From positions 1 through 64,000 of the forward strand of contig JAAXKQ010000002.1 in assembly GCA_025612245.1 (NCBI GenBank): a stretch of DNA of 64,000 nucleotides, read 5' to 3'. Within the stretch, counting starts at the first letter, position 1. Each line of letters opens with the position of its first letter. The position numbers and the translations under genes were made by a program. The notes under the pieces were generated by a model, which worked only from the letters and a program-made list of their open reading frames with translations, was not told the origin of the DNA and made no database searches. Below, piece by piece: positions 1-64,000 of this stretch. The DNA is from Ignavibacteria bacterium. Its GTDB lineage: Bacteria > Bacteroidota > Ignavibacteria > Ignavibacteriales > SURF-24.

Positions 1-28
1 TTTTTGAACTGCAATTACGTGTATTTAT

Positions 29-58
29 GAGAAAGGCCCTTCTTAGAGGGCCTTTCTC
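29..58 (-). terminator. Hairpin terminator overlapping the kinase stop codon
   Basis: Perfect 12-bp stem (29-40 with 47-58) around the loop TCTTAG. The TAA stop of the minus-strand sensor kinase (43-45) lies in the loop. There is only a weak T-rich tail on the minus strand, so termination is likely but not certain. Confidence 0.6.
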
Positions 59-1611
59 TTTAGCGTAAACTTGAATGTGCTTCCCTGTCCAGGCTCGCTT
101 TCAACCCAGATCTTTCCCCCGTTTCTTTCCACGAAATCCTTTACCAGAATTAAACCCAGTCCTGTCCCCTTTTCTTTATCGGTGCCTACCTTGGAAACGT
201 TTTCTTCTATCCTGAAGAGCTTTGAAATGTCTTCCTGTGAAATTCCCGTTCCCGTATCGCTTACGGCTACTATGATGTTTTCCTCTGCGTCATCATGCAC
301 GCTGATCGTTACGCGCCCGTCGGGGTAAGTAAATTTTAATGCGTTGGAAAGGAGATTCCTGATTACCGTATCTGCCATATTCTTGTCCGCAAACACGTCG
401 TAATCGCCATCAAATTCGAAATTCAGGTTAACTCTTTTCCTTGCCGCATTGACCTGGTATATGTCCAGCACCTCCCGTATCAAGTGATTAAGGCAGAAGC
501 TGACCGGTGTAAATTTCATTCTGCCCGACTGCAGTGTAGACCATTGCAGGAGGTTATCAACAAGCCGGAATATGCGTTTTAAGGACGTATGCACGCGGAA
601 GGAAAAGTCCTTTATCTCGTCTTTCTCCAGCTCGTCTATATTGCCGCTTAAGTACTCTGTAAAGCCTAGCAGCGCCGAAAAGGGGCTCCTGAGGTCGTGG
701 GCGACGATTGAGAAGAATTTATCCTTGCTGGCATTTGCTTCCTGGAGGTTTTTATTCAGTGCGTCTAGCTCAAGCGCGTTTTTTTCAAGCGCTTCCTTGC
801 TTTTTCTTAGCTCTTCGGAATACCTTAAGACTTCAGCTTCAATTTTCTTGCGTTCTGAGATGTCTTCAATGACTGAAATGAAATAAGCAGGATTGCCCGC
901 CGTATCGCGTACGAGCGAGACCGTAAGGTTTACCCAGATGTTTGTACCGTCTTTCCTTATGTAGCGCTTTTCCATGGAATAGGTGCTGATACTACCTTTC
1001 AGGAGCATTTGGACCTGTTCCAGGTCTTTGGGAAGGTCATCGGGATGCGTAAGCCTCTGGAAATCGAGGGCTGAAAGCTCATCGGGCGTATAGCCTGTAA
1101 TGTCGCACATTTTCTGGTTTACCTTAAGCCACCTGCCGTCAAGAGAAACGTGCGCAATGCCTACTGCTGCCTGATCAAAGGTAGCCTTAAGTTCCGACTG
1201 GCTTTCAATGAGCGCCTCTTCAATGCGCTTTCTTTCAATTGCATAGCGCAGCGAATGCTCCAGAAGCTCAGAATCGATCCTTCCCTTTACAAGATAATCC
1301 TGTGCGCCTGCCTTTATGGCCTTCACGGCAACCTGCTTGTCGTTCAGTCCCGTCATAACCACTACGGGCACGCCTGAGGTATGAGTCTGAATCCTGTGAA
1401 GGGTGTCGATGCCAAAGCTATCCGGAAGCCCAAGGTCCAGGAGCACCGCATCCATGCTGTATTTCTCCAGGGCTTCAAGTCCCGCCGTAAGGCGTGTAAC
1501 GTGCAGCATTTCGACCCGTATTTCGGAGATGTCGCCTATCATTTCTTCAATAAGAGCGGCATCACCGGGGTTATCTTCTACGACAAGAAGCTTTATGGAC
1601 TCTTTTGCCAT
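43..1611 (-). CDS. Receiver-PAS-histidine kinase hybrid
   Basis: A 522-residue soluble sensor kinase with no membrane segment. Residues 5-120 form a receiver domain with the phospho-acceptor Asp59 (LLDLGLP) and the conserved Lys109. Residues 135-255 are a PAS domain, followed by a coiled coil (255-295) and a HisKA domain with His305 in VAHDLRSP. The C-terminus is a HATPase with an N box (NLLSNALKF) and G boxes (DTGTGIS, GTGLGL). The receiver comes first, so phosphorylation by another kinase may control this kinase. Its ATG shares one base with the stop of the upstream regulator (TAATG), implying coupled translation. The signal is unknown. Confidence 0.93.
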   Translation of the reverse strand: MAKESIKLLVVEDNPGDAALIEEMIGDISEIRVEMLHVTRLTAGLEALEKYSMDAVLLDLGLPDSFGIDTLHRIQTHTSGVPVVVMTGLNDKQVAVKAIKAGAQDYLVKGRIDSELLEHSLRYAIERKRIEEALIESQSELKATFDQAAVGIAHVSLDGRWLKVNQKMCDITGYTPDELSALDFQRLTHPDDLPKDLEQVQMLLKGSISTYSMEKRYIRKDGTNIWVNLTVSLVRDTAGNPAYFISVIEDISERKKIEAEVLRYSEELRKSKEALEKNALELDALNKNLQEANASKDKFFSIVAHDLRSPFSALLGFTEYLSGNIDELEKDEIKDFSFRVHTSLKRIFRLVDNLLQWSTLQSGRMKFTPVSFCLNHLIREVLDIYQVNAARKRVNLNFEFDGDYDVFADKNMADTVIRNLLSNALKFTYPDGRVTISVHDDAEENIIVAVSDTGTGISQEDISKLFRIEENVSKVGTDKEKGTGLGLILVKDFVERNGGKIWVESEPGQGSTFKFTLKRKAL

Positions 1612-2063
1612 TATTTCCCCTGAGTAGGTAATTTTACTACTGAAAACCAGAAGTTTTCAATTGAGCTAATTACGTTAATAAATTTTTCAAAATCCACGGG
1701 TTTTGTAATGTAACAATTGGCGTTCAGCTTATAGCTGGTCAATATATCCTGTTCTGCCTGTGAGGACGTGAGTATTACGACCGGAATTACCTTCAGATCC
1801 TCGTCGGACTTAATTTCGGCCAGGACTTCCTTTCCGTTTTTCTTGGGAAGGTTCATGTCGAGAAGGATCAAATCCGGCGTGGGGGCATCGCTGTATATTC
1901 CGCGGCGGTGCAGGAATTCAACGGCTTCCATGCCGTTTTTTGCGACACTTAAATTGCTGTTGAGCTTTCCTTCCTCAAGGGCTTCCTGTATTAAAAGTAT
2001 GTCGCCATTATTATCTTCGACCAACAGTATCTCCATCGGTCTTTCCAGTGTCTGAGTGTTCAT
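1611..2063 (-). CDS. Single-domain response regulator (Rcp1-like)
   Basis: A 150-residue stand-alone receiver domain. It has the acidic pair in LLVEDN, phospho-acceptor Asp69 (LILLDMNLP), the Thr/Ser switch (ILTSS) and Lys in YITKPVDF. The insert around residues 53-63 and the overall length match the Rcp1 type that partners with PAS/phytochrome-like kinases. There is no output domain, so it probably passes phosphate to, or titrates, the kinase whose start codon overlaps its stop. Confidence 0.92.
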   Translation of the reverse strand: MNTQTLERPMEILLVEDNNGDILLIQEALEEGKLNSNLSVAKNGMEAVEFLHRRGIYSDAPTPDLILLDMNLPKKNGKEVLAEIKSDEDLKVIPVVILTSSQAEQDILTSYKLNANCYITKPVDFEKFINVISSIENFWFSVVKLPTQGK

Positions 2064-2633
2064 ATATGCTTATCCTAACGATACTATCTTAAAAACCGGT
2101 TTTTGTGTTCCGGATCCTTTTTTCAGGCCGGGGTATTTTTAAAATGTCTCATAAGGCACTTCCCCGGCTTTACATTTAATTCCAGCCGGAAGCAATTTCT
2201 AAAGGCTATGTAACAATTTTAATATAATATAACGAAACACTGTAGAAATACAAAAAGCCATCCTCTAAACCCGTACGGCCTTAAGGAAGCGCGTGCGGAA
2301 GCAAAGGAAATTTAGGGTAAAAAATCGTCTCCTCCCTCCTGAATTTAGGGCCATTTGTACATGGCTTTTTTTAGATCGGTTCAAATGAAAAATATTGAAA
2401 TTTAAAACACACGGGAATTCCGCCCGTTTTTGCCCTTTCCATGCACTTTAAATGCAGGACCGCTTGAAAACAGGAGTTACTGCACAACAAGGGAGAGGTA
2501 GCACGCAAAAAAGTGGACAAAATAATGGACTAAAACCGCTATAAACTTTAGGATAAATCATCCGAATATGACAAAAAGTTATCGGCAGATTTTAGCAGTA
2601 GATAGTATATAACAAAGAATTGGAGAAATTATA
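2064..2633. other. Gene-free divergent intergenic region
   Basis: A 570-base stretch between the minus-strand regulator pair and the plus-strand PrkA operon. It holds no convincing open reading frame. It must carry promoters for both directions. Its central part (about 2223-2372) looks like an independent RNA ending in a hairpin with a seven-T run, annotated separately. The last 250 bases before the PrkA start show no obvious hairpin. Confidence 0.6.
2223..2372 (+). ncRNA. Candidate small structured RNA or leader
   Basis: TATAAT stands at 2223-2228, although no good -35 is visible. About 130 bases later the sequence ends in GCCAT-ttgtac-ATGGC followed by seven T (2366-2372). A 10-base arm at 2252-2261 (AAAAAGCCAT) is perfectly complementary to 2361-2370, so the 5' arm and the inner GCCAT (2350-2354) compete for the same ATGGC. 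A second possible helix pairs CCGTAC with GTGCGG, and the 9-mer AATTTAGGG occurs twice (2309-2317, 2342-2350). There is no open frame. I do not recognise a known family. Confidence 0.35.
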
Positions 2634-4697
2634 ATGCGGGCACATGTTCAAAGCCTGGATTTGTATTTGGATGAATTAAAAAGGGGTCAGCATAGGTTTG
2701 AGAATGTTTTTGAATCTATTGCCAGAATGCTGTTTGATGATCCGAAGCATATCCAGCCTATTGTTGTAAATGGAAAAAATACTTATGACTTCCTTAAGTT
2801 CAGAACGGGTAAAAAGCATATTATTGGTATGTTTGACGTCCTGAATACATTTATTGCCTTTATTAAGGACGCAGCCGAAGACGGCGAAAGCAAGGAAATG
2901 GCTTTTGTCCTGGCAGGAGAGCCGGGAAACGGGAAAACATACTTCGTGGACTATCTTTCAGCCATGTACCGCGACTTTGTGAGCGTCGCGGAAAATAACC
3001 GCTTTACCTTCAGGTTCAAGATACCGAAGGATATGGAAGGATACGGTAACCTTCGTGTAGTTGAAAGCCAGACATACGAAGATCCTGTAATACTTGCAAT
3101 GAACCTTTATACAAACAAAGAAGAAAGTAAGGAGGGATTGCTCAGGGCCGGTTTCAGCGTGGATGAAATTGAAGGATTTTACAGAAATTACAGGCCGCTG
3201 GGTGCAGACAGTGAATTTATACTGAATGACATTAAGACTCATTTCGACGAGGATCTGGACCGGGTAAAGGAGTGCATTGAAATAGTAAAGGTCCCTATCA
3301 GTGAGACCATGGGTACCATTACGGGCAAGTATCCGGCAAAGGACAAGATAACCAGTTCGGGTGTTGACCTGGTAGGAGAAGAAAGCATTCAGAGGCTTTT
3401 GCACATTACAAATACAAACAACCCTTACAGGTTTGACCTTAGGCGCGGCGCACTTGCGCGCGTTGGCGGCGGCGGCATTCACTTTGCCGATGAGATCTTT
3501 AAGAATAAGACTGACCTTATGAAAATTTACCTCGGCGTGGTTCAGAACAGGGTTATTGAAATTGACGCCTTTAAGTGGCCAATCGATACCTTTATTATTG
3601 CTACCAGCAACAACGCCGACGTCCAGAACTACAGAGCCAACGGCGAGGAAAAACCTATTATTGACCGCTGCAAGTTCTGCTATGTAGCTCATAATACAGA
3701 CTATAAGCTCCAGCAGCAGCTGACAAAGTACGCTCTCGGCTCAAGCGAAAAAACCACCTTCTCGGGCGAAAAGCTGCACATGGACCCGAACCTCATATAC
3801 GTAATGTCAACCGCAGTTACTTTAAGCCGCCTTCCCAGGGCTGAGGATAAGCTTACTCCGGTTGAAATGATGAAACTTGCCGCAGGCGAGGTGGCCGGTG
3901 AAAAGAGCATAAAGGCTCTGGCTGAAATTGTAGAGGACCTGGAGCATGAGTCGGATATTACAAAACGCTTCGGGCAGAAGGGTTTAGGGCAAAGAGACCT
4001 TGCAAGAATTATAAATACACAGAGAGGATACTCTGAAACCAACGAAGGCTGCTGCATGTTTGGCGAAGACGCCTTCAAGGCTACCGAAGAGGTCATACTC
4101 GACTATATTCAGGATACGAACGAAAGAGGCAAGTACTTTGAAGACCTGAAGATTGCCCGGGGGCTCTACCGCAAGCGCATCAGAACGGAAATGTTCAACG
4201 CTTTTATGGATGAACCCGCTGCAATTAAGAAAGACGTGCTCATGTATGTTAATATGATAGTCGGTATGGGAAGAAGCGACCTGGGTTCGGATAAAATCAT
4301 CACCTACAGGGATCCGCAGACAAACAGGATGCAGCCCATTAAAATTGACGAGCGCTTTGTAAATGCCGTTGAAAATGAGCTGGAAATGAAAACCCGCGAG
4401 CAGAAGGAATCCTTCCGCGGGCAGATAAGAAAGATCTATGCACAGAGGCTGCAGACCGACAAGAACTACGACTTTATGGATAACGTGGATCTGGTTAAGG
4501 CTGTTACGGATACAAGGCTTAACTCCGATATTGCTTCAGCCGGTGGGCTGGTTGGCGCCCTTGCAAACAGGACCAATGAGGACAACGAAAGGCTCTATAA
4601 CAGGATCGTTACAACCATGACAACCAAGCTGGGTTACTGCAATACCTGCGCACAGAAAACAATTGAGTTTTTCTGCACACAGGACCACCAGACCTGA
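2634..4697 (+). CDS. prkA: PrkA-family AAA serine protein kinase
   Basis: A 687-residue cytoplasmic protein of the PrkA (YeaG) family, which pairs an AAA+ ATPase with a C-terminal kinase-like region and acts in nutrient and stress responses. Walker A is GEPGNGKT at 95-102, and an acidic Walker-B-like stretch (GGIHFADE) lies near 280. The C-terminus carries three cysteines in CNTCAQKTIEFFC (about 669-681). The start is the first ATG, behind GGAG about nine bases upstream. It is the first gene of an operon with yeaH, spoVR and a second PrkA, a grouping known from proteobacteria and haloarchaea. The substrate is unknown. Confidence 0.93.
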   Translation: MRAHVQSLDLYLDELKRGQHRFENVFESIARMLFDDPKHIQPIVVNGKNTYDFLKFRTGKKHIIGMFDVLNTFIAFIKDAAEDGESKEMAFVLAGEPGNGKTYFVDYLSAMYRDFVSVAENNRFTFRFKIPKDMEGYGNLRVVESQTYEDPVILAMNLYTNKEESKEGLLRAGFSVDEIEGFYRNYRPLGADSEFILNDIKTHFDEDLDRVKECIEIVKVPISETMGTITGKYPAKDKITSSGVDLVGEESIQRLLHITNTNNPYRFDLRRGALARVGGGGIHFADEIFKNKTDLMKIYLGVVQNRVIEIDAFKWPIDTFIIATSNNADVQNYRANGEEKPIIDRCKFCYVAHNTDYKLQQQLTKYALGSSEKTTFSGEKLHMDPNLIYVMSTAVTLSRLPRAEDKLTPVEMMKLAAGEVAGEKSIKALAEIVEDLEHESDITKRFGQKGLGQRDLARIINTQRGYSETNEGCCMFGEDAFKATEEVILDYIQDTNERGKYFEDLKIARGLYRKRIRTEMFNAFMDEPAAIKKDVLMYVNMIVGMGRSDLGSDKIITYRDPQTNRMQPIKIDERFVNAVENELEMKTREQKESFRGQIRKIYAQRLQTDKNYDFMDNVDLVKAVTDTRLNSDIASAGGLVGALANRTNEDNERLYNRIVTTMTTKLGYCNTCAQKTIEFFCTQDHQT

Positions 4698-4801
4698 AAC
4701 AATTGAACTCTGTAAGCGAATTGAACTGATTAAGGCAGGCGCCGGCGCCATTTTAGTGTGTCCGGTGCCTGTACGGCTTTGAATAAACGTAAACCGAAAA
4801 T

Positions 4802-6166
4802 ATGAGCAAGACCAAAGAACTGATAGATTATTTAAGACGGCAGGGGCTTTCAAAAGAACAGATGAAGCTGATAAACGAAGAACTCGCCCATAACGGATCT
4901 CATGAGGCTCCGGATGAATTCTCACAGGGCATTTATCTGGAAAACCGCACTTTTTATGATTTCCTGGACAGCCGTGATTTTCTCAGGATGAACATGAATG
5001 CCGGGCAGCAGGCCAGGCTTCACGCTCTTGATAAGCTACTTGAACGCGACAAGCAGCGCGATAAGGACGGATTCCCCAGAAAAGTAAAACTTGGCAAACT
5101 CGTTAAACCCATTAAAGGCGGAAACGACAAAACAATCATTATTCCTACTATTACAGAAGAGAAGCTCTATCACTGGAAAGGTGAAAATTCCCAGGGGCAG
5201 GGTCAGGGTACCGGTGGCTCCGGCGACGGCGAAGAAGGTGAGGTAATTGGTGAAGAACCCCTGAGGCCGGATGACGGCGCGGGGCAGGGTGCCGGACAGG
5301 GTAAGGGCGGGCAGCACGGTATGGGCGCAGATGCATACGACATCGGGCGCATACTGACCGAACAGTTTGAACTCCCGAATATCAAGGAAAAGGGAAAGAA
5401 AACCTCTCTTACCAGGTTTACTTACGACATGACCGATAAAAACCGCGGACAGGGACAGATACTGGATAAGAAAGCTACGCTTAAAAGGGTCATTAAGACA
5501 AACCTGGCCCTTGGCACCATAAGCGGAGATAAACCCGTCGATTCCTCAAAGATACTCATTACTCCCGGCGACCGTATATATCGTACGCTTTCAAGGGAAA
5601 AGGATTATGAATCGCAGGCCCTCGTATTTTTTGTGCGCGACTACTCGGGCTCAATGACAGGCAAGCCAACCGAGGTTGTGGCGACACAGCACATCTACAT
5701 CAACAGCTGGCTTGTTTACCAGTATCAAAGGCAAGTTAAAACAAGGTTCATACTACACGACACGGATGCCGAGGAGGTACCCGATTTTTATACATACTTC
5801 AATAAACAGGTGGCGGGCGGAACAGACGTGGCCTCGGCCTTCGCACTGGTAAATAAAATTGTTGAAGAGGAAAACCTTGCCAAGGATTATAATATATACG
5901 TTTTTCACGGGACTGATGGAGACGACTGGGACGCCAGGGGAAATAAGGCTCTTTCTGAACTCGAGAAAATGATCTCTTATTCGAGCAGAATTGGCATTAC
6001 GATTGCTGCCGGAATCAGCGACTACAGCAACACCTTCGTGGAGCAGTACCTGAGAAAGTCGAAACTGCTTGAGTCCTATCCGGATAAACTGCGCCTGGAC
6101 AGCATGAAGGCTGCCGATGCCGGCGAGGAGAGAATTATACAGGGCATAAAGCTCCTGATTGAATAA
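4802..6166 (+). CDS. yeaH: YeaH/YhbH family VWA protein (DUF444)
   Basis: A 454-residue member of the DUF444 family, which is almost always encoded beside PrkA and SpoVR. The N-terminal half is charged and is followed by a Gly/Gln-rich flexible linker (about 131-175). The C-terminal half is a von Willebrand A domain with a MIDAS motif D280-Y-S-G-S, a second metal-ligand Thr in GGTDVASAF and an acidic GTDGDDWD loop. By analogy with AAA/VWA pairs such as MoxR systems it probably works with the PrkA ATPases on a protein target. The gap from prkA is 104 bases and contains a GC-rich palindrome (GGCGCCGGCGCC). Confidence 0.92.
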   Translation: MSKTKELIDYLRRQGLSKEQMKLINEELAHNGSHEAPDEFSQGIYLENRTFYDFLDSRDFLRMNMNAGQQARLHALDKLLERDKQRDKDGFPRKVKLGKLVKPIKGGNDKTIIIPTITEEKLYHWKGENSQGQGQGTGGSGDGEEGEVIGEEPLRPDDGAGQGAGQGKGGQHGMGADAYDIGRILTEQFELPNIKEKGKKTSLTRFTYDMTDKNRGQGQILDKKATLKRVIKTNLALGTISGDKPVDSSKILITPGDRIYRTLSREKDYESQALVFFVRDYSGSMTGKPTEVVATQHIYINSWLVYQYQRQVKTRFILHDTDAEEVPDFYTYFNKQVAGGTDVASAFALVNKIVEEENLAKDYNIYVFHGTDGDDWDARGNKALSELEKMISYSSRIGITIAAGISDYSNTFVEQYLRKSKLLESYPDKLRLDSMKAADAGEERIIQGIKLLIE

Positions 6167-6194
6167 CGTACCCTGAATAAGCCATGATCTTAGT

Positions 6195-6210
6195 CCCCGA
6201 TCCTTCGGGG
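6195..6210 (+). other. Intercistronic hairpin between yeaH and spoVR
   Basis: A CCCCGA stem with a TCCT loop and TCGGGG, not followed by T residues. It sits 29 bases after the yeaH stop. It may protect the upstream transcript or moderate spoVR translation. It is not a classical terminator. Confidence 0.4.
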
Positions 6211-6246
6211 GAACGGGATTTAAATAATATTAGAATATGAGTTACG

Positions 6247-7869
6247 ATGAAACTGATTGACCAGCATACAAAAAGAATTATGGAAGGCTGCAAAGAACGC
6301 GCCGCAGCCGCCGGACTTAAGTTCGACAAGGAGACGCTTGAATACACGGTCTCCAACACAGACATGATAGAGCTCAGTCCTAAGAACATGATCCCTACTC
6401 TCTACGATTACTGGGTGCAGGATATACAGGTCTTAAGGGGCAAGGGAGAATATGAATACTACCCGAATAATCCCTATGAAACGGTAATTAATACAAGGCC
6501 GGTTATATCATTCTACAATAATAACAATCCCGACTGGCTGAACGTGATGATATTCTACCACGTGCTGGCGCACATAGATTTTTTCCAGAACAACAAGTTC
6601 TTCCAGCATACGTGGGATTACGATTTTAAGGAAAAGGCTCTTACGGATAAAAGAATCATTGCACGCCTGAGGGCGCAGAAAAAACGCCAGGTGGATTATG
6701 TAATTGAATTCGCGCGCAGCATAGATAACCTCGTGGGCTTTCACAGTTCGTACCAGGACGAAGAGGAAAACAAGCAGTTCAGCTTTACGGAAAAGGTGGA
6801 ATTTTATTTCGGCAGGTTCATGCAGGAAATCAAGAATGCCGGCATGAACGAATTCCTGGAAGAAGTGGAACGCTACAACAAGGATTCCGAACTCCCGGAC
6901 CAGGAGCACGAGGAAAGATTCCTTGCAAGCATCAGGTTAAGGCATCCGGAGTTCGATAACCTTTTTGAAAAGGAACAAAAGAAGAAGAAAATAAGGCCTG
7001 AGGAGCAGGACCTGATGCAGTTTGTCCTCCAGGAAAGCGGCATACTCAACCAGGAGGAGAACAAGTGGATGAAGTCTGTGGTTGAAATTGTCCGCGAGAC
7101 CTCGCTTTACTTTGCCCCGATGATCAGAACCAAAACCATGAACGAAGGCTGGGCGAGCTTCTGGCACGAGAACCTGTTTTTGAACGACGACCGGATTAAG
7201 GGGCACGAGGTGGCCTTTGCAAAAATCAACGCCGGCGTTACGGCCTTGAGCAAAGTGGGCCTTAACCCTTATGCCATCGGATGGCGGCTTTTTATGTACG
7301 TGGAGGAAATGGCCAATAAGGGCCGGCTTTCGTACGACTTCAGGCGCATAAACGCGCTTAACGAAAGAAAGGCTTTCGATTCCAAACAGATGAAAGGACG
7401 AGACTTTATTTTCCACGTGAGGGAAAATTACTGCGACTTTACTTTCTTTAACACTTTCGTGGATCAGGATTTCGTGGACAAGCATAAGCTGATGGTAGTA
7501 GGACAGAGAATCAACCGCCAGAGGAATACCAGGGAATACTACGTAAAGAGCAGGAAGGCCAGGGATTATAAGGAAATGCTCTTCGATAACCTTTATCATC
7601 CGCCATATATTACTTTTCAGAGGAAGTACGAAAACTCCCTTTACCTGAACCACCACTTCGAGGGGCAGGAGCTCTACAGGGAGTATATACCAAATACGCT
7701 GATGGGACTGGAATACCTCTGGGGCGGAACTGTTTTCCTTGAGACCACTGAACTGGACCAGGAAGCCATGAGAAAGGCCGCAGGGCGCGACGAAAACAAT
7801 GTCCAGCCTATATTCCACAGGGTTCTCTATACGATGAAGAACCGCAAGATAACAAAGGAAAATTTCTAA
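6247..7869 (+). CDS. SpoVR family protein
   Basis: A 540-residue homologue of SpoVR/YcgB (E. coli YcgB is about 510 residues). The family hallmark NEGWASFWHE lies near residue 298 and is preceded by the YFAPMIRTK region. The family is linked to spore cortex formation in Bacillus and to stationary phase elsewhere, but its biochemical role is unknown. Residues 240-265 are a highly charged segment rich in Lys and Glu. The gene is third in the PrkA operon, 80 bases after yeaH and 40 bases before the second PrkA gene, which suggests co-transcription. The Shine-Dalgarno sequence is weak. Confidence 0.93.
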   Translation: MKLIDQHTKRIMEGCKERAAAAGLKFDKETLEYTVSNTDMIELSPKNMIPTLYDYWVQDIQVLRGKGEYEYYPNNPYETVINTRPVISFYNNNNPDWLNVMIFYHVLAHIDFFQNNKFFQHTWDYDFKEKALTDKRIIARLRAQKKRQVDYVIEFARSIDNLVGFHSSYQDEEENKQFSFTEKVEFYFGRFMQEIKNAGMNEFLEEVERYNKDSELPDQEHEERFLASIRLRHPEFDNLFEKEQKKKKIRPEEQDLMQFVLQESGILNQEENKWMKSVVEIVRETSLYFAPMIRTKTMNEGWASFWHENLFLNDDRIKGHEVAFAKINAGVTALSKVGLNPYAIGWRLFMYVEEMANKGRLSYDFRRINALNERKAFDSKQMKGRDFIFHVRENYCDFTFFNTFVDQDFVDKHKLMVVGQRINRQRNTREYYVKSRKARDYKEMLFDNLYHPPYITFQRKYENSLYLNHHFEGQELYREYIPNTLMGLEYLWGGTVFLETTELDQEAMRKAAGRDENNVQPIFHRVLYTMKNRKITKENF

Positions 7870-7909
7870 GTCTGTCGTTTTTATTTTTAAGTAAAAGGTT
7901 ATAAGAATC

Positions 7910-10129
7910 ATGGCACCTAAATCAAGCAAAGATGTAGCAAATATACTGGCACTGCTGGACAGGAAGCTAAAGCGCGAGGAGAAAGGGACTGTAATTACCT
8001 TTACGCAGTTCCTTGAGAAAGTAAGCACGCAGCCGGACAAGATATGCCGCAACATTTTTCAGATATTTCACGACCTCATCTATTACTATACGAATGAAGA
8101 GGAGGATTTCAATAACGATCCTGAAAGCATAAACTATAAGACAATAAATTGCGACAAGCTTTTTGTAGAAGAAACCGATACGCCGTTTTTTACCGACCTT
8201 CCGCTTGCAAACCGCCTGGTGCGCCTGGCAGACAGCTATAACGAAGGAACGCAGCAAAATAAGATTTACATATTTGTAGGTCCTCCGGGAAGCGGCAAAA
8301 GCACATTCCTCAATACGCTTCTTCAGAGGTTTGAGGAATATTCCCATACGCCCGACGGGCAGAACTACGAGGTTGTATGGAGGCTGGACAGCTCAAAATT
8401 AAACACCGGAAGCGGGCATTCTTCGGGCGGTATACTTGAAATCCCCTGCCCCAGCCACGACCACCCGATACTCATGATTCCCCGTGCATACAGGGGTGAA
8501 GTGCTGGAGGCTCTTTTGCCTTCAGAGCAGAAGGCGAGAATTTTCAACAAGAAAGAGTATGAATGGTTGCTTAAGGATAAGCCCTGTGCCATCTGCAGTT
8601 CAATATACGACGCGCTCTTGGGGCGCCTGAACTCCCCGGCTGAAATTTTTAACATGATCTTTGCAAGGCGGTACTATTTTAACCGCCGGCTTGGAAACGG
8701 CATCAGCGTTTTTAACCCGGGAGACCCGCACCCCGAGAAATTCGTCCTTACAAATGAGGCGATACAGAAAGAACTCAGCAGCCTTTTCAAGGACAGTAAC
8801 CTCGTTCAGTACATATTCTCGAGGTATGCCCGGACGAATAACGGGATCTTCGCGCTCATGGACGTCAAGGGCGACAATGAGAAACGCCTCATGGATCTGC
8901 ACGGCATTATCTCCGAAGGTGTGCATAAGATTGAGGAGCTGGAGGAAAACGTAAAATCCCTTTTTATTGCACTCATGAATCCTGAGGATAAGGAGAAGAT
9001 AAAGGACGTCAATTCGTTCCACGACCGCATTGTTGAAATAAATGTTAATTACATTCTGAACTATGCCGAAGAGGTAAAGACATACTATCACTCACTCGGA
9101 AAGCAGATTGAAAAACATTTCCTGCCGGGAGTGCTGGAAAACTTTGCCAAAATTGTCATCAGCTCCAGACTGAACCCCGATTCGGAGGCAATAAGGGAAT
9201 GGATTGAATACCCGCGCAAATATGAAAAATACTGCGATGACGACCTATTGCTCCTTAAGATGAGCCTTTACTCCAACATCATTCCCTCGTGGCTGCAGGA
9301 CGAGGACAGGAAAACATTCGACAGGAATATGAGGCGCAAGCTCTTCAGCGAATCTGAAAAGGAAGGCCGCGAGGGCTTCAGCGGACGCGAGTCCATTAAT
9401 ATTTTTAACGACTTCTATACGGCCTACCGCAAGATGTCCAGGCAGGGCCCGGGTACAAACGGTGAAAGGCTGATTACAATGGAAGACGTGAAAAATTTCT
9501 TCTTAAAGTACGTGGAAAGAATTGAGATAATTCCAGAGGGCTTTATAGAATCCATCATAAGGCTGTACGACTATAACGTGATGGAAGAAATAAAGGAATC
9601 GCTCTTTAACCACAACCAGGAAAGGATATGCCGCGACGTGCAGAATTACCTCTTTGCCTCCAACTACGACGTAGGTGAAAAGCAGTACTGTCCTTACACA
9701 AATGAAACCATTGAAATAGGAGAAGCATTCTTTGAGGTAGTGGAACAGCACCTGTTTAAGAAAAAAGTAAGCATGGAATCCAGAAAGAATTTCAGGAATG
9801 AAATTGCCTCCAGGTTTACCATAACACTGCAGGAGATGGTAATTGAAGACAAGCCGATTAGAGAAACGCTGATTTATAAGGAACTTTATAACATATACAT
9901 GAATAACCTGAGGGAGAATATATTTGAGCCCTTCCTGAAGTATACGGCTTATGAAAACGCAATCAAGGAATTCGGGACGGATAAGTTCAATAAGTACGAC
10001 CAGAGGGTTAAAGAAGACGTTTCTTTCCTCTTAAAAAATCTAACCACGAGGTTCAGGTATTCCGAAGAAGGCGCAAAGCAGGTGTGTATTTATATAATCA
10101 GCAAAAATGCCCGGCAGACGGATATATAA
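7910..10129 (+). CDS. Second PrkA-type AAA kinase
   Basis: A 739-residue PrkA-family protein clearly different from the one at 2634..4697. Walker A is GPPGSGKS at 124-131. A cysteine/histidine set (CPSHDHP near 181 and CAIC near 226) lies in an insertion of the AAA domain and could bind metal. The C-terminal two thirds are helical and charged. It closes the operon and is followed by a strong terminator. Two PrkA genes flanking yeaH and spoVR suggest a heteromeric or sequential kinase pair. That is inference, and no kinase residues can be assigned by eye. Confidence 0.88.
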   Translation: MAPKSSKDVANILALLDRKLKREEKGTVITFTQFLEKVSTQPDKICRNIFQIFHDLIYYYTNEEEDFNNDPESINYKTINCDKLFVEETDTPFFTDLPLANRLVRLADSYNEGTQQNKIYIFVGPPGSGKSTFLNTLLQRFEEYSHTPDGQNYEVVWRLDSSKLNTGSGHSSGGILEIPCPSHDHPILMIPRAYRGEVLEALLPSEQKARIFNKKEYEWLLKDKPCAICSSIYDALLGRLNSPAEIFNMIFARRYYFNRRLGNGISVFNPGDPHPEKFVLTNEAIQKELSSLFKDSNLVQYIFSRYARTNNGIFALMDVKGDNEKRLMDLHGIISEGVHKIEELEENVKSLFIALMNPEDKEKIKDVNSFHDRIVEINVNYILNYAEEVKTYYHSLGKQIEKHFLPGVLENFAKIVISSRLNPDSEAIREWIEYPRKYEKYCDDDLLLLKMSLYSNIIPSWLQDEDRKTFDRNMRRKLFSESEKEGREGFSGRESINIFNDFYTAYRKMSRQGPGTNGERLITMEDVKNFFLKYVERIEIIPEGFIESIIRLYDYNVMEEIKESLFNHNQERICRDVQNYLFASNYDVGEKQYCPYTNETIEIGEAFFEVVEQHLFKKKVSMESRKNFRNEIASRFTITLQEMVIEDKPIRETLIYKELYNIYMNNLRENIFEPFLKYTAYENAIKEFGTDKFNKYDQRVKEDVSFLLKNLTTRFRYSEEGAKQVCIYIISKNARQTDI

Positions 10130-10144
10130 ACCATTTTAATCTAA

Positions 10145-10175
10145 AGTCCTGAAGGCTAACCTTCAGGACTTTTTC
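10145..10175. terminator. Terminator between PrkA operon and yciI-like gene
   Basis: Perfect 11-bp stem AGTCCTGAAGG / CCTTCAGGACT with a CTAA loop and a five-T run. It ends the plus-strand operon. It lies just past the stop of the convergent minus-strand gene and could serve both. Confidence 0.88.
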
Positions 10176-10189
10176 CCATTCAAAAAAAC

Positions 10190-10483
10190 TCAGGCAACCC
10201 AGTCTTTAAGGAAATCCTGGTGGTTCTTGGGAGTGAACTCAATAAAGGTGTGTTCTGCCAGCCCCTTTTTCTTATAAGGGTCGTTATTGAAGAATTCGGC
10301 AACAGCTTCCATCGATTCACCCTTTGCAATAACAATTCCCCCGGTGCGTGGAACCTGCGGGCCCGAAAGGAGCAAAAATCCCTCGTCGTAACCCTGTCTT
10401 AAAAAACCTCTGTGTTCAAGTGTGGCTTCTTCTATTTTTTCAATTGGAGCTTTATAAACTATTTCGCAAATAAAGAATTTCAT
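10190..10483 (-). CDS. YciI-like protein
   Basis: A 97-residue protein of the YCII-related dimeric alpha-beta barrel family. It shows the typical N-terminal strand, a His after the first helix (EHRGFL), the SGP turn and an Asp-Pro-Tyr motif (NDPYKKKG) before the last strand. The family active-site pair is a His and an Asp, and both are present. AAGGAAGG upstream supports the ATG. It stands alone and convergent with the PrkA operon. The substrate is unknown. Confidence 0.85.
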   Translation of the reverse strand: MKFFICEIVYKAPIEKIEEATLEHRGFLRQGYDEGFLLLSGPQVPRTGGIVIAKGESMEAVAEFFNNDPYKKKGLAEHTFIEFTPKNHQDFLKDWVA

Positions 10484-10613
10484 AACCTTCCTTTTATGAT
10501 TTTGTATAAGGTAAACATAAAAATAATCGTTTCATTTCTCAAGCATTCATGGGAATTTTGGACTTAAAAATCTGTCTCGCGTATGAACTGTCCTTGTCTT
10601 ATATTTACCTTAT

Positions 10614-11396
10614 GTGAAAAAATTAAAGAATCGGGAAGCGTACTTTATGCGGGAATCTGCCGGACGGGAGCCGTTATACAGGAGAATTTTCGGGACTTAT
10701 GCCCCAAGTGAAATTAGGATTGTCTTTACAGTACTCTTTATGACGCTGGGAATCCTGATTTTCCTTCTGATTACGGGCATTGTCGTTTCCGGGAACACGC
10801 GTCAGCTAGACGAGCTGGTTGTAACGGCCTTAAGAGAACCGGGGGATTACTCGAAGCCCGTGGGGCCGCGCGCCTTAATTGGAATCATGCGCGACGTTAC
10901 CTCGCTTGGCGGGGCCACATTTGTGACGCTTACGACGGTAATTGTAATAATTTACCTTTTGCTGGAGAAAAAAAGGCGTTCGCTCATGCTGGTACTTCTG
11001 GCCACGCTTGGCGGTGGAATGCTGGAAACTTTCCTTAAAAGCCTCATTGCAAGGCAGAGGCCAAGCGCAGTTTTTCAGCTTATGCCGGAATATTCCCACA
11101 GTTTCCCGAGCGGGCATTCCATGATGTCTGCCGTAGTTTATCTTTCACTGGCCGTGCTGATAGCCAGGATCCAGAAACGCAGGGTAATAAGAATTTATGT
11201 TATTGCGGTGGCGCTGTTTCTTACCTTTATTATCGGGATAAGCAGAATTTACCTTGGAGTCCATTACCCCACGGATGTTCTTGCCGGTTGGGCGCTTGGA
11301 CTTGCCTGGGCGTCATTCGTATGGTTTTTATCCTGGAAGCTGGAGCTCAGGGATAAAAGCGGGAAAGACCTCATTAAGGATGAGGAAATGAAGTAG
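10614..11396 (+). CDS. PAP2 family membrane phosphatase
   Basis: A 260-residue integral membrane protein with the three PAP2 phosphatase motifs: K142-x6-RP (KSLIARQRP), PSGH at 165-168 with the catalytic His, and SRIYLGVHYPTD with His217 and Asp221. About five to six membrane segments are visible. Likely substrates are undecaprenyl pyrophosphate or phosphatidate-type lipids. Translation may start at GTG 10614 or at the in-frame ATG 10647. Neither has a strong ribosome site. Confidence 0.9.
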   Translation: MKKLKNREAYFMRESAGREPLYRRIFGTYAPSEIRIVFTVLFMTLGILIFLLITGIVVSGNTRQLDELVVTALREPGDYSKPVGPRALIGIMRDVTSLGGATFVTLTTVIVIIYLLLEKKRRSLMLVLLATLGGGMLETFLKSLIARQRPSAVFQLMPEYSHSFPSGHSMMSAVVYLSLAVLIARIQKRRVIRIYVIAVALFLTFIIGISRIYLGVHYPTDVLAGWALGLAWASFVWFLSWKLELRDKSGKDLIKDEEMK

Positions 11397-11530
11397 TCCA
11401 AACTCCTACAAACTTTTCAGATATATCCCTATTTTTGTCAGCCCCTTGTTGTGCTATCTTTATTCCATCAATTTCAAATGTTTTAATATTTACCTGCGGG
11501 AAATACTCCCGAAGAAATGATGAGGATGAA

Positions 11531-11962
11531 ATGCTGAACGGATTAAGCCATAAGGAAAGTTTATACGGGACATTACCCTTATCTGAGAATAATTCTCATT
11601 TAAGGTTTCAGAAGATGATGGAAGACAAAAAGCGCAAAGATGAAAGTTTTTCCACGGGAATCTTTGAAAAAGGGATCCAGGCCTCAAAGGCAAAAAACGA
11701 ACTGATCTTTGCTCTGGTACGCATGGGAACGATTTTGTATACGCACGGGATACTTGAGGCCGGAAAGTGCAGGGTAAGCTTTTTTATGAGGCTGAAGCAC
11801 AGCGATTTAATTAACAGCGCGCTTGAATTTTTAGAAATGGCAAAGGAAAACGCAACTTTACTGAAAAAATCGGGCCTTAAGGGGCTTTCGGTTCCAGAAC
11901 TTCAGCTGAAGCTTGAAAAATACCGCGACTCACTGGAAGAAAAGGTACTGAACTTCTGTTAA
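11531..11962 (+). CDS. Unknown small helical protein
   Basis: A 143-residue protein I do not recognise. The chosen ATG follows GATGAGG with five-base spacing. An upstream GTG in frame (11435) would add 32 residues of non-helical, Cys-rich sequence and is unlikely. The protein is charged and mostly helical, with one moderately hydrophobic stretch (ELIFALVRMGTILYTHGIL) and a C-terminal amphipathic helix. There is no signal peptide. It ends just before a terminator shared with the convergent membrane-protein gene. Confidence 0.65.
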   Translation: MLNGLSHKESLYGTLPLSENNSHLRFQKMMEDKKRKDESFSTGIFEKGIQASKAKNELIFALVRMGTILYTHGILEAGKCRVSFFMRLKHSDLINSALEFLEMAKENATLLKKSGLKGLSVPELQLKLEKYRDSLEEKVLNFC

Positions 11963-11980
11963 AAAATATTTTCCCCAATA

Positions 11981-12029
11981 AAAAAGGCCCTGCCGGGGCA
12001 GAGTGGACAAACCTGGCGCGGCCTTTTTC
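11981..12029. terminator. Bidirectional terminator
   Basis: AAAAAGGCC (11981 on) pairs with GGCCTTTTT (12019 on) around an imperfect inner hairpin (CCCTGCCGGGGCAG). T runs exist on both strands. It separates the convergent genes ending at 11962 and 12040. Confidence 0.7.
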
Positions 12030-12039
12030 TTTATTCCCT

Positions 12040-12657
12040 TCAGAGATCCGCATAGTTTCTTATCGACTTCCCTCTTATATTCATGAAGTAAAAGGTTACT
12101 GAAGCTGTAAGTGTAATTGTAAATATGTTTACGAAAAAAGAGGCAACGTGTTCGAGTGTTTTGTTCATTTCAGGGAAGCCGAAAACAAGGGAAATTCCAA
12201 ACCAGGCGGCAAAAATAGCCGTCTGTGCGCTTATTGTAAGTCCAATGAGCTCCCTTTTCCCCGTATTGTCGGCTGAGGCCAAGCCGGCGGCAACGCCTAT
12301 TACAATTGCAATCAGGAAACCCGTAAAGATGGGGCTGAATTCCTGGTACTGTAAAGGCGGGTGTGTAAGGAAGGCGCAAAGGGCGCCGGCAGCAACAATT
12401 ACAAGTGTTGCCGTAACAATGGCCAGCACGCCCTGTAAAGCAAGCCGCCATTCCCTTGTGCAGATTCCAAAGGCAATTGCAAGAATTTCCTGTATGTATG
12501 GGAAGAAAAGGAGTCCCGAGATCATTATTAGGAGTTTATACTGGATCATGCCGTATGAAAGGAGCATTGCAGCGGCGAAAGCCCTTCCCACGAAGCTGAA
12601 AGTAATGTGCGAAAATTCCCAGAGCTCCTCGTAGATATCGATTGGCGGAATTACCAC
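12040..12657 (-). CDS. Polytopic membrane protein of unknown function
   Basis: A 205-residue membrane protein with about six hydrophobic segments and short polar loops (ASADNTGKRELIG in the middle). I chose the GTG at 12655-12657 because GGAAGG lies upstream and because the longer open frame (to 12846) translates a REP-like hairpin and purine tract, giving an implausible Phe/Pro/Arg-rich leader. The frame upstream lacks a better ATG. The layout loosely resembles DUF389-type proteins, but I see no diagnostic motif. The start is uncertain. Confidence 0.6.
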   Translation of the reverse strand: MVIPPIDIYEELWEFSHITFSFVGRAFAAAMLLSYGMIQYKLLIMISGLLFFPYIQEILAIAFGICTREWRLALQGVLAIVTATLVIVAAGALCAFLTHPPLQYQEFSPIFTGFLIAIVIGVAAGLASADNTGKRELIGLTISAQTAIFAAWFGISLVFGFPEMNKTLEHVASFFVNIFTITLTASVTFYFMNIRGKSIRNYADL

Positions 12658-12698
12658 GGGAAGCGTAACCTTCCGGGTTAAAAAAGGGGTAGCCAATT

Positions 12699-12733
12699 GA
12701 AAATTAAAAATTAAAAAGGAAAAAGGAAAAAGT
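12699..12733. repeat. Purine-rich low-complexity tract
   Basis: AAAATTAAAAATTAAAAAG followed by AAAAAGG repeats. The same 19-base core recurs at 14725-14745, and an inverted, longer version lies at 17338-17420. All three are intergenic and within the 12-17.5 kb accessory region. Confidence 0.7.
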
Positions 12734-12737
12734 AACT

Positions 12738-12761
12738 GTAGGGGCGGACGGCGGTCCGCCC
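12738..12761 (+). repeat. REP-like hairpin, GTAG head, copy 1
   Basis: GTAG (12738-12741) followed by a perfect stem GGGCGGAC-GGCG-GTCCGCCC. A second copy at 17464-17487 has the same head and loop but GGGCGAAC / GTTCGCCC arms. The G-C to A-T exchange on both arms is a compensatory change. Confidence 0.75.
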
Positions 12762-12944
12762 TTGACTCGACGCAAAATTCCGGTAAATAAAAATAAAATC
12801 CGGTCATAACCCCCGGCGCGGGAAATTCCGGCAAATACAAAAACAATATTCTTTATATCCCCGGGACGGGGTTAAATGCGGGGCGAAAAAAGGGCAAAAA
12901 CGAACGGGAATCTGGGATCTCCACTGGCAGAAATCGTAAAACAA

Positions 12945-13307
12945 TTATACATAATATTCCCCGAAAGCCTTCAGAAGATCCACAACCTGGTCTGTTAATT
13001 CGCATGCGACAGCTTCACCAAGCTCGCTATAGATGGAGAAAGCCGGTTCGGATACAATTCCTGCCTCCTGCAATGCCTCAACAACTCCTTGAGCTTCCAT
13101 GCCTCTACTTACGGCAATAAGGCGGTTATCGCCGAATGGGTATTCCCTATAAAAATCGTATGCGTTGACTGTAAAGTTTAAGATGGGAATTCCATCCTCA
13201 GTCTTGAAGATCAGAGCCGGATTCATGTCGTTATACCTGGAGAAATACAGTTTTCCCTTAAATCCGTTCCAATCAAATTTGTCGAGTAATAATACTTCGT
13301 AAACCAA
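12945..13307 (-). CDS. DUF4313-like small protein
   Basis: A 120-residue acidic protein. The pattern (FDWNGFKGKL, an F-x-T-E-D-G-x-P strand, a TVN segment, then VVEALQEAGIV) resembles DUF4313 proteins found on Bacteroidota mobile elements, an identification made from memory. An in-frame TAA lies nine bases before the TTG at 13307, so TTG is the only early start, with AAGAAAG upstream. A Met29 start would lose the first strands. It sits in an accessory-looking region with AT-rich flanks. Confidence 0.6.
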   Translation of the reverse strand: MVYEVLLLDKFDWNGFKGKLYFSRYNDMNPALIFKTEDGIPILNFTVNAYDFYREYPFGDNRLIAVSRGMEAQGVVEALQEAGIVSEPAFSIYSELGEAVACELTDQVVDLLKAFGEYYV

Positions 13308-13772
13308 TTTATTTTACTTTCTTTGATAAACATTATTTAATAACTCTGAATTTATTTAAGGAAAAACTGAATTTTAGGTCGCCCAAATTCAGGAAATATG
13401 GTTATCAGGAATGACAAATATTCAATTATCCCTTTATATTAATAACAAGTATAAGCTGCCGGAAATTCCAAAACCCGGATAAAATTGTTTGAATTAGTGT
13501 GTGGCAGGTTGGGATAAAATATGTAAGCCATCGGATTTTGTAAAGGTATTTTTAGGGTCGTAACCTAGAAGTCCCTTTTGAACTACATAAAATGAAAATG
13601 ACTTTTCTTGCCATTGTCTTCAAAATAAGATTGAAAACTTCCGCCAGTTGTCAAATAGCAACAATAAGTAGCGATGTTACAACCATAAGTTCCTATATCT
13701 TAATTGATTTGGAAAATGAATCCGTATATCTTTGAAACATTGATACAATAAACAAAAGAAAGGATATTGATA
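13308..13772. other. AT-rich gene-free stretch
   Basis: About 465 bases without a supported gene, more AT-rich than neighbouring genes. Short open stretches exist on both strands (47 codons on plus at 13592..13735, about 41 codons on minus ending at 13494), but none has a ribosome site or a recognisable product. It may contain decayed coding sequence. The last 50 bases hold the promoter and AAAGGA site of the XRE regulator. Confidence 0.5.
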
Positions 13773-14714
13773 ATGGAAGCTAAGATGATTGGCGGTAAAA
13801 TTGCCGAGGCACGAAAGAAATTAAATATGTCCCAGGCCGAACTCGCCAGGCAGCTGTTTATCAGTCCGCAGGCAGTAGGTAAATGGGAGCGCGGGGAATC
13901 AATTCCCAATATCATTACTTTTAACCGCCTGGCTGAAATTCTGGGTGTTGACCTTAATTATTTTTCAGAGAATTTGCAATCCCCCGGCAATGAAAAGGCT
14001 CCTGATGCAACCGGCACGGGCAGCGTCGGGCAAACGCCGCCGGAGCATGAGGGCGCTTTCCGCCCCGGGGAACGGCCGGTGCAAATAAAGCTTACAGCGG
14101 CCAATCTGCAGCAGAGCGATTTCGCCGGCGTTGTTTTGCACAAAGGGAAATTCAAGGCAAGCGCATTGCATGGAGCCGATTTTAGCGGCGCCGACCTTAC
14201 AGGCAGCTCCTTCGAGGTCAGTGACGCGGGTGAAGCCAATTTTGACGGGACGAACCTGACGGACTGCAGCTTTTCCGTTACTGATCTTTCGGGCGCGGAT
14301 TTCAATAAATCTATCCTTGTACGCACGGAATTCAGCAAATCCGGGATGAGCCGCGCAAAGTTCACTGATGTTAACATGATAGACGTAAAAATGTCGGTAA
14401 CCGACCTTAGGGAAACGCTCTTTGAAAACTGCTCTTTTACCGGCGTGGATTTCAAGAATACCGACCTGCGGGGACTCAGTTTCGAGGGGCAGACTTTTAT
14501 TGACGTCAGGTTCGACAAGTCGGCACTGACCGGTGTTTCCTTCAAAGGTGCTGCATTCAGGAACGTGTCGTTTACGCTGCCTTTTTCGGTTACAAACAAA
14601 TCATACCTTGCCATGAAGACTGTCTGTTTCGACGGCGCTACGATGGATAAGCTGACCTATGCGGCGCTTAAAGGCTTATGGATAATCGACCTGTCAAAGG
14701 TTACGGTGATCTGA
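13773..14714 (+). CDS. XRE-type HTH fused to pentapeptide repeats
   Basis: A 313-residue protein. Residues 5-62 are a Cro/C1-type helix-turn-helix (SQAELARQLFISPQAVGKWE), followed by a Pro/Gly-rich linker (70-108). Residues 112-285 are about 30 pentapeptide repeats of the A(D/N)LxX type (GADFSGADLTGSSF and so on), which fold as a right-handed quadrilateral helix. ATG 13773 has AAAGGA eight bases upstream and is preferred over the TTG at 13767. It probably regulates the ABC exporter genes that start 50 bases later. Pentapeptide proteins can mimic DNA or protect gyrase, so a sensing or immunity role is possible but unproven. Confidence 0.88.
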   Translation: MEAKMIGGKIAEARKKLNMSQAELARQLFISPQAVGKWERGESIPNIITFNRLAEILGVDLNYFSENLQSPGNEKAPDATGTGSVGQTPPEHEGAFRPGERPVQIKLTAANLQQSDFAGVVLHKGKFKASALHGADFSGADLTGSSFEVSDAGEANFDGTNLTDCSFSVTDLSGADFNKSILVRTEFSKSGMSRAKFTDVNMIDVKMSVTDLRETLFENCSFTGVDFKNTDLRGLSFEGQTFIDVRFDKSALTGVSFKGAAFRNVSFTLPFSVTNKSYLAMKTVCFDGATMDKLTYAALKGLWIIDLSKVTVI

Positions 14715-14720
14715 GGAGTT

Positions 14721-14745
14721 AATTAAAAATTAAAAATTAAAAAGT
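14721..14745. repeat. Purine-rich tract between regulator and ABC genes
   Basis: Three AATTAAAA units, sharing a 19-base core with the tract at 12699-12733. Confidence 0.6.
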
Positions 14746-14763
14746 GAAGAAAGATACTAAAAA

Positions 14764-15534
14764 GTGATGAATACGCAGAACAAATCAATAAGGGTAAAAG
14801 GACTCAGGAAGTCGTACAAAGAGCTTCATGTCCTTAATGGTGTGGATTTCGAGGTGGAAAAAGGGAGTATTTTCGCCCTGCTCGGCTCTAACGGCGCGGG
14901 CAAGACAACTATTGTAAAAATTCTTACCACGCTTCTAAAACAGGATGGCGGAAGTGCTGAAGTAAACGGGTTCGATGTTGCCTCAAAGCCCGAAAGTGTG
15001 CGGCTGTCAATAAGCCTGACAGGGCAGTTTGCAGCAGTGGACGAGATTCTAAGCGGCCGCGAAAACCTGGTTATGATTGCCCGGCTGAGGCATCTTAAAA
15101 ATCCGCACCGGGAGGCCGATGAACTCCTGAACCGCTTCGGCCTCACTGAGGCCGCCGGACGCAGGGTTTCAACATATTCAGGCGGTATGCGTCGCAGGCT
15201 GGACATAGCAATGAGCCTTGTGGGAAAATCGCAGATCATTTTCCTGGACGAGCCCACAACCGGGCTTGACCCGGAGGCGCGCCTTGAAGTCTGGAAAATG
15301 GTTAAAGAGCTTGCTCAAAACGGTACTACGGTATTCCTGACTACACAGATACTGGAGGAGGCTGAACAGCTTGCCAGCCGGATTGCAATTTTACATGAGG
15401 GCAGGATTATTGCCAATGGCACGCTAGCCGAGCTTAAAAAGCTGTTCCCGCCCGCAAAGGTGGAGTATGTGGAAAAACAACCGTCGCTCGAGGAAATATT
15501 TCTTGCAATCATCGGCAAAAGGGAGATGAATTAA
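14764..15534 (+). CDS. ABC exporter ATPase (DrrA/CcmA type)
   Basis: A 256-residue nucleotide-binding subunit. It has Walker A GSNGAGKTT, signature YSGGMRRRLD, Walker B IIFLDEP and the D-loop TGLDPEA. The GMRRRLD signature and the short C-terminal extension are typical of drug and daunorubicin-type exporters. GTG 14764 or ATG 14767 can start it. Its stop is immediately followed by the permease ATG at 15535, so the two are translated together. Substrate is not predictable, and context suggests regulation by the XRE-pentapeptide protein. Confidence 0.93.
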   Translation: MMNTQNKSIRVKGLRKSYKELHVLNGVDFEVEKGSIFALLGSNGAGKTTIVKILTTLLKQDGGSAEVNGFDVASKPESVRLSISLTGQFAAVDEILSGRENLVMIARLRHLKNPHREADELLNRFGLTEAAGRRVSTYSGGMRRRLDIAMSLVGKSQIIFLDEPTTGLDPEARLEVWKMVKELAQNGTTVFLTTQILEEAEQLASRIAILHEGRIIANGTLAELKKLFPPAKVEYVEKQPSLEEIFLAIIGKREMN

Positions 15535-16302
15535 ATGGATACAGCAAAGAATTATTTATTCAGTGATATGAGCGTTATGCTTGCCCGTTCAATGCGCCAT
15601 CATTTCCGCAGCATGGATACTATAATTACGGCTACAATTATGCCTATTGCCCTTATGCTGCTGTTCGTTTATGTTTTAGGCGGCGCAATTCAAACCGGCA
15701 CGGATAATTATGTTAATTACCTGCTGCCCGGGGTCCTGCTCATTACCATTGCAAACAGTATAGGCTATACGTCTTTCCGCCTTTTTAACGATGTGCACCG
15801 TGGGATATTCGAGCGTTTCCACTCCATGCCGGTTGCACGCACGGCCGCATTGTGGGGGCATGTTTTGACCTCTCTGGTATCAAATGCAATTTCAGTCGCG
15901 GCGGTTATTCTGGTGGCCATAGTTATGGGTTTCCGTTCTTCGGCGGGAATATTGTCGTGGCTTTCCGTAGCCGGAATCCTCGTACTTTTTACACTGGCTT
16001 TAACCTGGATAGCGGCTATTCCGGGCTTGTCGGCAAAAACGCAGGATGGCGCAATTGCAATTGCCTATCCTATTCATTTATTGCCTTTAATCAGCTCGGC
16101 GTTTGTGCCTACGGCTTCCATGCCGGGGCCTGTCCGCGTCTTTGCCGAAAACCAGCCTGTAACCTTTATTGTCGATGCTATACGCCTGCTGCTTTCAGGG
16201 AAGGCTGCCGGTAACGAAATATGGATTGCGCTTGCGTGGTGCTCCGGCATTATGCTGGCGGCATATGCCCTTGCGGTCAGGACGTATAAAAAGCATGCGT
16301 GA
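15535..16302 (+). CDS. ABC-2 type exporter permease (DrrB type)
   Basis: A 255-residue membrane subunit with six predicted helices and the ABC-2 signature region (FNDVHRGIFERFHSMPV) after the second helix. It carries a conserved PxSSAFVPTASMPGP motif between helices five and six, as in DrrB-like permeases. It pairs with the ATPase directly upstream with no gap. No terminator follows, but an inverted repeat (GTCAATT/TTCAGGC and GCCTGAA/AATTGAC, 16334-16374) lies 30 bases downstream. Confidence 0.93.
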   Translation: MDTAKNYLFSDMSVMLARSMRHHFRSMDTIITATIMPIALMLLFVYVLGGAIQTGTDNYVNYLLPGVLLITIANSIGYTSFRLFNDVHRGIFERFHSMPVARTAALWGHVLTSLVSNAISVAAVILVAIVMGFRSSAGILSWLSVAGILVLFTLALTWIAAIPGLSAKTQDGAIAIAYPIHLLPLISSAFVPTASMPGPVRVFAENQPVTFIVDAIRLLLSGKAAGNEIWIALAWCSGIMLAAYALAVRTYKKHA

Positions 16303-16333
16303 GAATTAAAAAGGTCCGGCATTGGGTGTCTGG

Positions 16334-16374
16334 TCAATTTGTCCGTTTCAGGCGGGTTCTCAGCCTGAATTGAC
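16334..16374. repeat. Inverted repeat downstream of ABC genes
   Basis: GTCAATT then TTCAGGC pair with GCCTGAA and AATTGAC, with an inner loop GGGTTCTCA. It lies between the permease stop and the end of a convergent small gene. It may be a weak terminator, as there is no T run. Confidence 0.5.
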
Positions 16375-16386
16375 ACTTCCGTTAGC

Positions 16387-16542
16387 TTATAAAAATGGAT
16401 TAAGAGAGCTTTCTAATACACTAAATTCAGGATGCACTCGAATACTATACTCTGTCGGATTCAGGATCTTACTAATCATCCGAGCATCTGGACGGCCTAA
16501 TTCCAATAGGCTAATTTTTAGACCATCTGACGCATTCGCCAT
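16387..16542 (-). CDS. Small unknown gene overlapping its neighbour
   Basis: A 51-codon open frame starting MANASDGLKIS and ending SSLNPFL. Its ATG lies inside the 3' end of the 92-residue gene at 16511..16789, with a 32-base overlap in another frame. The composition is protein-like, with balanced charged and hydrophobic residues. No Shine-Dalgarno is visible, so translation would depend on coupling or frameshifting. Alternatively the two frames are one gene broken by a frameshift. I do not recognise the product. Confidence 0.45.
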   Translation of the reverse strand: MANASDGLKISLLELGRPDARMISKILNPTEYSIRVHPEFSVLESSLNPFL

Positions 16543-16789
16543 ATTGGCCGAAAATATCAAGGCTTCTGGAAGCTATTCCATGATATCCAAGCCGTTCACA
16601 AATGTCCTTTATTTTACGGCCTAAAATTGAATGTAATGTCTGAAAAGGTCTTTCTCCAATCATTTCATTCAGATTTTCTATGTAAAGTTTTTGATTCTCA
16701 TGAGCTAATTTGTGAATAATATCGTGTGAATCAAATTCATCACCTGAATTGAGAATTACCTGTTCAATCAAATTATCTGGAATGCTCAT
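16511..16789 (-). CDS. Unknown small protein
   Basis: A 92-residue protein starting MSIPDNLIEQ, behind GGAG with a five-base gap, which decides the start over an upstream in-frame ATG at 16870. It is acidic in the first half and ends in a basic, globular-looking part (HSILGRKIKDICERLGY, then DIFGQYGECVRWSKN). I do not recognise it. It is AT-rich relative to the ABC genes and sits in the accessory region. See the overlapping frame at 16387..16542. Confidence 0.6.
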   Translation of the reverse strand: MSIPDNLIEQVILNSGDEFDSHDIIHKLAHENQKLYIENLNEMIGERPFQTLHSILGRKIKDICERLGYHGIASRSLDIFGQYGECVRWSKN

Positions 16790-17337
16790 TTTTACTCCGA
16801 TTATGTGAGACTTATATATTGTGGTTAGTGCTAAACTTCTTTTTACCGGCTGGTCACAATTATTTCCCATTTATTTTTGGTTAATTGCTGGCTCTATATG
16901 ACAAAGAAAAATTACTTTCAAGGGTATGATTCTGAAACTGTTATACCTCAAAATTCCTCATCTGTCAATCCCAAATTCCGTTCAGCCATGCTAATTTTAT
17001 TTCTTATTAGTTCTTAAAGTAGAAGATATATTTGCCTAAAACAGCGATCCATCAATGAGCGAATTTCCAATGGAAACTTTGCGAATAAGTATGAAATTGT
17101 CAACCACCTTAATTATATGTCATAGACTAATTTATCGTTAGAATTATAGCTGGGAGGGTTTTTGTTTTTGCAGGTTACCAGGAATTAGATGGAATCTAAG
17201 CGGCATATATGGAGCCGACTATGAGCGGTCCTTTGATCTTTTCTTCATGTATTTCTCTACAAATAGAATACCGCAACGCGGTAATTGAGACGGCACATTT
17301 ATAACTGTTCTGATCTCATATTATTGCTCTCCCTTCC

Positions 17338-17420
17338 CCCTTTATAATTTTTCCTTTTCCCTTCCCCCTTTTTAATTTTTCCTTTTTAATTTCTCCTTTC
17401 CCCTTTTCCTTTTTAATTCC
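17338..17420. repeat. Pyrimidine-rich low-complexity tract
   Basis: Repeated CCTTTTTAATTTTTCC-like units, the reverse complement of the purine tracts at 12.7 and 14.7 kb, and the longest of the three. Confidence 0.7.
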
Positions 17421-17433
17421 CGAACGAAATTTC

Positions 17434-17467
17434 TTTCTACAGAAAAGGGCTTTCTACAGAAAAGGGC
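17434..17467. repeat. 17-base tandem duplication
   Basis: TTTCTACAGAAAAGGGC occurs twice in direct succession (17434-17450 and 17451-17467). The second copy runs into the REP-like hairpin. Confidence 0.85.
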
Positions 17468-17487
17468 GAACCGCCGTTCGCCCCTAC
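17464..17487 (-). repeat. REP-like hairpin, GTAG head, copy 2
   Basis: On the minus strand it reads GTAG, then GGGCGAAC-GGCG-GTTCGCCC. It differs from copy 1 (12738-12761) by one compensated base pair and lies in opposite orientation. Confidence 0.75.
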
Positions 17488-17526
17488 GGAAAACGGAAAT
17501 TGCTTTGTACGCCGCATCGAATCTTC

Positions 17527-19368
17527 CTACTTCACCAACAACATCTTCTTTACGCTCTTGAATTCCTGCCCGTTTAAAGGCGAGCGGGCGTCAATGGCGT
17601 AAAAATACAGGCCCGAGGGTAAATCGGTGGCGTCGAATCTTACTTCGTACAAACCCTGGTGCTGTATGCCGTTTACAAGCTCACGGATTACTTTGCCCAG
17701 TGAATTATAAATGGTCAGCTTTACGCTGCTTTCAAAGGGAATTGCATAATCGATTTTTGTCGAAGGATTAAAAGGATTCGGATAATTCTGGAAAAGGTCA
17801 AATTCCAGAGGCAGCACTCCTTCCTTTGTCTCAACCGAGGTAATTGTCGTAACAGCTGCCTCGTTGCTGTACTGCGAGACGGCAGCGCTGTTAAAGGACT
17901 TTATCCGGTAGGTGTATGCCGTAGCCATGGAAACCGTGGAATCGATAAAGCTCGTCTTGTTAATGGCGGCGGTATCGATTACTTCAAAACCGCCCGTGGT
18001 TTTTCTTTCTATTATAAATCCCGCCTCATTATCCGAATTGTCGCCCCAGGTAAGCTTTACTTTCTTTATGCCGAATGAGCTTGCCTGAAGGGCATCGGGA
18101 GAGAGCATCACTGTTACAAAACTGCATGCGTTCGAAAACTGGCTCGACCCTGCGGAGTTTTTCGAGCTTACACGCCAGTAATACCGGGTGCCGTTCTTCA
18201 GGCTGTAGATATCCTGTGAGGTTTTTGTGATCGTTGAATCATCAAAAAACACGGTTGAAAAGTCGCTTTTATTGGATACCTGCAGGCGGTACATCAGTGC
18301 ATTTGGCGCCGTATTCCACATGAGAGTTATGTTTAAGGGCTGGAACGTTGCCCCATCGGCCGGAGAGGTCAGTACGGGAACGTTGGGCAGGGGTTTAATT
18401 GTGGTAAAATTCCACGTGTCTGAAAAAATTCCTGTGTTACTCCCCTGTTTTGCCCTTACACGCCAGTAATAAGTTGTACTATTGCTTAATGGCGGCAGCT
18501 CACGCGAGGTCTCTTTTACCGACGCATCCTCAAAAAATATGGAGGAAAAAGCGGGATATGTGGAAACCTGCAGCTGGTAGCTGTCGGCCGAAAGGACGGG
18601 CTTCCATTTTAATGTAACGTTTAAGGACTGATTATTGGAAGAATTTGCCGGGGAGAGCAGAGGCGTCTGCGCCAGCACGACCGAAAAGCGCCAGACCTGC
18701 GACCAGTCGCTTAGTCCCCCTTTGTTATATGCATTTACTCTCCAGAAGTATTTCATGCCGTTTTTAAGGTTGCTTATCTGCATGGAGTTTGTTCTGAGCG
18801 TATCGATGTGATGGGTAACGTTGTTAAAGAAAGTATCGGCTGCCAGCTCCAGCGTATAGATCTTTGCGCCTTCGGATGGATACCACTTCATAAGGATGCT
18901 CTGCGGCTGATTTACCGCGCCGTCTGAAGGCGACATAAGTGCAGGCTTGGGAGGTGCAGCAGAGACGGTCGTAAAGCCCCAGATCTCCGACCAGGAGCTT
19001 TCCTGCCCCAGGAAATCTATTGCCTTTACTCTCCAGAAGTACTTCCTGCTGTTCTGCAGCCACCATAATTCGTAATAAATATTGGTAACAACGCTATCCC
19101 TTACCCCGTAGTTGAAAAGGCTGTCGGTGGCAACCTGAACTTCGTACGTTGCGGCGTCAGAAATAGTTGACCAGCTAAGGGAAGTCTTAAGCGGCCTGTC
19201 AATTGACTGGTTGGAAGGCGAATAAAGCTGCGGTGTAGAAGGTGCAGCAATATTTAATGTATCGGCCTGGAGGACAAAAAATCCTTTGGAACTGTATTCA
19301 TTGGCTGAAATTGCTGCAGAATTCAGGAAAATATAACAAACCATCAACAGCATACCGATCTTTTTCAT
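17527..19368 (-). CDS. T9SS-exported multi-FN3 protein
   Basis: A 613-residue secreted protein. Residues 1-22 are a signal peptide. Four tandem FN3-like modules follow (about 38-420), each with the pattern P-x-L-x-S-P, a S/K-W strand and YFWRV or YYWRV. Another FN3 (about 424-505) has the GFIIERK motif. The last 80 residues are a type IX secretion C-terminal domain (QNYPNPFNPSTKI, then LPSGLYFY and a KKMLLVK end). It is probably surface-anchored or released, and the ligand is unknown. The last two modules closely match those of the protein at 47443..49485. Confidence 0.92.
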   Translation of the reverse strand: MKKIGMLLMVCYIFLNSAAISANEYSSKGFFVLQADTLNIAAPSTPQLYSPSNQSIDRPLKTSLSWSTISDAATYEVQVATDSLFNYGVRDSVVTNIYYELWWLQNSRKYFWRVKAIDFLGQESSWSEIWGFTTVSAAPPKPALMSPSDGAVNQPQSILMKWYPSEGAKIYTLELAADTFFNNVTHHIDTLRTNSMQISNLKNGMKYFWRVNAYNKGGLSDWSQVWRFSVVLAQTPLLSPANSSNNQSLNVTLKWKPVLSADSYQLQVSTYPAFSSIFFEDASVKETSRELPPLSNSTTYYWRVRAKQGSNTGIFSDTWNFTTIKPLPNVPVLTSPADGATFQPLNITLMWNTAPNALMYRLQVSNKSDFSTVFFDDSTITKTSQDIYSLKNGTRYYWRVSSKNSAGSSQFSNACSFVTVMLSPDALQASSFGIKKVKLTWGDNSDNEAGFIIERKTTGGFEVIDTAAINKTSFIDSTVSMATAYTYRIKSFNSAAVSQYSNEAAVTTITSVETKEGVLPLEFDLFQNYPNPFNPSTKIDYAIPFESSVKLTIYNSLGKVIRELVNGIQHQGLYEVRFDATDLPSGLYFYAIDARSPLNGQEFKSVKKMLLVK

Positions 19369-19449
19369 AGCTACCCTCTCCTGATGTTAATATATAGTCA
19401 GTAATTACGCTTTTGAAAATAAAATTGCTCAAATACCTGGCTCATGGCT

Positions 19450-19459
19450 GGCTTTAGCC
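19450..19459. repeat. GGCTTTAGCC motif, copy 1
   Basis: Exact intergenic 10-mer shared with 24601-24610 and 38238-38247. Confidence 0.55.
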
Positions 19460-19642
19460 TGTTATGAATTAAAAGAACAGGGTTTCAGTAACCAGTATAA
19501 AAACACTGCAAGTACTTTTAATTACATATTTATGGGGAAAATTTGCAAGTGCACAGATCACGAACGGGATTTCTGAGCTCGGGGGTATAGAGAAAGAAAG
19601 CCATGCCGGGGTGCATAAAGGAGAGTGAAAAAGAAAAGCTGA

Positions 19643-19694
19643 ACCTGCCGGGGGTGGGTTTCATATTTCAAAAACCGGATCTTCCCCGGCAGGT
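19643..19694 (-). terminator. Hairpin after DUF4142 gene
   Basis: ACCTGCCGGGG (19643-19653) pairs perfectly with CCCCGGCAGGT (19684-19694) across a 30-base loop. On the minus strand a T-rich stretch follows about seven bases later. Confidence 0.6.
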
Positions 19695-19719
19695 CCACTT
19701 ATATTAAAGCAAAGCTGGG

Positions 19720-20340
19720 TTATTTACCAAGCTTTTCCTGTATATCCTGTGCCATCTTCAGGTGCTGGCGCAGTGTAGGCAGTGTCTTCTGGGCAAAAGC
19801 CTTCAGTTCGGGACTTTGTGCATTCTCAGCCATATCCTCAAAGTTTTTGATGTCCTTTTCGTGATCTTTTACCATGAGGTCGATATATTGCTTGTCGAAT
19901 TCGCTGCCCGAGAGTTTGGAGAGTTTATCCACATCTTCGCGGCTTTCATCCTTAAGGACTCCGGGTACGGGGATATTTTCCTTTGCAGCGATAGACTTGA
20001 GTTCATCGTTTGCCTTGGAGTGATCGTCAATCATCCTGCGTCCGAAGTCCTTTACTTCCTGGCTGCTGGCGTTCTGTACGGCCATTGTTCCCAGTTCAAC
20101 CTCCATCATTCCACCGCTTGCGGCATCAGAGACAAACTCCTGGTTTACACTGGAAGCCGTAGAAGAGCCGGTTCTTGAGGATCCCGTGGCCCCGGTGTTA
20201 TCAGTACCTGTCCCGGTTGTAGATGTGCCTGTTCCGTCTCCCGTGGTGCCGCCGGAACCGGTAGTAGATCTTGTGCTGGAACATGCATCTATAAAGAACA
20301 GCATTGCAATCAAAGCTAATATTACTGATATTTTTTTCAT
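19720..20340 (-). CDS. DUF4142 lipoprotein
   Basis: A 206-residue lipoprotein. The chosen ATG (20340) follows GGAGG, and a longer open frame adds a basic, non-signal leader. Residues 1-20 are a lipoprotein signal ending in DACSS. A Thr/Gly/Ser-rich linker follows, then a DUF4142 domain (about 68-205), a four-helix ferritin-like bundle with VKDFGRRMIDDHSKAN and a second helix pair (VKDHEKDIKNFEDMA). The family is periplasmic and often stress-induced. The His residues could bind metal, but this is unproven. Confidence 0.9.
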   Translation of the reverse strand: MKKISVILALIAMLFFIDACSSTRSTTGSGGTTGDGTGTSTTGTGTDNTGATGSSRTGSSTASSVNQEFVSDAASGGMMEVELGTMAVQNASSQEVKDFGRRMIDDHSKANDELKSIAAKENIPVPGVLKDESREDVDKLSKLSGSEFDKQYIDLMVKDHEKDIKNFEDMAENAQSPELKAFAQKTLPTLRQHLKMAQDIQEKLGK

Positions 20341-20609
20341 CTTTCTCGCTCCTCCTTTTTTTATTAAAAGAAATTCTGCCCGTCTGCATAATTTTAACAA
20401 AAAACGCATAATCAGGCCTAAATATTAACTTAAAGAGTTTTCTTATAATTGCAATGCTATATTTTTTAGCAGGGCCAAAGGGAAAAATGAAACCGGAGGG
20501 GGCCAACTTTTAAAAACATTAATGTGCAAATATGAAAGGAAAGTTATAAATTATGTCCCCGGAATATCCGATAATTACATAATTCTTAACAACATAGCTG
20601 CGGACTAAA

Positions 20610-22511
20610 ATGAAAATTAAAAAGATTCGTGATTGGGGAATCTTCTCAAAGATATTAAGTTTCAGCGTTTTGTTTTCTGTATGCCTCTGGGGGGCGTTCG
20701 AATTTTATTTTCTTCCAAAGATAGAAGATAACATTTATGAGAACAAAAAAACCGGGCTAAAGAATGTGCTGGACGTAACCTGTTCGGTTTTGGAGAACCT
20801 GCAGGGCAAGGTTGACAGGGGGATAATTACACAGGATAGCGCAAAAGCCCTTGCATTTAACCTGATACAGAACATGAAATTCCACGAGAAGGACTATTTG
20901 TTCGTAAACGATCTCGACGGTTACTGCCGTGTTTCACGCAACAGTGCCAACGTCGGGAAATTCGTCGGCAATGACCACGACGACAAAGGCAACTACACGC
21001 AGAAGATCTGGAGCAGCATAAGCGAGAAAAAAGGCGGAGGCTCTACAATCTTCCACTACAAGGTAAACAATGAAATGGTATCTAAATTATACTGCTTTGA
21101 ACTCTTCCGCCCCTGGCGCTGGATTGTAGTCAACGGTATGATGATTAAGGATATCGACAAGGAAGTCTCCGAGGTCAGAAGCAACTTTATACTTGCCATA
21201 TTGTTAATTACACTTCTTACGCTCGGCTCGGCTTATTTTTATGCGCGTAACATAGCTAAGCCTATTAAGCTGCTTTCAGAAGGGGCGCAGAAGGTTTCTC
21301 ACGGCGATTATAACGTTTCCGTGTCAATAGACAGCCATAACGAGGTGGGCGATCTGGCAGGGGCCTTTAATATAATGATAGGCAACATAAAACAGCTCGT
21401 CGACGAGTCCAGGCAGAAAAAAGAGGAAGCCGAGGCTGCAGCACTCCAGGCGGAAAAGGCCAGGACCGCCGCCGTTGAGCAGAGCAATTATCTTACCGAA
21501 AGCACAAATGAAATGCTTAGGGCAATAGAAAAGCTTTCCGACGGCGACCTTACGGTTTCTCTTACAGCTAAAAAACAGGATGACGTGGGAAGGCTTTTTA
21601 ACGGATTTAACAAGGCTGTTGCCCGCATAAGAGAGATGTTCGAAAAAATTGTTGAAGCTGTTGGTGCAACTGCCAGCGCAAGCAATGAAATCTCCTCCAG
21701 CACAGAGGAAATGGCCGCAAATTCCAGCCAGCAGAGCATGCAGGCAGCAGAAGTGGCCGGGGCAGTTGAGGAGATGACAAAGACAATATTTGCAAGCACT
21801 GAAAACTCCAGGGTTGCAGCCGACTCGGCTGCAAAGAACGGCGAAAACGCAAGGAATGGCGGAGAGATTGTAATTGAGACAATTAACGGCATGAATAAGA
21901 TTGCCGGGGTTGTAATGAGCGTGGCTGGAACGGTTGAAAAACTTGGAGCCAGCAGTAATCAGATCGGCGAAATAATACAGGTAATTGACGACATAGCAGA
22001 CCAGACGAACCTCTTAGCCTTAAATGCAGCAATTGAGGCTGCACGTGCAGGTGAGCAGGGGCGTGGCTTTGCAGTAGTAGCAGACGAGGTAAGGAAACTT
22101 GCAGAGCGGACCACCAAGGCAACAAAGGAGATTGCGGACACGATAAAGCAGATACAGGGAGACACAGATCTTGCCGTATCTTCCATTAAGCAGGGAACTA
22201 CGGAAGTGGAAAAGGGCAAGAATCTGGCTGAAAAAGCCGGGCAGTCGCTCCAGGAGATCATAGTAGGAGCCGAAAAGGGAGCCGACCTGATAAAGCAGCT
22301 TGCCGCGGCAAGTGAACAGCAGGCGGCAACAAGCGAACAGATGAGCAAAAATATTGAAGGCATCAATACTTCAATACAGCAGTCTTCCTCGGGCATCCGC
22401 GAGATTGCAAAGGCTTCAGAAGACCTTAATCGTCTGACGATAAACCTTCAGGAGGTGATCTCTAGGTTCAGGATTTCAGAGGAAAATAACGCCCTAACGG
22501 CACGGGGCTGA
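20610..22511 (+). CDS. Methyl-accepting chemotaxis protein
   Basis: A 633-residue chemoreceptor. A membrane segment (about 15-33) precedes a periplasmic single Cache domain (about 38-188) with the [10 protein letters not shown] strand. The second membrane segment is 192-212, followed by one HAMP (212-265), a second HAMP-like stretch (about 292-345) and the signalling coiled coil with hairpin tip [20 protein letters not shown]. Methylation-type Glu/Gln pairs flank the tip. There is no CheB/CheR tether at the C-terminus. The single-Cache type suggests small organic acids as ligands. No che genes lie nearby. Confidence 0.95.
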
Positions 22512-22544
22512 AAGGCTCTTAAAAATAATGTAGGTCATAAAAAA

Positions 22545-22574
22545 GGGAGAGGCTGCACTATGGCAGCCTCTCCC
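22545..22574. terminator. Bidirectional terminator between chemoreceptor and symporter
   Basis: Perfect 12-bp stem GGGAGAGGCTGC / GCAGCCTCTCCC with a six-base loop. It is flanked by A and T runs and serves both convergent genes. Confidence 0.88.
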
Positions 22575-22605
22575 TTTACTTTTTATGTACGTGTATTAAC
22601 TTACC

Positions 22606-24384
22606 TTATGAACCCAGGGCTTCCCAGCCTTTTCTGTTCATATTGTAGTAGATAATTCCGCCGAAGAAGATTCCAACAATAAGCAATCCCAGTCCCATTA
22701 GCGTGCTTCCAAGAACAATGCGGCCTACTCCAAAGAGTGTGCAGTAGATCATTATTACGCCGCTGACCCAGTTCATGAGGTTGAACAAACCGTCTTTCTG
22801 GGGTATAATGTCTGTAGCCTGTTTTGCAATAGGAGCCCACATTGTGGCATTAGGACGAACCCTGCGGTAGAACGAAAGGAGAACCTCGTTGGGTTCGGGC
22901 TTAGTCAGGTATGTAACCGTCAGCCATACGCCGGTTGTAATAACGGTTGTAATTAAGAGAAGATAAGCAAACTGGTAAGGGTTGCTTTCCGTAAGTCCGA
23001 AACCGAACTGAAGCGTGAGCGAAACTACGAATGCCGAAGCCATGGCTGAAATTTCGCTCCATGCGTTAATTCTCCACCAGAACCAGCGAAGTATGTAAAC
23101 CAGTCCTGTTCCGGCGCCAAGGGCCATCAGAAGCTGCCAAGCGCTTGCAATTGAATCCATATAGAAGGTAACAATAGCCGAAAGTATCATAAGGACCATC
23201 GTAACTACCTGAGAAAACTTTACGTAGTGCTTTTCCGATTTTTCGGGTATGAACCTTCTGTAAACGTCATTTACAAGGTAGCTGGCGCCCCAGTTAAGCT
23301 GTGTGCCGATGGTTGACATGTAAGCAGCAGCAAAAGCCGCAAGCATCAGTCCCCTGAAATATGAGGGAAGGTCGCTGATTAAGATTCTTATGTAACCTGA
23401 TTCCGGATCGGCATGAAAAGCCGGGTCGTTGTTATAGCGTACAACTGCAACAAGAGCAACTATTACCCATGGCCAGGGGCGCAGAGCATAATGAGCGATG
23501 TTGAACCAGAGTGTAGCCAGAAGTGAATGCTTTTCGTTTTTTGCGCAGAAAATTCTCTGTGCAACGTATCCGCCGCCGCCCGGTTCAGCTCCCGGGTACC
23601 AGCTTGCCCACCAGTTAACGGCAATGAATACGAAAAACGTAATCATTGGCATCCAGGTCGAATTCAGATCGGGCACAAATGACAAAATTGAGCTTGAGGG
23701 ATCGCGGTGCTGATCGATTTCGTGCAGTTTTGTAACGAGTGATCCCATGCCGCCAGTAGCTGAAACTGCGTAAACTGCAAGCAGTATAACCATACTCATC
23801 TTCAGGAAGAACTGGAACATGTCAGTCCACAGAACGCCCCAGAGTCCTGAAAGGCTTGAAATAGAAGCTGTAATGAACATAATAAGAATTGCAAAGAAGA
23901 GGGCTTCGATCTTTGAGATGCCGAGAACGGACATCATGATTTTTACGATAGCCAGGTTGACCCAGCCCATAATGATCAGGTTGATCGGAAGTCCCAGATA
24001 AATCGCGCGGAAAATGCGCAGGAAAGCCGCCGGTTTTCCGTGGTAGCGGATTTCGGCAAACTCAACGTCAGTTAAAACCCCGGCGCGGCGCCAGAGCTTT
24101 GCATAGAAAAAGACTGTAAGCATTCCGCTGAAAACCATGCTCCACCAGATCCAGTTCCCTGCAATGCCATTCCTGGCAACAAGTCCTGTTACAACAAGCG
24201 GAGTATCTGCGGCAAAGGTTGTGGCGACCATGGAAGTACCTGCCAGCCACCAGCTGACATTACGGCCCGAGACGAAAAAGTCGCTGACGCTTTGCGTAGC
24301 TCTTTTGCGGAGATAAAGAGCTACAGCCAGGTTGAAAAGAAAATACAAGGCAATAACAAGCCAGTCAACATAATTTAGCTGCAT
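22606..24384 (-). CDS. Sodium:solute symporter (SSS family)
   Basis: A 592-residue membrane transporter with about 13-14 helices. The N-terminus (NYVDWLVIALYF, then SVSDFFVSGRNVSWWLAGTSM) and the broken first helix are typical of the SGLT/PutP superfamily, which co-transports sodium with sugars, amino acids or carboxylates. The substrate cannot be read from sequence. The C-terminus has two extra helices. It is a single gene ending at a shared terminator, preceded by a 375-base leader region that contains a structured repeat. Confidence 0.92.
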   Translation of the reverse strand: MQLNYVDWLVIALYFLFNLAVALYLRKRATQSVSDFFVSGRNVSWWLAGTSMVATTFAADTPLVVTGLVARNGIAGNWIWWSMVFSGMLTVFFYAKLWRRAGVLTDVEFAEIRYHGKPAAFLRIFRAIYLGLPINLIIMGWVNLAIVKIMMSVLGISKIEALFFAILIMFITASISSLSGLWGVLWTDMFQFFLKMSMVILLAVYAVSATGGMGSLVTKLHEIDQHRDPSSSILSFVPDLNSTWMPMITFFVFIAVNWWASWYPGAEPGGGGYVAQRIFCAKNEKHSLLATLWFNIAHYALRPWPWVIVALVAVVRYNNDPAFHADPESGYIRILISDLPSYFRGLMLAAFAAAYMSTIGTQLNWGASYLVNDVYRRFIPEKSEKHYVKFSQVVTMVLMILSAIVTFYMDSIASAWQLLMALGAGTGLVYILRWFWWRINAWSEISAMASAFVVSLTLQFGFGLTESNPYQFAYLLLITTVITTGVWLTVTYLTKPEPNEVLLSFYRRVRPNATMWAPIAKQATDIIPQKDGLFNLMNWVSGVIMIYCTLFGVGRIVLGSTLMGLGLLIVGIFFGGIIYYNMNRKGWEALGS

Positions 24385-24759
24385 TTAGCAATCTCCAGAT
24401 TTAATAATCTTTAATTATAGGATAAGTCTCTCTTCAAAAAGACAATATACTGTGTGTGCAAAGTTAAAGAATATTGAAAAATAAACAAACGAGGGTATTA
24501 ATAATTCCCGGGGAAATCTTTTTGTAAAATTGTGCTTGACAATTCCCCTGAATAGCTACGCTCGTCCGCGGATGATCGTGGAATAGGACCTCAAAAAATT
24601 GGCTTTAGCCCCAGCTAAGAGGAAGGGATACCGAACTCCGGGGACTTCGAATAATTTTCTGAGAAAGTCATTTCCTAAAGGCAAGTCATCCCCTCTTGGG
24701 ATTTAATTAGTGTCAACTGTTCCTTAGGTTAACGGATAAATCCAGAATCAGCCAATCCC
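24385..24759. other. Intergenic region with long imperfect inverted repeat
   Basis: About 375 bases without a gene. It contains GGCTTTAGCC (24601-24610) and an inverted repeat pairing AAGAGGAAGGGAT (24617-24629) with ATCCCCTCTT (24688-24697), with inner sequence holding TGACTT-like repeats. It may be a non-autonomous repeat, the terminator of the upstream gene, or a leader of the symporter transcript. Confidence 0.5.
24601..24697. repeat. Structured intergenic element with GGCTTTAGCC, copy 2
   Basis: Starts with GGCTTTAGCC, followed by the AAGAGGAAGGGAT / ATCCCCTCTT long-range pairing. It looks like a roughly 100-base folded repeat. Dispersal in the genome cannot be tested here. Confidence 0.45.
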
Positions 24760-25824
24760 TCATTCCTTCTGTCTGAAATCAAAGGCCTTTATACCGGGGG
24801 CCATGTAGCGCCTCCAGTAACGGGTGAGCGAGGAATAGGTGAAAAAATTATTTATGCTCCTGTTCTTTATCGTAAAATGCAGGATGTGGTACGCTATAAA
24901 GATAAAGAGCATCTTGAAGCTCCATCTGGAGGCGTCATACAGAAAATTAGAAGCCACAGCCGGAGCGCCGGGTAAATATTTTGAAATTATTGCCGAAAGC
25001 CAGAATGAGTAAGGAATAAAGGACAGTACGATGAAGATCAAAACGACAAACGAATGTGCCGTTTGAATGGACTTGGTAGGGCATATATTCATGCATCTCA
25101 TGCAGCTTTCACACTTAAACGACCAGTAGGGGCGTCCATCTACTATTTTAACGGCTCCCGTGGGGCATCTTTTCTCGCAAAGCCTGCAGTTACCGCAGTC
25201 GGAAGAAGAGATGAAAGTCTTGGCCAGTATAAAGCGCCCGAAGAGGGAATATCCTATGGCAACGGGAATTATTGCAATGTCTATTGGAAGCGACAGGAGT
25301 CCCTTATAGGTCCTTTTTCCCGTAAGGATTTTTTCGGAGAAGTTTTCTACAATGCTCCGGCATCTTTCTATAATTAGTTCAACTGTCTTCTCATTCAGTC
25401 CCGGATGAATTGATATCCAGTTTGAGGGCATATCAAGGGGGAGCAGTCCCTTAATATTAAAGCTCTTCATTTTAAGTACGAGAATTGCCAGCAACTGTGC
25501 CATGCCGCTAAGTCCCGGGGTAAACCAACGTCCGGCCTTCATACCAGCTCTTGTATTAAGAAGAAAGGCATCCTGTTTCCCAATGAGGGGAAAAACGAGC
25601 ATGAACTTAAGCATTATCCAGGGCAGGCTGAATCCGTGCGTTGGGTAAAGGAACCCGATGAGCGTCTTTCCTTCCTGAGAAGGAAAAGAAGGCTTCTTAA
25701 AGCGGTCAACCGGAATAAGCGAAGCGTTAAGTCCCTTTAAAGCTGCGCTTTTAGTGATCCACCTTGCCGCTGTAAGCGCGTTGCCTGTACCGCTGAAATA
25801 ATATATGACGAGATTTTTATACAT
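24760..25824 (-). CDS. EFR1-type flavodoxin-ferredoxin protein with membrane tail
   Basis: A 354-residue redox protein. It starts with a flavodoxin-like fold with an FMN-loop YYFSGTGNA, then has two 4Fe-4S motifs, CGNCRLCEKRCP and CESCMRCMNICP (about 212-255). The C-terminal 100 residues add two hydrophobic segments. I chose the ATG at 25824 because it places the first strand at the N-terminus as in EFR1 family members. The open frame extends 34 residues further up to 25926. It probably moves electrons at the membrane. The partner is unknown and no redox operon adjoins. Confidence 0.85.
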   Translation of the reverse strand: MYKNLVIYYFSGTGNALTAARWITKSAALKGLNASLIPVDRFKKPSFPSQEGKTLIGFLYPTHGFSLPWIMLKFMLVFPLIGKQDAFLLNTRAGMKAGRWFTPGLSGMAQLLAILVLKMKSFNIKGLLPLDMPSNWISIHPGLNEKTVELIIERCRSIVENFSEKILTGKRTYKGLLSLPIDIAIIPVAIGYSLFGRFILAKTFISSSDCGNCRLCEKRCPTGAVKIVDGRPYWSFKCESCMRCMNICPTKSIQTAHSFVVLIFIVLSFIPYSFWLSAIISKYLPGAPAVASNFLYDASRWSFKMLFIFIAYHILHFTIKNRSINNFFTYSSLTRYWRRYMAPGIKAFDFRQKE

Positions 25825-26144
25825 CCTGTTAAAGGTTTCATTCTTCAGTAAATCGTCCCGAAATAAATTATGGAATTTCAGCGTCAAAGACAAAAAAGGG
25901 GGCTGCATTAATGAATGAAAATCCAATGAATAGCCATGGCCCGAATTGTCTCAGGAAAGCAAAATCCCTGGCTGCGGCTATTAAGGGGAAACGTCCACAC
26001 CTGTATACAGCGTAAGTACATTTGTCTGCACATAATTTCACACATGGGGATAATAAAAATTTCCATTAATGCAGAAATATTAATCTTTTATAAAGGGCAC
26101 GGATTTTGCACCTATAAGATAAAGCATAATGTAAGAGGCGAATA
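25825..26144. other. Divergent promoter region
   Basis: About 320 bases between divergent genes. No supported coding frame and no strong hairpin were seen. If the EFR1 start is at 25926 the gap is 218 bases. Confidence 0.5.
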
Positions 26145-26903
26145 ATGGCAGGCAGATTGAAACCGGTAGTTGTGGTTTTTATTGTACTATTTTCATTCCT
26201 GCAGTTTAATTGCGGAAGCACGGCAGTCTACAGGCTTTCCTCCATTGACGGTGAACCGGTCTGGGACTATGGCTGGGAGGTCGTAGGTAAAAAGAATAAC
26301 GCCGGGGAAGCCCATATCAGCTTTGTAGAGGCAAAAGACGGATATTTTGTTTTTCTACTTAATTATGAGAACCGGACTGAAAAACCTGTTCTGCTTGATC
26401 CAGGGGAAATCTATTATGAAGTATTCCGCGACAGCATACCCAGGCATCCGGGCATGGTTCAAAGGACTTATGCCGTGGATCCCGAACTGGAGCTGGCCGG
26501 AATAGAGAAAAAATCCAGCAGTCTGGATGCTTCGGAAAGAAGCCGCCTGGGTCTGAGTGCCATAGTAAGCACAATTGACGTTGTAGGCTCCGTTGTTTCT
26601 ATAGGCACTAAACGTTCAAGCAAGGAGCTGAAAAAACAGGAGAAAGAAAGGGAAGAGAGGATGATTGCGGATGAAAACGCGAAAATCAGTTATGAGAACG
26701 ATAAGGCAACGCTTGCAGGTGAAAAAGATTACTGGATGAATGACGTGCTTAGAAAAGTAACCGTCTTTCCGGGTGAAAAAGAAGGAGGATATTTCCATGT
26801 ATCCATTAGAAGAAATGCCGACTTTATAAGGCTTATAATACCCGTAGGAGGAAATTTGTATTCCTTTGACTACAGGCAGTACGAAGTAAAATCTTTAAGA
26901 TAA
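26145..26903 (+). CDS. Unknown lipoprotein
   Basis: A 252-residue protein with a hydrophobic N-terminal signal and a possible lipid-attachment Cys (FLQFNCGS, residue 23). Residues 60-130 form beta strands (YFVFLLNYENRTEKPVLLDP), a pattern seen in domains that bind or measure surface partners. A charged coiled-coil stretch (about 160-200) follows, then a final beta segment. I do not recognise the family. It stands alone, with GAGGCGA before the ATG, and ends at a shared terminator with hutH. Confidence 0.7.
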   Translation: MAGRLKPVVVVFIVLFSFLQFNCGSTAVYRLSSIDGEPVWDYGWEVVGKKNNAGEAHISFVEAKDGYFVFLLNYENRTEKPVLLDPGEIYYEVFRDSIPRHPGMVQRTYAVDPELELAGIEKKSSSLDASERSRLGLSAIVSTIDVVGSVVSIGTKRSSKELKKQEKEREERMIADENAKISYENDKATLAGEKDYWMNDVLRKVTVFPGEKEGGYFHVSIRRNADFIRLIIPVGGNLYSFDYRQYEVKSLR

Positions 26904-26933
26904 GTTTTTCTCAATCCCCCTCAGAAAACAAAA

Positions 26934-26961
26934 CCCCGCTTCTTTTCTTAAAAGGGCGGGG
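26934..26961. terminator. Bidirectional terminator
   Basis: CCCCGC (26934-26939) and GCGGGG (26956-26961) with an inner TCTTTTCTTAAAAG loop. On the minus strand the hairpin is followed by TTTTGTTTT, a strong terminator for hutH. Confidence 0.8.
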
Positions 26962-26970
26962 CTTGTTGTG

Positions 26971-28494
26971 TTATTCCAGCCTTCCTATGACACGTTCGAC
27001 CTTTTCCAAAATTTCAGACGACTTTACCACCTCTTTCATTTTTGTGTGGTCGGGATAAAGCGGCCTGTCTTCCTCAAGGTGCTTTACGTGTTTACGGACA
27101 ACATTCTTTGCAATGCAAACTCCCCTGCCGGGATTAAACTCCCTGAAGTCGAGCGCCTGGCTGGCGGCAATGAATTCTATACCGAGTACACCATATGCAT
27201 TATCAAGTATCTGCGAGTTTTTAATTGCCGTATTCATTCCCATGGAAACGAAATCCTCCTGGTCTGCTGCGGCAGGAATTGACTGAATTGAAGCCGGGTT
27301 TGAAAGTATCCTCTGTTCAACGATAAGGCTGTCTGCCGTGTACTGGCTGAGCATGAGTCCTGAGAACATGCCGGCTCCCCTGGTTAAAAATGCCGGAAGG
27401 CCAATGCTTAAGGCCGGGTTAAGGAGCCTATTGAGCCTGCGCTCGGACAGGACGCTGACCATTGTAACCGCAGCGCCAAGCATATCCATAGGAAGAGAGA
27501 CCGGGGTGCCCTGGAAATTGGCTCCCGTAAGGGTCAGTTTTTCTTCAGGAAGAAATATCGGGTTATCTCCCACGCCATTAAGTTCGGTTTCAACCTGCTC
27601 TTTTGCATATGCCAGGGCGTCGTGGGCCGCACCTATTACCTGCGGGGTGGAGCGCATTGAGTATGCATCCTGGACTTTCATCTTAAGTTTACCCGTCAGA
27701 AGGTCGCTTCCTTCGACGCACTTCATAATTGCGCGTGCGCTTCTTACGGCTCCCTTAAAGCCCCTGATTTCATGCAGCCGCGGGTCGTAAGGCTTCATAT
27801 TTGCAAAAAGAGCCTCAAGCGTCATGGCGCAGGCTATTTCCGCCTGCTTGAGCCAGCGGTTAATGTCGAAAATTTGAATTGCGCTCATGGCGGTAAGCAG
27901 GTTGGATCCGTTAATGGTTGCAAGACCATCCCTTGCCTGGAGGCCCGGAATTGCAATGCCGGCTCTTTCAAAAGCCTCGCTGCCCGGAAGTTTTTCCCCT
28001 TTATAGAAAGCCTCCCCCTCACCCATCATAAGCAGTGCAATCTGCGACATGGGCGCAAGGTCGCCGCAGGCACCGACGGAGCCTTTCTGGCAGACCACGG
28101 GTGTCACGCCCTTGTTGAGCATCTGGATGAGTGTAAGAGTAATCTCGGGCCTTACGCCGGAATTGCCGTGGGCATGGACGTTGATTCTGCCGGCCATTGC
28201 GGCTCTGACGTATTCAACCGGCGCAGGTTCCCCAATTCCCGCCGAATGGTTGTAGATTAGATACTTCTGAAACTGTTTTACCTGTGTGTCATTTAGCACC
28301 ACTTCGGAAAATTCGCCGATCCCGGTATTTACACCGTACATGATTTCATGCATGCGGATTTTTTCTTCCAGCATGCTGCGGCAGACTTTAATTCGCTCCA
28401 GTGCGTCCGGGCTTAATTCCACTCTTTCATTATGGCGAGCTATGCTGACGAGCTTTTCAACGCTAAGACCGGAACCGGAAAGTACAACAGACAT
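26971..28494 (-). CDS. hutH: Histidine ammonia-lyase family enzyme with Cys in the MIO triad
   Basis: A 507-residue aromatic amino acid lyase family enzyme. The N-terminal YGVNTGIGEF loop carries the catalytic Tyr53. The prosthetic-group site reads GSVGACGDLAP, that is Ala142-Cys143-Gly144 where Ala-Ser-Gly is usual. The selectivity region is YNHSAGIG, keeping the His of histidine lyases. Other hallmarks are present: NGSN, MKVQDAYSMRSTPQV and the DQEDFVSMG region. AAGGAG precedes the ATG. The expected reaction is histidine to urocanate plus ammonia. No hutU/I/G genes follow, so the substrate should be tested. Confidence 0.88.
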   Translation of the reverse strand: MSVVLSGSGLSVEKLVSIARHNERVELSPDALERIKVCRSMLEEKIRMHEIMYGVNTGIGEFSEVVLNDTQVKQFQKYLIYNHSAGIGEPAPVEYVRAAMAGRINVHAHGNSGVRPEITLTLIQMLNKGVTPVVCQKGSVGACGDLAPMSQIALLMMGEGEAFYKGEKLPGSEAFERAGIAIPGLQARDGLATINGSNLLTAMSAIQIFDINRWLKQAEIACAMTLEALFANMKPYDPRLHEIRGFKGAVRSARAIMKCVEGSDLLTGKLKMKVQDAYSMRSTPQVIGAAHDALAYAKEQVETELNGVGDNPIFLPEEKLTLTGANFQGTPVSLPMDMLGAAVTMVSVLSERRLNRLLNPALSIGLPAFLTRGAGMFSGLMLSQYTADSLIVEQRILSNPASIQSIPAAADQEDFVSMGMNTAIKNSQILDNAYGVLGIEFIAASQALDFREFNPGRGVCIAKNVVRKHVKHLEEDRPLYPDHTKMKEVVKSSEILEKVERVIGRLE

Positions 28495-28676
28495 AACAAC
28501 TCTCCTTAGATTTATTGTAAAAAAGTTTATGTCTCTGTGAGCCGATTGAGTCTGCTTTTGAGTGTGTGGATGTGAATTGAAAAACTATCGCTGAAAAACC
28601 ACACACCTGAATTGCTATAATATAGATAGCTCCGGCGTGAATGGGCCAGCCAAAAAACAAATTCCTGACTGACCAG

Positions 28677-28696
28677 ACCCGGCCTTCAGTCCGGGT
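28677..28696 (-). terminator. Hairpin after isoaspartyl peptidase gene
   Basis: ACCCGG / CCGGGT with an eight-base loop, lying 5 bases downstream of the minus-strand stop. The T tail is weak. Confidence 0.5.
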
Positions 28697-28700
28697 TAAA

Positions 28701-29711
28701 CTATTTATAGAATTCTATATCTATCGTTCCGTCCTCTTTTATATAGCCCCTGTACATTCCTTCTGTATTAAAGGGCATAGCTACGTTGCCCTCTTTGTCG
28801 AGTGCAATTACGCCGCCCTCGCCTCCAAGAGTCTTCAGCTTTTTGTTTATGACGAAGTCTGCCGCTTGCTGAAGCTTCATTCCTTTATACTCCATTAAAG
28901 CCGAGATGTCGTATGAGACTACAGAGCGGATGAAATACTCCCCGTAGCCCGTGGCCGAGACGGCGCAGGTTTTATTATTGGCATACGTGCCGGCTCCAAT
29001 GATCGGGCTGTCACCAACTCTTCCGAACTTTTTATTTGTCATGCCTCCGGTTGAGGTACCTGCTGCAAGGTTTCCCGAGCGGTCAAGTGCAACACAGCCC
29101 ACGGTTCCGAACTTGTAATCGTTTATGACTTTTCTGTTGAGGCCTGTTTTGTTCCCTTTTATGGAATCCTGTCTTTCTTTTTCCTTCACCTTCAGAAGTT
29201 GTTCATACCTTTTTTCATAATAGAAGTAGCTCTCGGGCATCATTTGCATTCCCTGGCTTCGTGCAAATTCTTCTGCCCCGTCGCCTGTCATCATTACGTG
29301 CGGGGATTTTTCCATTACGAGCCGTGCAAGGTTAATCGGGTTTTTAATGTGATGCACTCCTGCAACCGAGCCAGCCATGAGTGTCTTGCCGTCCATAATG
29401 GCTGCGTCCATTTCATTTTGACCCTTGCTGTTAAATACGGCGCCCTTGCCGGCATTAAACAAAGGAGAGTCCTCCATTACGTTAATTGCAGCCGTTACGG
29501 CATCCAGGCTGGAGCCGTTATTCTTCAGTACGTTGCTCCCGGCCGTGAGGGCTTCTTTAAGCTTGTCTCTAATAGAATCTTCTTCCGCCTGCGTCATGCT
29601 TCCTTTTAGAATTGTGCCCGCCCCGCCATGAATAACAATGACGTATTTGTTCTGTGCCTGAAGGAGGGCAAAATTAAAAAGGAAGAGTGTTATAAATAAA
29701 AACCTGGCCAT
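28701..29711 (-). CDS. Exported isoaspartyl peptidase / L-asparaginase
   Basis: A 336-residue Ntn hydrolase of the plant-type asparaginase family. Residues 1-19 are a signal peptide. The HGGAGT motif opens the alpha chain. Self-cleavage is expected between Gly202 and Thr203 in FGTVGCVALD, making Thr203 the nucleophile of the beta chain. The substrate loop GTSTGGMTNKKFGRVGDSP is intact. It removes isoaspartyl residues from periplasmic peptides or hydrolyses asparagine. It is downstream of the exported lamin-tail protein on the same strand and may share its transcript. Confidence 0.94.
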   Translation of the reverse strand: MARFLFITLFLFNFALLQAQNKYVIVIHGGAGTILKGSMTQAEEDSIRDKLKEALTAGSNVLKNNGSSLDAVTAAINVMEDSPLFNAGKGAVFNSKGQNEMDAAIMDGKTLMAGSVAGVHHIKNPINLARLVMEKSPHVMMTGDGAEEFARSQGMQMMPESYFYYEKRYEQLLKVKEKERQDSIKGNKTGLNRKVINDYKFGTVGCVALDRSGNLAAGTSTGGMTNKKFGRVGDSPIIGAGTYANNKTCAVSATGYGEYFIRSVVSYDISALMEYKGMKLQQAADFVINKKLKTLGGEGGVIALDKEGNVAMPFNTEGMYRGYIKEDGTIDIEFYK

Positions 29712-29859
29712 GGCTTTGTCTCCCCTTAATTGGGTATAATGGATTCCTGGTGAAAGTGTAAACCTTAAACTAAGGAGTTAGGAAAACAAAGTCAAAATGA
29801 AAAGAATCCGCCCCAAAGGAAGGAATAAAACTTTGCTTTGTGCATCTGATAAGGAGTTT

Positions 29860-32800
29860 TCAAAGCCTTCTTGCAACAACCACTACGGATTTAATTGTTT
29901 CCGAAACAATATTATTGCTGTTTAATGCCTGGAGAAGTATGATATAAATTCCCATCCTGAGAGGGTCGCCATTGTCGCTGAGGCCGTCAAATATAAGGGA
30001 GCCTTTGTTCCCGTATACTCCGGGGACAATGGTTCTTACAAGGCGCCCCTGGCTGTCGAATATCTTTAGTATCACGCTGTTTACATTTTCAGAAAGGTTG
30101 TAGTTTATTATCGTGAAATCCTCAAGCCCGTCGTCGTCAGGTGAAAAGGGATTTGGCAGTATGGAAAACCTCGCCTCGCATTTCTGGTTGAGTACAAAGA
30201 TGCTGTTAAGCCTGCCGGGAGAAGCCCCTTCCCTGGCAACGGAAGTGCGCCAGTTTGACGGATCGTTTGAGTTAAGGAGCGGGTTTATCCTTTCAAGCGA
30301 CCGGTTTTTGGTATCCTGCACCGTTTTTGAGTGCCAGGAGCTGAAGTAATAAACGGAATCGATGGTATTTCTGAATGCATCTTTAAGAAGAATGAGCCCG
30401 CCGCTATTTGAAAGTCCAAGAGAAGACATATTCCGGACTGAGCATGAGGCGGAATCCTTCAGCCATTTGTAATTATTATATACCAGGCTGTCCGGTGCTA
30501 TAAGAAAATAGCCCCCTTTAGGAAGCACAAAATTTCCGTCCGTGATATAAAAGGAATTCCCGTTTTTATCAGTTACTTTCCAGTTCGAAAGATCGGCCTC
30601 TGCGGTGCCTGCGTTATAAAGTTCTATAAATTCGGAGTTCCCTTTGCCGGGTTCATACATTAACTCATTAATGACAACGGAATTTCTTGCATAAGGGGTG
30701 AGGTTAATGGCGGAGTTGCTTCTGCCAGGAGTTGAGCCCTCAGCGTCTGCTGAAGCCATCCAGTTCGTGCTGTCGTTTGTCGGGGCTTCCAGTGAAAATC
30801 TTTCTATCGAAGAGTATTTCCGGCCGCACCAGGTCCCCTTAAAATGAAGGCTGTCTATTGTACTTCCTTTTATGTCGGATATTAATATTATATCTTCCGC
30901 GTTATTCAGTGAGGAAAAAGGGGTAATAAAAATGTGAGCCTGCATCCTGTTTCTAATGAAAGATGAGTCCCTGGCCAGGATTATGAATTCCCCAGGGTAG
31001 ACAAAAGCATCTACTGTGGTGATCTTTGCTTGTGAAGCCGAAGGCATAAGGTTTCCTGCCTTCCAGCCTTTCAGGTCGAGTGTGTCATTGGACGCGTTAA
31101 AAAGCTCAATCCACTCGCTTTCACCTGTGCGGGGAGCAAACATTACCTCGTTTATTACAAGTGCATTTCTTTTGGAGCCTGGTTCAACGAGACTTTGAAG
31201 ATAATCGTTTGTCGTATCCTTATCCATGTCAAATGATATCAGGGCGGCAACAAAGACCCCTTTTTTCAGTCCTTTCAGGCAGTCCTCGAAGCTGAGCGTA
31301 AGGGTATCCGATTTTTTAAGTGAGAGGTCTTCCGAAGTTTCAAGAGAGTTATATACCTGTGAGTTATAATCCCTGTAGAACATTTTTACAGAGAAGCCGG
31401 AAGCGTCTTTTAGCCCGCAGTTGGATATCTTTACATTCAGCGTAATGTCGTCGCCTGTTACGGGGTTTTCTGGGTATGTCGAAATATTTTCAACGGCAAG
31501 GTCGTAGTCCTTTGGCGTAATGCTGTTGACCTGTCCCGGTGTACTTCCAGAGGGGGATTTGCTGAAAGCCCAGTTATTGCCTGATGCTGAAGGTTCACTG
31601 GCGTGCCTGCGTTCCAGCGAATGTCCGGCTTTTGAGCCGGGAGGGGTGGTATATAAAACTGAATCTATTACTTCTTCCATTCCGTCTTTTAATATGACGC
31701 CGTCCTTGTCGTTATTCAAAGGCGGCAGATTGCAGCGGATCAGTTTTGAAGGGATTTCTTTGTGCACAGAGTAGATGGAGGAATCCTTGCTGAATACAAC
31801 AAATCCCCCGGGCTGAAGGAAGAGGTCGCTACTGCCAAGAAGGACTTGTGAGGGGGAAGAGTACACGTCCGTGATAGTCCAGTTCTTAATGTTTACCGAA
31901 TCCGGGGAGCTGTTAAAAAGTTCAATCCATTCGGGTTCAGGGCTTTCAGGCATATACATAATTTCACTTACTACAAGCGTGTTAAAGGCGTATGCGGGAA
32001 GCACTTTTCTCAGGCGTTCATTGTTAGACGGGTTCTCGTCTTTATCCCATAGAATCCTTACTATAAATGAGCGCTCGTTATGAAGGAGTGAGGAATAATC
32101 GAACTGATAGCTCAGGCTGTCCAGTGAATTAAGGTTTAGCAGGCCGGATTCAGAGAGTTTTTCTTCCTTTGAGGAATCGGCGTTTATGGATTCAAAGAGC
32201 TGCAGGCGGAACACGGCAGGCTTTCGCCCGGTGTTTTTCACCTTTGCCAGTAGTGCAATCCTGCTTCCGGCAAAGGGGCGTTCAGGCACGGTACTTACGT
32301 TACATAGAGCCAGGTCGTAGTCCGTCTTTCCTACAGAGTTTGCTTTGCCGGGTGTCGCCTTAAAGGGTGAAAGGGAGACCTCCCAGTTTGAGGCTTCATC
32401 TGAGGGGCGCGCGGCATCAATTCTTTCCAGTGATCTTCCGTTGGTAATTGGCCGGTTGTATTCAAGGCTGTCTATGGTAAGGCCAGCAGAATCCCTTATT
32501 ACAATCATGTCGCCCGAGTTATTCAGCTGCGGCAGGCTGCAGGTTAAAACTCCTGACGGGATATCGTAGTACTTTTTCAGCGTTGAGTCGCGGCAAAGAA
32601 CAATGAAACCTCCCGGCAAAAGGAAAATATCCTTTTGTGAAAGCGCTGCGTGAGAGACTCTGTCCGAAACGGTCCATTTTTTCAGGTTTACGGCGGAATT
32701 TGAGGCGTTAAAGAGCTCAATCCACTCAGGCTCTCCCGGTGAAGGGGCAAACATAATCTCATTTATTACCAGATCGTTATAATTTCCCGCGGGCGGGGCG

Positions 32801-33711
32801 ACCCTGAAGCGGAGGATCTTTTTATTGTTCCCCGGGAATTCATCCTTCCTGAAGCTTGCCGATGCCATTAGCTGGTAGCTCCCGGCAGCAAGCCCGGGTA
32901 TCGTAAAGGTAAGGTTAGCCGAGTCACTGGAGGGAAGGCCATTTATGCCGGCGGAATAGACTTTTTCGTCCAAATCCGCTGTGGAATCCATGCCGGCCTT
33001 CAGAAAAGCCTCAGCCAGAACCGAATCTGCCGCCATTAAGCCTGAATTTTTAAGCGAAAGGCCGACCTTTAAGGCCTCAGCCTGCCTTGGGTATTCGGGT
33101 TGGAGGCTTATAAATGAAAGGCTGATATCAAAGTCTTTTGGCGTTACGGAATTCTTCTGCGCCGGTGTCCCCCCCGAAACAAGTGAGTTCGTCCAGTTAG
33201 AGGGGCTATTATTCCCTTCGGGGACTATTTTTTCGTCGGAAACCCCGGCTTTGTTATCGGCTGAATAGGTATAGCTGTCAAGTGTGTCTTTCTGTGAGCC
33301 TATTAAAAGAATCCTTCGTCCTGTGCTGTTTGACATGCCCGAGGAGCCGAAAGAGCTGCCTTTAATCTTAAGCATTAGTGCGCCCTGCGGAACGGAGTTT
33401 TTATAAATGCCGGAGGCAGGGTTATAGTCGCCTTCAAAGATGACTGCATAGCTGCGGGGGAAAAGGCTGAGCCCCATACCGGCTGAAACAAGCGTATCGG
33501 GAAGTGAAGTATGGTACTTTATGGCAAAGTTAGTTAAATTCACGCTTCTGCTGAAGCTCGGGTTAAAAATTTCGACGTACTCATTGTTGCCCGAAACTCC
33601 GTAGAACATGACTTCGGAAATCTTAACCTCCGCAGTCTGCTGCGGAAAAATTCTTTCCTGAGTGAAAAAACACAGTACACAAAAAAGAAATAACGTACCC
33701 TTACTTTTCAT
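29860..33711 (-). CDS. Giant exported lamin-tail/CARDB repeat protein
   Basis: A 1283-residue secreted protein. The start at 33711 is preferred because GGGGGG lies four bases upstream and a signal peptide follows. The body holds five lamin-tail domains, each with (V/I)xEIM(F/Y), E(W/Y/F)(I/V)E(L/I)(F/Y)N and a W-x-(V/I) strand. Three CARDB-like beta domains introduced by DYDL or DFDI are inserted between domains 1-2, 2-3 and 3-4. The C-terminal 90 residues are a FlgD-like Ig module (PNPFSPDDDG) that often acts as a T9SS sorting end. Repeated linkers read T-P-G/A-x-x-NS. Its role is probably cell-surface adhesion or matrix binding. Confidence 0.9.
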   Translation of the reverse strand: MKSKGTLFLFCVLCFFTQERIFPQQTAEVKISEVMFYGVSGNNEYVEIFNPSFSRSVNLTNFAIKYHTSLPDTLVSAGMGLSLFPRSYAVIFEGDYNPASGIYKNSVPQGALMLKIKGSSFGSSGMSNSTGRRILLIGSQKDTLDSYTYSADNKAGVSDEKIVPEGNNSPSNWTNSLVSGGTPAQKNSVTPKDFDISLSFISLQPEYPRQAEALKVGLSLKNSGLMAADSVLAEAFLKAGMDSTADLDEKVYSAGINGLPSSDSANLTFTIPGLAAGSYQLMASASFRKDEFPGNNKKILRFRVAPPAGNYNDLVINEIMFAPSPGEPEWIELFNASNSAVNLKKWTVSDRVSHAALSQKDIFLLPGGFIVLCRDSTLKKYYDIPSGVLTCSLPQLNNSGDMIVIRDSAGLTIDSLEYNRPITNGRSLERIDAARPSDEASNWEVSLSPFKATPGKANSVGKTDYDLALCNVSTVPERPFAGSRIALLAKVKNTGRKPAVFRLQLFESINADSSKEEKLSESGLLNLNSLDSLSYQFDYSSLLHNERSFIVRILWDKDENPSNNERLRKVLPAYAFNTLVVSEIMYMPESPEPEWIELFNSSPDSVNIKNWTITDVYSSPSQVLLGSSDLFLQPGGFVVFSKDSSIYSVHKEIPSKLIRCNLPPLNNDKDGVILKDGMEEVIDSVLYTTPPGSKAGHSLERRHASEPSASGNNWAFSKSPSGSTPGQVNSITPKDYDLAVENISTYPENPVTGDDITLNVKISNCGLKDASGFSVKMFYRDYNSQVYNSLETSEDLSLKKSDTLTLSFEDCLKGLKKGVFVAALISFDMDKDTTNDYLQSLVEPGSKRNALVINEVMFAPRTGESEWIELFNASNDTLDLKGWKAGNLMPSASQAKITTVDAFVYPGEFIILARDSSFIRNRMQAHIFITPFSSLNNAEDIILISDIKGSTIDSLHFKGTWCGRKYSSIERFSLEAPTNDSTNWMASADAEGSTPGRSNSAINLTPYARNSVVINELMYEPGKGNSEFIELYNAGTAEADLSNWKVTDKNGNSFYITDGNFVLPKGGYFLIAPDSLVYNNYKWLKDSASCSVRNMSSLGLSNSGGLILLKDAFRNTIDSVYYFSSWHSKTVQDTKNRSLERINPLLNSNDPSNWRTSVAREGASPGRLNSIFVLNQKCEARFSILPNPFSPDDDGLEDFTIINYNLSENVNSVILKIFDSQGRLVRTIVPGVYGNKGSLIFDGLSDNGDPLRMGIYIILLQALNSNNIVSETIKSVVVVARRL

Positions 33712-34015
33712 AAAACCCCCGATAGTTTTGCCTGAAACGGACACGAACTACCGAACGGGGAAACAGTATTTTGTGCGCCCCTCTCCCTCCCGATTATTTA
33801 AAATACACGGTAATTTATAAAAAGCAAGCTGCAGGGACCGTCATAAATCGGGTTAATGTGGTATTTTTATAAATTAATGCACAAAAAATTCGAAATTATT
33901 CAAATTATATTTGCAAAATGAGTGCGACAACTGTATATTATTGGAGCAAAAATAAAAAATTGTGAATTTTATTCGGGACATGAAACCCGATTTTGAACCC
34001 TGACTTTGATGCTAA
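33712..34015. promoter_or_regulatory. Divergent control region of lamin-tail protein and Lrp
   Basis: About 300 AT-rich bases with no gene. A small inverted repeat TCGGG-acatgaaa-CCCGA (33973-33990) lies 26 bases before the Lrp start. It could be an operator for auto-regulation, which is common in this family. Confidence 0.4.
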
Positions 34016-34489
34016 ATGAAGCTCGACGAAACTGACAAGAAAATACTGGAAAGACTGCAGACTAACGCTGATATAACCAATGCACAGCTAGCTTCAGAAC
34101 TCAACATCTCTCCTGCCGGTATGCTCGATAGGGTAAAACGTCTGGAAAATTCAGGTATAATCAGGCGCTATGTCGCACTGGTGGATGCTGATAAGGTAGG
34201 AAAAGGCATGTGGGCCTTTACGTCCGTTTCCCTTTCGGTGCATCAGCTTAATTCTCTTGAGAATTTCAAAGAGGAAGTTAAAAAGCTAAGCGAAGTGCTT
34301 GAATGTTATTATGTGGCAGGCGAAGAGGATTACATTCTGAAGGTGGCTCTGAAAGACATGCGTGAATACGAGGAATTTCTCCTGCACAAGCTGACGAAAA
34401 TTCAGGGTGTGAATAAAATTAAAACTACCTTTGTGCTTTCGTCCGTTAAGTTCGACACTAAGATAGACATAGAAGTAAATAAAGACTAA
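34016..34489 (+). CDS. Lrp/AsnC family regulator
   Basis: A 157-residue protein with an N-terminal winged helix-turn-helix (residues 4-60, TNAQLASELNISPAGMLDRV) and a C-terminal RAM ligand-binding domain (about 70-145). The family binds amino acids and oligomerises around DNA. It is divergent from the lamin-tail gene and is followed by a terminator, then succinate-semialdehyde dehydrogenase. Control of either neighbour or itself is plausible. Confidence 0.93.
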   Translation: MKLDETDKKILERLQTNADITNAQLASELNISPAGMLDRVKRLENSGIIRRYVALVDADKVGKGMWAFTSVSLSVHQLNSLENFKEEVKKLSEVLECYYVAGEEDYILKVALKDMREYEEFLLHKLTKIQGVNKIKTTFVLSSVKFDTKIDIEVNKD

Positions 34490-34552
34490 GGAAATTAAAT
34501 AAGAGTTTAATAGATTTTTCGCAAAACAAATACTCTCTGTATATAACCGAAA

Positions 34553-34584
34553 CCCCTGGCTTTCGCTGAGCTAAGGGGTTTTTT
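34553..34584 (+). terminator. Terminator after Lrp gene
   Basis: CCCCT (34553-34557) pairs with AGGGG (34574-34578) around an inner GGCTTTCGCTGAGCTA, followed by six T. Confidence 0.8.
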
Positions 34585-34714
34585 ATTTATGGATTATTTA
34601 ACAGATTCTGTTTATTATATTCTGAAAAGGTGCATTCGTAATAAAAACAAAGTCATAAGGGTTTTACTCCCCTTGCGGCTTTGCCGTTCACAGAATATTC
34701 CGGAGGAGATCTTT

Positions 34715-36079
34715 ATGTCAATGAAGGCTGTTAATCCGGCAACAGAAGAAGTAATTGCTTCCTATGATGAACTAACCGAAGACGAAGTCTACGCCGAAAT
34801 AGACAAGGCGTACGATGCTTTCCAGGCGTGGAAAGAAAAAAGCTTCCCCGAAAGACGGGACCACATGCTTAAGGCCGCAAGCATACTCAGAGACAACCGC
34901 ACTAGCTACGCAAAAATCCTTACCATTGAGATGGGCAAGCCACTCAGGCAGGCGTTTTCGGAGGTTGAGAAGTGTGCCTGGGTATGCGAATACTACGCCG
35001 AAAATGCCGAAAAGATACTAAAGCGCGAGAATGCCGGGACGGATGCCTCAGAAAGCTACGTGCAGTTCGACCCCTTGGGAGTTATACTGGCCGTCATGCC
35101 CTGGAATTTCCCCTACTGGCAGGTCTTCCGGTTTGCAGCTCCGTCGCTTATGGCGGGTAACGTGGGGCTGCTGAAACATTCCTCAAATGTGCCGATGAGC
35201 GCCCTGGCAATTGAAGAGGTATTTACAAAGGCGGGCTTCCCACAGAACGTGTTTAAGACGCTGCTTGTGGGGTCCTCAATGATTGAGAGGATCATTTCAC
35301 ATCCGAAGGTCAGGGCGGCGACACTTACAGGAAGCGACGGCGCGGGCCGCCAGGTGGCTTCCATTGCAGGAAGGAACCTGAAGAAAACCGTGCTTGAGCT
35401 CGGAGGAAGTGACGCATTTATAGTCCTTAAGGATGCCGATATAAACGAGGCAGCCAAAACCGCCGTCGCCTCCAGGATCATAAATACCGGGCAGAGCTGC
35501 ATTGCGGCAAAAAGGTTCATCGTTGTAAAAGACGTAATAAGAGAGTTCGAAAGCAAATTTATTTCAATCGTAAACGGACTTAAAATCGGCGATCCGATGG
35601 ATGAGCAGAACGACCTAGGGCCGATTGCCAGGGAGGACCTCATGCTGGAGCTCGACAGGCAGGTGCAGGAATCGGTTAAAATGGGAGCAAGGCTTCTTGC
35701 CGGGGGTAAGCGCCTCGGCATGAAAGGCTTTTTTTACCCGGCTACCGTACTGGCCAATGTGACCAAAGGAATGCCTGCATATGAGCAGGAGACGTTTGGG
35801 CCTATTGCAGCAATTATTCAGGCCGAAGACGAGGAGGAGGCAATCAGGATTGCAAACGATACGGAGTTCGGACTTGGCGCGAACCTGTGGACAACAGACA
35901 TACAAAGGGCAAAACGCCTGGCCCGCAGTATTGAAGCGGGCTCAATTTTCATTAACGGAATGGTTCATTCCGATCCCCGCCTGCCCTTTGGAGGTGTGAA
36001 GAATTCCGGGTACGGGCGTGAGCTTGCAAACTACGGCATTAAGGAGTTTGTAAATATTAAGACCGTCTGGATCGCATAG
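34715..36079 (+). CDS. Succinate-semialdehyde dehydrogenase (NAD(P)+)
   Basis: A 454-residue aldehyde dehydrogenase of the short GabD1 type. ATG 34715 has GGAGGAG six bases upstream, so the open frame starting at 34589 includes 42 untranslated codons. The catalytic pair is Glu228 (LELGGSD) and Cys262 (GQSCIAAKRF). NAD-binding PWNFPYWQ and the ETFGPIA motif are intact. The probable reaction is oxidation of succinate semialdehyde to succinate. It stands alone with its own site, with the Lrp regulator upstream. Confidence 0.92.
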   Translation: MSMKAVNPATEEVIASYDELTEDEVYAEIDKAYDAFQAWKEKSFPERRDHMLKAASILRDNRTSYAKILTIEMGKPLRQAFSEVEKCAWVCEYYAENAEKILKRENAGTDASESYVQFDPLGVILAVMPWNFPYWQVFRFAAPSLMAGNVGLLKHSSNVPMSALAIEEVFTKAGFPQNVFKTLLVGSSMIERIISHPKVRAATLTGSDGAGRQVASIAGRNLKKTVLELGGSDAFIVLKDADINEAAKTAVASRIINTGQSCIAAKRFIVVKDVIREFESKFISIVNGLKIGDPMDEQNDLGPIAREDLMLELDRQVQESVKMGARLLAGGKRLGMKGFFYPATVLANVTKGMPAYEQETFGPIAAIIQAEDEEEAIRIANDTEFGLGANLWTTDIQRAKRLARSIEAGSIFINGMVHSDPRLPFGGVKNSGYGRELANYGIKEFVNIKTVWIA

Positions 36080-36137
36080 AGAGAAGCTTGAAAAACTTAT
36101 TCCGGCACAACAAAAACAATTCCAGGAGGGGTGTTTT

Positions 36138-36500
36138 ATGTTAAAGCTAAAGATCACTGCCATTATCACGCTGATTCTGGGAGTCATATCACTGGGGTGG
36201 ATTTTTTATGACTACCTGGCGCTTACAGATATAGTTTACAATTACGGCGGCGGCCTGGATGCCAAACGCAGGGTTGTAACGTTGGGGTTTATCCCCATCA
36301 TACTTTTTCATTTTGCCTTCTTCATTACCATGTATTTCCTGTTCGATTTCCTGAAAAAACAAAAACCCGTTATCAAAGAACACGCCCGCCTGAAAGCCGA
36401 AGAGCTGAAGGCCGGGCAGCTGAAAACTGAGCAGCAGAAAGCCGAAGAGCTGAAGTCTGGCCGGGACAAGCCAGAAATACCCGGGAAGGACATGCATTAA
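36138..36500 (+). CDS. Small membrane protein with charged tail
   Basis: A 120-residue protein with two transmembrane helices (about 5-27 and 50-72) and a C-terminal Lys/Glu/Gln-rich tail with short repeats (AEELKAGQLKTEQQKAEELK). AGGAGGGG precedes the ATG. It lies 58 bases after the dehydrogenase and may be co-transcribed. I do not recognise the family. The tail is probably cytoplasmic and helical. Confidence 0.72.
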   Translation: MLKLKITAIITLILGVISLGWIFYDYLALTDIVYNYGGGLDAKRRVVTLGFIPIILFHFAFFITMYFLFDFLKKQKPVIKEHARLKAEELKAGQLKTEQQKAEELKSGRDKPEIPGKDMH

Positions 36501-36670
36501 GAGGAGTTGCCTCAAAAAAACTGCCGTGCCTTTAAGCCTTTAATTATCTGCTCTTATGAGGAAGCGAAATATTAATTTTTAAATAAATTATGTTTTCTGA
36601 TCCTTTAATTATTATTTTTGCAGTCGTAAGAAATCCTAATGTTTAATTTCATTATTAATCCAGGGACAAA

Positions 36671-37180
36671 ATGAAGAAGGAAGAAAAAGAAAAGACACCA
36701 GCATTCGTTTCAAAAAGAGTCAACAGGAGCTATATCCAGAAAATAAATTCGACACCCGATAAAGTTTTTCCGCTCTTATGTCCCAGAAGAGAGCTCGACT
36801 GGCTTGACGGCTGGCATTATGAAATGATCTATTCGGAATCAGGCTTCGCTGAAGAAGGCGCCATCTTTAAGACAAAGCATGAAGGTGAGGTAAATACAAT
36901 CTGGACGGTTACTAGGTACGACAAGGAGAACTTTGCGATTGAATTTGTAAGGATGACCTGGGAAGTTATAGTTGTAAAGATTAAAATGCGAGTTGAAGAC
37001 AACCATGACGGTACATCCAACCTGCATGTCGAGTACATTTTCACCCCCATAACAGAAAAAGGCAACGAATTTATTGACGGTAAATCAGCCAGACAATTCC
37101 TGGATATGATGAAGTGGTGGGAAAAATCACTTAACTATTATCTTGAAACGGGCGGAAAACTCCTGGCGCTCAAATTATAA
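36671..37180 (+). CDS. SRPBCC (START-like) domain protein
   Basis: A 169-residue soluble protein with the helix-grip fold pattern: an N-terminal strand SYIQKINSTPDKVFPLLCPR, middle strands with W-T-V and a long final helix (ARQFLDMMKWWEKSLNYYL). The family binds hydrophobic ligands. No catalytic residues are evident. It stands alone between small genes. The ligand is unknown. Confidence 0.82.
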   Translation: MKKEEKEKTPAFVSKRVNRSYIQKINSTPDKVFPLLCPRRELDWLDGWHYEMIYSESGFAEEGAIFKTKHEGEVNTIWTVTRYDKENFAIEFVRMTWEVIVVKIKMRVEDNHDGTSNLHVEYIFTPITEKGNEFIDGKSARQFLDMMKWWEKSLNYYLETGGKLLALKL

Positions 37181-37329
37181 ATCTTCGGGGCCCTTTTGTG
37201 GATGAATTAATCTGTTAACGTAATGAAACCTTCGGCATGCTGCTATTTGTTACCGCTGAAAACTCTCCTGCCTTATGTGGCAGAAAGAGCAGTTGAAATT
37301 GCTGAATTAATCAGGACTTTGACTTTGAG

Positions 37330-38193
37330 ATGATACACAGGGAATTAAACTGGATAAACGAAGACGGCACCGGAATTTACGGGCAGCTCTGGCAGCCGCA
37401 GGATGATGTAAAAGGCGTGGTCTGCCTTATACACGGTCTGGGTGAACACTGCAGCCGTTATACGCTTCTGCCAAGGAAACTGGCCGAAGAAGGCTTTGCG
37501 CTCATTGCATTTGACCAGTATGGCCACGGGCGTTCTGAAGGCAAGAGGGGGCATGCCCCTTCATACGAAGCCATGCTCGAAAATATAACACGTCTTATTG
37601 AGCAGGCAGCCATACATTTCCCGGATAAGGATATATTCCTCTACGGGCACAGCATGGGAGGAAACCTTGTCATTAACTATGCCCTCAGATTTAAGCCCCG
37701 CATAAAGGGCCTTATTGCCACGGGCCCATGGCTCAGGCTTGCCAGGCCGCCAAAACCTTTTCTTGTTTCAGCCGTTAAATGGCTGGATAAATACTGGCCA
37801 AGTTTAAGGCTCTGGAACGGCATCAAACCTTCGAAGCTTTCGCACAAGAAAAAAGGCACTCTGAATAACCCCGGTCAGAAAAGGCAGAAGGACCCGTTTT
37901 TGCACCCCTGGATCTCAATTCACACTTTTCTCGGGGTCCACGAGGCCGGAGAGTACGCGCTTAAGAATGCCTCGGGCTTAAGCTTACCGATTCTCATACT
38001 CCATGGCGGCGCGGATCAGATAACATCAGTCGACTCGAGCCGGGAGTTTGCGTCTAAAAACCCTGAAAACTGCACACTGGAAATCTTCCCCGGGCTCTAC
38101 CACGAAATTCACAACGAAGAGCACGCCGAAGAGTTTTTCTCGGCCATAATTAACTGGCTGAATTTGCGCCTGAACCCGGTTGAAAGAAACTGA
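37330..38193 (+). CDS. Alpha/beta hydrolase, monoacylglycerol lipase type
   Basis: A 287-residue cytoplasmic hydrolase. It has the oxyanion HGLGEH motif, the nucleophile elbow YGHSMGG with Ser108, an acid in HGGADQITS and a His in LYHEIHNE. This order matches monoglyceride lipases and lysophospholipases (Hydrolase_4). It probably releases fatty acids from monoacylglycerols. It is monocistronic and followed by a 200-base region with a copy of GGCTTTAGCC. Confidence 0.9.
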   Translation: MIHRELNWINEDGTGIYGQLWQPQDDVKGVVCLIHGLGEHCSRYTLLPRKLAEEGFALIAFDQYGHGRSEGKRGHAPSYEAMLENITRLIEQAAIHFPDKDIFLYGHSMGGNLVINYALRFKPRIKGLIATGPWLRLARPPKPFLVSAVKWLDKYWPSLRLWNGIKPSKLSHKKKGTLNNPGQKRQKDPFLHPWISIHTFLGVHEAGEYALKNASGLSLPILILHGGADQITSVDSSREFASKNPENCTLEIFPGLYHEIHNEEHAEEFFSAIINWLNLRLNPVERN

Positions 38194-38237
38194 GATGAAA
38201 GAGGCAAAGAAGATTACCCTTCCTCCCCGTGTAAGAT

Positions 38238-38247
38238 GGCTTTAGCC
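38238..38247. repeat. GGCTTTAGCC motif, copy 3
   Basis: Exact intergenic copy of the 10-mer also found at 19450-19459 and 24601-24610. It is followed by a GC-rich stretch (CCCGCGGCGGCGG) similar to that in the REP-like element at 41.4 kb. Confidence 0.55.
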
Positions 38248-38401
38248 AGCCCGGTAAACCTTAAGCCCGCGGCGGCGGCCATTAGTTTCTTGTTATTCAT
38301 CTGAAGATTCTTTAAGTTATCCTCAGTTTAAGTCAGGTTCTCGAAACATTTCTTCTAAAATTTCATTTTTCTTAAAAAACATAACAAATATTGGAGAGTA
38401 A

Positions 38402-41215
38402 ATGAAACGCACTCTTTTGTCCTTTTCAGCTCTTTTCTTTATCCTTTTTTTCCAACTGAATGCCCAGGAAATAAGCCTGGATAGTAAACTGCCCGTTGAC
38501 CCGGAAGTAAAAATGGGTAAACTTCCAAACGGGATGACCTACTACATAAAAAAGAACCATAAGCCGGAAAAACGGGCTGAACTGCGCCTTGTGGTTAATG
38601 CAGGCGCCATTCAGGAAGACGACATACAGAACGGGCTTGCCCACTTTTCGGAACACATGGCCTTTAACGGAACAAAAAATTTCAAAAAGCAGGAAGTCAT
38701 AAACTTCATGGAATCCATCGGCATGCGCTTCGGTCCCGAGGTAAATGCCTATACCTCGTTCGACGAAACCGTCTATATGCTGCAGGTCCCCACAGACACT
38801 ATAAGAATTCTGGAGAAGGGGTTCCAGATTCTGGAAGAATGGGCGCACAATGTAAGCTACGAAAATGAGGAAATTGACAAGGAAAGAGGGGTTATAATTG
38901 AAGAATGGCGCCTTAGGCGCGGCGCTGAGGCCAGGATGTGGGATAAACAATCCGCTATCATGTTTAAGGGCTCCAAATATGCCGTGCATAATGTGCTAGG
39001 TCAAAAAGAAATCCTGGAAAAGTTTGACTATGAGACTCTGAAGAAGTTCTATAAGGACTGGTACCGTCCCGACCTTATGGCGGTTGTTGCCGTGGGGGAC
39101 TTTGATGTAAATGCCATTGAAGAGATCATTAAAAACCGTTTTTCGGGTATTGCCGCTCCAAAGAATCCAAGAGAACACACCTTAAGTCCTGTGCTCGACC
39201 ACAAGGAGCCTTACTTTGCAATAGCTTCCGATAAGGAAGCCTCCGGAAGCTCAGTGTCAATTTACTACATGAGGCCCATTGAGCCTGAAGTTACGGTAAA
39301 AGACTACAGGCGCAGTATTGTTGAGAATCTCTACAATAACATGTTTAATAAGCGCCTTTATGAACTCTCAAAACAGGCCGACCCTCCCTTTGTTTATGCT
39401 TACTCAGGGCGCTATGATATTGTAAGAACCAAGAGCAGCTACATTCTTGCTGCCAGTGTTAAAGATAACGGAGTAAACAGGGCACTGGAAACACTCCTCA
39501 GGGAAGCTAAAAGAGTGGACCAGTTCGGTTTTACACAAGGTGAGCTCGACCGCCAGAAAAAAGAGACGCTAAGATATATGGAACAGGCGTTTAAGGAAAA
39601 AGACAAGACGGAAAATTCAAGTTATGCCTCCGAATATGTCGCGAATTTCCTTACCGGGCAGCCGATAGCAGGTATAGCTTATGACTATGAGCTTTATAAG
39701 AAATTTGTTCCTGAGATTACAGTAGAAGAAATAAACAAACTGGCCAGCGACTACATACGCGATGAAAACCGCGTGATTACGGCAAACGTGCCAGAAAAAG
39801 AAGGTGTGGTAATCCCCAAGGAAGAAGAACTTGCAAAAATCTTTGAAGCCTCTTCAAAAGAAAAAGTTACGGCTTACGTCGATAAGACGGTCTCTGAGGA
39901 TTTATTGGATAAGGCTCCAACGCCGGGAAAAATTACTTCTGAAAGCAAGCGTGAGGATCTGGGCCTTACGGAACTTACGCTTTCAAACGGCGTAAAGGTG
40001 GTCTTAAAACCAACGAATTTTAAGAACGATGAGATCCTTTTTACTTCGTATTCAAAAGGGGGTAATTCCCTTGCCCCGGACAGCGACTTTGTATCGGCTG
40101 TTATTGCCTCTTCCATTATCAATGAGGCTGGAGTAGGAAAGTTCGACCAGATTGCGCTTGCCAAGGCCCTTTCGGGCAAGATGGTTAGGGTAGATCCTTC
40201 TATAGCCGATATACAGGAAACAGTCTCAGGCTCGGGAAGCGCGGCTGATATGGAAACCATGTTTAAGCTCATTTATCTGCATTTTACCTCTCCGCGCATG
40301 GATTCAACGGCTTTCCTTTCATTTAAGGGGAGAATGAAAGCCTACCTGGAGAACAGGAGCCTGGAGCCTTATTCAGCGCTTCAGGATACATTAAGCCTGA
40401 CACTCTGGAATTACCACTTACGTTCATATCCATGGACAGTTAAAACTCTGGATAAAATAGACCTTAAGAAAGCGTTTAATTTCTATAAGGACCGCTACGG
40501 CGATGCGGGTGACTTTACGTTCTTTTTTGTCGGCAATTTCGACGTTGAAAAGATAAAGCCATTCCTTGCAACATACCTTGGCAGTCTTCCTACAACAGGA
40601 AGAAAAGAAAACTGGAAAGATACCAAAATGGAATACGCCAGGGGTGTTATAGAGAAAACGGTATTCAAGGGGATTGAATCCAAAAGTCAAGTCGTTTTAA
40701 GCTTTAACGGACCCCTGGAATGGTCGCAGCAGAATATATACGACCTCAGGGCAATGGCCGACGTGCTGGATATTAAGCTCCGCGAAGTAATTAGAGAAGA
40801 AAAAGGAGGCACTTACGGCGTAAGCGTGAACCATGGAGTTAGTCATTACCCGAAAGAGGGCTACAGCATTAATATCTCTTTCGGCTGCGACCCGAAGAAA
40901 GCCGAAGAGCTTACAAATGCGGTTTTCGTACAGCTCGACAGCCTGAAGAAGTTCGGCCCCGCCCCAACTTACATACAGAAAGTAAGGGAAACACACATCA
41001 AATCAAGGGAAACCTCCTTAAAGAGAAACGAGGTATGGTTATACAGCCTCCTGGGGGCTTACTTCAACGATGAGGACCCGATTGAGATTCTTGATTACAT
41101 TAAGCTTATTGAGAATATTTCGGCCAAGGAGGTTCAGGCTGCGGCACAAAAGTACCTGGATAATAAGAATTATGTTAAAGTGATACTTTACCCCGAGGGC
41201 TTCAAAGGGCTCTGA
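38402..41215 (+). CDS. Exported M16 family zinc peptidase
   Basis: A 937-residue pitrilysin-type peptidase with a signal peptide (1-21). The inverted zinc motif HxxEH is His81-Phe-Ser-Glu84-His85, with the third ligand Glu near 160 (ENEEIDKERGVIIEEW). It contains both active (about 30-450) and inactive (about 520-930) halves in one chain, the usual double-length form. It is probably periplasmic and degrades peptides. A terminator follows 30 bases after the stop. Confidence 0.95.
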   Translation: MKRTLLSFSALFFILFFQLNAQEISLDSKLPVDPEVKMGKLPNGMTYYIKKNHKPEKRAELRLVVNAGAIQEDDIQNGLAHFSEHMAFNGTKNFKKQEVINFMESIGMRFGPEVNAYTSFDETVYMLQVPTDTIRILEKGFQILEEWAHNVSYENEEIDKERGVIIEEWRLRRGAEARMWDKQSAIMFKGSKYAVHNVLGQKEILEKFDYETLKKFYKDWYRPDLMAVVAVGDFDVNAIEEIIKNRFSGIAAPKNPREHTLSPVLDHKEPYFAIASDKEASGSSVSIYYMRPIEPEVTVKDYRRSIVENLYNNMFNKRLYELSKQADPPFVYAYSGRYDIVRTKSSYILAASVKDNGVNRALETLLREAKRVDQFGFTQGELDRQKKETLRYMEQAFKEKDKTENSSYASEYVANFLTGQPIAGIAYDYELYKKFVPEITVEEINKLASDYIRDENRVITANVPEKEGVVIPKEEELAKIFEASSKEKVTAYVDKTVSEDLLDKAPTPGKITSESKREDLGLTELTLSNGVKVVLKPTNFKNDEILFTSYSKGGNSLAPDSDFVSAVIASSIINEAGVGKFDQIALAKALSGKMVRVDPSIADIQETVSGSGSAADMETMFKLIYLHFTSPRMDSTAFLSFKGRMKAYLENRSLEPYSALQDTLSLTLWNYHLRSYPWTVKTLDKIDLKKAFNFYKDRYGDAGDFTFFFVGNFDVEKIKPFLATYLGSLPTTGRKENWKDTKMEYARGVIEKTVFKGIESKSQVVLSFNGPLEWSQQNIYDLRAMADVLDIKLREVIREEKGGTYGVSVNHGVSHYPKEGYSINISFGCDPKKAEELTNAVFVQLDSLKKFGPAPTYIQKVRETHIKSRETSLKRNEVWLYSLLGAYFNDEDPIEILDYIKLIENISAKEVQAAAQKYLDNKNYVKVILYPEGFKGL

Positions 41216-41244
41216 AAAGCTGAATGTGGTACTGAATGTTTAAG

Positions 41245-41271
41245 GGCGGAGAATGTATCTCCGCCTTTTTT
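41245..41271 (+). terminator. Terminator after M16 peptidase
   Basis: Perfect 8-bp stem GGCGGAGA / TCTCCGCC with loop ATGTA and six T. Confidence 0.88.
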
Positions 41272-41360
41272 CATTAGTGTGCGCCCGGCAATATGTCCAC
41301 CCAAATCCCTTGTCAAAGTTCTCCTCCATGCATTTTACCCGTAAGCTTTATATATGTTCT

Positions 41361-41431
41361 GAACTCCGCCAGGAGTGTTACATCAGTAGCCCGGGGTGCG
41401 AAACCCGCGGCGGCGGGTGACAAACCCCGGG
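41361..41431 (+). repeat. Left REP-like inverted repeat
   Basis: Hairpin ACTCC-GCCA-GGAGT (41363-41376), GTAG (41386-41389), and palindrome CCCGGGGT...ACCCCGGG (41390-41397 with 41424-41431). A nested perfect stem ACCCGC-GGCG-GCGGGT lies at 41403-41418. Confidence 0.8.
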
Positions 41432-41455
41432 TTAAATAATCCCCTACACCACAAA

Positions 41456-41469
41456 GCTCCGTCAGGAGC
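41456..41469 (+). repeat. Extra REP-like hairpin
   Basis: GCTCC-GTCA-GGAGC, a variant of the outer hairpin of the flanking repeats with one changed loop base and a compensated closing pair, 25 bases inside the left repeat. Confidence 0.65.
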
Positions 41470-41636
41470 GATACATTAAACAGGAACGACATATGAATCA
41501 GGATAGAAAAATAAAATTGTGCTTGGTTTCACATGGCTGAAATGATAACCGGATTAAATTGAATCATATCAAAAGAAAACCGGCATAACCGATTAAATCA
41601 TTTACGTACAAAAACAATTAAAGAAAGGAGCCGGTC

Positions 41637-42122
41637 GTGCCAGACACATACACGCAGGTCTACATCCATATGGTATTTGCAGTAAAGCTAAGGCAGTTCA
41701 TGATAAAACCTTCTTTTTCAGGTCATCTTGAGAGGTATATTACAGGAATCGTGCAGAAAAAAGGCTCAAAGATTATGGCTATAAAAACCATGCCAGATCA
41801 CATGCATTTATTAGTTTCACTTAATCCTAATGCCTCAGTTTCGGATCTAGCAAGGGACATAAAGGCGTGCTCATCAGGATACATTAAGAAAGCCTTTAAT
41901 TGCAACCTCTTTTCTTGGCAGACAGGCTACGGGGCATTCTCATACTCAAAAAGTCAGCTCAAGCAGGTTGCGGGATATATTCAGAAGCAGGAGGAGCACC
42001 ACAGGCAAAAATCCTTCAAAGAGGAATATATGAAGATCCTCATGGATTTTGGTGTGGAATATGATGAGAAATACCTATTTACGTGGATTTCTGATGTGGA
42101 AGAAGGTGAGGCCTCAAATTAA
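41637..42122 (+). CDS. IS200/RAYT-type Y1 HUH transposase
   Basis: A 161-residue protein of the Y1_Tnp family, which cuts and joins single-stranded DNA. The metal-binding HUH is His-Met-His in MPDHMHLLVSL, and the catalytic Tyr is in VAGYIQKQEEHH, followed by the conserved EEHH. The start is a GTG behind AAAGGAG (41624-41630). Length suits IS200/IS605 TnpA or single-copy REP-associated transposases. No TnpB partner is present. The flanking inverted REP-like repeats favour the RAYT type. Confidence 0.9.
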   Translation: MPDTYTQVYIHMVFAVKLRQFMIKPSFSGHLERYITGIVQKKGSKIMAIKTMPDHMHLLVSLNPNASVSDLARDIKACSSGYIKKAFNCNLFSWQTGYGAFSYSKSQLKQVAGYIQKQEEHHRQKSFKEEYMKILMDFGVEYDEKYLFTWISDVEEGEASN

Positions 42123-42123
42123 A

Positions 42124-42196
42124 TATCCCCGGGGTTTGGCGCCCCTCCGTGGGCTTCGCACCCCGGGCTACTGATATGGCACTCCTGGCGGAGTTC
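42124..42196 (-). repeat. Right REP-like inverted repeat
   Basis: Reverse complement of the left repeat: palindrome arms CCCCGGG near 42127 and 42161, CTAC (42168-42171) and hairpin ACTCC-TGGC-GGAGT (42181-42194). The inner stem has diverged more than the outer part. Confidence 0.8.
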
Positions 42197-42363
42197 CTGA
42201 ATGCTACTCACGGATGGTTTACAGCTCCATTCTTTCCGAATTAAATAAATTAAATTTTAACTTCTTCCGCATTTTTTATATCTTCTTTAAATAAGGGCAA
42301 TTCCATGTCCAATTATTTAGTTTTACACCGTTTATTCATAAAATATATTAAAGAGGGCAAAAA

Positions 42364-42852
42364 ATGCTGCTGCAGGCAATTCTGACCGTTATACATATTC
42401 TTTCAGCCGTAGTATGGCTTGGCCTGGTGCCGGCCGATTTGGTCTTGAGGAAAAATATAAAAAGATCAAAGGGGCGCGCACCGGAAAAGAAACTTATTTC
42501 TGTTTATCTGCATTTGGTCAATATTACCGGCATGATCGGTATGACGGGCATTGTTATTACGGGGGTGATACTGACCTCAATTATTCCATACTATTCATTT
42601 TTTAATTTTTCTGTCAACCATTGGCTCGTAACAAAGCAGGTAATAATGGTGATTCTTATTGTGCTCGTTGTTGCCGTTCTTATTCCGGGGGCTAAAAAGG
42701 TCAGACTTGCTCTCGGAGGGGATTTAGAAAGCCAGATGCCTTTGAATGAGGAGGCTTACAGGAATTTAAGCCGTTTGGAAACAATTATTACCGTAATTAA
42801 CGTTTTAGTATTAATAAACTTTCTTTTGGCACTGACTCACAGATTTATTTAA
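42364..42852 (+). CDS. Four-helix membrane protein (DUF2269/CopD-like)
   Basis: A 162-residue protein with four transmembrane helices. The first starts LLQAILTVIHILSAVVWLG, where HxxxxxxW resembles the His-containing helices of CopD/DUF2269-type proteins that may bind heme or copper. A second His is in YLHLVNITGM. The function is unknown. It precedes dxr by 73 bases on the same strand and may be co-transcribed. Confidence 0.75.
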   Translation: MLLQAILTVIHILSAVVWLGLVPADLVLRKNIKRSKGRAPEKKLISVYLHLVNITGMIGMTGIVITGVILTSIIPYYSFFNFSVNHWLVTKQVIMVILIVLVVAVLIPGAKKVRLALGGDLESQMPLNEEAYRNLSRLETIITVINVLVLINFLLALTHRFI

Positions 42853-42925
42853 TGGTATCATAATGATTGCTGTTCTTTTACGTTGCTTTGCAACGGTTAC
42901 TTTTTTAACTTTTGGTGTTTAATAT

Positions 42926-44077
42926 TTGGCTGAAATGAAGAATATTTTAATTTTGGGGTCTACCGGGTCAATTGGGGTTAATACCCTGAATGTGGTCAGA
43001 GCCTATCCGGATAGATTTAAGGTTGAAGGCCTGACCGTAAACACCAACATAGACTTACTTGAACAGCAAATCAAAGAATTCCGCCCCTCTTTGGCAGTTG
43101 TCAGAGACACTCTGGCTGCAAAGGAATTAAGAAAAAGGATAACTTCAGGGTGTGAAATCCTCCAGGGCGAGGAAGGGCTTCTGGAAGCCGCGCGCCGCGG
43201 GAATTACGACATACTTGTTGGTGCACTGGTAGGTTTTGCCGGCCTGGCGCCCACGATTGAAGGAATTAAACTCTCCAAACGGATTGCCCTTGCCAACAAG
43301 GAAACGCTTGTTGTTGCAGGCGAGCTCGTTACGCGTTTATGCCGGGAGTACAATTCGGAGCTGATCCCTGTTGATTCCGAACACAGCGCCATATTCCAGT
43401 GCCTTGTGGGTGAAAAGCACGAAGAGGTTGAAAAGCTGATCCTTACGGCCTCCGGGGGACCTTTTCTAAACAGGAACTCTGAGGCCTTAAAGAATGTAAC
43501 AGTAAGTGAAGCATTGAATCATCCGAACTGGAAGATGGGCAGCAAGGTTACCATAGATTCGGCCTCGATGATGAATAAGGGGCTGGAGGTAATTGAGGCC
43601 AGGTGGCTTTTCGGCCTCCCGAAAGAAAAAATTGACGTGGTGGTTCATCCACAGTCGATCGTTCATTCAATGGTTGAGTTTGTTGACGGCTCCATTAAGG
43701 CTCAAATGGGATTACCCGATATGAAGTTGCCAATTCAATATGCGCTTTGCTATCCCGAGAGGCTGGTGAGTAAAAACAGGAAAACGAACCTTGCGTCCGT
43801 AAAGACGCTGACTTTTCAGGAACCGGATCTCCGGAAATTCGAATGTCTCAGGCTTGCATATGAGGTAATGGACTGCGGGGGCACGGCTCCATGCATAATG
43901 AATGCAGCAAATGAAATTGCCGTTGGGAAGTTTCTTGAAGGTAAGATCAAATTTATTGAGATCCCGCGCATAATTGAAAAATCATTAAGCTCTATAGAAA
44001 ATCACCGCTCACCAGATATTGATGTGATTTATGAATGCGACAGAAAGACCAGGCAGTATGCCCGAAACTTATTTTAA
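42926..44077 (+). CDS. dxr: 1-deoxy-D-xylulose 5-phosphate reductoisomerase
   Basis: A 383-residue enzyme of the MEP isoprenoid pathway that turns DXP into MEP with NADPH. The N-terminal LGSTGSIG binds NADPH. The metal and substrate site is seen in VDSEHSAIFQC, in the flexible loop HPNWKMGSKV and in DSASMMNKGLE. Start is TTG 42926 or the in-frame ATG 42935, with no strong ribosome site. It is followed by rseP after 23 bases, a common gene pair. Confidence 0.96.
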   Translation: MAEMKNILILGSTGSIGVNTLNVVRAYPDRFKVEGLTVNTNIDLLEQQIKEFRPSLAVVRDTLAAKELRKRITSGCEILQGEEGLLEAARRGNYDILVGALVGFAGLAPTIEGIKLSKRIALANKETLVVAGELVTRLCREYNSELIPVDSEHSAIFQCLVGEKHEEVEKLILTASGGPFLNRNSEALKNVTVSEALNHPNWKMGSKVTIDSASMMNKGLEVIEARWLFGLPKEKIDVVVHPQSIVHSMVEFVDGSIKAQMGLPDMKLPIQYALCYPERLVSKNRKTNLASVKTLTFQEPDLRKFECLRLAYEVMDCGGTAPCIMNAANEIAVGKFLEGKIKFIEIPRIIEKSLSSIENHRSPDIDVIYECDRKTRQYARNLF

Positions 44078-44100
44078 CGTAAAGGAGAATAACTCTTAGT

Positions 44101-45456
44101 ATGAATTATATAATTTATTTTTTAATCACAATCGCTATACTGGTGTTTGTGCACGAGTTCGGTCATTTTATAGCGGCTAAAATATCCAGGATGAGGGTAG
44201 ACGTTTTTGCCATCGGATTCGGCAAACGCCTCCTTGGCTGGAATAAGTTAAGCGGTTTTTCCTTTGGAGACCTGCCTGATGACTTTGACGGGCAGGGTAA
44301 CACGGACTACAGAGTGTGCCTGCTGCCTTTTGGCGGATACGTTAAAATTGCAGGCATGGTGGATGAAAGCTTTGACGTGAAGTTTGCCGATAAAGCACCC
44401 GAGCCTTATGAATTCCGCAGCAGGCCGACTCACCAGAAGCTCTTTGTAATTACGGCAGGCGTACTGATGAACCTGCTCTTAGCTTACTTCGTCTTTGCAG
44501 GCATTAATTATTTCCAGGAAAAACAGTTTGTAAAGACTACAACTATAGGCTTTGTGGCTCCCGGAAGCCCGGCTGCAAAGGCCGGCTTTGCGACCAACGA
44601 CAAGATCCTTTCTGTTGAGGGCAAGGCTGTCAGCTACTGGGAGGATGCAGAGGCAAAGATATATATAGATAACGTTGTAAAAGACCTGAACGTCAGGGTG
44701 GCAAGGGACGGGAAAGAGCTTACACTTAACATCCCGCGCAAGACATTCTCACAGGATATGAGTAAAGGAAGGCCCCTTCTTCCGGCCGGCTTCAGGATCT
44801 CAATTGACAGCGTCATTAAGGGGCTGCCAGCCGAAAAGGCCGGAATTAAAAAAGGAGACGTCTTCCTGGCAATGAACAACGAGCCCCTTGAAGGCCAGCA
44901 GCAGACGACTTCCATCATTTCAGAAAACAGGGGAAAAACTCTTCCTCTTAAGATCCTAAGAAACCAGGATACACTCCAGCTTTCAGTTACACCGAGCAAG
45001 GACGGGAAAATCGGCGTTATGCTCAAAGAGCAGTTCTCAGGTCCTATAGAATACAGGGCCATGGGACTTGGTGAGGCCATGTGGGCCGGAGTAACGGATA
45101 TAGGCCGTATTACCTCGCTGACCTTCAGCATGCTCAGTAACGTTATAAGGGGAAAAGTTGAATTTTCTTCTGCCTTTGGCGGACCGGTTAAGATTGCACA
45201 GTTCGCGGCTAAGTCCGCCGACTCCGGACTGCTTACTTTTATCTCTTTCCTCGGAATGCTGAGCTTAAGCCTTGCAATTTTGAACATACTTCCCTTCCCT
45301 GTCCTGGACGGAGGCCACTTCGTCATAATACTCATAGAGGGGATTATGAGGCGGGAGATCCCGGTCAAGGTAAAACTGGCAATTCAAAACGTGGGCTTCG
45401 TTATACTGCTGATTTTTATGGCATTTGCAATTTATAACGACTTGCTCAGCCTGTAA
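44101..45456 (+). CDS. rseP: RIP zinc metalloprotease RseP
   Basis: A 451-residue site-2 intramembrane protease. The zinc motif HEFGH (His18, Glu19, His22) lies in the first helix, and the third ligand is in LPFPVLDGGHF near the C-terminus. Two PDZ domains lie between (about 125-210 and 220-295). It cuts anti-sigma factors and signal-peptide remnants. No sigma or anti-sigma gene lies nearby. The insertion at residues 50-70 (GDLPDDFDGQGN) is family-typical of this phylum. A very strong terminator follows. Confidence 0.95.
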   Translation: MNYIIYFLITIAILVFVHEFGHFIAAKISRMRVDVFAIGFGKRLLGWNKLSGFSFGDLPDDFDGQGNTDYRVCLLPFGGYVKIAGMVDESFDVKFADKAPEPYEFRSRPTHQKLFVITAGVLMNLLLAYFVFAGINYFQEKQFVKTTTIGFVAPGSPAAKAGFATNDKILSVEGKAVSYWEDAEAKIYIDNVVKDLNVRVARDGKELTLNIPRKTFSQDMSKGRPLLPAGFRISIDSVIKGLPAEKAGIKKGDVFLAMNNEPLEGQQQTTSIISENRGKTLPLKILRNQDTLQLSVTPSKDGKIGVMLKEQFSGPIEYRAMGLGEAMWAGVTDIGRITSLTFSMLSNVIRGKVEFSSAFGGPVKIAQFAAKSADSGLLTFISFLGMLSLSLAILNILPFPVLDGGHFVIILIEGIMRREIPVKVKLAIQNVGFVILLIFMAFAIYNDLLSL

Positions 45457-45472
45457 GATCAATGCCTTTTTG

Positions 45473-45520
45473 AAAAGAGCGGATAAGGAGTTCTTTAACT
45501 CCTTATCCGCTCTTTTTTTT
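45473..45520 (+). terminator. Strong terminator after rseP
   Basis: A perfect 20-bp stem (45473-45492 with 45497-45516), loop CTTT, and an eight-T run ending at 45520. Confidence 0.95.
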
Positions 45521-45670
45521 ATGAAAAATCACGCCAAAAAATGTAAGTTATTATCCTACATCCATCAAGCAGATTATCTTACATTAATATCAGAAAATTC
45601 CTTATTCCCCATATTGGACTAATATAGTATGTTTTATATGAACTAAATAAATATAAATAAGGAGGGTACT

Positions 45671-45820
45671 ATGCTTTGGACAATTTTCGCAATATTGATA
45701 GTTTTGTGGCTGCTGGGTATGGTTAGCTCTTATACTCTTGGCGGCTTTATTCATGTATTGCTCGTAATAGCAATAGTATTGGCTCTTATTAGTTTGTTCC
45801 GCGGCAGAAGCACAGTGTGA
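45671..45820 (+). CDS. Lmo0937-family small membrane protein
   Basis: A 49-residue protein (MLWTIFAILIVLWLLG...). It has two hydrophobic helices, with SSYTLGGFIH between and a basic end (FRGRSTV). This matches the lmo0937/DUF5670 family of small membrane proteins common in Bacteroidota and often stress-induced. GGAGGG lies four bases before the ATG. It is upstream of a secreted protein and CsbD on the same strand, suggesting a stress-response group. Confidence 0.85.
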   Translation: MLWTIFAILIVLWLLGMVSSYTLGGFIHVLLVIAIVLALISLFRGRSTV

Positions 45821-45914
45821 GGCGTCTGTCCCTTTTAGGTAAGTTTCTGTATATAATGAGTTAGTTAGGCAATAGCAAGGTTAAGTAATAAATGGATAGA
45901 ATGGGAGATAGGTT

Positions 45915-46931
45915 ATGAGCTATATGGAAAGGTTAGCAAAAATGTTCGTGTTCGTTCTGGCTGTTTTGTTCTTATCGTTTCAGAGTTCATTGCTTGCCCA
46001 GGAATACAAAAACAAAGACGTTAACGACAAAAAATCGGGCAGTTCCCAGGACAACCAGGAAAATCAATTCAAAAAAACGGCAAAGGATCTCACCTTGAGG
46101 CTTTCCAGGAACGTTAACCTTTCTGAAGACCAGTCCAATAAAGTAAGTGATATATTGGTGGACCTTCAGAAAGACGTGGCCGATAAGGGAAATAAAGATA
46201 ATGGTGAAGCTGTCGGCAGCAGCAACGACTCCAAGGACAAGCTGAGGGATGCCGATGTTTCTGCAAATGACAAAATCGAAAAAATAATAACCGATAAGGA
46301 AATTCCTGCCTACCTGAAGGTAAAAAAGGAATGGTGGGCTAAGATAAAGGATAAAGTATACTCGCCGGAAAACTTTTCAAGAAATGAAGACCGGTCGGGG
46401 AATAAAACTACCGCCAGAAGTAAGGATAACAGAAGAGGCAGCGATAAAACCGACGTCATAGGCAGCAACAGGTCCGACAACAACAACGCCGGAAGCGAGG
46501 ACAAGGATAAAGAAAACCCTCAGTTTGAACAGTTTGCAAAAGACATGTCTGTCGATCTGATGAAGAAGCTGGATCTGTCGCTTGAGAAAGCGGCTGATGT
46601 GGAAGATGCCCTGATAGATTACCAGAAAAGTATAGCCGATGCCCAGAAAAGCAGGATGGATGAAGACAGAAGTAATACTGCAGATAATACGGGAAGCGTA
46701 CGAAGCCGCAATCAAAGGGACAGGGATAATGAAAACGTCGGCAGCAGCAGAAACAGAAATAACTTCTCAAATGAAATGCAAAGTGCCATCCGCTCGGCTG
46801 ACGACAAAATTGTTGACGTACTGAACGACAACCAGAAACCAAAATATGAGAAGGTGAAAAAGCAGTGGTGGAAAAACGTTCAGTCCAGGATCTCTTCAAG
46901 CATCAGACATTCACAGGGTAATAACAGGTAG
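45915..46931 (+). CDS. Secreted protein with two Trp-Trp repeats, unknown
   Basis: A 338-residue exported protein with a signal peptide (1-29, ending LLAQ). It contains an internal duplication: residues 51-148 and 203-326. Each half has a helix (FKKTAKDLTLRLSRNVNLS or FEQFAKDMSVDLMKKLDLS), a V-x-D-x-L-x-x-x-Q segment, an Asn/Asp/Ser-rich linker and the block DKI...K..KVKK(E/Q)WW. Linkers are low complexity and polar. It recalls Spy/CpxP-like helical periplasmic proteins, but LTxxQ motifs are absent. The function is unknown. GGAGATAGG precedes the start. Confidence 0.8.
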   Translation: MSYMERLAKMFVFVLAVLFLSFQSSLLAQEYKNKDVNDKKSGSSQDNQENQFKKTAKDLTLRLSRNVNLSEDQSNKVSDILVDLQKDVADKGNKDNGEAVGSSNDSKDKLRDADVSANDKIEKIITDKEIPAYLKVKKEWWAKIKDKVYSPENFSRNEDRSGNKTTARSKDNRRGSDKTDVIGSNRSDNNNAGSEDKDKENPQFEQFAKDMSVDLMKKLDLSLEKAADVEDALIDYQKSIADAQKSRMDEDRSNTADNTGSVRSRNQRDRDNENVGSSRNRNNFSNEMQSAIRSADDKIVDVLNDNQKPKYEKVKKQWWKNVQSRISSSIRHSQGNNR

Positions 46932-47010
46932 TGTTGAACTGTAAAGACGATTAGTGTGATTATGATTAGTGTAATGTTTATTTATCAATCAGAAGACGGG
47001 AGGTAACCTT

Positions 47011-47196
47011 ATGGATAGGCTTGAATTAAAAGGCAACTGGAACATCATAAAAGGCAGGTTAAAACAGAAATATGGAAATCTCACTGATGATGACCTGAGA
47101 TACGAAGAAGGAAAAGACGACGAGCTAATTGGAAGAATACAAAAGAAAACAGGTCAGTCGAGAGAGGAAATAATTAACTACATAAGAAGTCTCTAA
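47011..47196 (+). CDS. CsbD-like stress protein
   Basis: A 61-residue hydrophilic protein of the CsbD family. It has the family opening LKGNWNIIKGRLKQKYGNLTDDDL and the C-terminal GRIQKKTGQSREEIINYI helix. Members are induced by general and osmotic stress; molecular role unknown. GGAGG precedes the ATG. It lies 79 bases after the duplicated secreted protein gene and before a terminator. Confidence 0.92.
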   Translation: MDRLELKGNWNIIKGRLKQKYGNLTDDDLRYEEGKDDELIGRIQKKTGQSREEIINYIRSL

Positions 47197-47260
47197 ATCC
47201 CCAAAATTGTTCTCTTTATGCTTTCTTGTTATGTAGTTAATTAATGTCCGGCAGATAAAA

Positions 47261-47294
47261 GCAGGCGGGATTAAATTTCCGCCTGCTTTTTTTT
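47261..47294 (+). terminator. Terminator after csbD-like gene
   Basis: GCAGGCGG / CCGCCTGC stem around GATTAAATTT with an eight-T run. Confidence 0.9.
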
Positions 47295-47442
47295 GTTCTT
47301 TAGAATTTGAAAATCTTCAGGCAGAGCCTGAATTGGGTTGAGTAACATGGTACCCGGCTAAACTAAGAACCTCAGTTTCCGATAATCATTCTGATAAACA
47401 GACACGAAGTAATTAAAACAGAAATATTATGAGGGGTGCCTT

Positions 47443-49485
47443 TTGATACGTATACTGATACTGCTACTTTATATCCCTTGTTTTCTATTCCCGGCAGGAC
47501 ATAATGGGGAATCCGGAAGTCTGCAGAAAAAGAAACTTCAAAGTGCGGGAATATGCATAACGGCTTCGTGGCACTATGAGCCTGTAGCAGGCAAACTGGT
47601 TGGAATATGGCCCAATATAAGATATTGTACAAAAGAAGCACTGAAAAGCTATGCAAGGAAGTATGGCTTTTCGGGAATCTCCATAAGGCAGGATCTGTTT
47701 CCCCCGGATAGTATCTACCAGTGGTCGCTTAGGGCGGGCTTTCGCCCGGAAAATATGATGGTTATGGTCTGGGATGAAAACTATCTTGAGCGCGTGGCAC
47801 AAATGCCCGCGGGCTATTACTATCTGGATGAACCGGTAGAGCACAATTGCAGCGGGTACGCAACAAACGGCACGCATATCTATCCCCCGGCTGAACTCAC
47901 TAAAAGAAGAGACTACGTTCACAGTATACGTCCCAATTCAAAATTTGTAGTAGGCGGCTACAAAAGGTGCAGCCACCTGGAAATAGCCGCAAACTGTGCA
48001 GACAACATAATGTACACTTCATACGTCAACTGGTCTTCACTCTGGCTTCCTTTATGTCACGTCAACATGGGATTTGGCGATGACATGGAAGCACCCTGGA
48101 GCCAGGGCAGCGGGCTTCAGAAAGACAGCTGGGGTGACATGCGCTCCAAATTCGGGGCAAAATTTAATATGAGCTGGATGCACGGAGTCAACGATGAGTA
48201 CCAGGAACTCTTTCAGGCGGCTAACTCGCTGGGGCTTGAGGGCATCTGGCTTTATGCGTATGAAGGCATGGGGTCCGACACGGCGGCTACACTGGAAAAA
48301 TTCTGCCAGGCCGCGGCTGCAAACGGCTGGCTTAAGATTGTTGACGACTATATTCCTGCTCCAATGAACTTTTATGCCAGAAAATCACAGGACGGCTGTT
48401 TTATCAGGCTTCAGTGGACCGACGTATCAGACAATGAGAAGGGTTTCATAATTGAAAGAAAACCCTCTTCTTCAGAAACCTTTGAACGCCTGGCTGTTGT
48501 TGAACCTGGATGCGTGAGCTTTATAGATTCCACAGTTGAGGAAGGAAATGTCTATTCATACAGGATGAAAGCCTTCAATGACTATAACTCCTCGGACTAT
48601 AGCGGTGAATCTATCATAAGCGCCCCTGCACTGCCTCATTTGCTCTTTCCTGAGGACAGGGCAAAGGACCAGCCCTTAAGGCTGAATTTCAACTGGAAGC
48701 CGGTTGCAGATGCTGAAAGCTATTCCTTTATGATCTCCGAAAATGTCAGTTTTACCGAAGCGGTCATACTGGATAGCCTTCTTAGCAAGCCGGGTAAAGA
48801 AATCTCAGGCCTAAAAGACGGATTCAGGTACTACTGGAAAGTTTCGGCAAAGGATCCCATGGGAATAAAATCCTATTCTGAAGCCAACAGCTTTATTACA
48901 ATCCTCCCTGCGCCTGGTGACCTTAAGTCTGAGGGAATGGAGGGAGGTAAAATCAGGCTCACGTGGGCCGACAGGTCCATGAATGAGACCGGGTTCTACC
49001 TGGAGCGCAAAAGCAGTGATGACTCCACGTATTTCCCTTTGGCCAATCTCAGGGAAAACTCGGTTACATTTACCGATTCATTAACCGGATCTGCAACATT
49101 TACGTACAGGCTGAGGGCTTTTAACACGGTAGCTTATTCGGAATTCAGCAACGAAGCCATGGCCTCAATGCCGACTGCCCTGAAGAAAAAGCAGGTGCTC
49201 CCGATAGACTATACTCTGTTCCAGAATCATCCTAACCCCTATAACCCTTCAACCAAAATCAGCTACATGCTCCCCTCTGAGTGCAGGGTGAGACTTTTAG
49301 TCTATAACTCAATTGGAGGAGTAATAAAGAAGCTAATTGACAGGGTGGAAAATGCAGGGTTTCATGAGCTCGACTTCAACGCTGCGGACCTCCCCTCGGG
49401 AATTTATTTTTATTCCATGGAGGCAAGTGCACTCTCAGGAGCAGGAAATTTTCGCGCCACCAGGAAAATGCTCCTCCTGAAATAG
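47443..49485 (+). CDS. T9SS-exported protein with unknown barrel-like domain and FN3
   Basis: A 680-residue exported protein starting at TTG 47443, with GAGGGG six bases upstream and a short signal peptide. Residues 30-300 are an unfamiliar domain that resembles a TIM-barrel enzyme in its rhythm (GYYYLDEPVEHN, YVHSIRPNSKFVVGGY, GIWLYAYEG). Possible acids are in YLDEP and in VWDENY. Next come FN3-like modules (about 305-390, 395-485, 490-575) and the C-terminal sorting domain (QNHPNPYNPSTKI ... KKMLLLK). The function is unknown, and a glycan-active or surface-binding role is inference. Confidence 0.85.
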   Translation: MIRILILLLYIPCFLFPAGHNGESGSLQKKKLQSAGICITASWHYEPVAGKLVGIWPNIRYCTKEALKSYARKYGFSGISIRQDLFPPDSIYQWSLRAGFRPENMMVMVWDENYLERVAQMPAGYYYLDEPVEHNCSGYATNGTHIYPPAELTKRRDYVHSIRPNSKFVVGGYKRCSHLEIAANCADNIMYTSYVNWSSLWLPLCHVNMGFGDDMEAPWSQGSGLQKDSWGDMRSKFGAKFNMSWMHGVNDEYQELFQAANSLGLEGIWLYAYEGMGSDTAATLEKFCQAAAANGWLKIVDDYIPAPMNFYARKSQDGCFIRLQWTDVSDNEKGFIIERKPSSSETFERLAVVEPGCVSFIDSTVEEGNVYSYRMKAFNDYNSSDYSGESIISAPALPHLLFPEDRAKDQPLRLNFNWKPVADAESYSFMISENVSFTEAVILDSLLSKPGKEISGLKDGFRYYWKVSAKDPMGIKSYSEANSFITILPAPGDLKSEGMEGGKIRLTWADRSMNETGFYLERKSSDDSTYFPLANLRENSVTFTDSLTGSATFTYRLRAFNTVAYSEFSNEAMASMPTALKKKQVLPIDYTLFQNHPNPYNPSTKISYMLPSECRVRLLVYNSIGGVIKKLIDRVENAGFHELDFNAADLPSGIYFYSMEASALSGAGNFRATRKMLLLK

Positions 49486-49634
49486 TATCATTTGATACAA
49501 GCTAAAAGCAGCTGGTGGCCCTTTGGCTTCGTGACCGGAGTAGAAAAGAGAGAATTTACCCGGAGGTGAAAGCCCCACAAAGGTGGAGTTACTGAGAATT
49601 CCCGATGACATTTATCTTAATTCGGCTTATCTTA

Positions 49635-49662
49635 AATAAATGCAGCCATGGCTGCATTTATT
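49635..49662. promoter_or_regulatory. Perfect 28-base palindrome upstream of ppc
   Basis: AATAAATGCAGC-CATG-GCTGCATTTATT, centred 45 bases before the ppc start. It may be an operator or a terminator of the preceding gene. There is no T run beyond ATTCTT, and the symmetry fits a dimeric regulator. Confidence 0.5.
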
Positions 49663-49693
49663 CTTAGGCATAATTCAAAACGGGAATTAAGAC

Positions 49694-52471
49694 ATGATTA
49701 CTAAACCATTGACACAGCTTGAAGAGACAGAGAAAGATGAGCCTCTCAGGAAAGATATAAGAGAACTTGGTATTATTCTGGGCAATGTGCTCGTAGAGCA
49801 GGAAGACAAGGATCTGTTTGAAACTGTAGAGGAATTAAGAGCCCTGACAAAAACTCTCAGGACGGAATACAGCGATGAAGTAAGAAACAGAATTATCTTT
49901 TTGATAAATTCCTTTACGCCCGAAAAGGCATACAAGGTGGTAAAGGCCTTTTCCGTATATTTTATACTGGTTAACGCTGCCGATGAAATCAACAGGATAA
50001 GAAGAATGCGTGCCCACATATTCCTGAACCACAGGCCACAGAAGGGTTCAATTGAAGAGTCTCTTTCAAAACTAAAAGAAGAAGGCATTACGCAAGAGCA
50101 GCTGCAGGAGGTTCTAGCCTCACTTGAGGTTGTCCCGGTCTTTACGGCTCATCCGACCGAAGCTACCAGGCAGACAATATTAAAAAAGATACTCAACATC
50201 AGCAGGCTCCTTTTGCAGAGGGAATATAAAAAGCTCACGCCTTATGAGGAAGAAAGAATAAGGCAGCAGCTTCAGACCGAGGTAACGCTCCTCTGGCAGT
50301 CGAATGAAATAAGATTCCACAAGGTAACGGTAAAAGATGAAATTCAGCACGGACTCTTCTTCTTTAAGAACGTGCTCTACGACCTGATCCCCGAGTTCTA
50401 TCTGAACCTTAACCTAAAACTTGGCTCCGTCTATAAATTCAAGAACCCCGCCCCCGCACTCATAAAGTTCGGCTCATGGATGGGAGGAGACAGGGACGGG
50501 CACCCGTACGTAACGGTAGACATCACAAAAGAAACCGTTGCGAACTACAGGAAGATTATTCTTGAACTTTATCTTAAAGATCTGGATCCAATTTACGATT
50601 CCATCAGCACTTCAATGGCGCTGGTCTCGGCAAGTCCGCAGCTTCATCTTTCAATTGAGAGCGACAGGATAAAGCTGAAGGATTTTGTAACTGAAAGCGT
50701 GCTCAGGGATCCATCTGAGGTTTACCGCGTAAAGCTTTTCCTCATATCGCTTAAGCTCAGAAAAACGATTGACCAGGAGGAAATGGGGTATAAAGACGCC
50801 TCGGAATTTCTTCTGGACCTTGAACTGATGTACGACAGCCTTTCTGAAAACAGGGGGCGCATAATTGCAGAAGAGAAAATTCTTCCTCTTATATATAAGG
50901 TAAAGACATTCGGCTTTAATTTTATATCGCTCGACGTCAGGCAGAATGCTTCTTTGATAAGGGAGGCTGCAGAGGAAATACTGGGCTACTGCGGAATAAA
51001 AAGCGGCTTTTCGGAGCTTAAGGAAGAAGAAAAGAATTTCATCCTTACGAAGGAAATACTAAGCCCAAGGGCACTCATAAACCAGTTCAGCGAAATTAGC
51101 CCCACTGCGCGCCAGGTCATAGAAGAGCTTGCCGTAATCAGGTGGGCAAAGGAGAATATATCGGATAAGTCCTGCAACGATTACGTCATCAGCAACTGTT
51201 CTGCTGTAAGTGACGTGATGTCGGTCCTCCTGTTTGCCAGGGAGGCGGGGCTTGTTCAGGCCGGGCGTGAGGGACTCAATAAGTCGGACTTCGACATACT
51301 TCCCCTTTTTGAGACAATTGACGACCTCAGGAATTCTGAGGCCATAATGCGTGAGCTTTTCGGCAATGAGGCTTACCTGAGCCACTTAAAGCTGCGCCGC
51401 ATGGTGCAGAAAATTATGATCGGCTATTCCGACAGCAATAAAGACGGCGGAATTGTGACCTCGAAAATTGAGCTTTATAAATCGCAGCGTAACCTTACCC
51501 GGCTATGCAAGGATATGGGGGTGGAACTGATCTTATTCCACGGCCGAGGGGGCAGCATTTCCAGGGGCGGCGGTCCACTGAACCAGTCCATACTTGCCCA
51601 GCCCAAAGGGAGCATACAGGGAAAGATAAAAATTACAGAGCAGGGAGAGATGATTTCCTCCAAATACCTGATCCCGTCTATTGCAGAAAGGAGCCTTGAA
51701 CTGATAACCTCGGCCGTAATAATTGCAAGCACCAATTCCAGAACGGGCAGGAGGCAGGACCGATTTGAGGACTACAGCACAATTATGGAGGACCTTTCCA
51801 AAGAAGCCCTCTCTTACTACAGGCAGCTAATTCTGCACCCGGACTTTTACCAGTACTTCAGAACCGTTACGCCGATTGACATAATTGAGCAGATAGAAAT
51901 CGGCTCACGCCCCCCTTCGCGCAAGAAAGGAAAAGATATAAGGCTGCTAAGGGCAATCCCGTGGGTATTTTCCTGGACGCAGAACCGGCAGACAATTACA
52001 GGCTACTATGGTTTCGGGCACTCTATTAGTAAGCTCATGCAGGAAGGGCGCGCTACAATGGAAGAGTTCAGGAATATGTACCGCAACTGGGAGTTCTTTA
52101 AGGTCCTTGTAGACAACATAGAAATGGTGCTGCTCAAGACTGACATGATTATTGGGCGCGAGTACCTTTCGCTCTTTGAGGATAATAAGTCCGCCTGGGA
52201 TATTTACAAGATGATTGACGAGGAGTTCAAGCTTTCGGTCAGTCTTGTTCTTGAAATTACGGGAGAGGAGAATCTGCTCGACAGCAATAAGTCGCTACAG
52301 AGGTCCATTCTCTTAAGAAATCCCTACATAGATCCTATAAGCTTCATACAGGTGAAATTTATAAAAGACTTCCGCGCAGGAAAGCTTTCAGAGCCGGAAA
52401 AGGCGCTCCTACTTTCACTCTTAAGGGCCACCGTAAACGGAATTGCCGCAGGAGTAAGAAATACGGGCTGA
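49694..52471 (+). CDS. ppc: Phosphoenolpyruvate carboxylase
   Basis: A 925-residue anaplerotic enzyme that converts PEP and bicarbonate to oxaloacetate. The first catalytic His is His153 in FTAHPTEA. The active site also shows GSWMGGDRDGHP, GYSDSNKDGG and the mobile loop FHGRGGSISRGGGP. The C-terminus ends RNTG, as in bacterial and plant enzymes. It is monocistronic, with a palindrome upstream and a terminator downstream. Usual allosteric sites cannot be judged by eye. Confidence 0.97.
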   Translation: MITKPLTQLEETEKDEPLRKDIRELGIILGNVLVEQEDKDLFETVEELRALTKTLRTEYSDEVRNRIIFLINSFTPEKAYKVVKAFSVYFILVNAADEINRIRRMRAHIFLNHRPQKGSIEESLSKLKEEGITQEQLQEVLASLEVVPVFTAHPTEATRQTILKKILNISRLLLQREYKKLTPYEEERIRQQLQTEVTLLWQSNEIRFHKVTVKDEIQHGLFFFKNVLYDLIPEFYLNLNLKLGSVYKFKNPAPALIKFGSWMGGDRDGHPYVTVDITKETVANYRKIILELYLKDLDPIYDSISTSMALVSASPQLHLSIESDRIKLKDFVTESVLRDPSEVYRVKLFLISLKLRKTIDQEEMGYKDASEFLLDLELMYDSLSENRGRIIAEEKILPLIYKVKTFGFNFISLDVRQNASLIREAAEEILGYCGIKSGFSELKEEEKNFILTKEILSPRALINQFSEISPTARQVIEELAVIRWAKENISDKSCNDYVISNCSAVSDVMSVLLFAREAGLVQAGREGLNKSDFDILPLFETIDDLRNSEAIMRELFGNEAYLSHLKLRRMVQKIMIGYSDSNKDGGIVTSKIELYKSQRNLTRLCKDMGVELILFHGRGGSISRGGGPLNQSILAQPKGSIQGKIKITEQGEMISSKYLIPSIAERSLELITSAVIIASTNSRTGRRQDRFEDYSTIMEDLSKEALSYYRQLILHPDFYQYFRTVTPIDIIEQIEIGSRPPSRKKGKDIRLLRAIPWVFSWTQNRQTITGYYGFGHSISKLMQEGRATMEEFRNMYRNWEFFKVLVDNIEMVLLKTDMIIGREYLSLFEDNKSAWDIYKMIDEEFKLSVSLVLEITGEENLLDSNKSLQRSILLRNPYIDPISFIQVKFIKDFRAGKLSEPEKALLLSLLRATVNGIAAGVRNTG

Positions 52472-52495
52472 AATATTCTGAGGCTTAATAATAAG

Positions 52496-52526
52496 ACGGC
52501 ACCCTTTATAGTTCGGGTGCCGTTTT
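52496..52526. terminator. Terminator between ppc and DUF4382 gene
   Basis: ACGGCACCC / GGGTGCCGT with a ten-base loop and TTTT. It serves ppc and perhaps the convergent gene. Confidence 0.82.
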
Positions 52527-52549
52527 GATTAGAGCAATATTCTATCTTT

Positions 52550-53356
52550 TTATTTCTGCAGAGTTACCGTTCCAAGGTCCGTATTCTGCCCTTTAGTAAC
52601 CTTTACATTTGAAAATGTCACGTCCTTATATCCGGTTTCCGAGTGAGCGATATGGACCGTGTAGGTGCTTTCGGGCAAGGCCATCAGCTTGAAGTAACCC
52701 TGGTTATCGGGATATGTTGTAACAGTGTCGTTTCCTGCAATTGTGTGCACGTCAACTCTGGCATCCAAAGGAAGCACCTGTCCCGAGACGCTGCCGCTCA
52801 GTGCATTTGCTTCAACCCTAACTACGGGCTTAAGCTTGTAGTTGTTATTGCCCGTAACCAGAATTGACTTTGAGGCGTCAAAGTCCAGCGTAAGCTCATA
52901 GGTAACTCCGTCCTGGAGACTGAAGGGATGATTCAGCTTAAGTCCCGTGCTGCTTCCGCTTGGGACCGTAAGGTCGTGCCTGATTCCGTTTTCATCGACG
53001 AGGTAGCTGCCCGTTCCAATAATAAGACGTATCTGCGAATACTCTCCGGCAGGAAGGGCTGTATTACCCAGTATTGCCGTTACCCCGTTACGCAGCTGCA
53101 TGAGGTCGACATTCTGAGTGCTGTCCTTTACCACGAGCCAGCTTCCTGAAGTGCCGGCAGTGTCGCCTCCCTGATGAGCTTCCACACGGGTGACCTGAAT
53201 ATTAATGGAACTATAGTGTGCCGGGGCATCTGTCATATAAATCTTAAGCAGGCCGTTGCCGCTTCCTGTCTGTGGAGTTGTGGAATTGTCGTCATTTTTA
53301 CAGCCTGCAGCCAAAAGTGCAAGGGCAAATAAGGAAAAATAAAAAAGTTTACGCAT
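52550..53356 (-). CDS. DUF4382 lipoprotein with carboxypeptidase-like domain
   Basis: A 268-residue lipoprotein with the lipobox ALLAAGC (Cys19). Residues 35-180 are a DUF4382 beta domain (KIYMTDAPA...VTRVE, then the QIRLIIG strand). Residues 188-268 are a carboxypeptidase-regulatory-like beta sandwich (SGQV..., then DNQGYFKLMALPESTYTV). It is probably on the outer membrane or in the periplasm and of unknown function. It is divergent from the PBP4 gene. Confidence 0.9.
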   Translation of the reverse strand: MRKLFYFSLFALALLAAGCKNDDNSTTPQTGSGNGLLKIYMTDAPAHYSSINIQVTRVEAHQGGDTAGTSGSWLVVKDSTQNVDLMQLRNGVTAILGNTALPAGEYSQIRLIIGTGSYLVDENGIRHDLTVPSGSSTGLKLNHPFSLQDGVTYELTLDFDASKSILVTGNNNYKLKPVVRVEANALSGSVSGQVLPLDARVDVHTIAGNDTVTTYPDNQGYFKLMALPESTYTVHIAHSETGYKDVTFSNVKVTKGQNTDLGTVTLQK

Positions 53357-53579
53357 AAGGTTGTCTTCCTTTGTTATTAATCGAATGTTCTTTCAATTTA
53401 ACCTATTAGGGAAAGACGGTAAAGGGATATAATTGCCCATGAAATGTAAACGCCTTGAAAGTAAAAATAGCAGATGAAAGCATTAATTTACAAAACAATT
53501 GCGCGCTACTTTAATTTCAGTTGTGCAAATTGTAAATTGCGTCAGATATTTTCCGGACAATAAATCAGGACACATTAAA

Positions 53580-55115
53580 ATGAAAATGCAATTTACTTTT
53601 GTCAATAAGTCACTTAAGGCGGGGATGCTTATACTGCCTTTACTGGCAGCTTCCCTTTTTTCTGCCGGGTGCTCCTCAGTTAAAGAAGCCTCCGCTGAAA
53701 AAGGCAGTGTTACCACAATTGAACAGCTTCAGCAGAAGATTGACGAGCGTTTCAATGACCCCCTTTTTGCGCACGCGCACTGGGGCGTGATGATACAGTC
53801 GCTCAAGACCGGACGCGTCTGGTATGAAAGGAATTCGGAGCGCATGTTTATGCCTGCTTCAAACAACAAAATACTTTCTGCCGCTTCGGCTCTTACGAGG
53901 CTGGGGCCCGATTTCACCTTCGAGACAGACCTGTGCTGTAACGGCATTGTAAGCGATTCCTTGATAAACGGCGACCTGGTCGTCTTCGGCAACGGTGATC
54001 CGACGCTTTACAGCCACTTTCAGAAAGACCCCCGTGACCTGTTCTTCTCCTGGGCAAAAATGCTCTATGAGAAGGGCGTCAGGCACATTACGGGAAACAT
54101 TATAGGTGACGACAATTCATTTGACGATAATGCGCTTGGCGACGGCTGGTCACTTGACGGACTGGATGCCTGGTATTCTGCCGAGGTTGGCCCGCTGCAG
54201 TTAAATGAAAACTACGTCGACCTAAAAATTATTCCTCCGGCAACGAAGCTGGAGCCGGTAAAGATTGAGCCGAACATTCCAAGCAGCTATTACACCATAG
54301 TAAACAACCTTACGGTTTCAGATACGGGACGTAGCCACATTTCAGTAAACCGTGCCTTTGGTACAAACAGGATTGTCATTAACGGGAACGTCCTCTGCGG
54401 CTCCAGGCCAGTTGTAGAGTCCCCCACAATTACAAATCCCACGCTTTTCTATGTTACTGTCCTTAAAGAAGTTCTCCAGGCCTCGGGTATAAGGGTCGAT
54501 GGAAATCCCCTGGACTGCGACGACATTCAGGGCTGGAAGCATACAGCGGGTGACTTCCTGCTTCTGGATAAGCACTATTCGCCGAAGCTCAGTGAAGTAC
54601 TGAAGGAAATGATGAAAAGAAGCCAGAACCTCTATGCCGAGATAATGCCGCGCATACTGAGCTGGAAATTTACGGGAAAAGGAAGCTTCAGGGGCGGCAA
54701 AAGAATAGTTGAAGATGTCTTAAAAGAATTCGGTATTGAGCCTGATACATACGCCTACGTTGACGGTTCCGGCCTCACGAGGTACGATTATGTAAGTCCA
54801 AAGCAGCTCGTGACCATACTGACGAAGATGAAAAAGAGTCCTTACTGGAATGTCTGGTACGATGCCCAGCCGATTGCAGGAATTGACGGAACACTCAAAA
54901 GCCGCATGAAAGGAACAAAGGCTGAAGGGAACGTGCATGCAAAGACAGGCACAATTTCCAACGTGCGCGGGCTTTCAGGCTATGTTACGACTGCTGACGG
55001 CGAGGACGTTGTATTCTCATTTCTTGTCAACGGTCACCTGCGTTCAAGCAAGGAAACCGAGGACATTACGGATAGCGTGCTTGAATTGATTGCTTCCTTT
55101 AACAGGGAAAACTGA
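53580..55115 (+). CDS. dacB: D-alanyl-D-alanine carboxypeptidase/endopeptidase (PBP4 type)
   Basis: A 511-residue S13 family enzyme trimming peptidoglycan. The start at 53580 (AGGA upstream) gives a lipoprotein-like signal (LPLLAASLFSAGCSS); the longer open frame adds 27 non-signal residues. The active site shows SxxK as Ser94-Asn-Asn-Lys97, SxN in KRSQNLYAE and KTGT near the end. The large insert between the first two motifs is typical of PBP4. It is divergent from the DUF4382 gene and followed by an exported hydrolase 68 bases on. Confidence 0.93.
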   Translation: MKMQFTFVNKSLKAGMLILPLLAASLFSAGCSSVKEASAEKGSVTTIEQLQQKIDERFNDPLFAHAHWGVMIQSLKTGRVWYERNSERMFMPASNNKILSAASALTRLGPDFTFETDLCCNGIVSDSLINGDLVVFGNGDPTLYSHFQKDPRDLFFSWAKMLYEKGVRHITGNIIGDDNSFDDNALGDGWSLDGLDAWYSAEVGPLQLNENYVDLKIIPPATKLEPVKIEPNIPSSYYTIVNNLTVSDTGRSHISVNRAFGTNRIVINGNVLCGSRPVVESPTITNPTLFYVTVLKEVLQASGIRVDGNPLDCDDIQGWKHTAGDFLLLDKHYSPKLSEVLKEMMKRSQNLYAEIMPRILSWKFTGKGSFRGGKRIVEDVLKEFGIEPDTYAYVDGSGLTRYDYVSPKQLVTILTKMKKSPYWNVWYDAQPIAGIDGTLKSRMKGTKAEGNVHAKTGTISNVRGLSGYVTTADGEDVVFSFLVNGHLRSSKETEDITDSVLELIASFNREN

Positions 55116-55183
55116 GTGGCTGCCTGGTTTTAAGAGAAAAATGTATATTGAAGTAAATGCAATTAAAGAAAAATAGGTGAAAT

Positions 55184-55951
55184 ATGAGCCGTAAATTCTT
55201 CCTTCGGAATATTGTTGCTCTCCTGGTGCTGAATGCATGGGGCATGGCCTGTTTTGCTAAGGATCCGTTTACAAAAGTTACGTTTAGCGGTGAAAAGTCC
55301 TTGAGGATTTCGGCGGATCTTTATACGGCCTCTTCAGGAAAGAAAGCGCCCATAATAATTTTATTCCACCAGGCACATTCAAGCCGGGGCGAGTACAGGA
55401 GTATTGCCCCAAGGCTCCTCAGGATGGGCTTTAACTGCCTTGCCGTTGACACCAGGGCAGGAGGAAAGGACAGGTGGAACGGAGTTGAAAATGAAACTAC
55501 TGAAGATGCACTGAAGAAAAAGATGCCGGATAACTACGATGCTGCCTACCATGAAATGGAGGCTGCATTGAAGTGGGTAAAGGACAATAAGTTTACGGGT
55601 AAGATTATACTCTGGGGGTCGTCATTCTCTGCCTCGCTGGCTTTCAGGCTGGCAGAAGAGCACAGTAAAGAGATCTCTGTACTTCTTGCATTTTCACCGG
55701 GTGAATATTTTGAAGGCAGGCCGCAGGTTGTGGCCTCCTGGGCCGGGAGGCTGAAAAATATTCCGACTTTTGTAAGCTGCGGCTCCGGTGAAAAAAGCCG
55801 TACGAAGCCCATTTATGACGCCATTTCGGGGAATAATAAGACGTTTTACCTGCCTGAAAAAGGTGAGCATGCCTCTTCAATACTGATGGAGGATCCGGGC
55901 AAGAACTGGAAGCCTGTAGAACAGTTTTTAGGCAGGTTTAAGGAGTCCTGA
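55184..55951 (+). CDS. Exported alpha/beta hydrolase
   Basis: A 255-residue protein with a signal peptide (1-23, ending CFA) and a dienelactone hydrolase-like fold. It shows the oxyanion FHQAHSSRGEY, a nucleophile elbow WGSSFSA with Ser about residue 148, an Asp region after the GSGEKS loop and a C-terminal His in GEHASS. It is likely periplasmic. The substrate is unknown. It may be co-transcribed with dacB. Confidence 0.85.
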   Translation: MSRKFFLRNIVALLVLNAWGMACFAKDPFTKVTFSGEKSLRISADLYTASSGKKAPIIILFHQAHSSRGEYRSIAPRLLRMGFNCLAVDTRAGGKDRWNGVENETTEDALKKKMPDNYDAAYHEMEAALKWVKDNKFTGKIILWGSSFSASLAFRLAEEHSKEISVLLAFSPGEYFEGRPQVVASWAGRLKNIPTFVSCGSGEKSRTKPIYDAISGNNKTFYLPEKGEHASSILMEDPGKNWKPVEQFLGRFKES

Positions 55952-55978
55952 AAATTTACGGCTTAATAGCCATAAAAC

Positions 55979-56013
55979 AGAAATCCCCGCCATATAAAGC
56001 GGGGATTTCTTTA
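55979..56013. terminator. Bidirectional terminator
   Basis: AGAAATCCCCGC / GCGGGGATTTCT, 12-bp perfect stem, loop CATATAAA, weak T tail. It separates the convergent hydrolase and pyrophosphatase genes. Confidence 0.85.
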
Positions 56014-56036
56014 ATTACCAACTTTCTTTCATGGGG

Positions 56037-58640
56037 TTACTTCAGTGTATCCTCTGTCTGAAGTTCTTCTTCTGAAGATTCGCTTACCATGCTTTCGAAC
56101 TCCGGCGCATCAGATGATTCTTTTTTGCTCTGCCATACTGCCCAGGCTATAGCGCCCAGTGCCAGGATTGCAACCAGTATTCCAACAATGATGGCCCCGA
56201 AAGTCTGAATGCGTGGGCTAAAGATGTTGTAGTTCAGAACCATTCCTAGTGTAAGCAGGCTTACCATGTTCATTACCTTAATGAGCGGGTTAATTGCAGG
56301 ACCAGCCGTATCCTTTAACGGGTCGCCAACTGTGTCGCCTGTAACAGCCGCCTTATGGGCGTCAGAACCCTTACCGCCATAGATACCGTCTTCAATTAGC
56401 TTCTTTGCGTTATCCCATGCGCCTCCGGCGTTGGACATAAAGACTGCCAGCAGCTGTCCAACCAGTATCATTCCGGCCAAGAAGCCGCCGAGTGCGTACG
56501 GACCAAGGAGGAAGCCAACCAGTATCGGGGTCATAATTGCCAGGAATCCCGGGCCAATAAGCTCTTTTTGTGCGGTATTTGTGCAAATATTAACAACGCG
56601 TCCGTAGTCGGGTTTCTTTGTACCGTCCCAGATGTGCGGGTCGCGGAACTGAATGCGGCATTCATGTACGATGTAGAAAGCTGCCCTTCCGACGGCACGT
56701 ATGAGCATGCTGCTGAAAAGGAAGGGAACGGCGCCGCCGATGAGAAATCCTATGAATACAGACGGGTTTGCAACCGTCAGTTTTCCGGCTTCAGCTATGT
56801 ACTGTCCTACGCTCAAAAGGTTAATTTTATCCTCGCTGCCTACGGCAATAACGGCAATAAAGCTGGAGAAAAGTGATACTGCGGCAATAACGGCAGAACC
56901 AATGGCAATACCCTTTGTTTCGGCTTTCGTAGTATTACCAACGGCATCCAGGTCTGCAAGTATCTGGCGGGCACGCTTATAGCTGCCGGGATTTTCTTTT
57001 TCCATATCCACTGGTTCATAACCCATTTCTCCGATGCCGTTTGCATTGTCGGCAACGGGTCCGAATACGTCCATGGAAATGGTGTTACCGGTCAAAGTCA
57101 GCATTCCTATACCGGTCATTGCAACGCCGTAAGCGACGAATAAAGGAGGGGTTCCGGCGTAGCAGAGTACTGAAAGCATAACGGCAGCTGCAATTACAAT
57201 AATAGCTGCAACCGTACTTTCGTAGCCGACTGCAAAACCCTGAATGATGTTAGTTGCGTGACCTGTCTGGCAGGATTTAGCAAGGCTTTTAACCGGGGCA
57301 TGGCCTGTATGTGTAAAATAGCTGGTCACCTTGTTCAGTGAAATAGCCAGGAATACACCTATAAGGCATGTCCATGCAGGACGCAGATCGAGCCCTGAAA
57401 TTCCGAAATTAGCAAACCACGGGAGGTTTCTGGGGTCGACGGCCCAGTAGCCGAGTTTGGAAAGTTCGTTGAGCTTTTCGAGTCCGAAATAATTAACGTC
57501 AAAATGCAGGTATCCGAATCCGAGCAGGAAAAATCCAAGAACGGAAATTGCAGATCCGATCCAGAAACCGCGGTGCACGCTGTGAAGGGCCGTATCGGAA
57601 GTATCATTGGCTCCTGCCTTTACGGTATAGGTGCTGATGATGGAACCGAGTACGCCGATACCTCTTACGAGGAGCGGGAATATAACGCCCTTGTGTCCGA
57701 AAGAAGCCATGCCGAGAATCATTGCGGCAACGATTGTAACCTCGTAGCTTTCAAATATATCGGCAGCCATACCGGCGCAGTCGCCCACGTTATCGCCCAC
57801 GTTATCGGCAATTGTAGCAGCATTTCTCGGGTCGTCCTCGGGGATGTCTTTCTCAATTTTACCCACCAGGTCGGCTCCCACGTCAGCAGCTTTTGTATAG
57901 ATACCGCCGCCGACGCGCATGAAGAGTGCGAGGAGTGTACCGCCGAAACCAAAGCCTAAAAGGGCCTCGTAGGCGAGGTCGCCAAAAATCAGGAATATCA
58001 TCGTTCCGCCCAAAAGTCCCAGGCCGTCGGTCAGCATTCCTGTTACCGTGCCCGTCCTGTAGCCGAGCTGCATGGCTTCGCCATAGCTTCTTGTAGCGGC
58101 AGCTGCAACCCTGAGGTTACCCGCGGTTGCAAGGCGCATGCCTACAAAACCGACCGTCCAGCTAAAGAGGGCGCCAATCAGGAAAGCGCCTGAACGTCCC
58201 CAGCGGAAGGCATCTACAGTTCCGGTATATGTGAAAAAAAGCAGCAATGTAATTATAACGATAAGCGGGCCTATGCGCTTGAACTGTGCGCCAAGGTATG
58301 CATTTGCGCCTTCACGCACAGCGGCGGCAATCTCCTGCATTTTCTTTGTGCCAGTATCGGCCCTGAAGACCTGCTTTACGAGTAAAAGAGCATAAAGCAA
58401 CCCTGAGACAGCGATACCCAGAACGACAAGGAGGCATACAATTTCGAGCGTGCTGTATTTAGGGTCTGAAAAAAGAGCAAAAGGAACAAAACTTTTAACT
58501 TCACCAACTTTCGAAGTAACTGATTCAGTTTGACTTAAACCCGGCTTATAGAACAAAGCTACCACAAACAGAATCATGAGGACGAATAAGTAATTGCGCC
58601 GGGCAGTGCTGGAACGCAATAAATTTTTAATTCGAGTCAT
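56037..58640 (-). CDS. hppA: Membrane pyrophosphatase, K+-independent type
   Basis: A membrane-bound PPase that couples PPi hydrolysis to ion pumping, about 867 residues from the ATG at 58640. The open frame extends to 58682, so 881 residues are possible. About 16 helices and the core motifs KAADVGADLVGK, DNVGDNVGDCAG and GPVADNANGIGEM are intact. The sequence GNTTKA carries Lys at the position that separates K+-independent from K+-dependent (GNTTAA) enzymes. The N-terminus looks like a signal segment (LFVLMILFVVALFY), and the C-terminal tail is acidic. Longer than many family members. Confidence 0.95.
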   Translation of the reverse strand: MTRIKNLLRSSTARRNYLFVLMILFVVALFYKPGLSQTESVTSKVGEVKSFVPFALFSDPKYSTLEIVCLLVVLGIAVSGLLYALLLVKQVFRADTGTKKMQEIAAAVREGANAYLGAQFKRIGPLIVIITLLLFFTYTGTVDAFRWGRSGAFLIGALFSWTVGFVGMRLATAGNLRVAAAATRSYGEAMQLGYRTGTVTGMLTDGLGLLGGTMIFLIFGDLAYEALLGFGFGGTLLALFMRVGGGIYTKAADVGADLVGKIEKDIPEDDPRNAATIADNVGDNVGDCAGMAADIFESYEVTIVAAMILGMASFGHKGVIFPLLVRGIGVLGSIISTYTVKAGANDTSDTALHSVHRGFWIGSAISVLGFFLLGFGYLHFDVNYFGLEKLNELSKLGYWAVDPRNLPWFANFGISGLDLRPAWTCLIGVFLAISLNKVTSYFTHTGHAPVKSLAKSCQTGHATNIIQGFAVGYESTVAAIIVIAAAVMLSVLCYAGTPPLFVAYGVAMTGIGMLTLTGNTISMDVFGPVADNANGIGEMGYEPVDMEKENPGSYKRARQILADLDAVGNTTKAETKGIAIGSAVIAAVSLFSSFIAVIAVGSEDKINLLSVGQYIAEAGKLTVANPSVFIGFLIGGAVPFLFSSMLIRAVGRAAFYIVHECRIQFRDPHIWDGTKKPDYGRVVNICTNTAQKELIGPGFLAIMTPILVGFLLGPYALGGFLAGMILVGQLLAVFMSNAGGAWDNAKKLIEDGIYGGKGSDAHKAAVTGDTVGDPLKDTAGPAINPLIKVMNMVSLLTLGMVLNYNIFSPRIQTFGAIIVGILVAILALGAIAWAVWQSKKESSDAPEFESMVSESSEEELQTEDTLK

Positions 58641-58754
58641 TTTCCACTTTTCCATTTTATTCGCTTTTAGACAGAAAAGCATATCGAGCCGGAGAAAGAG
58701 ATTCCTTTCATTGCGGGAAGTGCTTTTTCTGAAAACTGTTAAAGAATTAGTTAA

Positions 58755-59528
58755 TTAAGAAACCAGACTTTCCGAAGCGGACCTCCACCATTTTGCATAT
58801 TCCACTTCCAGATGACGCTTTTCCGGGAAGGGGTAGTATTTAATACCTGACTGATCCCCCAGGAAAAAACCCCTGCGGATAGTCCTGAAGAAGCCGTGAA
58901 TATGAGGATTTCTTGAGACGGTTTTGGTTTGCTTAGTCCTGCGGTGCTTCAGCTCGTTAATGCAGTCGACGATGTGCATCGGATCCGAATACGGCAGGTA
59001 TCCTGCAAGTCTTCCAGATTCATCATGGTCCAGCAAGAGGTCTGCGAAAAATATTCTCGGTACGCCGACAGGGTTGCACGGATCGGTCATGAATTTTGTA
59101 AAGACATCAGGTGAAAGGGCAGACAACACTAAGGGTGAAACGGGACAGAGTTCCTGATAAAGATTTGGACCAGAACTGTTATTGCTCAAATCGTAGCCGG
59201 AGGCTTCCAGGTTAATTACCCTTCCGTCGGCAGTAGTAAGATAAAGCTTACCGAAGGCAGAAAGACTCAGGTGCTCCATAACCCTGTAAACACTGATGTA
59301 TTTACTGCGTTTTGGGCTCCCGTCCTTGTGCGGTGCGCAGCGCTCCTGGATATCCTCCAGATGGAAGTAATCACTGTGAAGATCCGGGTCAATTTCAAAG
59401 AAAAGGACATTACCACGGGTATTCTTCTGTGTACCGACAGCCATATACAAGCCAAAAGCTTCCGGCTCCAGGTGTGAGGCAACCAGTGCCTCGAAGCGGT
59501 AAGAGAGCATGTAATAGTGAATCTTCAT
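58755..59528 (-). CDS. Conserved-looking protein, unknown
   Basis: A 257-residue soluble protein with AAGGAG eight bases before the ATG. It is rich in aromatic residues and His, with no signal or membrane helix. Notable stretches are FEIDPDLHSDYFHLEDIQER, DGSPKRSKYISVYRVMEHL and HIHGFFRTIRRGFFLGDQSG. No recognised motif is present. It is a single gene between hppA and the AGCS symporter with its own 350-base leader. Confidence 0.7.
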   Translation of the reverse strand: MKIHYYMLSYRFEALVASHLEPEAFGLYMAVGTQKNTRGNVLFFEIDPDLHSDYFHLEDIQERCAPHKDGSPKRSKYISVYRVMEHLSLSAFGKLYLTTADGRVINLEASGYDLSNNSSGPNLYQELCPVSPLVLSALSPDVFTKFMTDPCNPVGVPRIFFADLLLDHDESGRLAGYLPYSDPMHIVDCINELKHRRTKQTKTVSRNPHIHGFFRTIRRGFFLGDQSGIKYYPFPEKRHLEVEYAKWWRSASESLVS

Positions 59529-59876
59529 TATCTAAACTCCTTGCTGAACCCGTTGCAAGATACTGAAGAACCAGCCAGAGACATATGTATAGGGGGCGAC
59601 CAGGTTTGGGTAAAATTGCCTTTAGAGAGCAACACCCTTACTAAAGCTGCTCGATATAACACATCTTTACCAATCCTCAGTACATGAACAAAGCTCAACC
59701 GATAAATTAGAAAATGTGTTTACTGCACTAATAAATCTATTACTTTAACGTGTCAAAAGCAAACCTGAATGTCCTTTAAAAGCGGTTTTATAGGGATGAA
59801 AAAAGAAAACCCCGGAAGCTTTTGGGGGAGCTCTCCGGGGCATAAAAAATGGTGGCTTACTGCAGTAAGAAAACTG
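59529..59876. other. Gene-free intergenic region
   Basis: About 350 bases. It contains the promoter of the unknown gene and the AGCS terminator (59810-59840). No coding frame is supported. Confidence 0.55.
59810..59840 (-). terminator. Terminator after AGCS symporter
   Basis: CCCCGGA / TCCGGGG with an inner AGCT / AGCT stem. On the minus strand it is followed by TTTTCTTTTTTC. Confidence 0.85.
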
Positions 59877-61256
59877 CTATTTTGTCTGCGGAATCTCCAT
59901 TTTTTCTACCTCTTCCTCACTGGGAAGGTCGAGCTGGTTATGCCAGAGATACTTTCTTGTCTCGGCAACAATCACACCGCTAAGGGCAATGAGCGAGACC
60001 AGGTTCGGTATAGCCATGAGCGCGTTTGCAATGTCGGCAAATGACCATACGATTGGAAGCGAAAGCACCGAGCCCAGCATGACTGCCAGTACCCAGAGCC
60101 ACCTGTAGGGCTTTATTACCCTGCTGCCGAAAAGATACTCAGCTGCCTTCTCGCCGTAATACGACCAGCCCAGTATGGTTGAGAAAACGAAGGTCAGAAG
60201 GCCAACTGTAAGAACAATGGGGCCTAGGACAGGTATGTCAGCAAAAGCCGAACTTGTAAGCTCCCCGCCGCGAAGGCCTTTCATCCATTCGCCTGAGTTG
60301 ACGACCACAAGGCCTGTCATTGCGCACACCACAACAGTGTCCCAGAACGTTCCGGTCGAAGAAACCAGGGCCTGCCGGGTGGGGTTTTTCGTCTGCGCCG
60401 CTGCCGCAACTATAGGAGCGCTTCCTAAGCCCGACTCATTGGAGAAGAGTCCCCTTGCAACGCCGTAGCGGATAGCTTCCTTGAAGCCTGCCCCTAAGAA
60501 TCCCCCAATCATTGCGTGCCCGGTAAAGGCGCTTTTTAGAATGAGCATGAATGTTGCAGGAACAGTCGAGGCATTAATGATAAGAAGAGTGATGCAGCCG
60601 AGCACGTAAAAAATTGCCATAAAGGGTACCAGCATTTCACAGACGCTGGCAATTGACTTAATTCCGCCGATAATTACGACGGCCGTAAGTATTGTCATCA
60701 GTATGCCTGAAACCCATACGGGGATGTGAAAGTTGCTCTCAACCATTGTAGAAATAGAGTTTGCCTGAACCATATTTCCAATGCCGAAGGCCGTAACGGC
60801 CGTAAGGGCTGCAAAGACGACGCCCAGCCATTTCATCTTAAGCCCGCGCTCCAGAACATACATGGGGCCGCCTGCCATAAAGCCTTCTTTTGTCTTTACC
60901 CTGTACTTAACTGAAAGAAGGGCCTCGGAATATTTTGTCGCAATGCCGAAAACGCCCGTAAGCCACATCCAGAGCACTGCCCCGGGCCCGCCGGCTGCAA
61001 CGGCGGTTGAGACGCCAACGATGTTACCCGTGCCTATTGTTGCCGCAAGTGCGGTTGTAAGGGCGCCAAACTGGCTTACGTCCCCCGTCCCTTCCTTTGA
61101 ACGCTTTAAGGATAACTTGATGGCTTTGCCCGTGAAGCGCTGTATGAAGCGCAATTTGAAGGTAAGAAAAATGTGCGTGCCGAATAAGAGTATGAGCATG
61201 GGATAACCCCAGACCAGGTCGCTTATCTGGGAAAGAAGCTTTTCTAACTCCTGCAT
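59877..61256 (-). CDS. Alanine/glycine:cation symporter (AGCS)
   Basis: A 459-residue membrane transporter with about 11 helices. It shows the AGCS signature TIGTGNIVGVSTAVAAGGPG and the FSNESGLGSAP loop with G-x-x-x-x-A-A-A. The family imports alanine or glycine with sodium. It is probably monocistronic, with a terminator downstream. Confidence 0.95.
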   Translation of the reverse strand: MQELEKLLSQISDLVWGYPMLILLFGTHIFLTFKLRFIQRFTGKAIKLSLKRSKEGTGDVSQFGALTTALAATIGTGNIVGVSTAVAAGGPGAVLWMWLTGVFGIATKYSEALLSVKYRVKTKEGFMAGGPMYVLERGLKMKWLGVVFAALTAVTAFGIGNMVQANSISTMVESNFHIPVWVSGILMTILTAVVIIGGIKSIASVCEMLVPFMAIFYVLGCITLLIINASTVPATFMLILKSAFTGHAMIGGFLGAGFKEAIRYGVARGLFSNESGLGSAPIVAAAAQTKNPTRQALVSSTGTFWDTVVVCAMTGLVVVNSGEWMKGLRGGELTSSAFADIPVLGPIVLTVGLLTFVFSTILGWSYYGEKAAEYLFGSRVIKPYRWLWVLAVMLGSVLSLPIVWSFADIANALMAIPNLVSLIALSGVIVAETRKYLWHNQLDLPSEEEVEKMEIPQTK

Positions 61257-61581
61257 TGGAACTCCTTGCTGTATAATTTATTTATTGTGGATTCTAAAAG
61301 ACACAAAACAACAAAAGGAGAAAATCTAAACTGGAAGTTAAGAAAGAAAAGCCATTAAATGAAAGCCAAATTTTGGAATGAGACCGAGGGTTGAAGGGCC
61401 GGGGGTGTTCTTTATGCCGGTGATTCATTCTAAGGATAAGGAATAAACCGTGCATGCTCCATCCAGGTGAACTGACGCCTTAAAGATGAATCATTCATAT
61501 ATTCTTGTTATTTTTCGTGCCGGGAAATAACAGGAATATTATTTTTTAGATTACAGCTATATTTTTAACCTCCAGCAATAA
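61257..61581. other. Divergent intergenic region
   Basis: About 325 bases between the AGCS and propeller genes. No gene or strong hairpin was seen, only likely promoters on both sides. Confidence 0.5.
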
Positions 61582-62379
61582 ATGAATATAAACACTATGG
61601 CCCGTTCAAAGTTTTTCTCAAGGGTATTTAAGACCGTAATGCCTGTGATACTGCTGATATCTGTCATTTCCTTCAGGTGCAAATTACCCGGGCATAGAGG
61701 GGACGACCCTGAAAGCGCCGACTCTTCACTTAAACTCGTTGCAAGCTACCAGCTGGATATTGAGGAGCCCTCGGGAATAACATTTAACCATGACTACACC
61801 GCCTGCTGGATTGTTGACGGCCATGCACAGCGGATTTATAAGACGGACCTTAAAGGAAATATAATAGAAAAACTCCACTACAAGGGAGACGACATAGAAG
61901 GAATATTCTTTCGGCACAGTGATTCCTCCTTATGGATTGCAGAGGAGCGTTCAAGAGAAGTGGTTCACCTGAACCTAAAGGGAAATGAAATTGAAAGGTT
62001 TTATACGGGTATCCACGGGTCCGATAACAAAGGCCTCGAAGGACTTGCCTTTGATGACAAGAATACGCTTTTCGTCTTAAAGGAAAAGGACCCGGCTTCG
62101 GTCTTTTTACTCGATGATAACTTCGAAGTATTAAAGCAATATAGCTTGAACTTTGCAGATGACCTTTCCGACATGGATTTCGACCCGACATCTGGCAACT
62201 TTTTTATTCTGAGTGATGAATCACGATCTGTTTATGTATGGAACCCTGCCGGTAGGCTAGTAAAAAAGTATCTGCTTGCGTTGACAAAATGTGAAGGCAT
62301 TGCAGTCAATCCTGTAAAGAAAAAAATTCTAATCGTAAATGACGCGCTTAATACACTGTATGAGTATGAATACAAATAA
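61582..62379 (+). CDS. SdiA-regulated (YjiK-like) lipoprotein propeller
   Basis: A 265-residue exported protein with an N-terminal hydrophobic segment and a Cys (SFRCKL) that may be lipidated. Residues 48-262 form repeated propeller blades: EEPSGITFNHDYTACWIV, DDIEGIFFRHSDSSLWIA, KGLEGLAFDDKNTLFVL, CEGIAVNPVKKKILIV. This is the SdiA-regulated family, related to esterase-like phytase propellers. The ligand is unknown. Confidence 0.85.
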   Translation: MNINTMARSKFFSRVFKTVMPVILLISVISFRCKLPGHRGDDPESADSSLKLVASYQLDIEEPSGITFNHDYTACWIVDGHAQRIYKTDLKGNIIEKLHYKGDDIEGIFFRHSDSSLWIAEERSREVVHLNLKGNEIERFYTGIHGSDNKGLEGLAFDDKNTLFVLKEKDPASVFLLDDNFEVLKQYSLNFADDLSDMDFDPTSGNFFILSDESRSVYVWNPAGRLVKKYLLALTKCEGIAVNPVKKKILIVNDALNTLYEYEYK

Positions 62380-62498
62380 TCCGAAGATGGGGGCTTCGAC
62401 AAAACCGGCCTGAAGTGACCCTGAAAACCGTTGCCCCGGGTTATATTCTGCAGGTTTGTAACTTGTATTTGAAAAGTAAAATTCCCTTCAGCTTCATG

Positions 62499-63245
62499 CT
62501 ACTTAAGGCTTCCTTCAATTTTACTGATAAGATGCTTCATCCTGTCGTAATGAGTTCCTTTCCAGTATATCCTCAGGCACTCAGGGCAGCGGTAAAATTC
62601 CGCCTGCGACTCCCGGACCTTCGGGGGCAGATCGTCTAAAACGTCTTCCTTGTTTACGCTTTCAAGCACGCCGTTACATTCCATGCAGCGCGAGAATTCG
62701 CTTAAGTCCCTTCGGAGGTGAAATCTAAAAATTACCTCGCGGGTCTGCTCCAAAGGTTCCTCGCTTCTTATCCAGTAGCCATGAGTCACGTCGTTGCGCT
62801 TAAGAAGGTTCCTGTCGCGAGTCAGTATGGTCCTTCTTTTCTCGAGTGAAATATTTACGAGGTCGTCTTTCGAGTAATTATTGCTGTAAAGCGTATCCAG
62901 CCCCAGCATTCTCATATAGCGGGCAAGTTTTCCCAAATGCACGTCCAGCACGAACTTCGGCTCTCTTAAGGGTTTATTTCTCAGATGCGTCAGGTCCCGT
63001 ACGTCAAAGGACTCAAAAACGGGGTAAACAGTTATGTCGTCGTCATCCCGGACGAGGTATGAAAAATCCACCGAATGCCCGTTTACCAGTATGAGGTCAA
63101 TTTCCGAATGAGGTACGCCAAGCGACTCTATCATGTCCTTTACGGAAGTGCGGTCGGTATAGAGGTGCGTAAATCTTACTTTTTGTTTGTCTTCGGGCAG
63201 AAAGTCGTTCAGCTCCTCATAAAACCTGAGAAATGCCCTGTGCAT
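62499..63245 (-). CDS. Mut7-C RNase domain protein with ubiquitin-like N-terminus
   Basis: A 248-residue protein. Residues 1-90 are a MoaD/ubiquitin-like domain (FRFYEELNDFL... HSEIDLILVNGHSVDFSYLV). Residues 95-175 are a Mut7-C PIN-like RNase fold with conserved acids (FVLDVHLGKLARYMRMLGLD, ILTRDRNLL). Residues 185-240 hold a zinc ribbon with CMEC and CPEC. This is a known architecture, probably an RNA-processing or toxin-like nuclease. The direct activity is untested. Confidence 0.9.
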   Translation of the reverse strand: MHRAFLRFYEELNDFLPEDKQKVRFTHLYTDRTSVKDMIESLGVPHSEIDLILVNGHSVDFSYLVRDDDDITVYPVFESFDVRDLTHLRNKPLREPKFVLDVHLGKLARYMRMLGLDTLYSNNYSKDDLVNISLEKRRTILTRDRNLLKRNDVTHGYWIRSEEPLEQTREVIFRFHLRRDLSEFSRCMECNGVLESVNKEDVLDDLPPKVRESQAEFYRCPECLRIYWKGTHYDRMKHLISKIEGSLK

Positions 63246-63327
63246 TTATCTCTCGTGTAGTATTATTATTAAATATAAAAGTAAAATATGGAGTAAATAA
63301 AAGGGGATTATGTGGTATAATTATGCC

Positions 63328-63362
63328 TAAGGGGATAAAGTGCCTTACACTTTATCCCCTTA
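63328..63362 (-). terminator. 15-bp hairpin after the PBP gene
   Basis: TAAGGGGATAAAGTG / CACTTTATCCCCTTA with loop CCTTA, an exact 15-bp stem. It lies 10 bases downstream of the minus-strand PBP stop. There is no T run on that side, though a T-rich run exists on the plus side. Confidence 0.75.
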
Positions 63363-63371
63363 GGAGTCAAT

Positions 63372-64000
63372 TTAATATTTTTTTCCTATCTGATGCTGGT
63401 GAATGTGGCAGCTTCCCTTAAGAAGAAGGAAGTTTACGGGGTAAAGCTTGCGGCGCGGGCAGCTGCCGGTTGCAGGTTCTCCGGAATCCTCGCAGACTTC
63501 AATGTCCGCTACCGTAGAGGGGCGCCTGAACTGGTTGCCGTAGGATCCTGGGTACTGCAGGTGGGCAACCGACATCATCCTTGCCCATATGGGGGCGCAG
63601 GCACTTCCGCCATACTGAAAGCCTCCGCCCAATTTTCTTGAAGGGTTGTCGTACCCGATCCAGATTGCAGTGGAAAGTCTCGTGTTATATCCCACAAACC
63701 ACACGTCGGCCGAATTCTGTGTCGTCCCGGTTTTTCCTGCGGCAACGCCCTTAAAGTAAGGCTTTACAGAGTTTGCGGTGCCGCCGCTTACTACCTCCTC
63801 AAGTGCCCGCGAGGTCAGATAGGCTGTTGCCGAATCGAGCACCGTTTCTGTATTTGTATGAGCCTGATAAAGCACCCTGCTGTTTTTGTCCTCAATTTTC
63901 AGGATTGAGTAGGGCTTTGCATAGAGCCCTTCTGAGGCAAATACCCCGTAAGCCGCAGCCATTTCAAGCGGCGTTACCTCAGCCGTTCCAAGTGCTATTG
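63372..64000 (-). CDS. Class A penicillin-binding protein, C-terminal part
   Basis: Partial gene, truncated by the window end at its 5' side. The frame reads through 63962 to base 64000 (IALGTAEVTPLEM), so the Met at 63962 is internal. It contains the transpeptidase KTGTT motif (AAGKTGTTQNSADVWFVGY) and the GYDNPSRKLGG strand, typical of PBP1A-type enzymes with glycosyltransferase and transpeptidase domains. The Cys-rich C-terminal segment (EVCEDSGEPATGSCPRRK) is common in this family. It cross-links peptidoglycan. Confidence 0.93.
   Translation of the reverse strand, partial: IALGTAEVTPLEMAAAYGVFASEGLYAKPYSILKIEDKNSRVLYQAHTNTETVLDSATAYLTSRALEEVVSGGTANSVKPYFKGVAAGKTGTTQNSADVWFVGYNTRLSTAIWIGYDNPSRKLGGGFQYGGSACAPIWARMMSVAHLQYPGSYGNQFRRPSTVADIEVCEDSGEPATGSCPRRKLYPVNFLLLKGSCHIHQHQIGKKY

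Follow-up and report, generated by a model that had tools for sequence, protein, structure and literature searches.

The locus described here lies in a window of 64,000 nucleotides (the whole stretch of DNA that was analysed) from a genome of 4.84 Mb in 44 contigs. It holds a unit of 836 nt (41361-42196, plus strand) made up of a transposase gene between inverted ends: the outer arms measure 53 nt (41361-41413 and 42144-42196, 89% complementary), and a further pair of 17 nt follows inwards (41415-41431 and 42128-42144). Read inwards, both ends have the same order of parts: a hairpin ACTCC-GCCA-GGAGT, a 9-nt linker, the tetranucleotide GTAG and a GC-rich palindrome. At the left end, on the plus strand, these are found at 41363-41376 (hairpin), 41377-41385 (linker, GTTACATCA), 41386-41389 (GTAG tag, 14 nt past the loop) and 41390-41431 (palindrome CCCGGGG...CCCCGGG, abutting the GTAG); at the right end, on the minus strand, at 42181-42194 (hairpin), 42172-42180 (linker, GCCATATCA), 42168-42171 (GTAG tag) and 42128-42167 (palindrome). 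The open reading frame between the ends (41637-42122, plus strand, GTG start) encodes a Y1 (HUH) transposase of 161 aa, which together with the inverted arms bears out the layout given in the earlier note, a Y1 HUH transposase between inverted hairpin-GTAG-palindrome ends. The three differences that the note had counted in the outer 42 bases are also exactly three, and all of them fall within the linker between hairpin and GTAG.

The left end contains a second hairpin, GCTCC-GTCA-GGAGC (41456-41469, plus strand), in the orientation of the left outer hairpin. The earlier note had listed it at 41.46 kb with the GTAG hairpins; it is real, and its 3' neighbour is GATACATTAAACA, not GTAG. It is the final part of a composite repeat and has a counterpart in a composite of the sister species G001. 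The hairpins that the note had assigned to the same system at 12.7 and 17.5 kb proved to be of another type: at 12738-12762 and 17462-17487 (minus strand) there are GTAG-GGGCGNAC hairpins whose GGGCG-stems carry the tag at the 5' foot, a REP type that differs from that of the window unit, and not copies of its ends. A dispersed tagged hairpin of yet a different family, TACCGC-GTT-GCGGTA followed by TTCTATTTGTAG, is located at 17254-17284 (minus strand; match to the repeat model R1 with 22.5 bits, E 0.014). The repeat model recognises the ends of the unit itself poorly, if at all: the right outer hairpin gives a weak match to R1 (15.7 bits, E 0.49). The string GTAGCCCSGGG occurs with zero mismatches at two sites in the window, which are the two ends of the unit and no others; with two mismatches its occurrence in the window is at chance level (25 observed vs 20.8 expected).

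The transposase (P0001) has the Y motif YIQKQEEHH, the HUH motif DHMH and then WQ, at positions that vary little or not at all in alignments of 13 and 46 proteins. In those passages of Quentin et al. (2018, PMC6006769) that define the classes, subclass 1.2 is characterized by Y---Q--HH, DH[IV]H, WQ and a length of ~150 aa, class 2 (the RAYTs) by Y---NP and subclass 1.1 (the IS200 transposases) by Y[IV]ENQ; the same passages place subclass 1.2 mostly in Cyanobacteria and Bacteroidetes at low copy number, give 'no' in its REP column and describe typical IS200 ends as generally absent. The window protein has the motifs of subclass 1.2, except for M in place of I/V in the HUH motif (DHMH vs DH[IV]H). 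A tree was built from 126 proteins (125 different) by a quick method; it contains several long branches and only six 1.1 rows. In it the 100 subclass 1.2 rows (99 different) fall together on one side of a branch (SH-aLRT 86), the 20 class 2 rows, E. coli RayT among them, form a separate side (SH-aLRT 100), and the six subclass 1.1 (IS200) rows have a branch side of their own (SH-aLRT 72); nine of the 80 named loci introduced below were left out of the tree on account of a short frame or a motif unmatched by the script. The window protein scores 75 bits with the NCBIfam IS200 model (cut-off 55) and 35.7 bits with the NCBIfam model REP_Tyr_transpos, NF047646 (cut-off 80). Its structure as predicted by AlphaFold2 (pLDDT 90) is closest to the Sulfolobus tokodaii transposase, ISDra2 and IS608, with Z ~13 over 104-119 residues (13.0 to ISDra2, 12.9 to IS608), and compares to E. 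coli TnpAREP (4er8) with Z 10.5 over 126 residues, C-terminal helices included; the best sequence match among solved proteins is of the ISDra2/IS608 type as well (E 2e-16). Judged by motif, tree and nearest structures, the enzyme is a TnpA-Y1 transposase of subclass 1.2 that adjoins the IS200 transposases. Identity as a class 2 RAYT was considered and rejected: YIQKQEEHH is not Y---NP, the NF047646 score of 35.7 is below 80 and class 2 stands separate in the tree. The phylogeny that the earlier note had proposed as a check thus places the transposase beside the IS200 1.1 rows, not inside them and not among the class 2 RAYTs.

Many subclass 1.2 proteins score above the cut-off of the NCBIfam IS200 equivalog NF033573, and as a consequence public annotation calls them IS200/IS605 transposases (e.g. 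L230). By record title, members of the subclass also occur in Verrucomicrobiota, Poribacteria, Neomarinimicrobiota, Cloacimonadota and Acidobacteria, mostly in metagenome-assembled genomes. Three plasmid records cover at least 80% of the protein, two of them from Bacteroidota (53% and 38% identity) and one a Mycolicibacterium IS200 (26%); among phages, no record with that coverage was found.

The window's own genome (G000) contains three full copies of the gene that are 46-59% identical (the copy closest to the window gene at 59%) and two fragments, which agrees with the low copy number of subclass 1.2 and not with the near-identical multicopy state of IS200/IS605. The other full genes are on C26 and at 124 kb of C22, and a fragment is on C9, each among its own type of hairpin. 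A 60-aa remnant of a subclass 1.2 gene with its own CCCC-GATGA-GGGG hairpins (L024, G000:C9:53920) is a decayed unit. The sister species G001 has more copies (9 matches), some of them 84-88% alike. Seven genes in G001 have tagged hairpins, the GTAG being 6-9 nt past the stem; six of them have these on both sides, and the seventh is near a contig end. The stems vary: ACTCC (in the window), GTCCTTC, GTCATCC, GCCTC, AAAGCCGC, AAACCAC and TATCCGC.

The ends of the window unit match 16 other places in the own genome. The 11 of these 16 that were read are all composites, one of them interrupted by a contig end, and have the following order: GCCCGC-AGC-GCGGGC, a 9-nt linker (e.g. GAGATCTTT, GTAACATCA), GTAG, a CCCGGGG palindrome and GCTCC-GGTCA-GGAGC. 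The closest relative in G001 (71% identity) has a complete composite at both ends, and the right end in the window is a composite without the last hairpin. The succession of outer hairpin, GTAG and GC-rich palindrome is therefore a composite, in which a tagged hairpin is joined by a palindrome after the tag. One intergenic region of the own genome (L011, G000:C5 209929-211523) is a mosaic of several hairpin families, parts of which recur near other composites.

The flanks of related genes were analysed for 80 loci out of 569 confirmed ones, taken from one genome per species and selected regardless of repeats. A tagged hairpin was defined by a perfect stem of at least 5 bp, a loop of 3 or 4, RTAG at 14 or 15 nt 3' of the loop, and an inward-facing direction. 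Within 250 nt of the gene such a hairpin was present in 44 of 76 upstream and 41 of 78 downstream flanks; at 250-500 nt the counts were 3/75 upstream and 5/74 downstream, at 500-750 nt 1/73 and 2/74, and at more than 1 kb 0 or 1 out of 66-74 for each band tested. As controls, the reversed tag was found in 1 of 76 and 1 of 78 of the 250-nt flanks, and shuffled flanks gave a mean of 0.1 per 160. Counted per locus (within 250 nt), 60 of the 80 relatives have a tagged hairpin and 20 have none, vs one of 19 class 2 genes from the host's class (30 loci were collected, of which 11 were unused: eight without a picked frame, two with overlong frames and one without the motif). A further 30 NF033573 loci from the class yielded 16 of subclass 1.2 and four of subclass 1.1, after six without a picked frame and four broken or misread subclass 1.2 genes had been set aside. 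Among these 16 subclass 1.2 loci, a set that includes distant members, seven have a tagged hairpin and five have a hairpin with GTRG at the 5' foot, instead or additionally; in the 80 relatives, 5'-foot REPs occur at five loci. The subclass 1.1 set was made up of the four loci of the class (two with less than 100 nt upstream) and the plasmid IS200 loci L232, L233, L234 and L236, with L235 (Y---Q--HH) and L237 (motif unclear) excluded, and here the tagged hairpin is found at one of eight loci, L232 alone. Of the Bacteroidota plasmid relatives, L230 has tagged repeats and L231 has none according to the script.

Some distant subclass 1.2 genes (L203, L208, L209) are surrounded by hairpins of other sorts, a few of which start from a 5'-foot GTAG, and two in G002 (L034, L036) have no tagged hairpin; subclass 1.2 may hence have several repeat types. 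In Flavobacterium frigoris, a Flavo-1 RNA (RF01705, 73 bits; L101 459-539) is located ~2 kb from the subclass 1.2 gene.

The consensus of the repeats reads GCYCC-RTA-GGRGC, then approximately GAMATNTTT, RTAG and a run of A. The repeat is thus a hairpin of 5-8 bp with RTAG mostly 14 nt past the loop (a 5-bp core stem plus a 9-nt linker). The distance between loop and tag is mostly kept: as the stem lengthens the linker shortens, in the combinations 5+9, 6+8, 7+7 and 8+6. Exceptions are found in G001, where the window unit's two nearest relatives combine a stem of 7 bp with 9 nt and so have RTAG 16 nt from the loop, and in the own-genome composites (GCCCGC stem plus 9 nt). What is kept in the window's closest kin is instead the 9 nt between stem and tag, the tag being 14-16 nt from the loop.

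We then asked which of these parts are conserved as sequence. When sites were chosen by linker and tag alone, with linker patterns that were written after the families had been seen, 32 of 47 sites of the own genome and 14 of 15 of G001 had a perfect 5-bp stem where one was predicted, vs 0-4 at shifted places of the same sites. For the 59 loci with tagged repeats, protein identity is correlated with that of the linkers (Mantel r 0.31, a value that 0 of 999 permutations reached), a result that may partly stem from shared descent, but not with stem identity (r -0.01, 611 of 999 permutations). Common descent may contribute, but it would affect the stem too. Between the two ends of one unit linker identity is 0.72, vs 0.49 across units (25 loci). 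The stem is therefore kept by pairing and not by sequence, while the linker varies with the protein, as is expected if the hairpin is read by shape and the linker by sequence. In the alignment A2 every pair of the core stem changes on both sides; this covariation was not used as proof because the repeats had been chosen by requiring perfect stems, and the choice of sites by linker and tag is the less constrained test. A guide tetranucleotide was also looked for 5' of the hairpin, and a preference was found only in 1-2 bases at the foot. The choice between G and A in RTAG follows the base immediately before it and hardly any base 5' of the hairpin.

Dispersed copies were searched with a covariance model built from 57 repeats of other genomes (58 minus one duplicate). 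Because no more than 150 or 61 candidates per genome were scored with the model, the counts are lower bounds: at E up to 1 there are at least 58 matches in the own genome, at least 69 in G001, at least 12 in G002 and at least 5 in G004, and none in G003, which has no such gene. The 14 genomes that were reached through the named loci, eight of which had each contributed one repeat to the model, gave from at least 3 to at least 74 matches, with only weak ones in G006 and G016. These repeats, all short hairpins with a tag, fall into several families and are frequently arrayed; the best matches are mostly intergenic (8 of 29 lie inside ORFs of at least 120 aa, which take up 79% of positions). Taken with the 16 other matches of the unit's ends, the counts answer the earlier note's call for a genome-wide search: dispersed repeats exist. 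In a genome titled Poribacteria (G009, C1 4700472-4700857) six tagged hairpins follow each other with an exact spacing of 71 nt.

The repeats and the gene tend to occur together. In a sample of 119 genomes of the class (repeat matches at E 0.1; bands of gene E-value set after the table had been seen), repeats are present in 31 of 32 genomes with a gene at E ≤ 1e-50, the own genome included, vs 13 of 48 without the gene (p ~1e-10); at the loosest cut-off for the gene, 1e-8, the numbers are 47 of 71 vs 13 of 48 (p 3e-5). Of the genomes with distant genes only (E 1e-45 to 1e-30) 5 of 20 have repeats. The RTAG tag thus appears to be a feature of that part of subclass 1.2 which surrounds the window protein, distant members having other hairpins. 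One genome with a close gene (G037) has no model match; its flanks at L198 show, by eye, CCTC-GTA-GAGG hairpins without RTAG at the expected place. Six genomes in which no subclass 1.2 gene was detected (G023, G129, G059, G136, G043 and G063) have 6-16 tagged hairpins each, possibly orphan repeats, or a sign of lost genes or of incomplete assemblies.

Several comparisons bear on whether the unit moves. At the corresponding site in G001 the downstream gene and a like terminator are present, the upstream gene differs and nothing matches window positions 41272-42240; in G003 both neighbour genes are present, with 70 nt between the matching stretches and nothing that matches 41197-42345. The unit is thus absent from the same site in two related species, which is what the search for empty sites suggested in the earlier note yields, though the empty site is not base-exact. 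In G001 two units are 84% alike, and the match runs past the outer hairpin by 4 nt at either end. Units sit in arrays of like repeats, so that matches tend to stop at hairpins, which weakens the argument from the ends in G001. A pair of units in G002 is ~98% alike between the left outer tag (GTAG / TTAG) and the right NTAG (TTAG and ATAG on the other strand), a figure that falls to ~77% immediately outside. Two other observations concern the tag: two units in G001 differ by an extra 54 nt, containing a hairpin, that starts right after a GTAG (as the gap was placed by MAFFT) and whose second GTAG is 3 nt before the shared sequence resumes; and in the composites of G000 and G001 the GC-rich palindrome starts directly after GTAG. 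Few as they are, and compared by eye, these cases suggest that units and composites are joined at the tag. In a 20-kb stretch of C12 compared with G001, the parts flanking the repeats are on different G001 contigs, and no base-exact empty site of a solo repeat was found.

On this evidence we think it probable that the unit represents a new kind of REPtron, in which a TnpA-Y1 transposase of subclass 1.2 is combined with repeats of its own; what sets it apart is the position of the tag, which follows the hairpin on its 3' side instead of standing at the 5' foot. The general plan of a REPtron, a gene between inverted copies of a genome-dispersed repeat, is present: in most relatives the gene has tagged hairpins in inverted orientation on either side, and similar dispersed repeats accompany it. 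Of the earlier note's proposal of a REP-associated layout, the REPtron plan and the dispersed copies hold up, and the gammaproteobacterial RAYT layout does not, in view of motif, score, tree and the 3' tag. The note had also named an outcome that would speak against a REP system, a transposase inside multi-copy IS200 elements and no dispersed hairpins; the gene is found beside IS200 and the hairpins are dispersed.

An ordinary IS200/IS605 insertion sequence with the lifestyle of subclass 1.1, whose ends leave MITE-like relics and form no REP-like system, would account for the NCBIfam IS200 score above the cut-off, for ISDra2 and IS608 being the nearest solved structures and for whole units having apparently moved or been duplicated. 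We nevertheless regard it as unlikely, since the gene is beside and not inside the six 1.1 rows of the tree, the three full copies of the own genome are, at 46-59% identity, unlike the near-identical copies of an IS, the dispersed repeats are short, tagged, of several families and often arrayed, and the tagged hairpin occurs at one of eight 1.1 loci. Transcription terminators or RNA elements that flank small genes by chance would fit the intergenic position of the best matches (21 of 29 outside ORFs of at least 120 aa, vs ~21% of positions), but we hold this to be very improbable: the consensus lacks a long T-run downstream of the stem, every Rfam family stays below its gathering score when the window, L220, L024 and L105 are searched, and the fixed RTAG, the inward orientation on either side of the gene and the co-occurrence with it would go unexplained. 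A canonical REPtron with a class 2 RAYT, despite its identical overall plan, a GTAG directly 5' of the GC-rich palindrome that resembles a 5'-foot REP and a WQ motif common to RAYTs, can practically be dismissed, as motif, NCBIfam score and tree are all contrary and the common tag of the relatives is 3' of the hairpin (5'-foot REPs at 5 of 80).

For a REPtron of the new kind, the following mechanism can be proposed. The enzyme would most likely work on single-stranded DNA like its relatives, whose HUH and tyrosine chemistry is covered in PMC8266576. It would bind the hairpin by its shape, read the single-stranded linker and, as we infer from the sequence comparisons, cut and join one strand at or beside RTAG. 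The position of RTAG would approximately correspond, by analogy, to the right cleavage site of IS200/IS605 elements, which is located a short way 3' of its hairpin. The cleavage sites of IS200/IS605 are, as stated in sections of PMC8266576, selected by guides 5' of each hairpin; in the present repeats it is on the 3' side of the hairpin that a tetranucleotide is conserved, and conservation on the 5' side is slight. For RAYTs the same sections give GTAG 5' of the hairpin and cutting at CT. RTAG is CTAY on the other strand, and by analogy a cut at CT would be possible there. Single tagged hairpins, composites (hairpin-GTAG-palindrome-hairpin) and occasionally the whole unit would in this way be mobilised. 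Tentatively, and with some doubt on our part, subclass 1.2 may be seen as a present-day intermediate on the way from IS200 elements to domesticated RAYTs, which would retain IS-like cutting at a 3' RTAG; the same tentative reading holds that the unit still moves, that it drives many solo hairpins and that the 9-nt linker pairs enzymes with their repeats.

Subclass 1.2, which occurs in many Bacteroidota and beyond, had no substrate in the reference classification, and no description of repeats for it was found in the open-licence PMC literature. The candidate substrate of hairpin, 9-nt linker and RTAG would explain a class of intergenic hairpins and makes a natural comparison for REP systems arising from insertion sequences. 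A REPtron that seems mobile is useful in this respect because, going by the relevant part of PMC8266576, no mobility of tnpAREP genes is known.

Compared with known systems, the unit has in common with subclass 1.2, as characterized in the class-defining passages of PMC6006769, the motifs Y---Q--HH and WQ, a length of ~150 aa, low copy number and Bacteroidetes hosts. The difference is that those passages describe the subclass without REPs, whereas most members examined here have tagged inverted hairpins and dispersed copies; we take the published 'no REPs' to be corrected by the 60 of 80 relatives and not as grounds for exclusion. The HUH Y1 fold and the closest sequence among solved proteins link the unit to IS200/IS605 (IS608, ISDra2). 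The succession of hairpin, short linker and tetranucleotide likewise resembles the right end of these elements. The unit differs from IS200/IS605 in its few, divergent copies, in having the same end, inverted, on both sides, and in its many solo repeats. The GTAG REPs and TIRtrons, as presented in parts of Di Nocera et al. (2013, PMC3733652), are alike in their GTAG-tagged palindromes with tyrosine transposases nearby, and the TIRs of Pseudomonas are described there as a degenerate REP joined to another stem-loop; in that account, however, GTAG terminates the palindrome itself, and TIRYTs mostly belong to subclass 2.1 (20 of 26) in the relevant passage of Quentin et al. (2018, PMC6006769). With the class 2 RAYT/TnpAREP REPtrons of E. 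coli and Stenotrophomonas, in the sections of PMC8266576 devoted to them, the unit shares an HUH transposase of the single-strand type, inverted GTAG hairpins and dispersed repeats. It differs from them in the class of its transposase by motif and tree, in a tag that is 3' of the hairpin here and at the 5' foot there, and in that the present unit appears to be mobile, whereas those sections of PMC8266576 see no evidence of mobility for tnpAREP.
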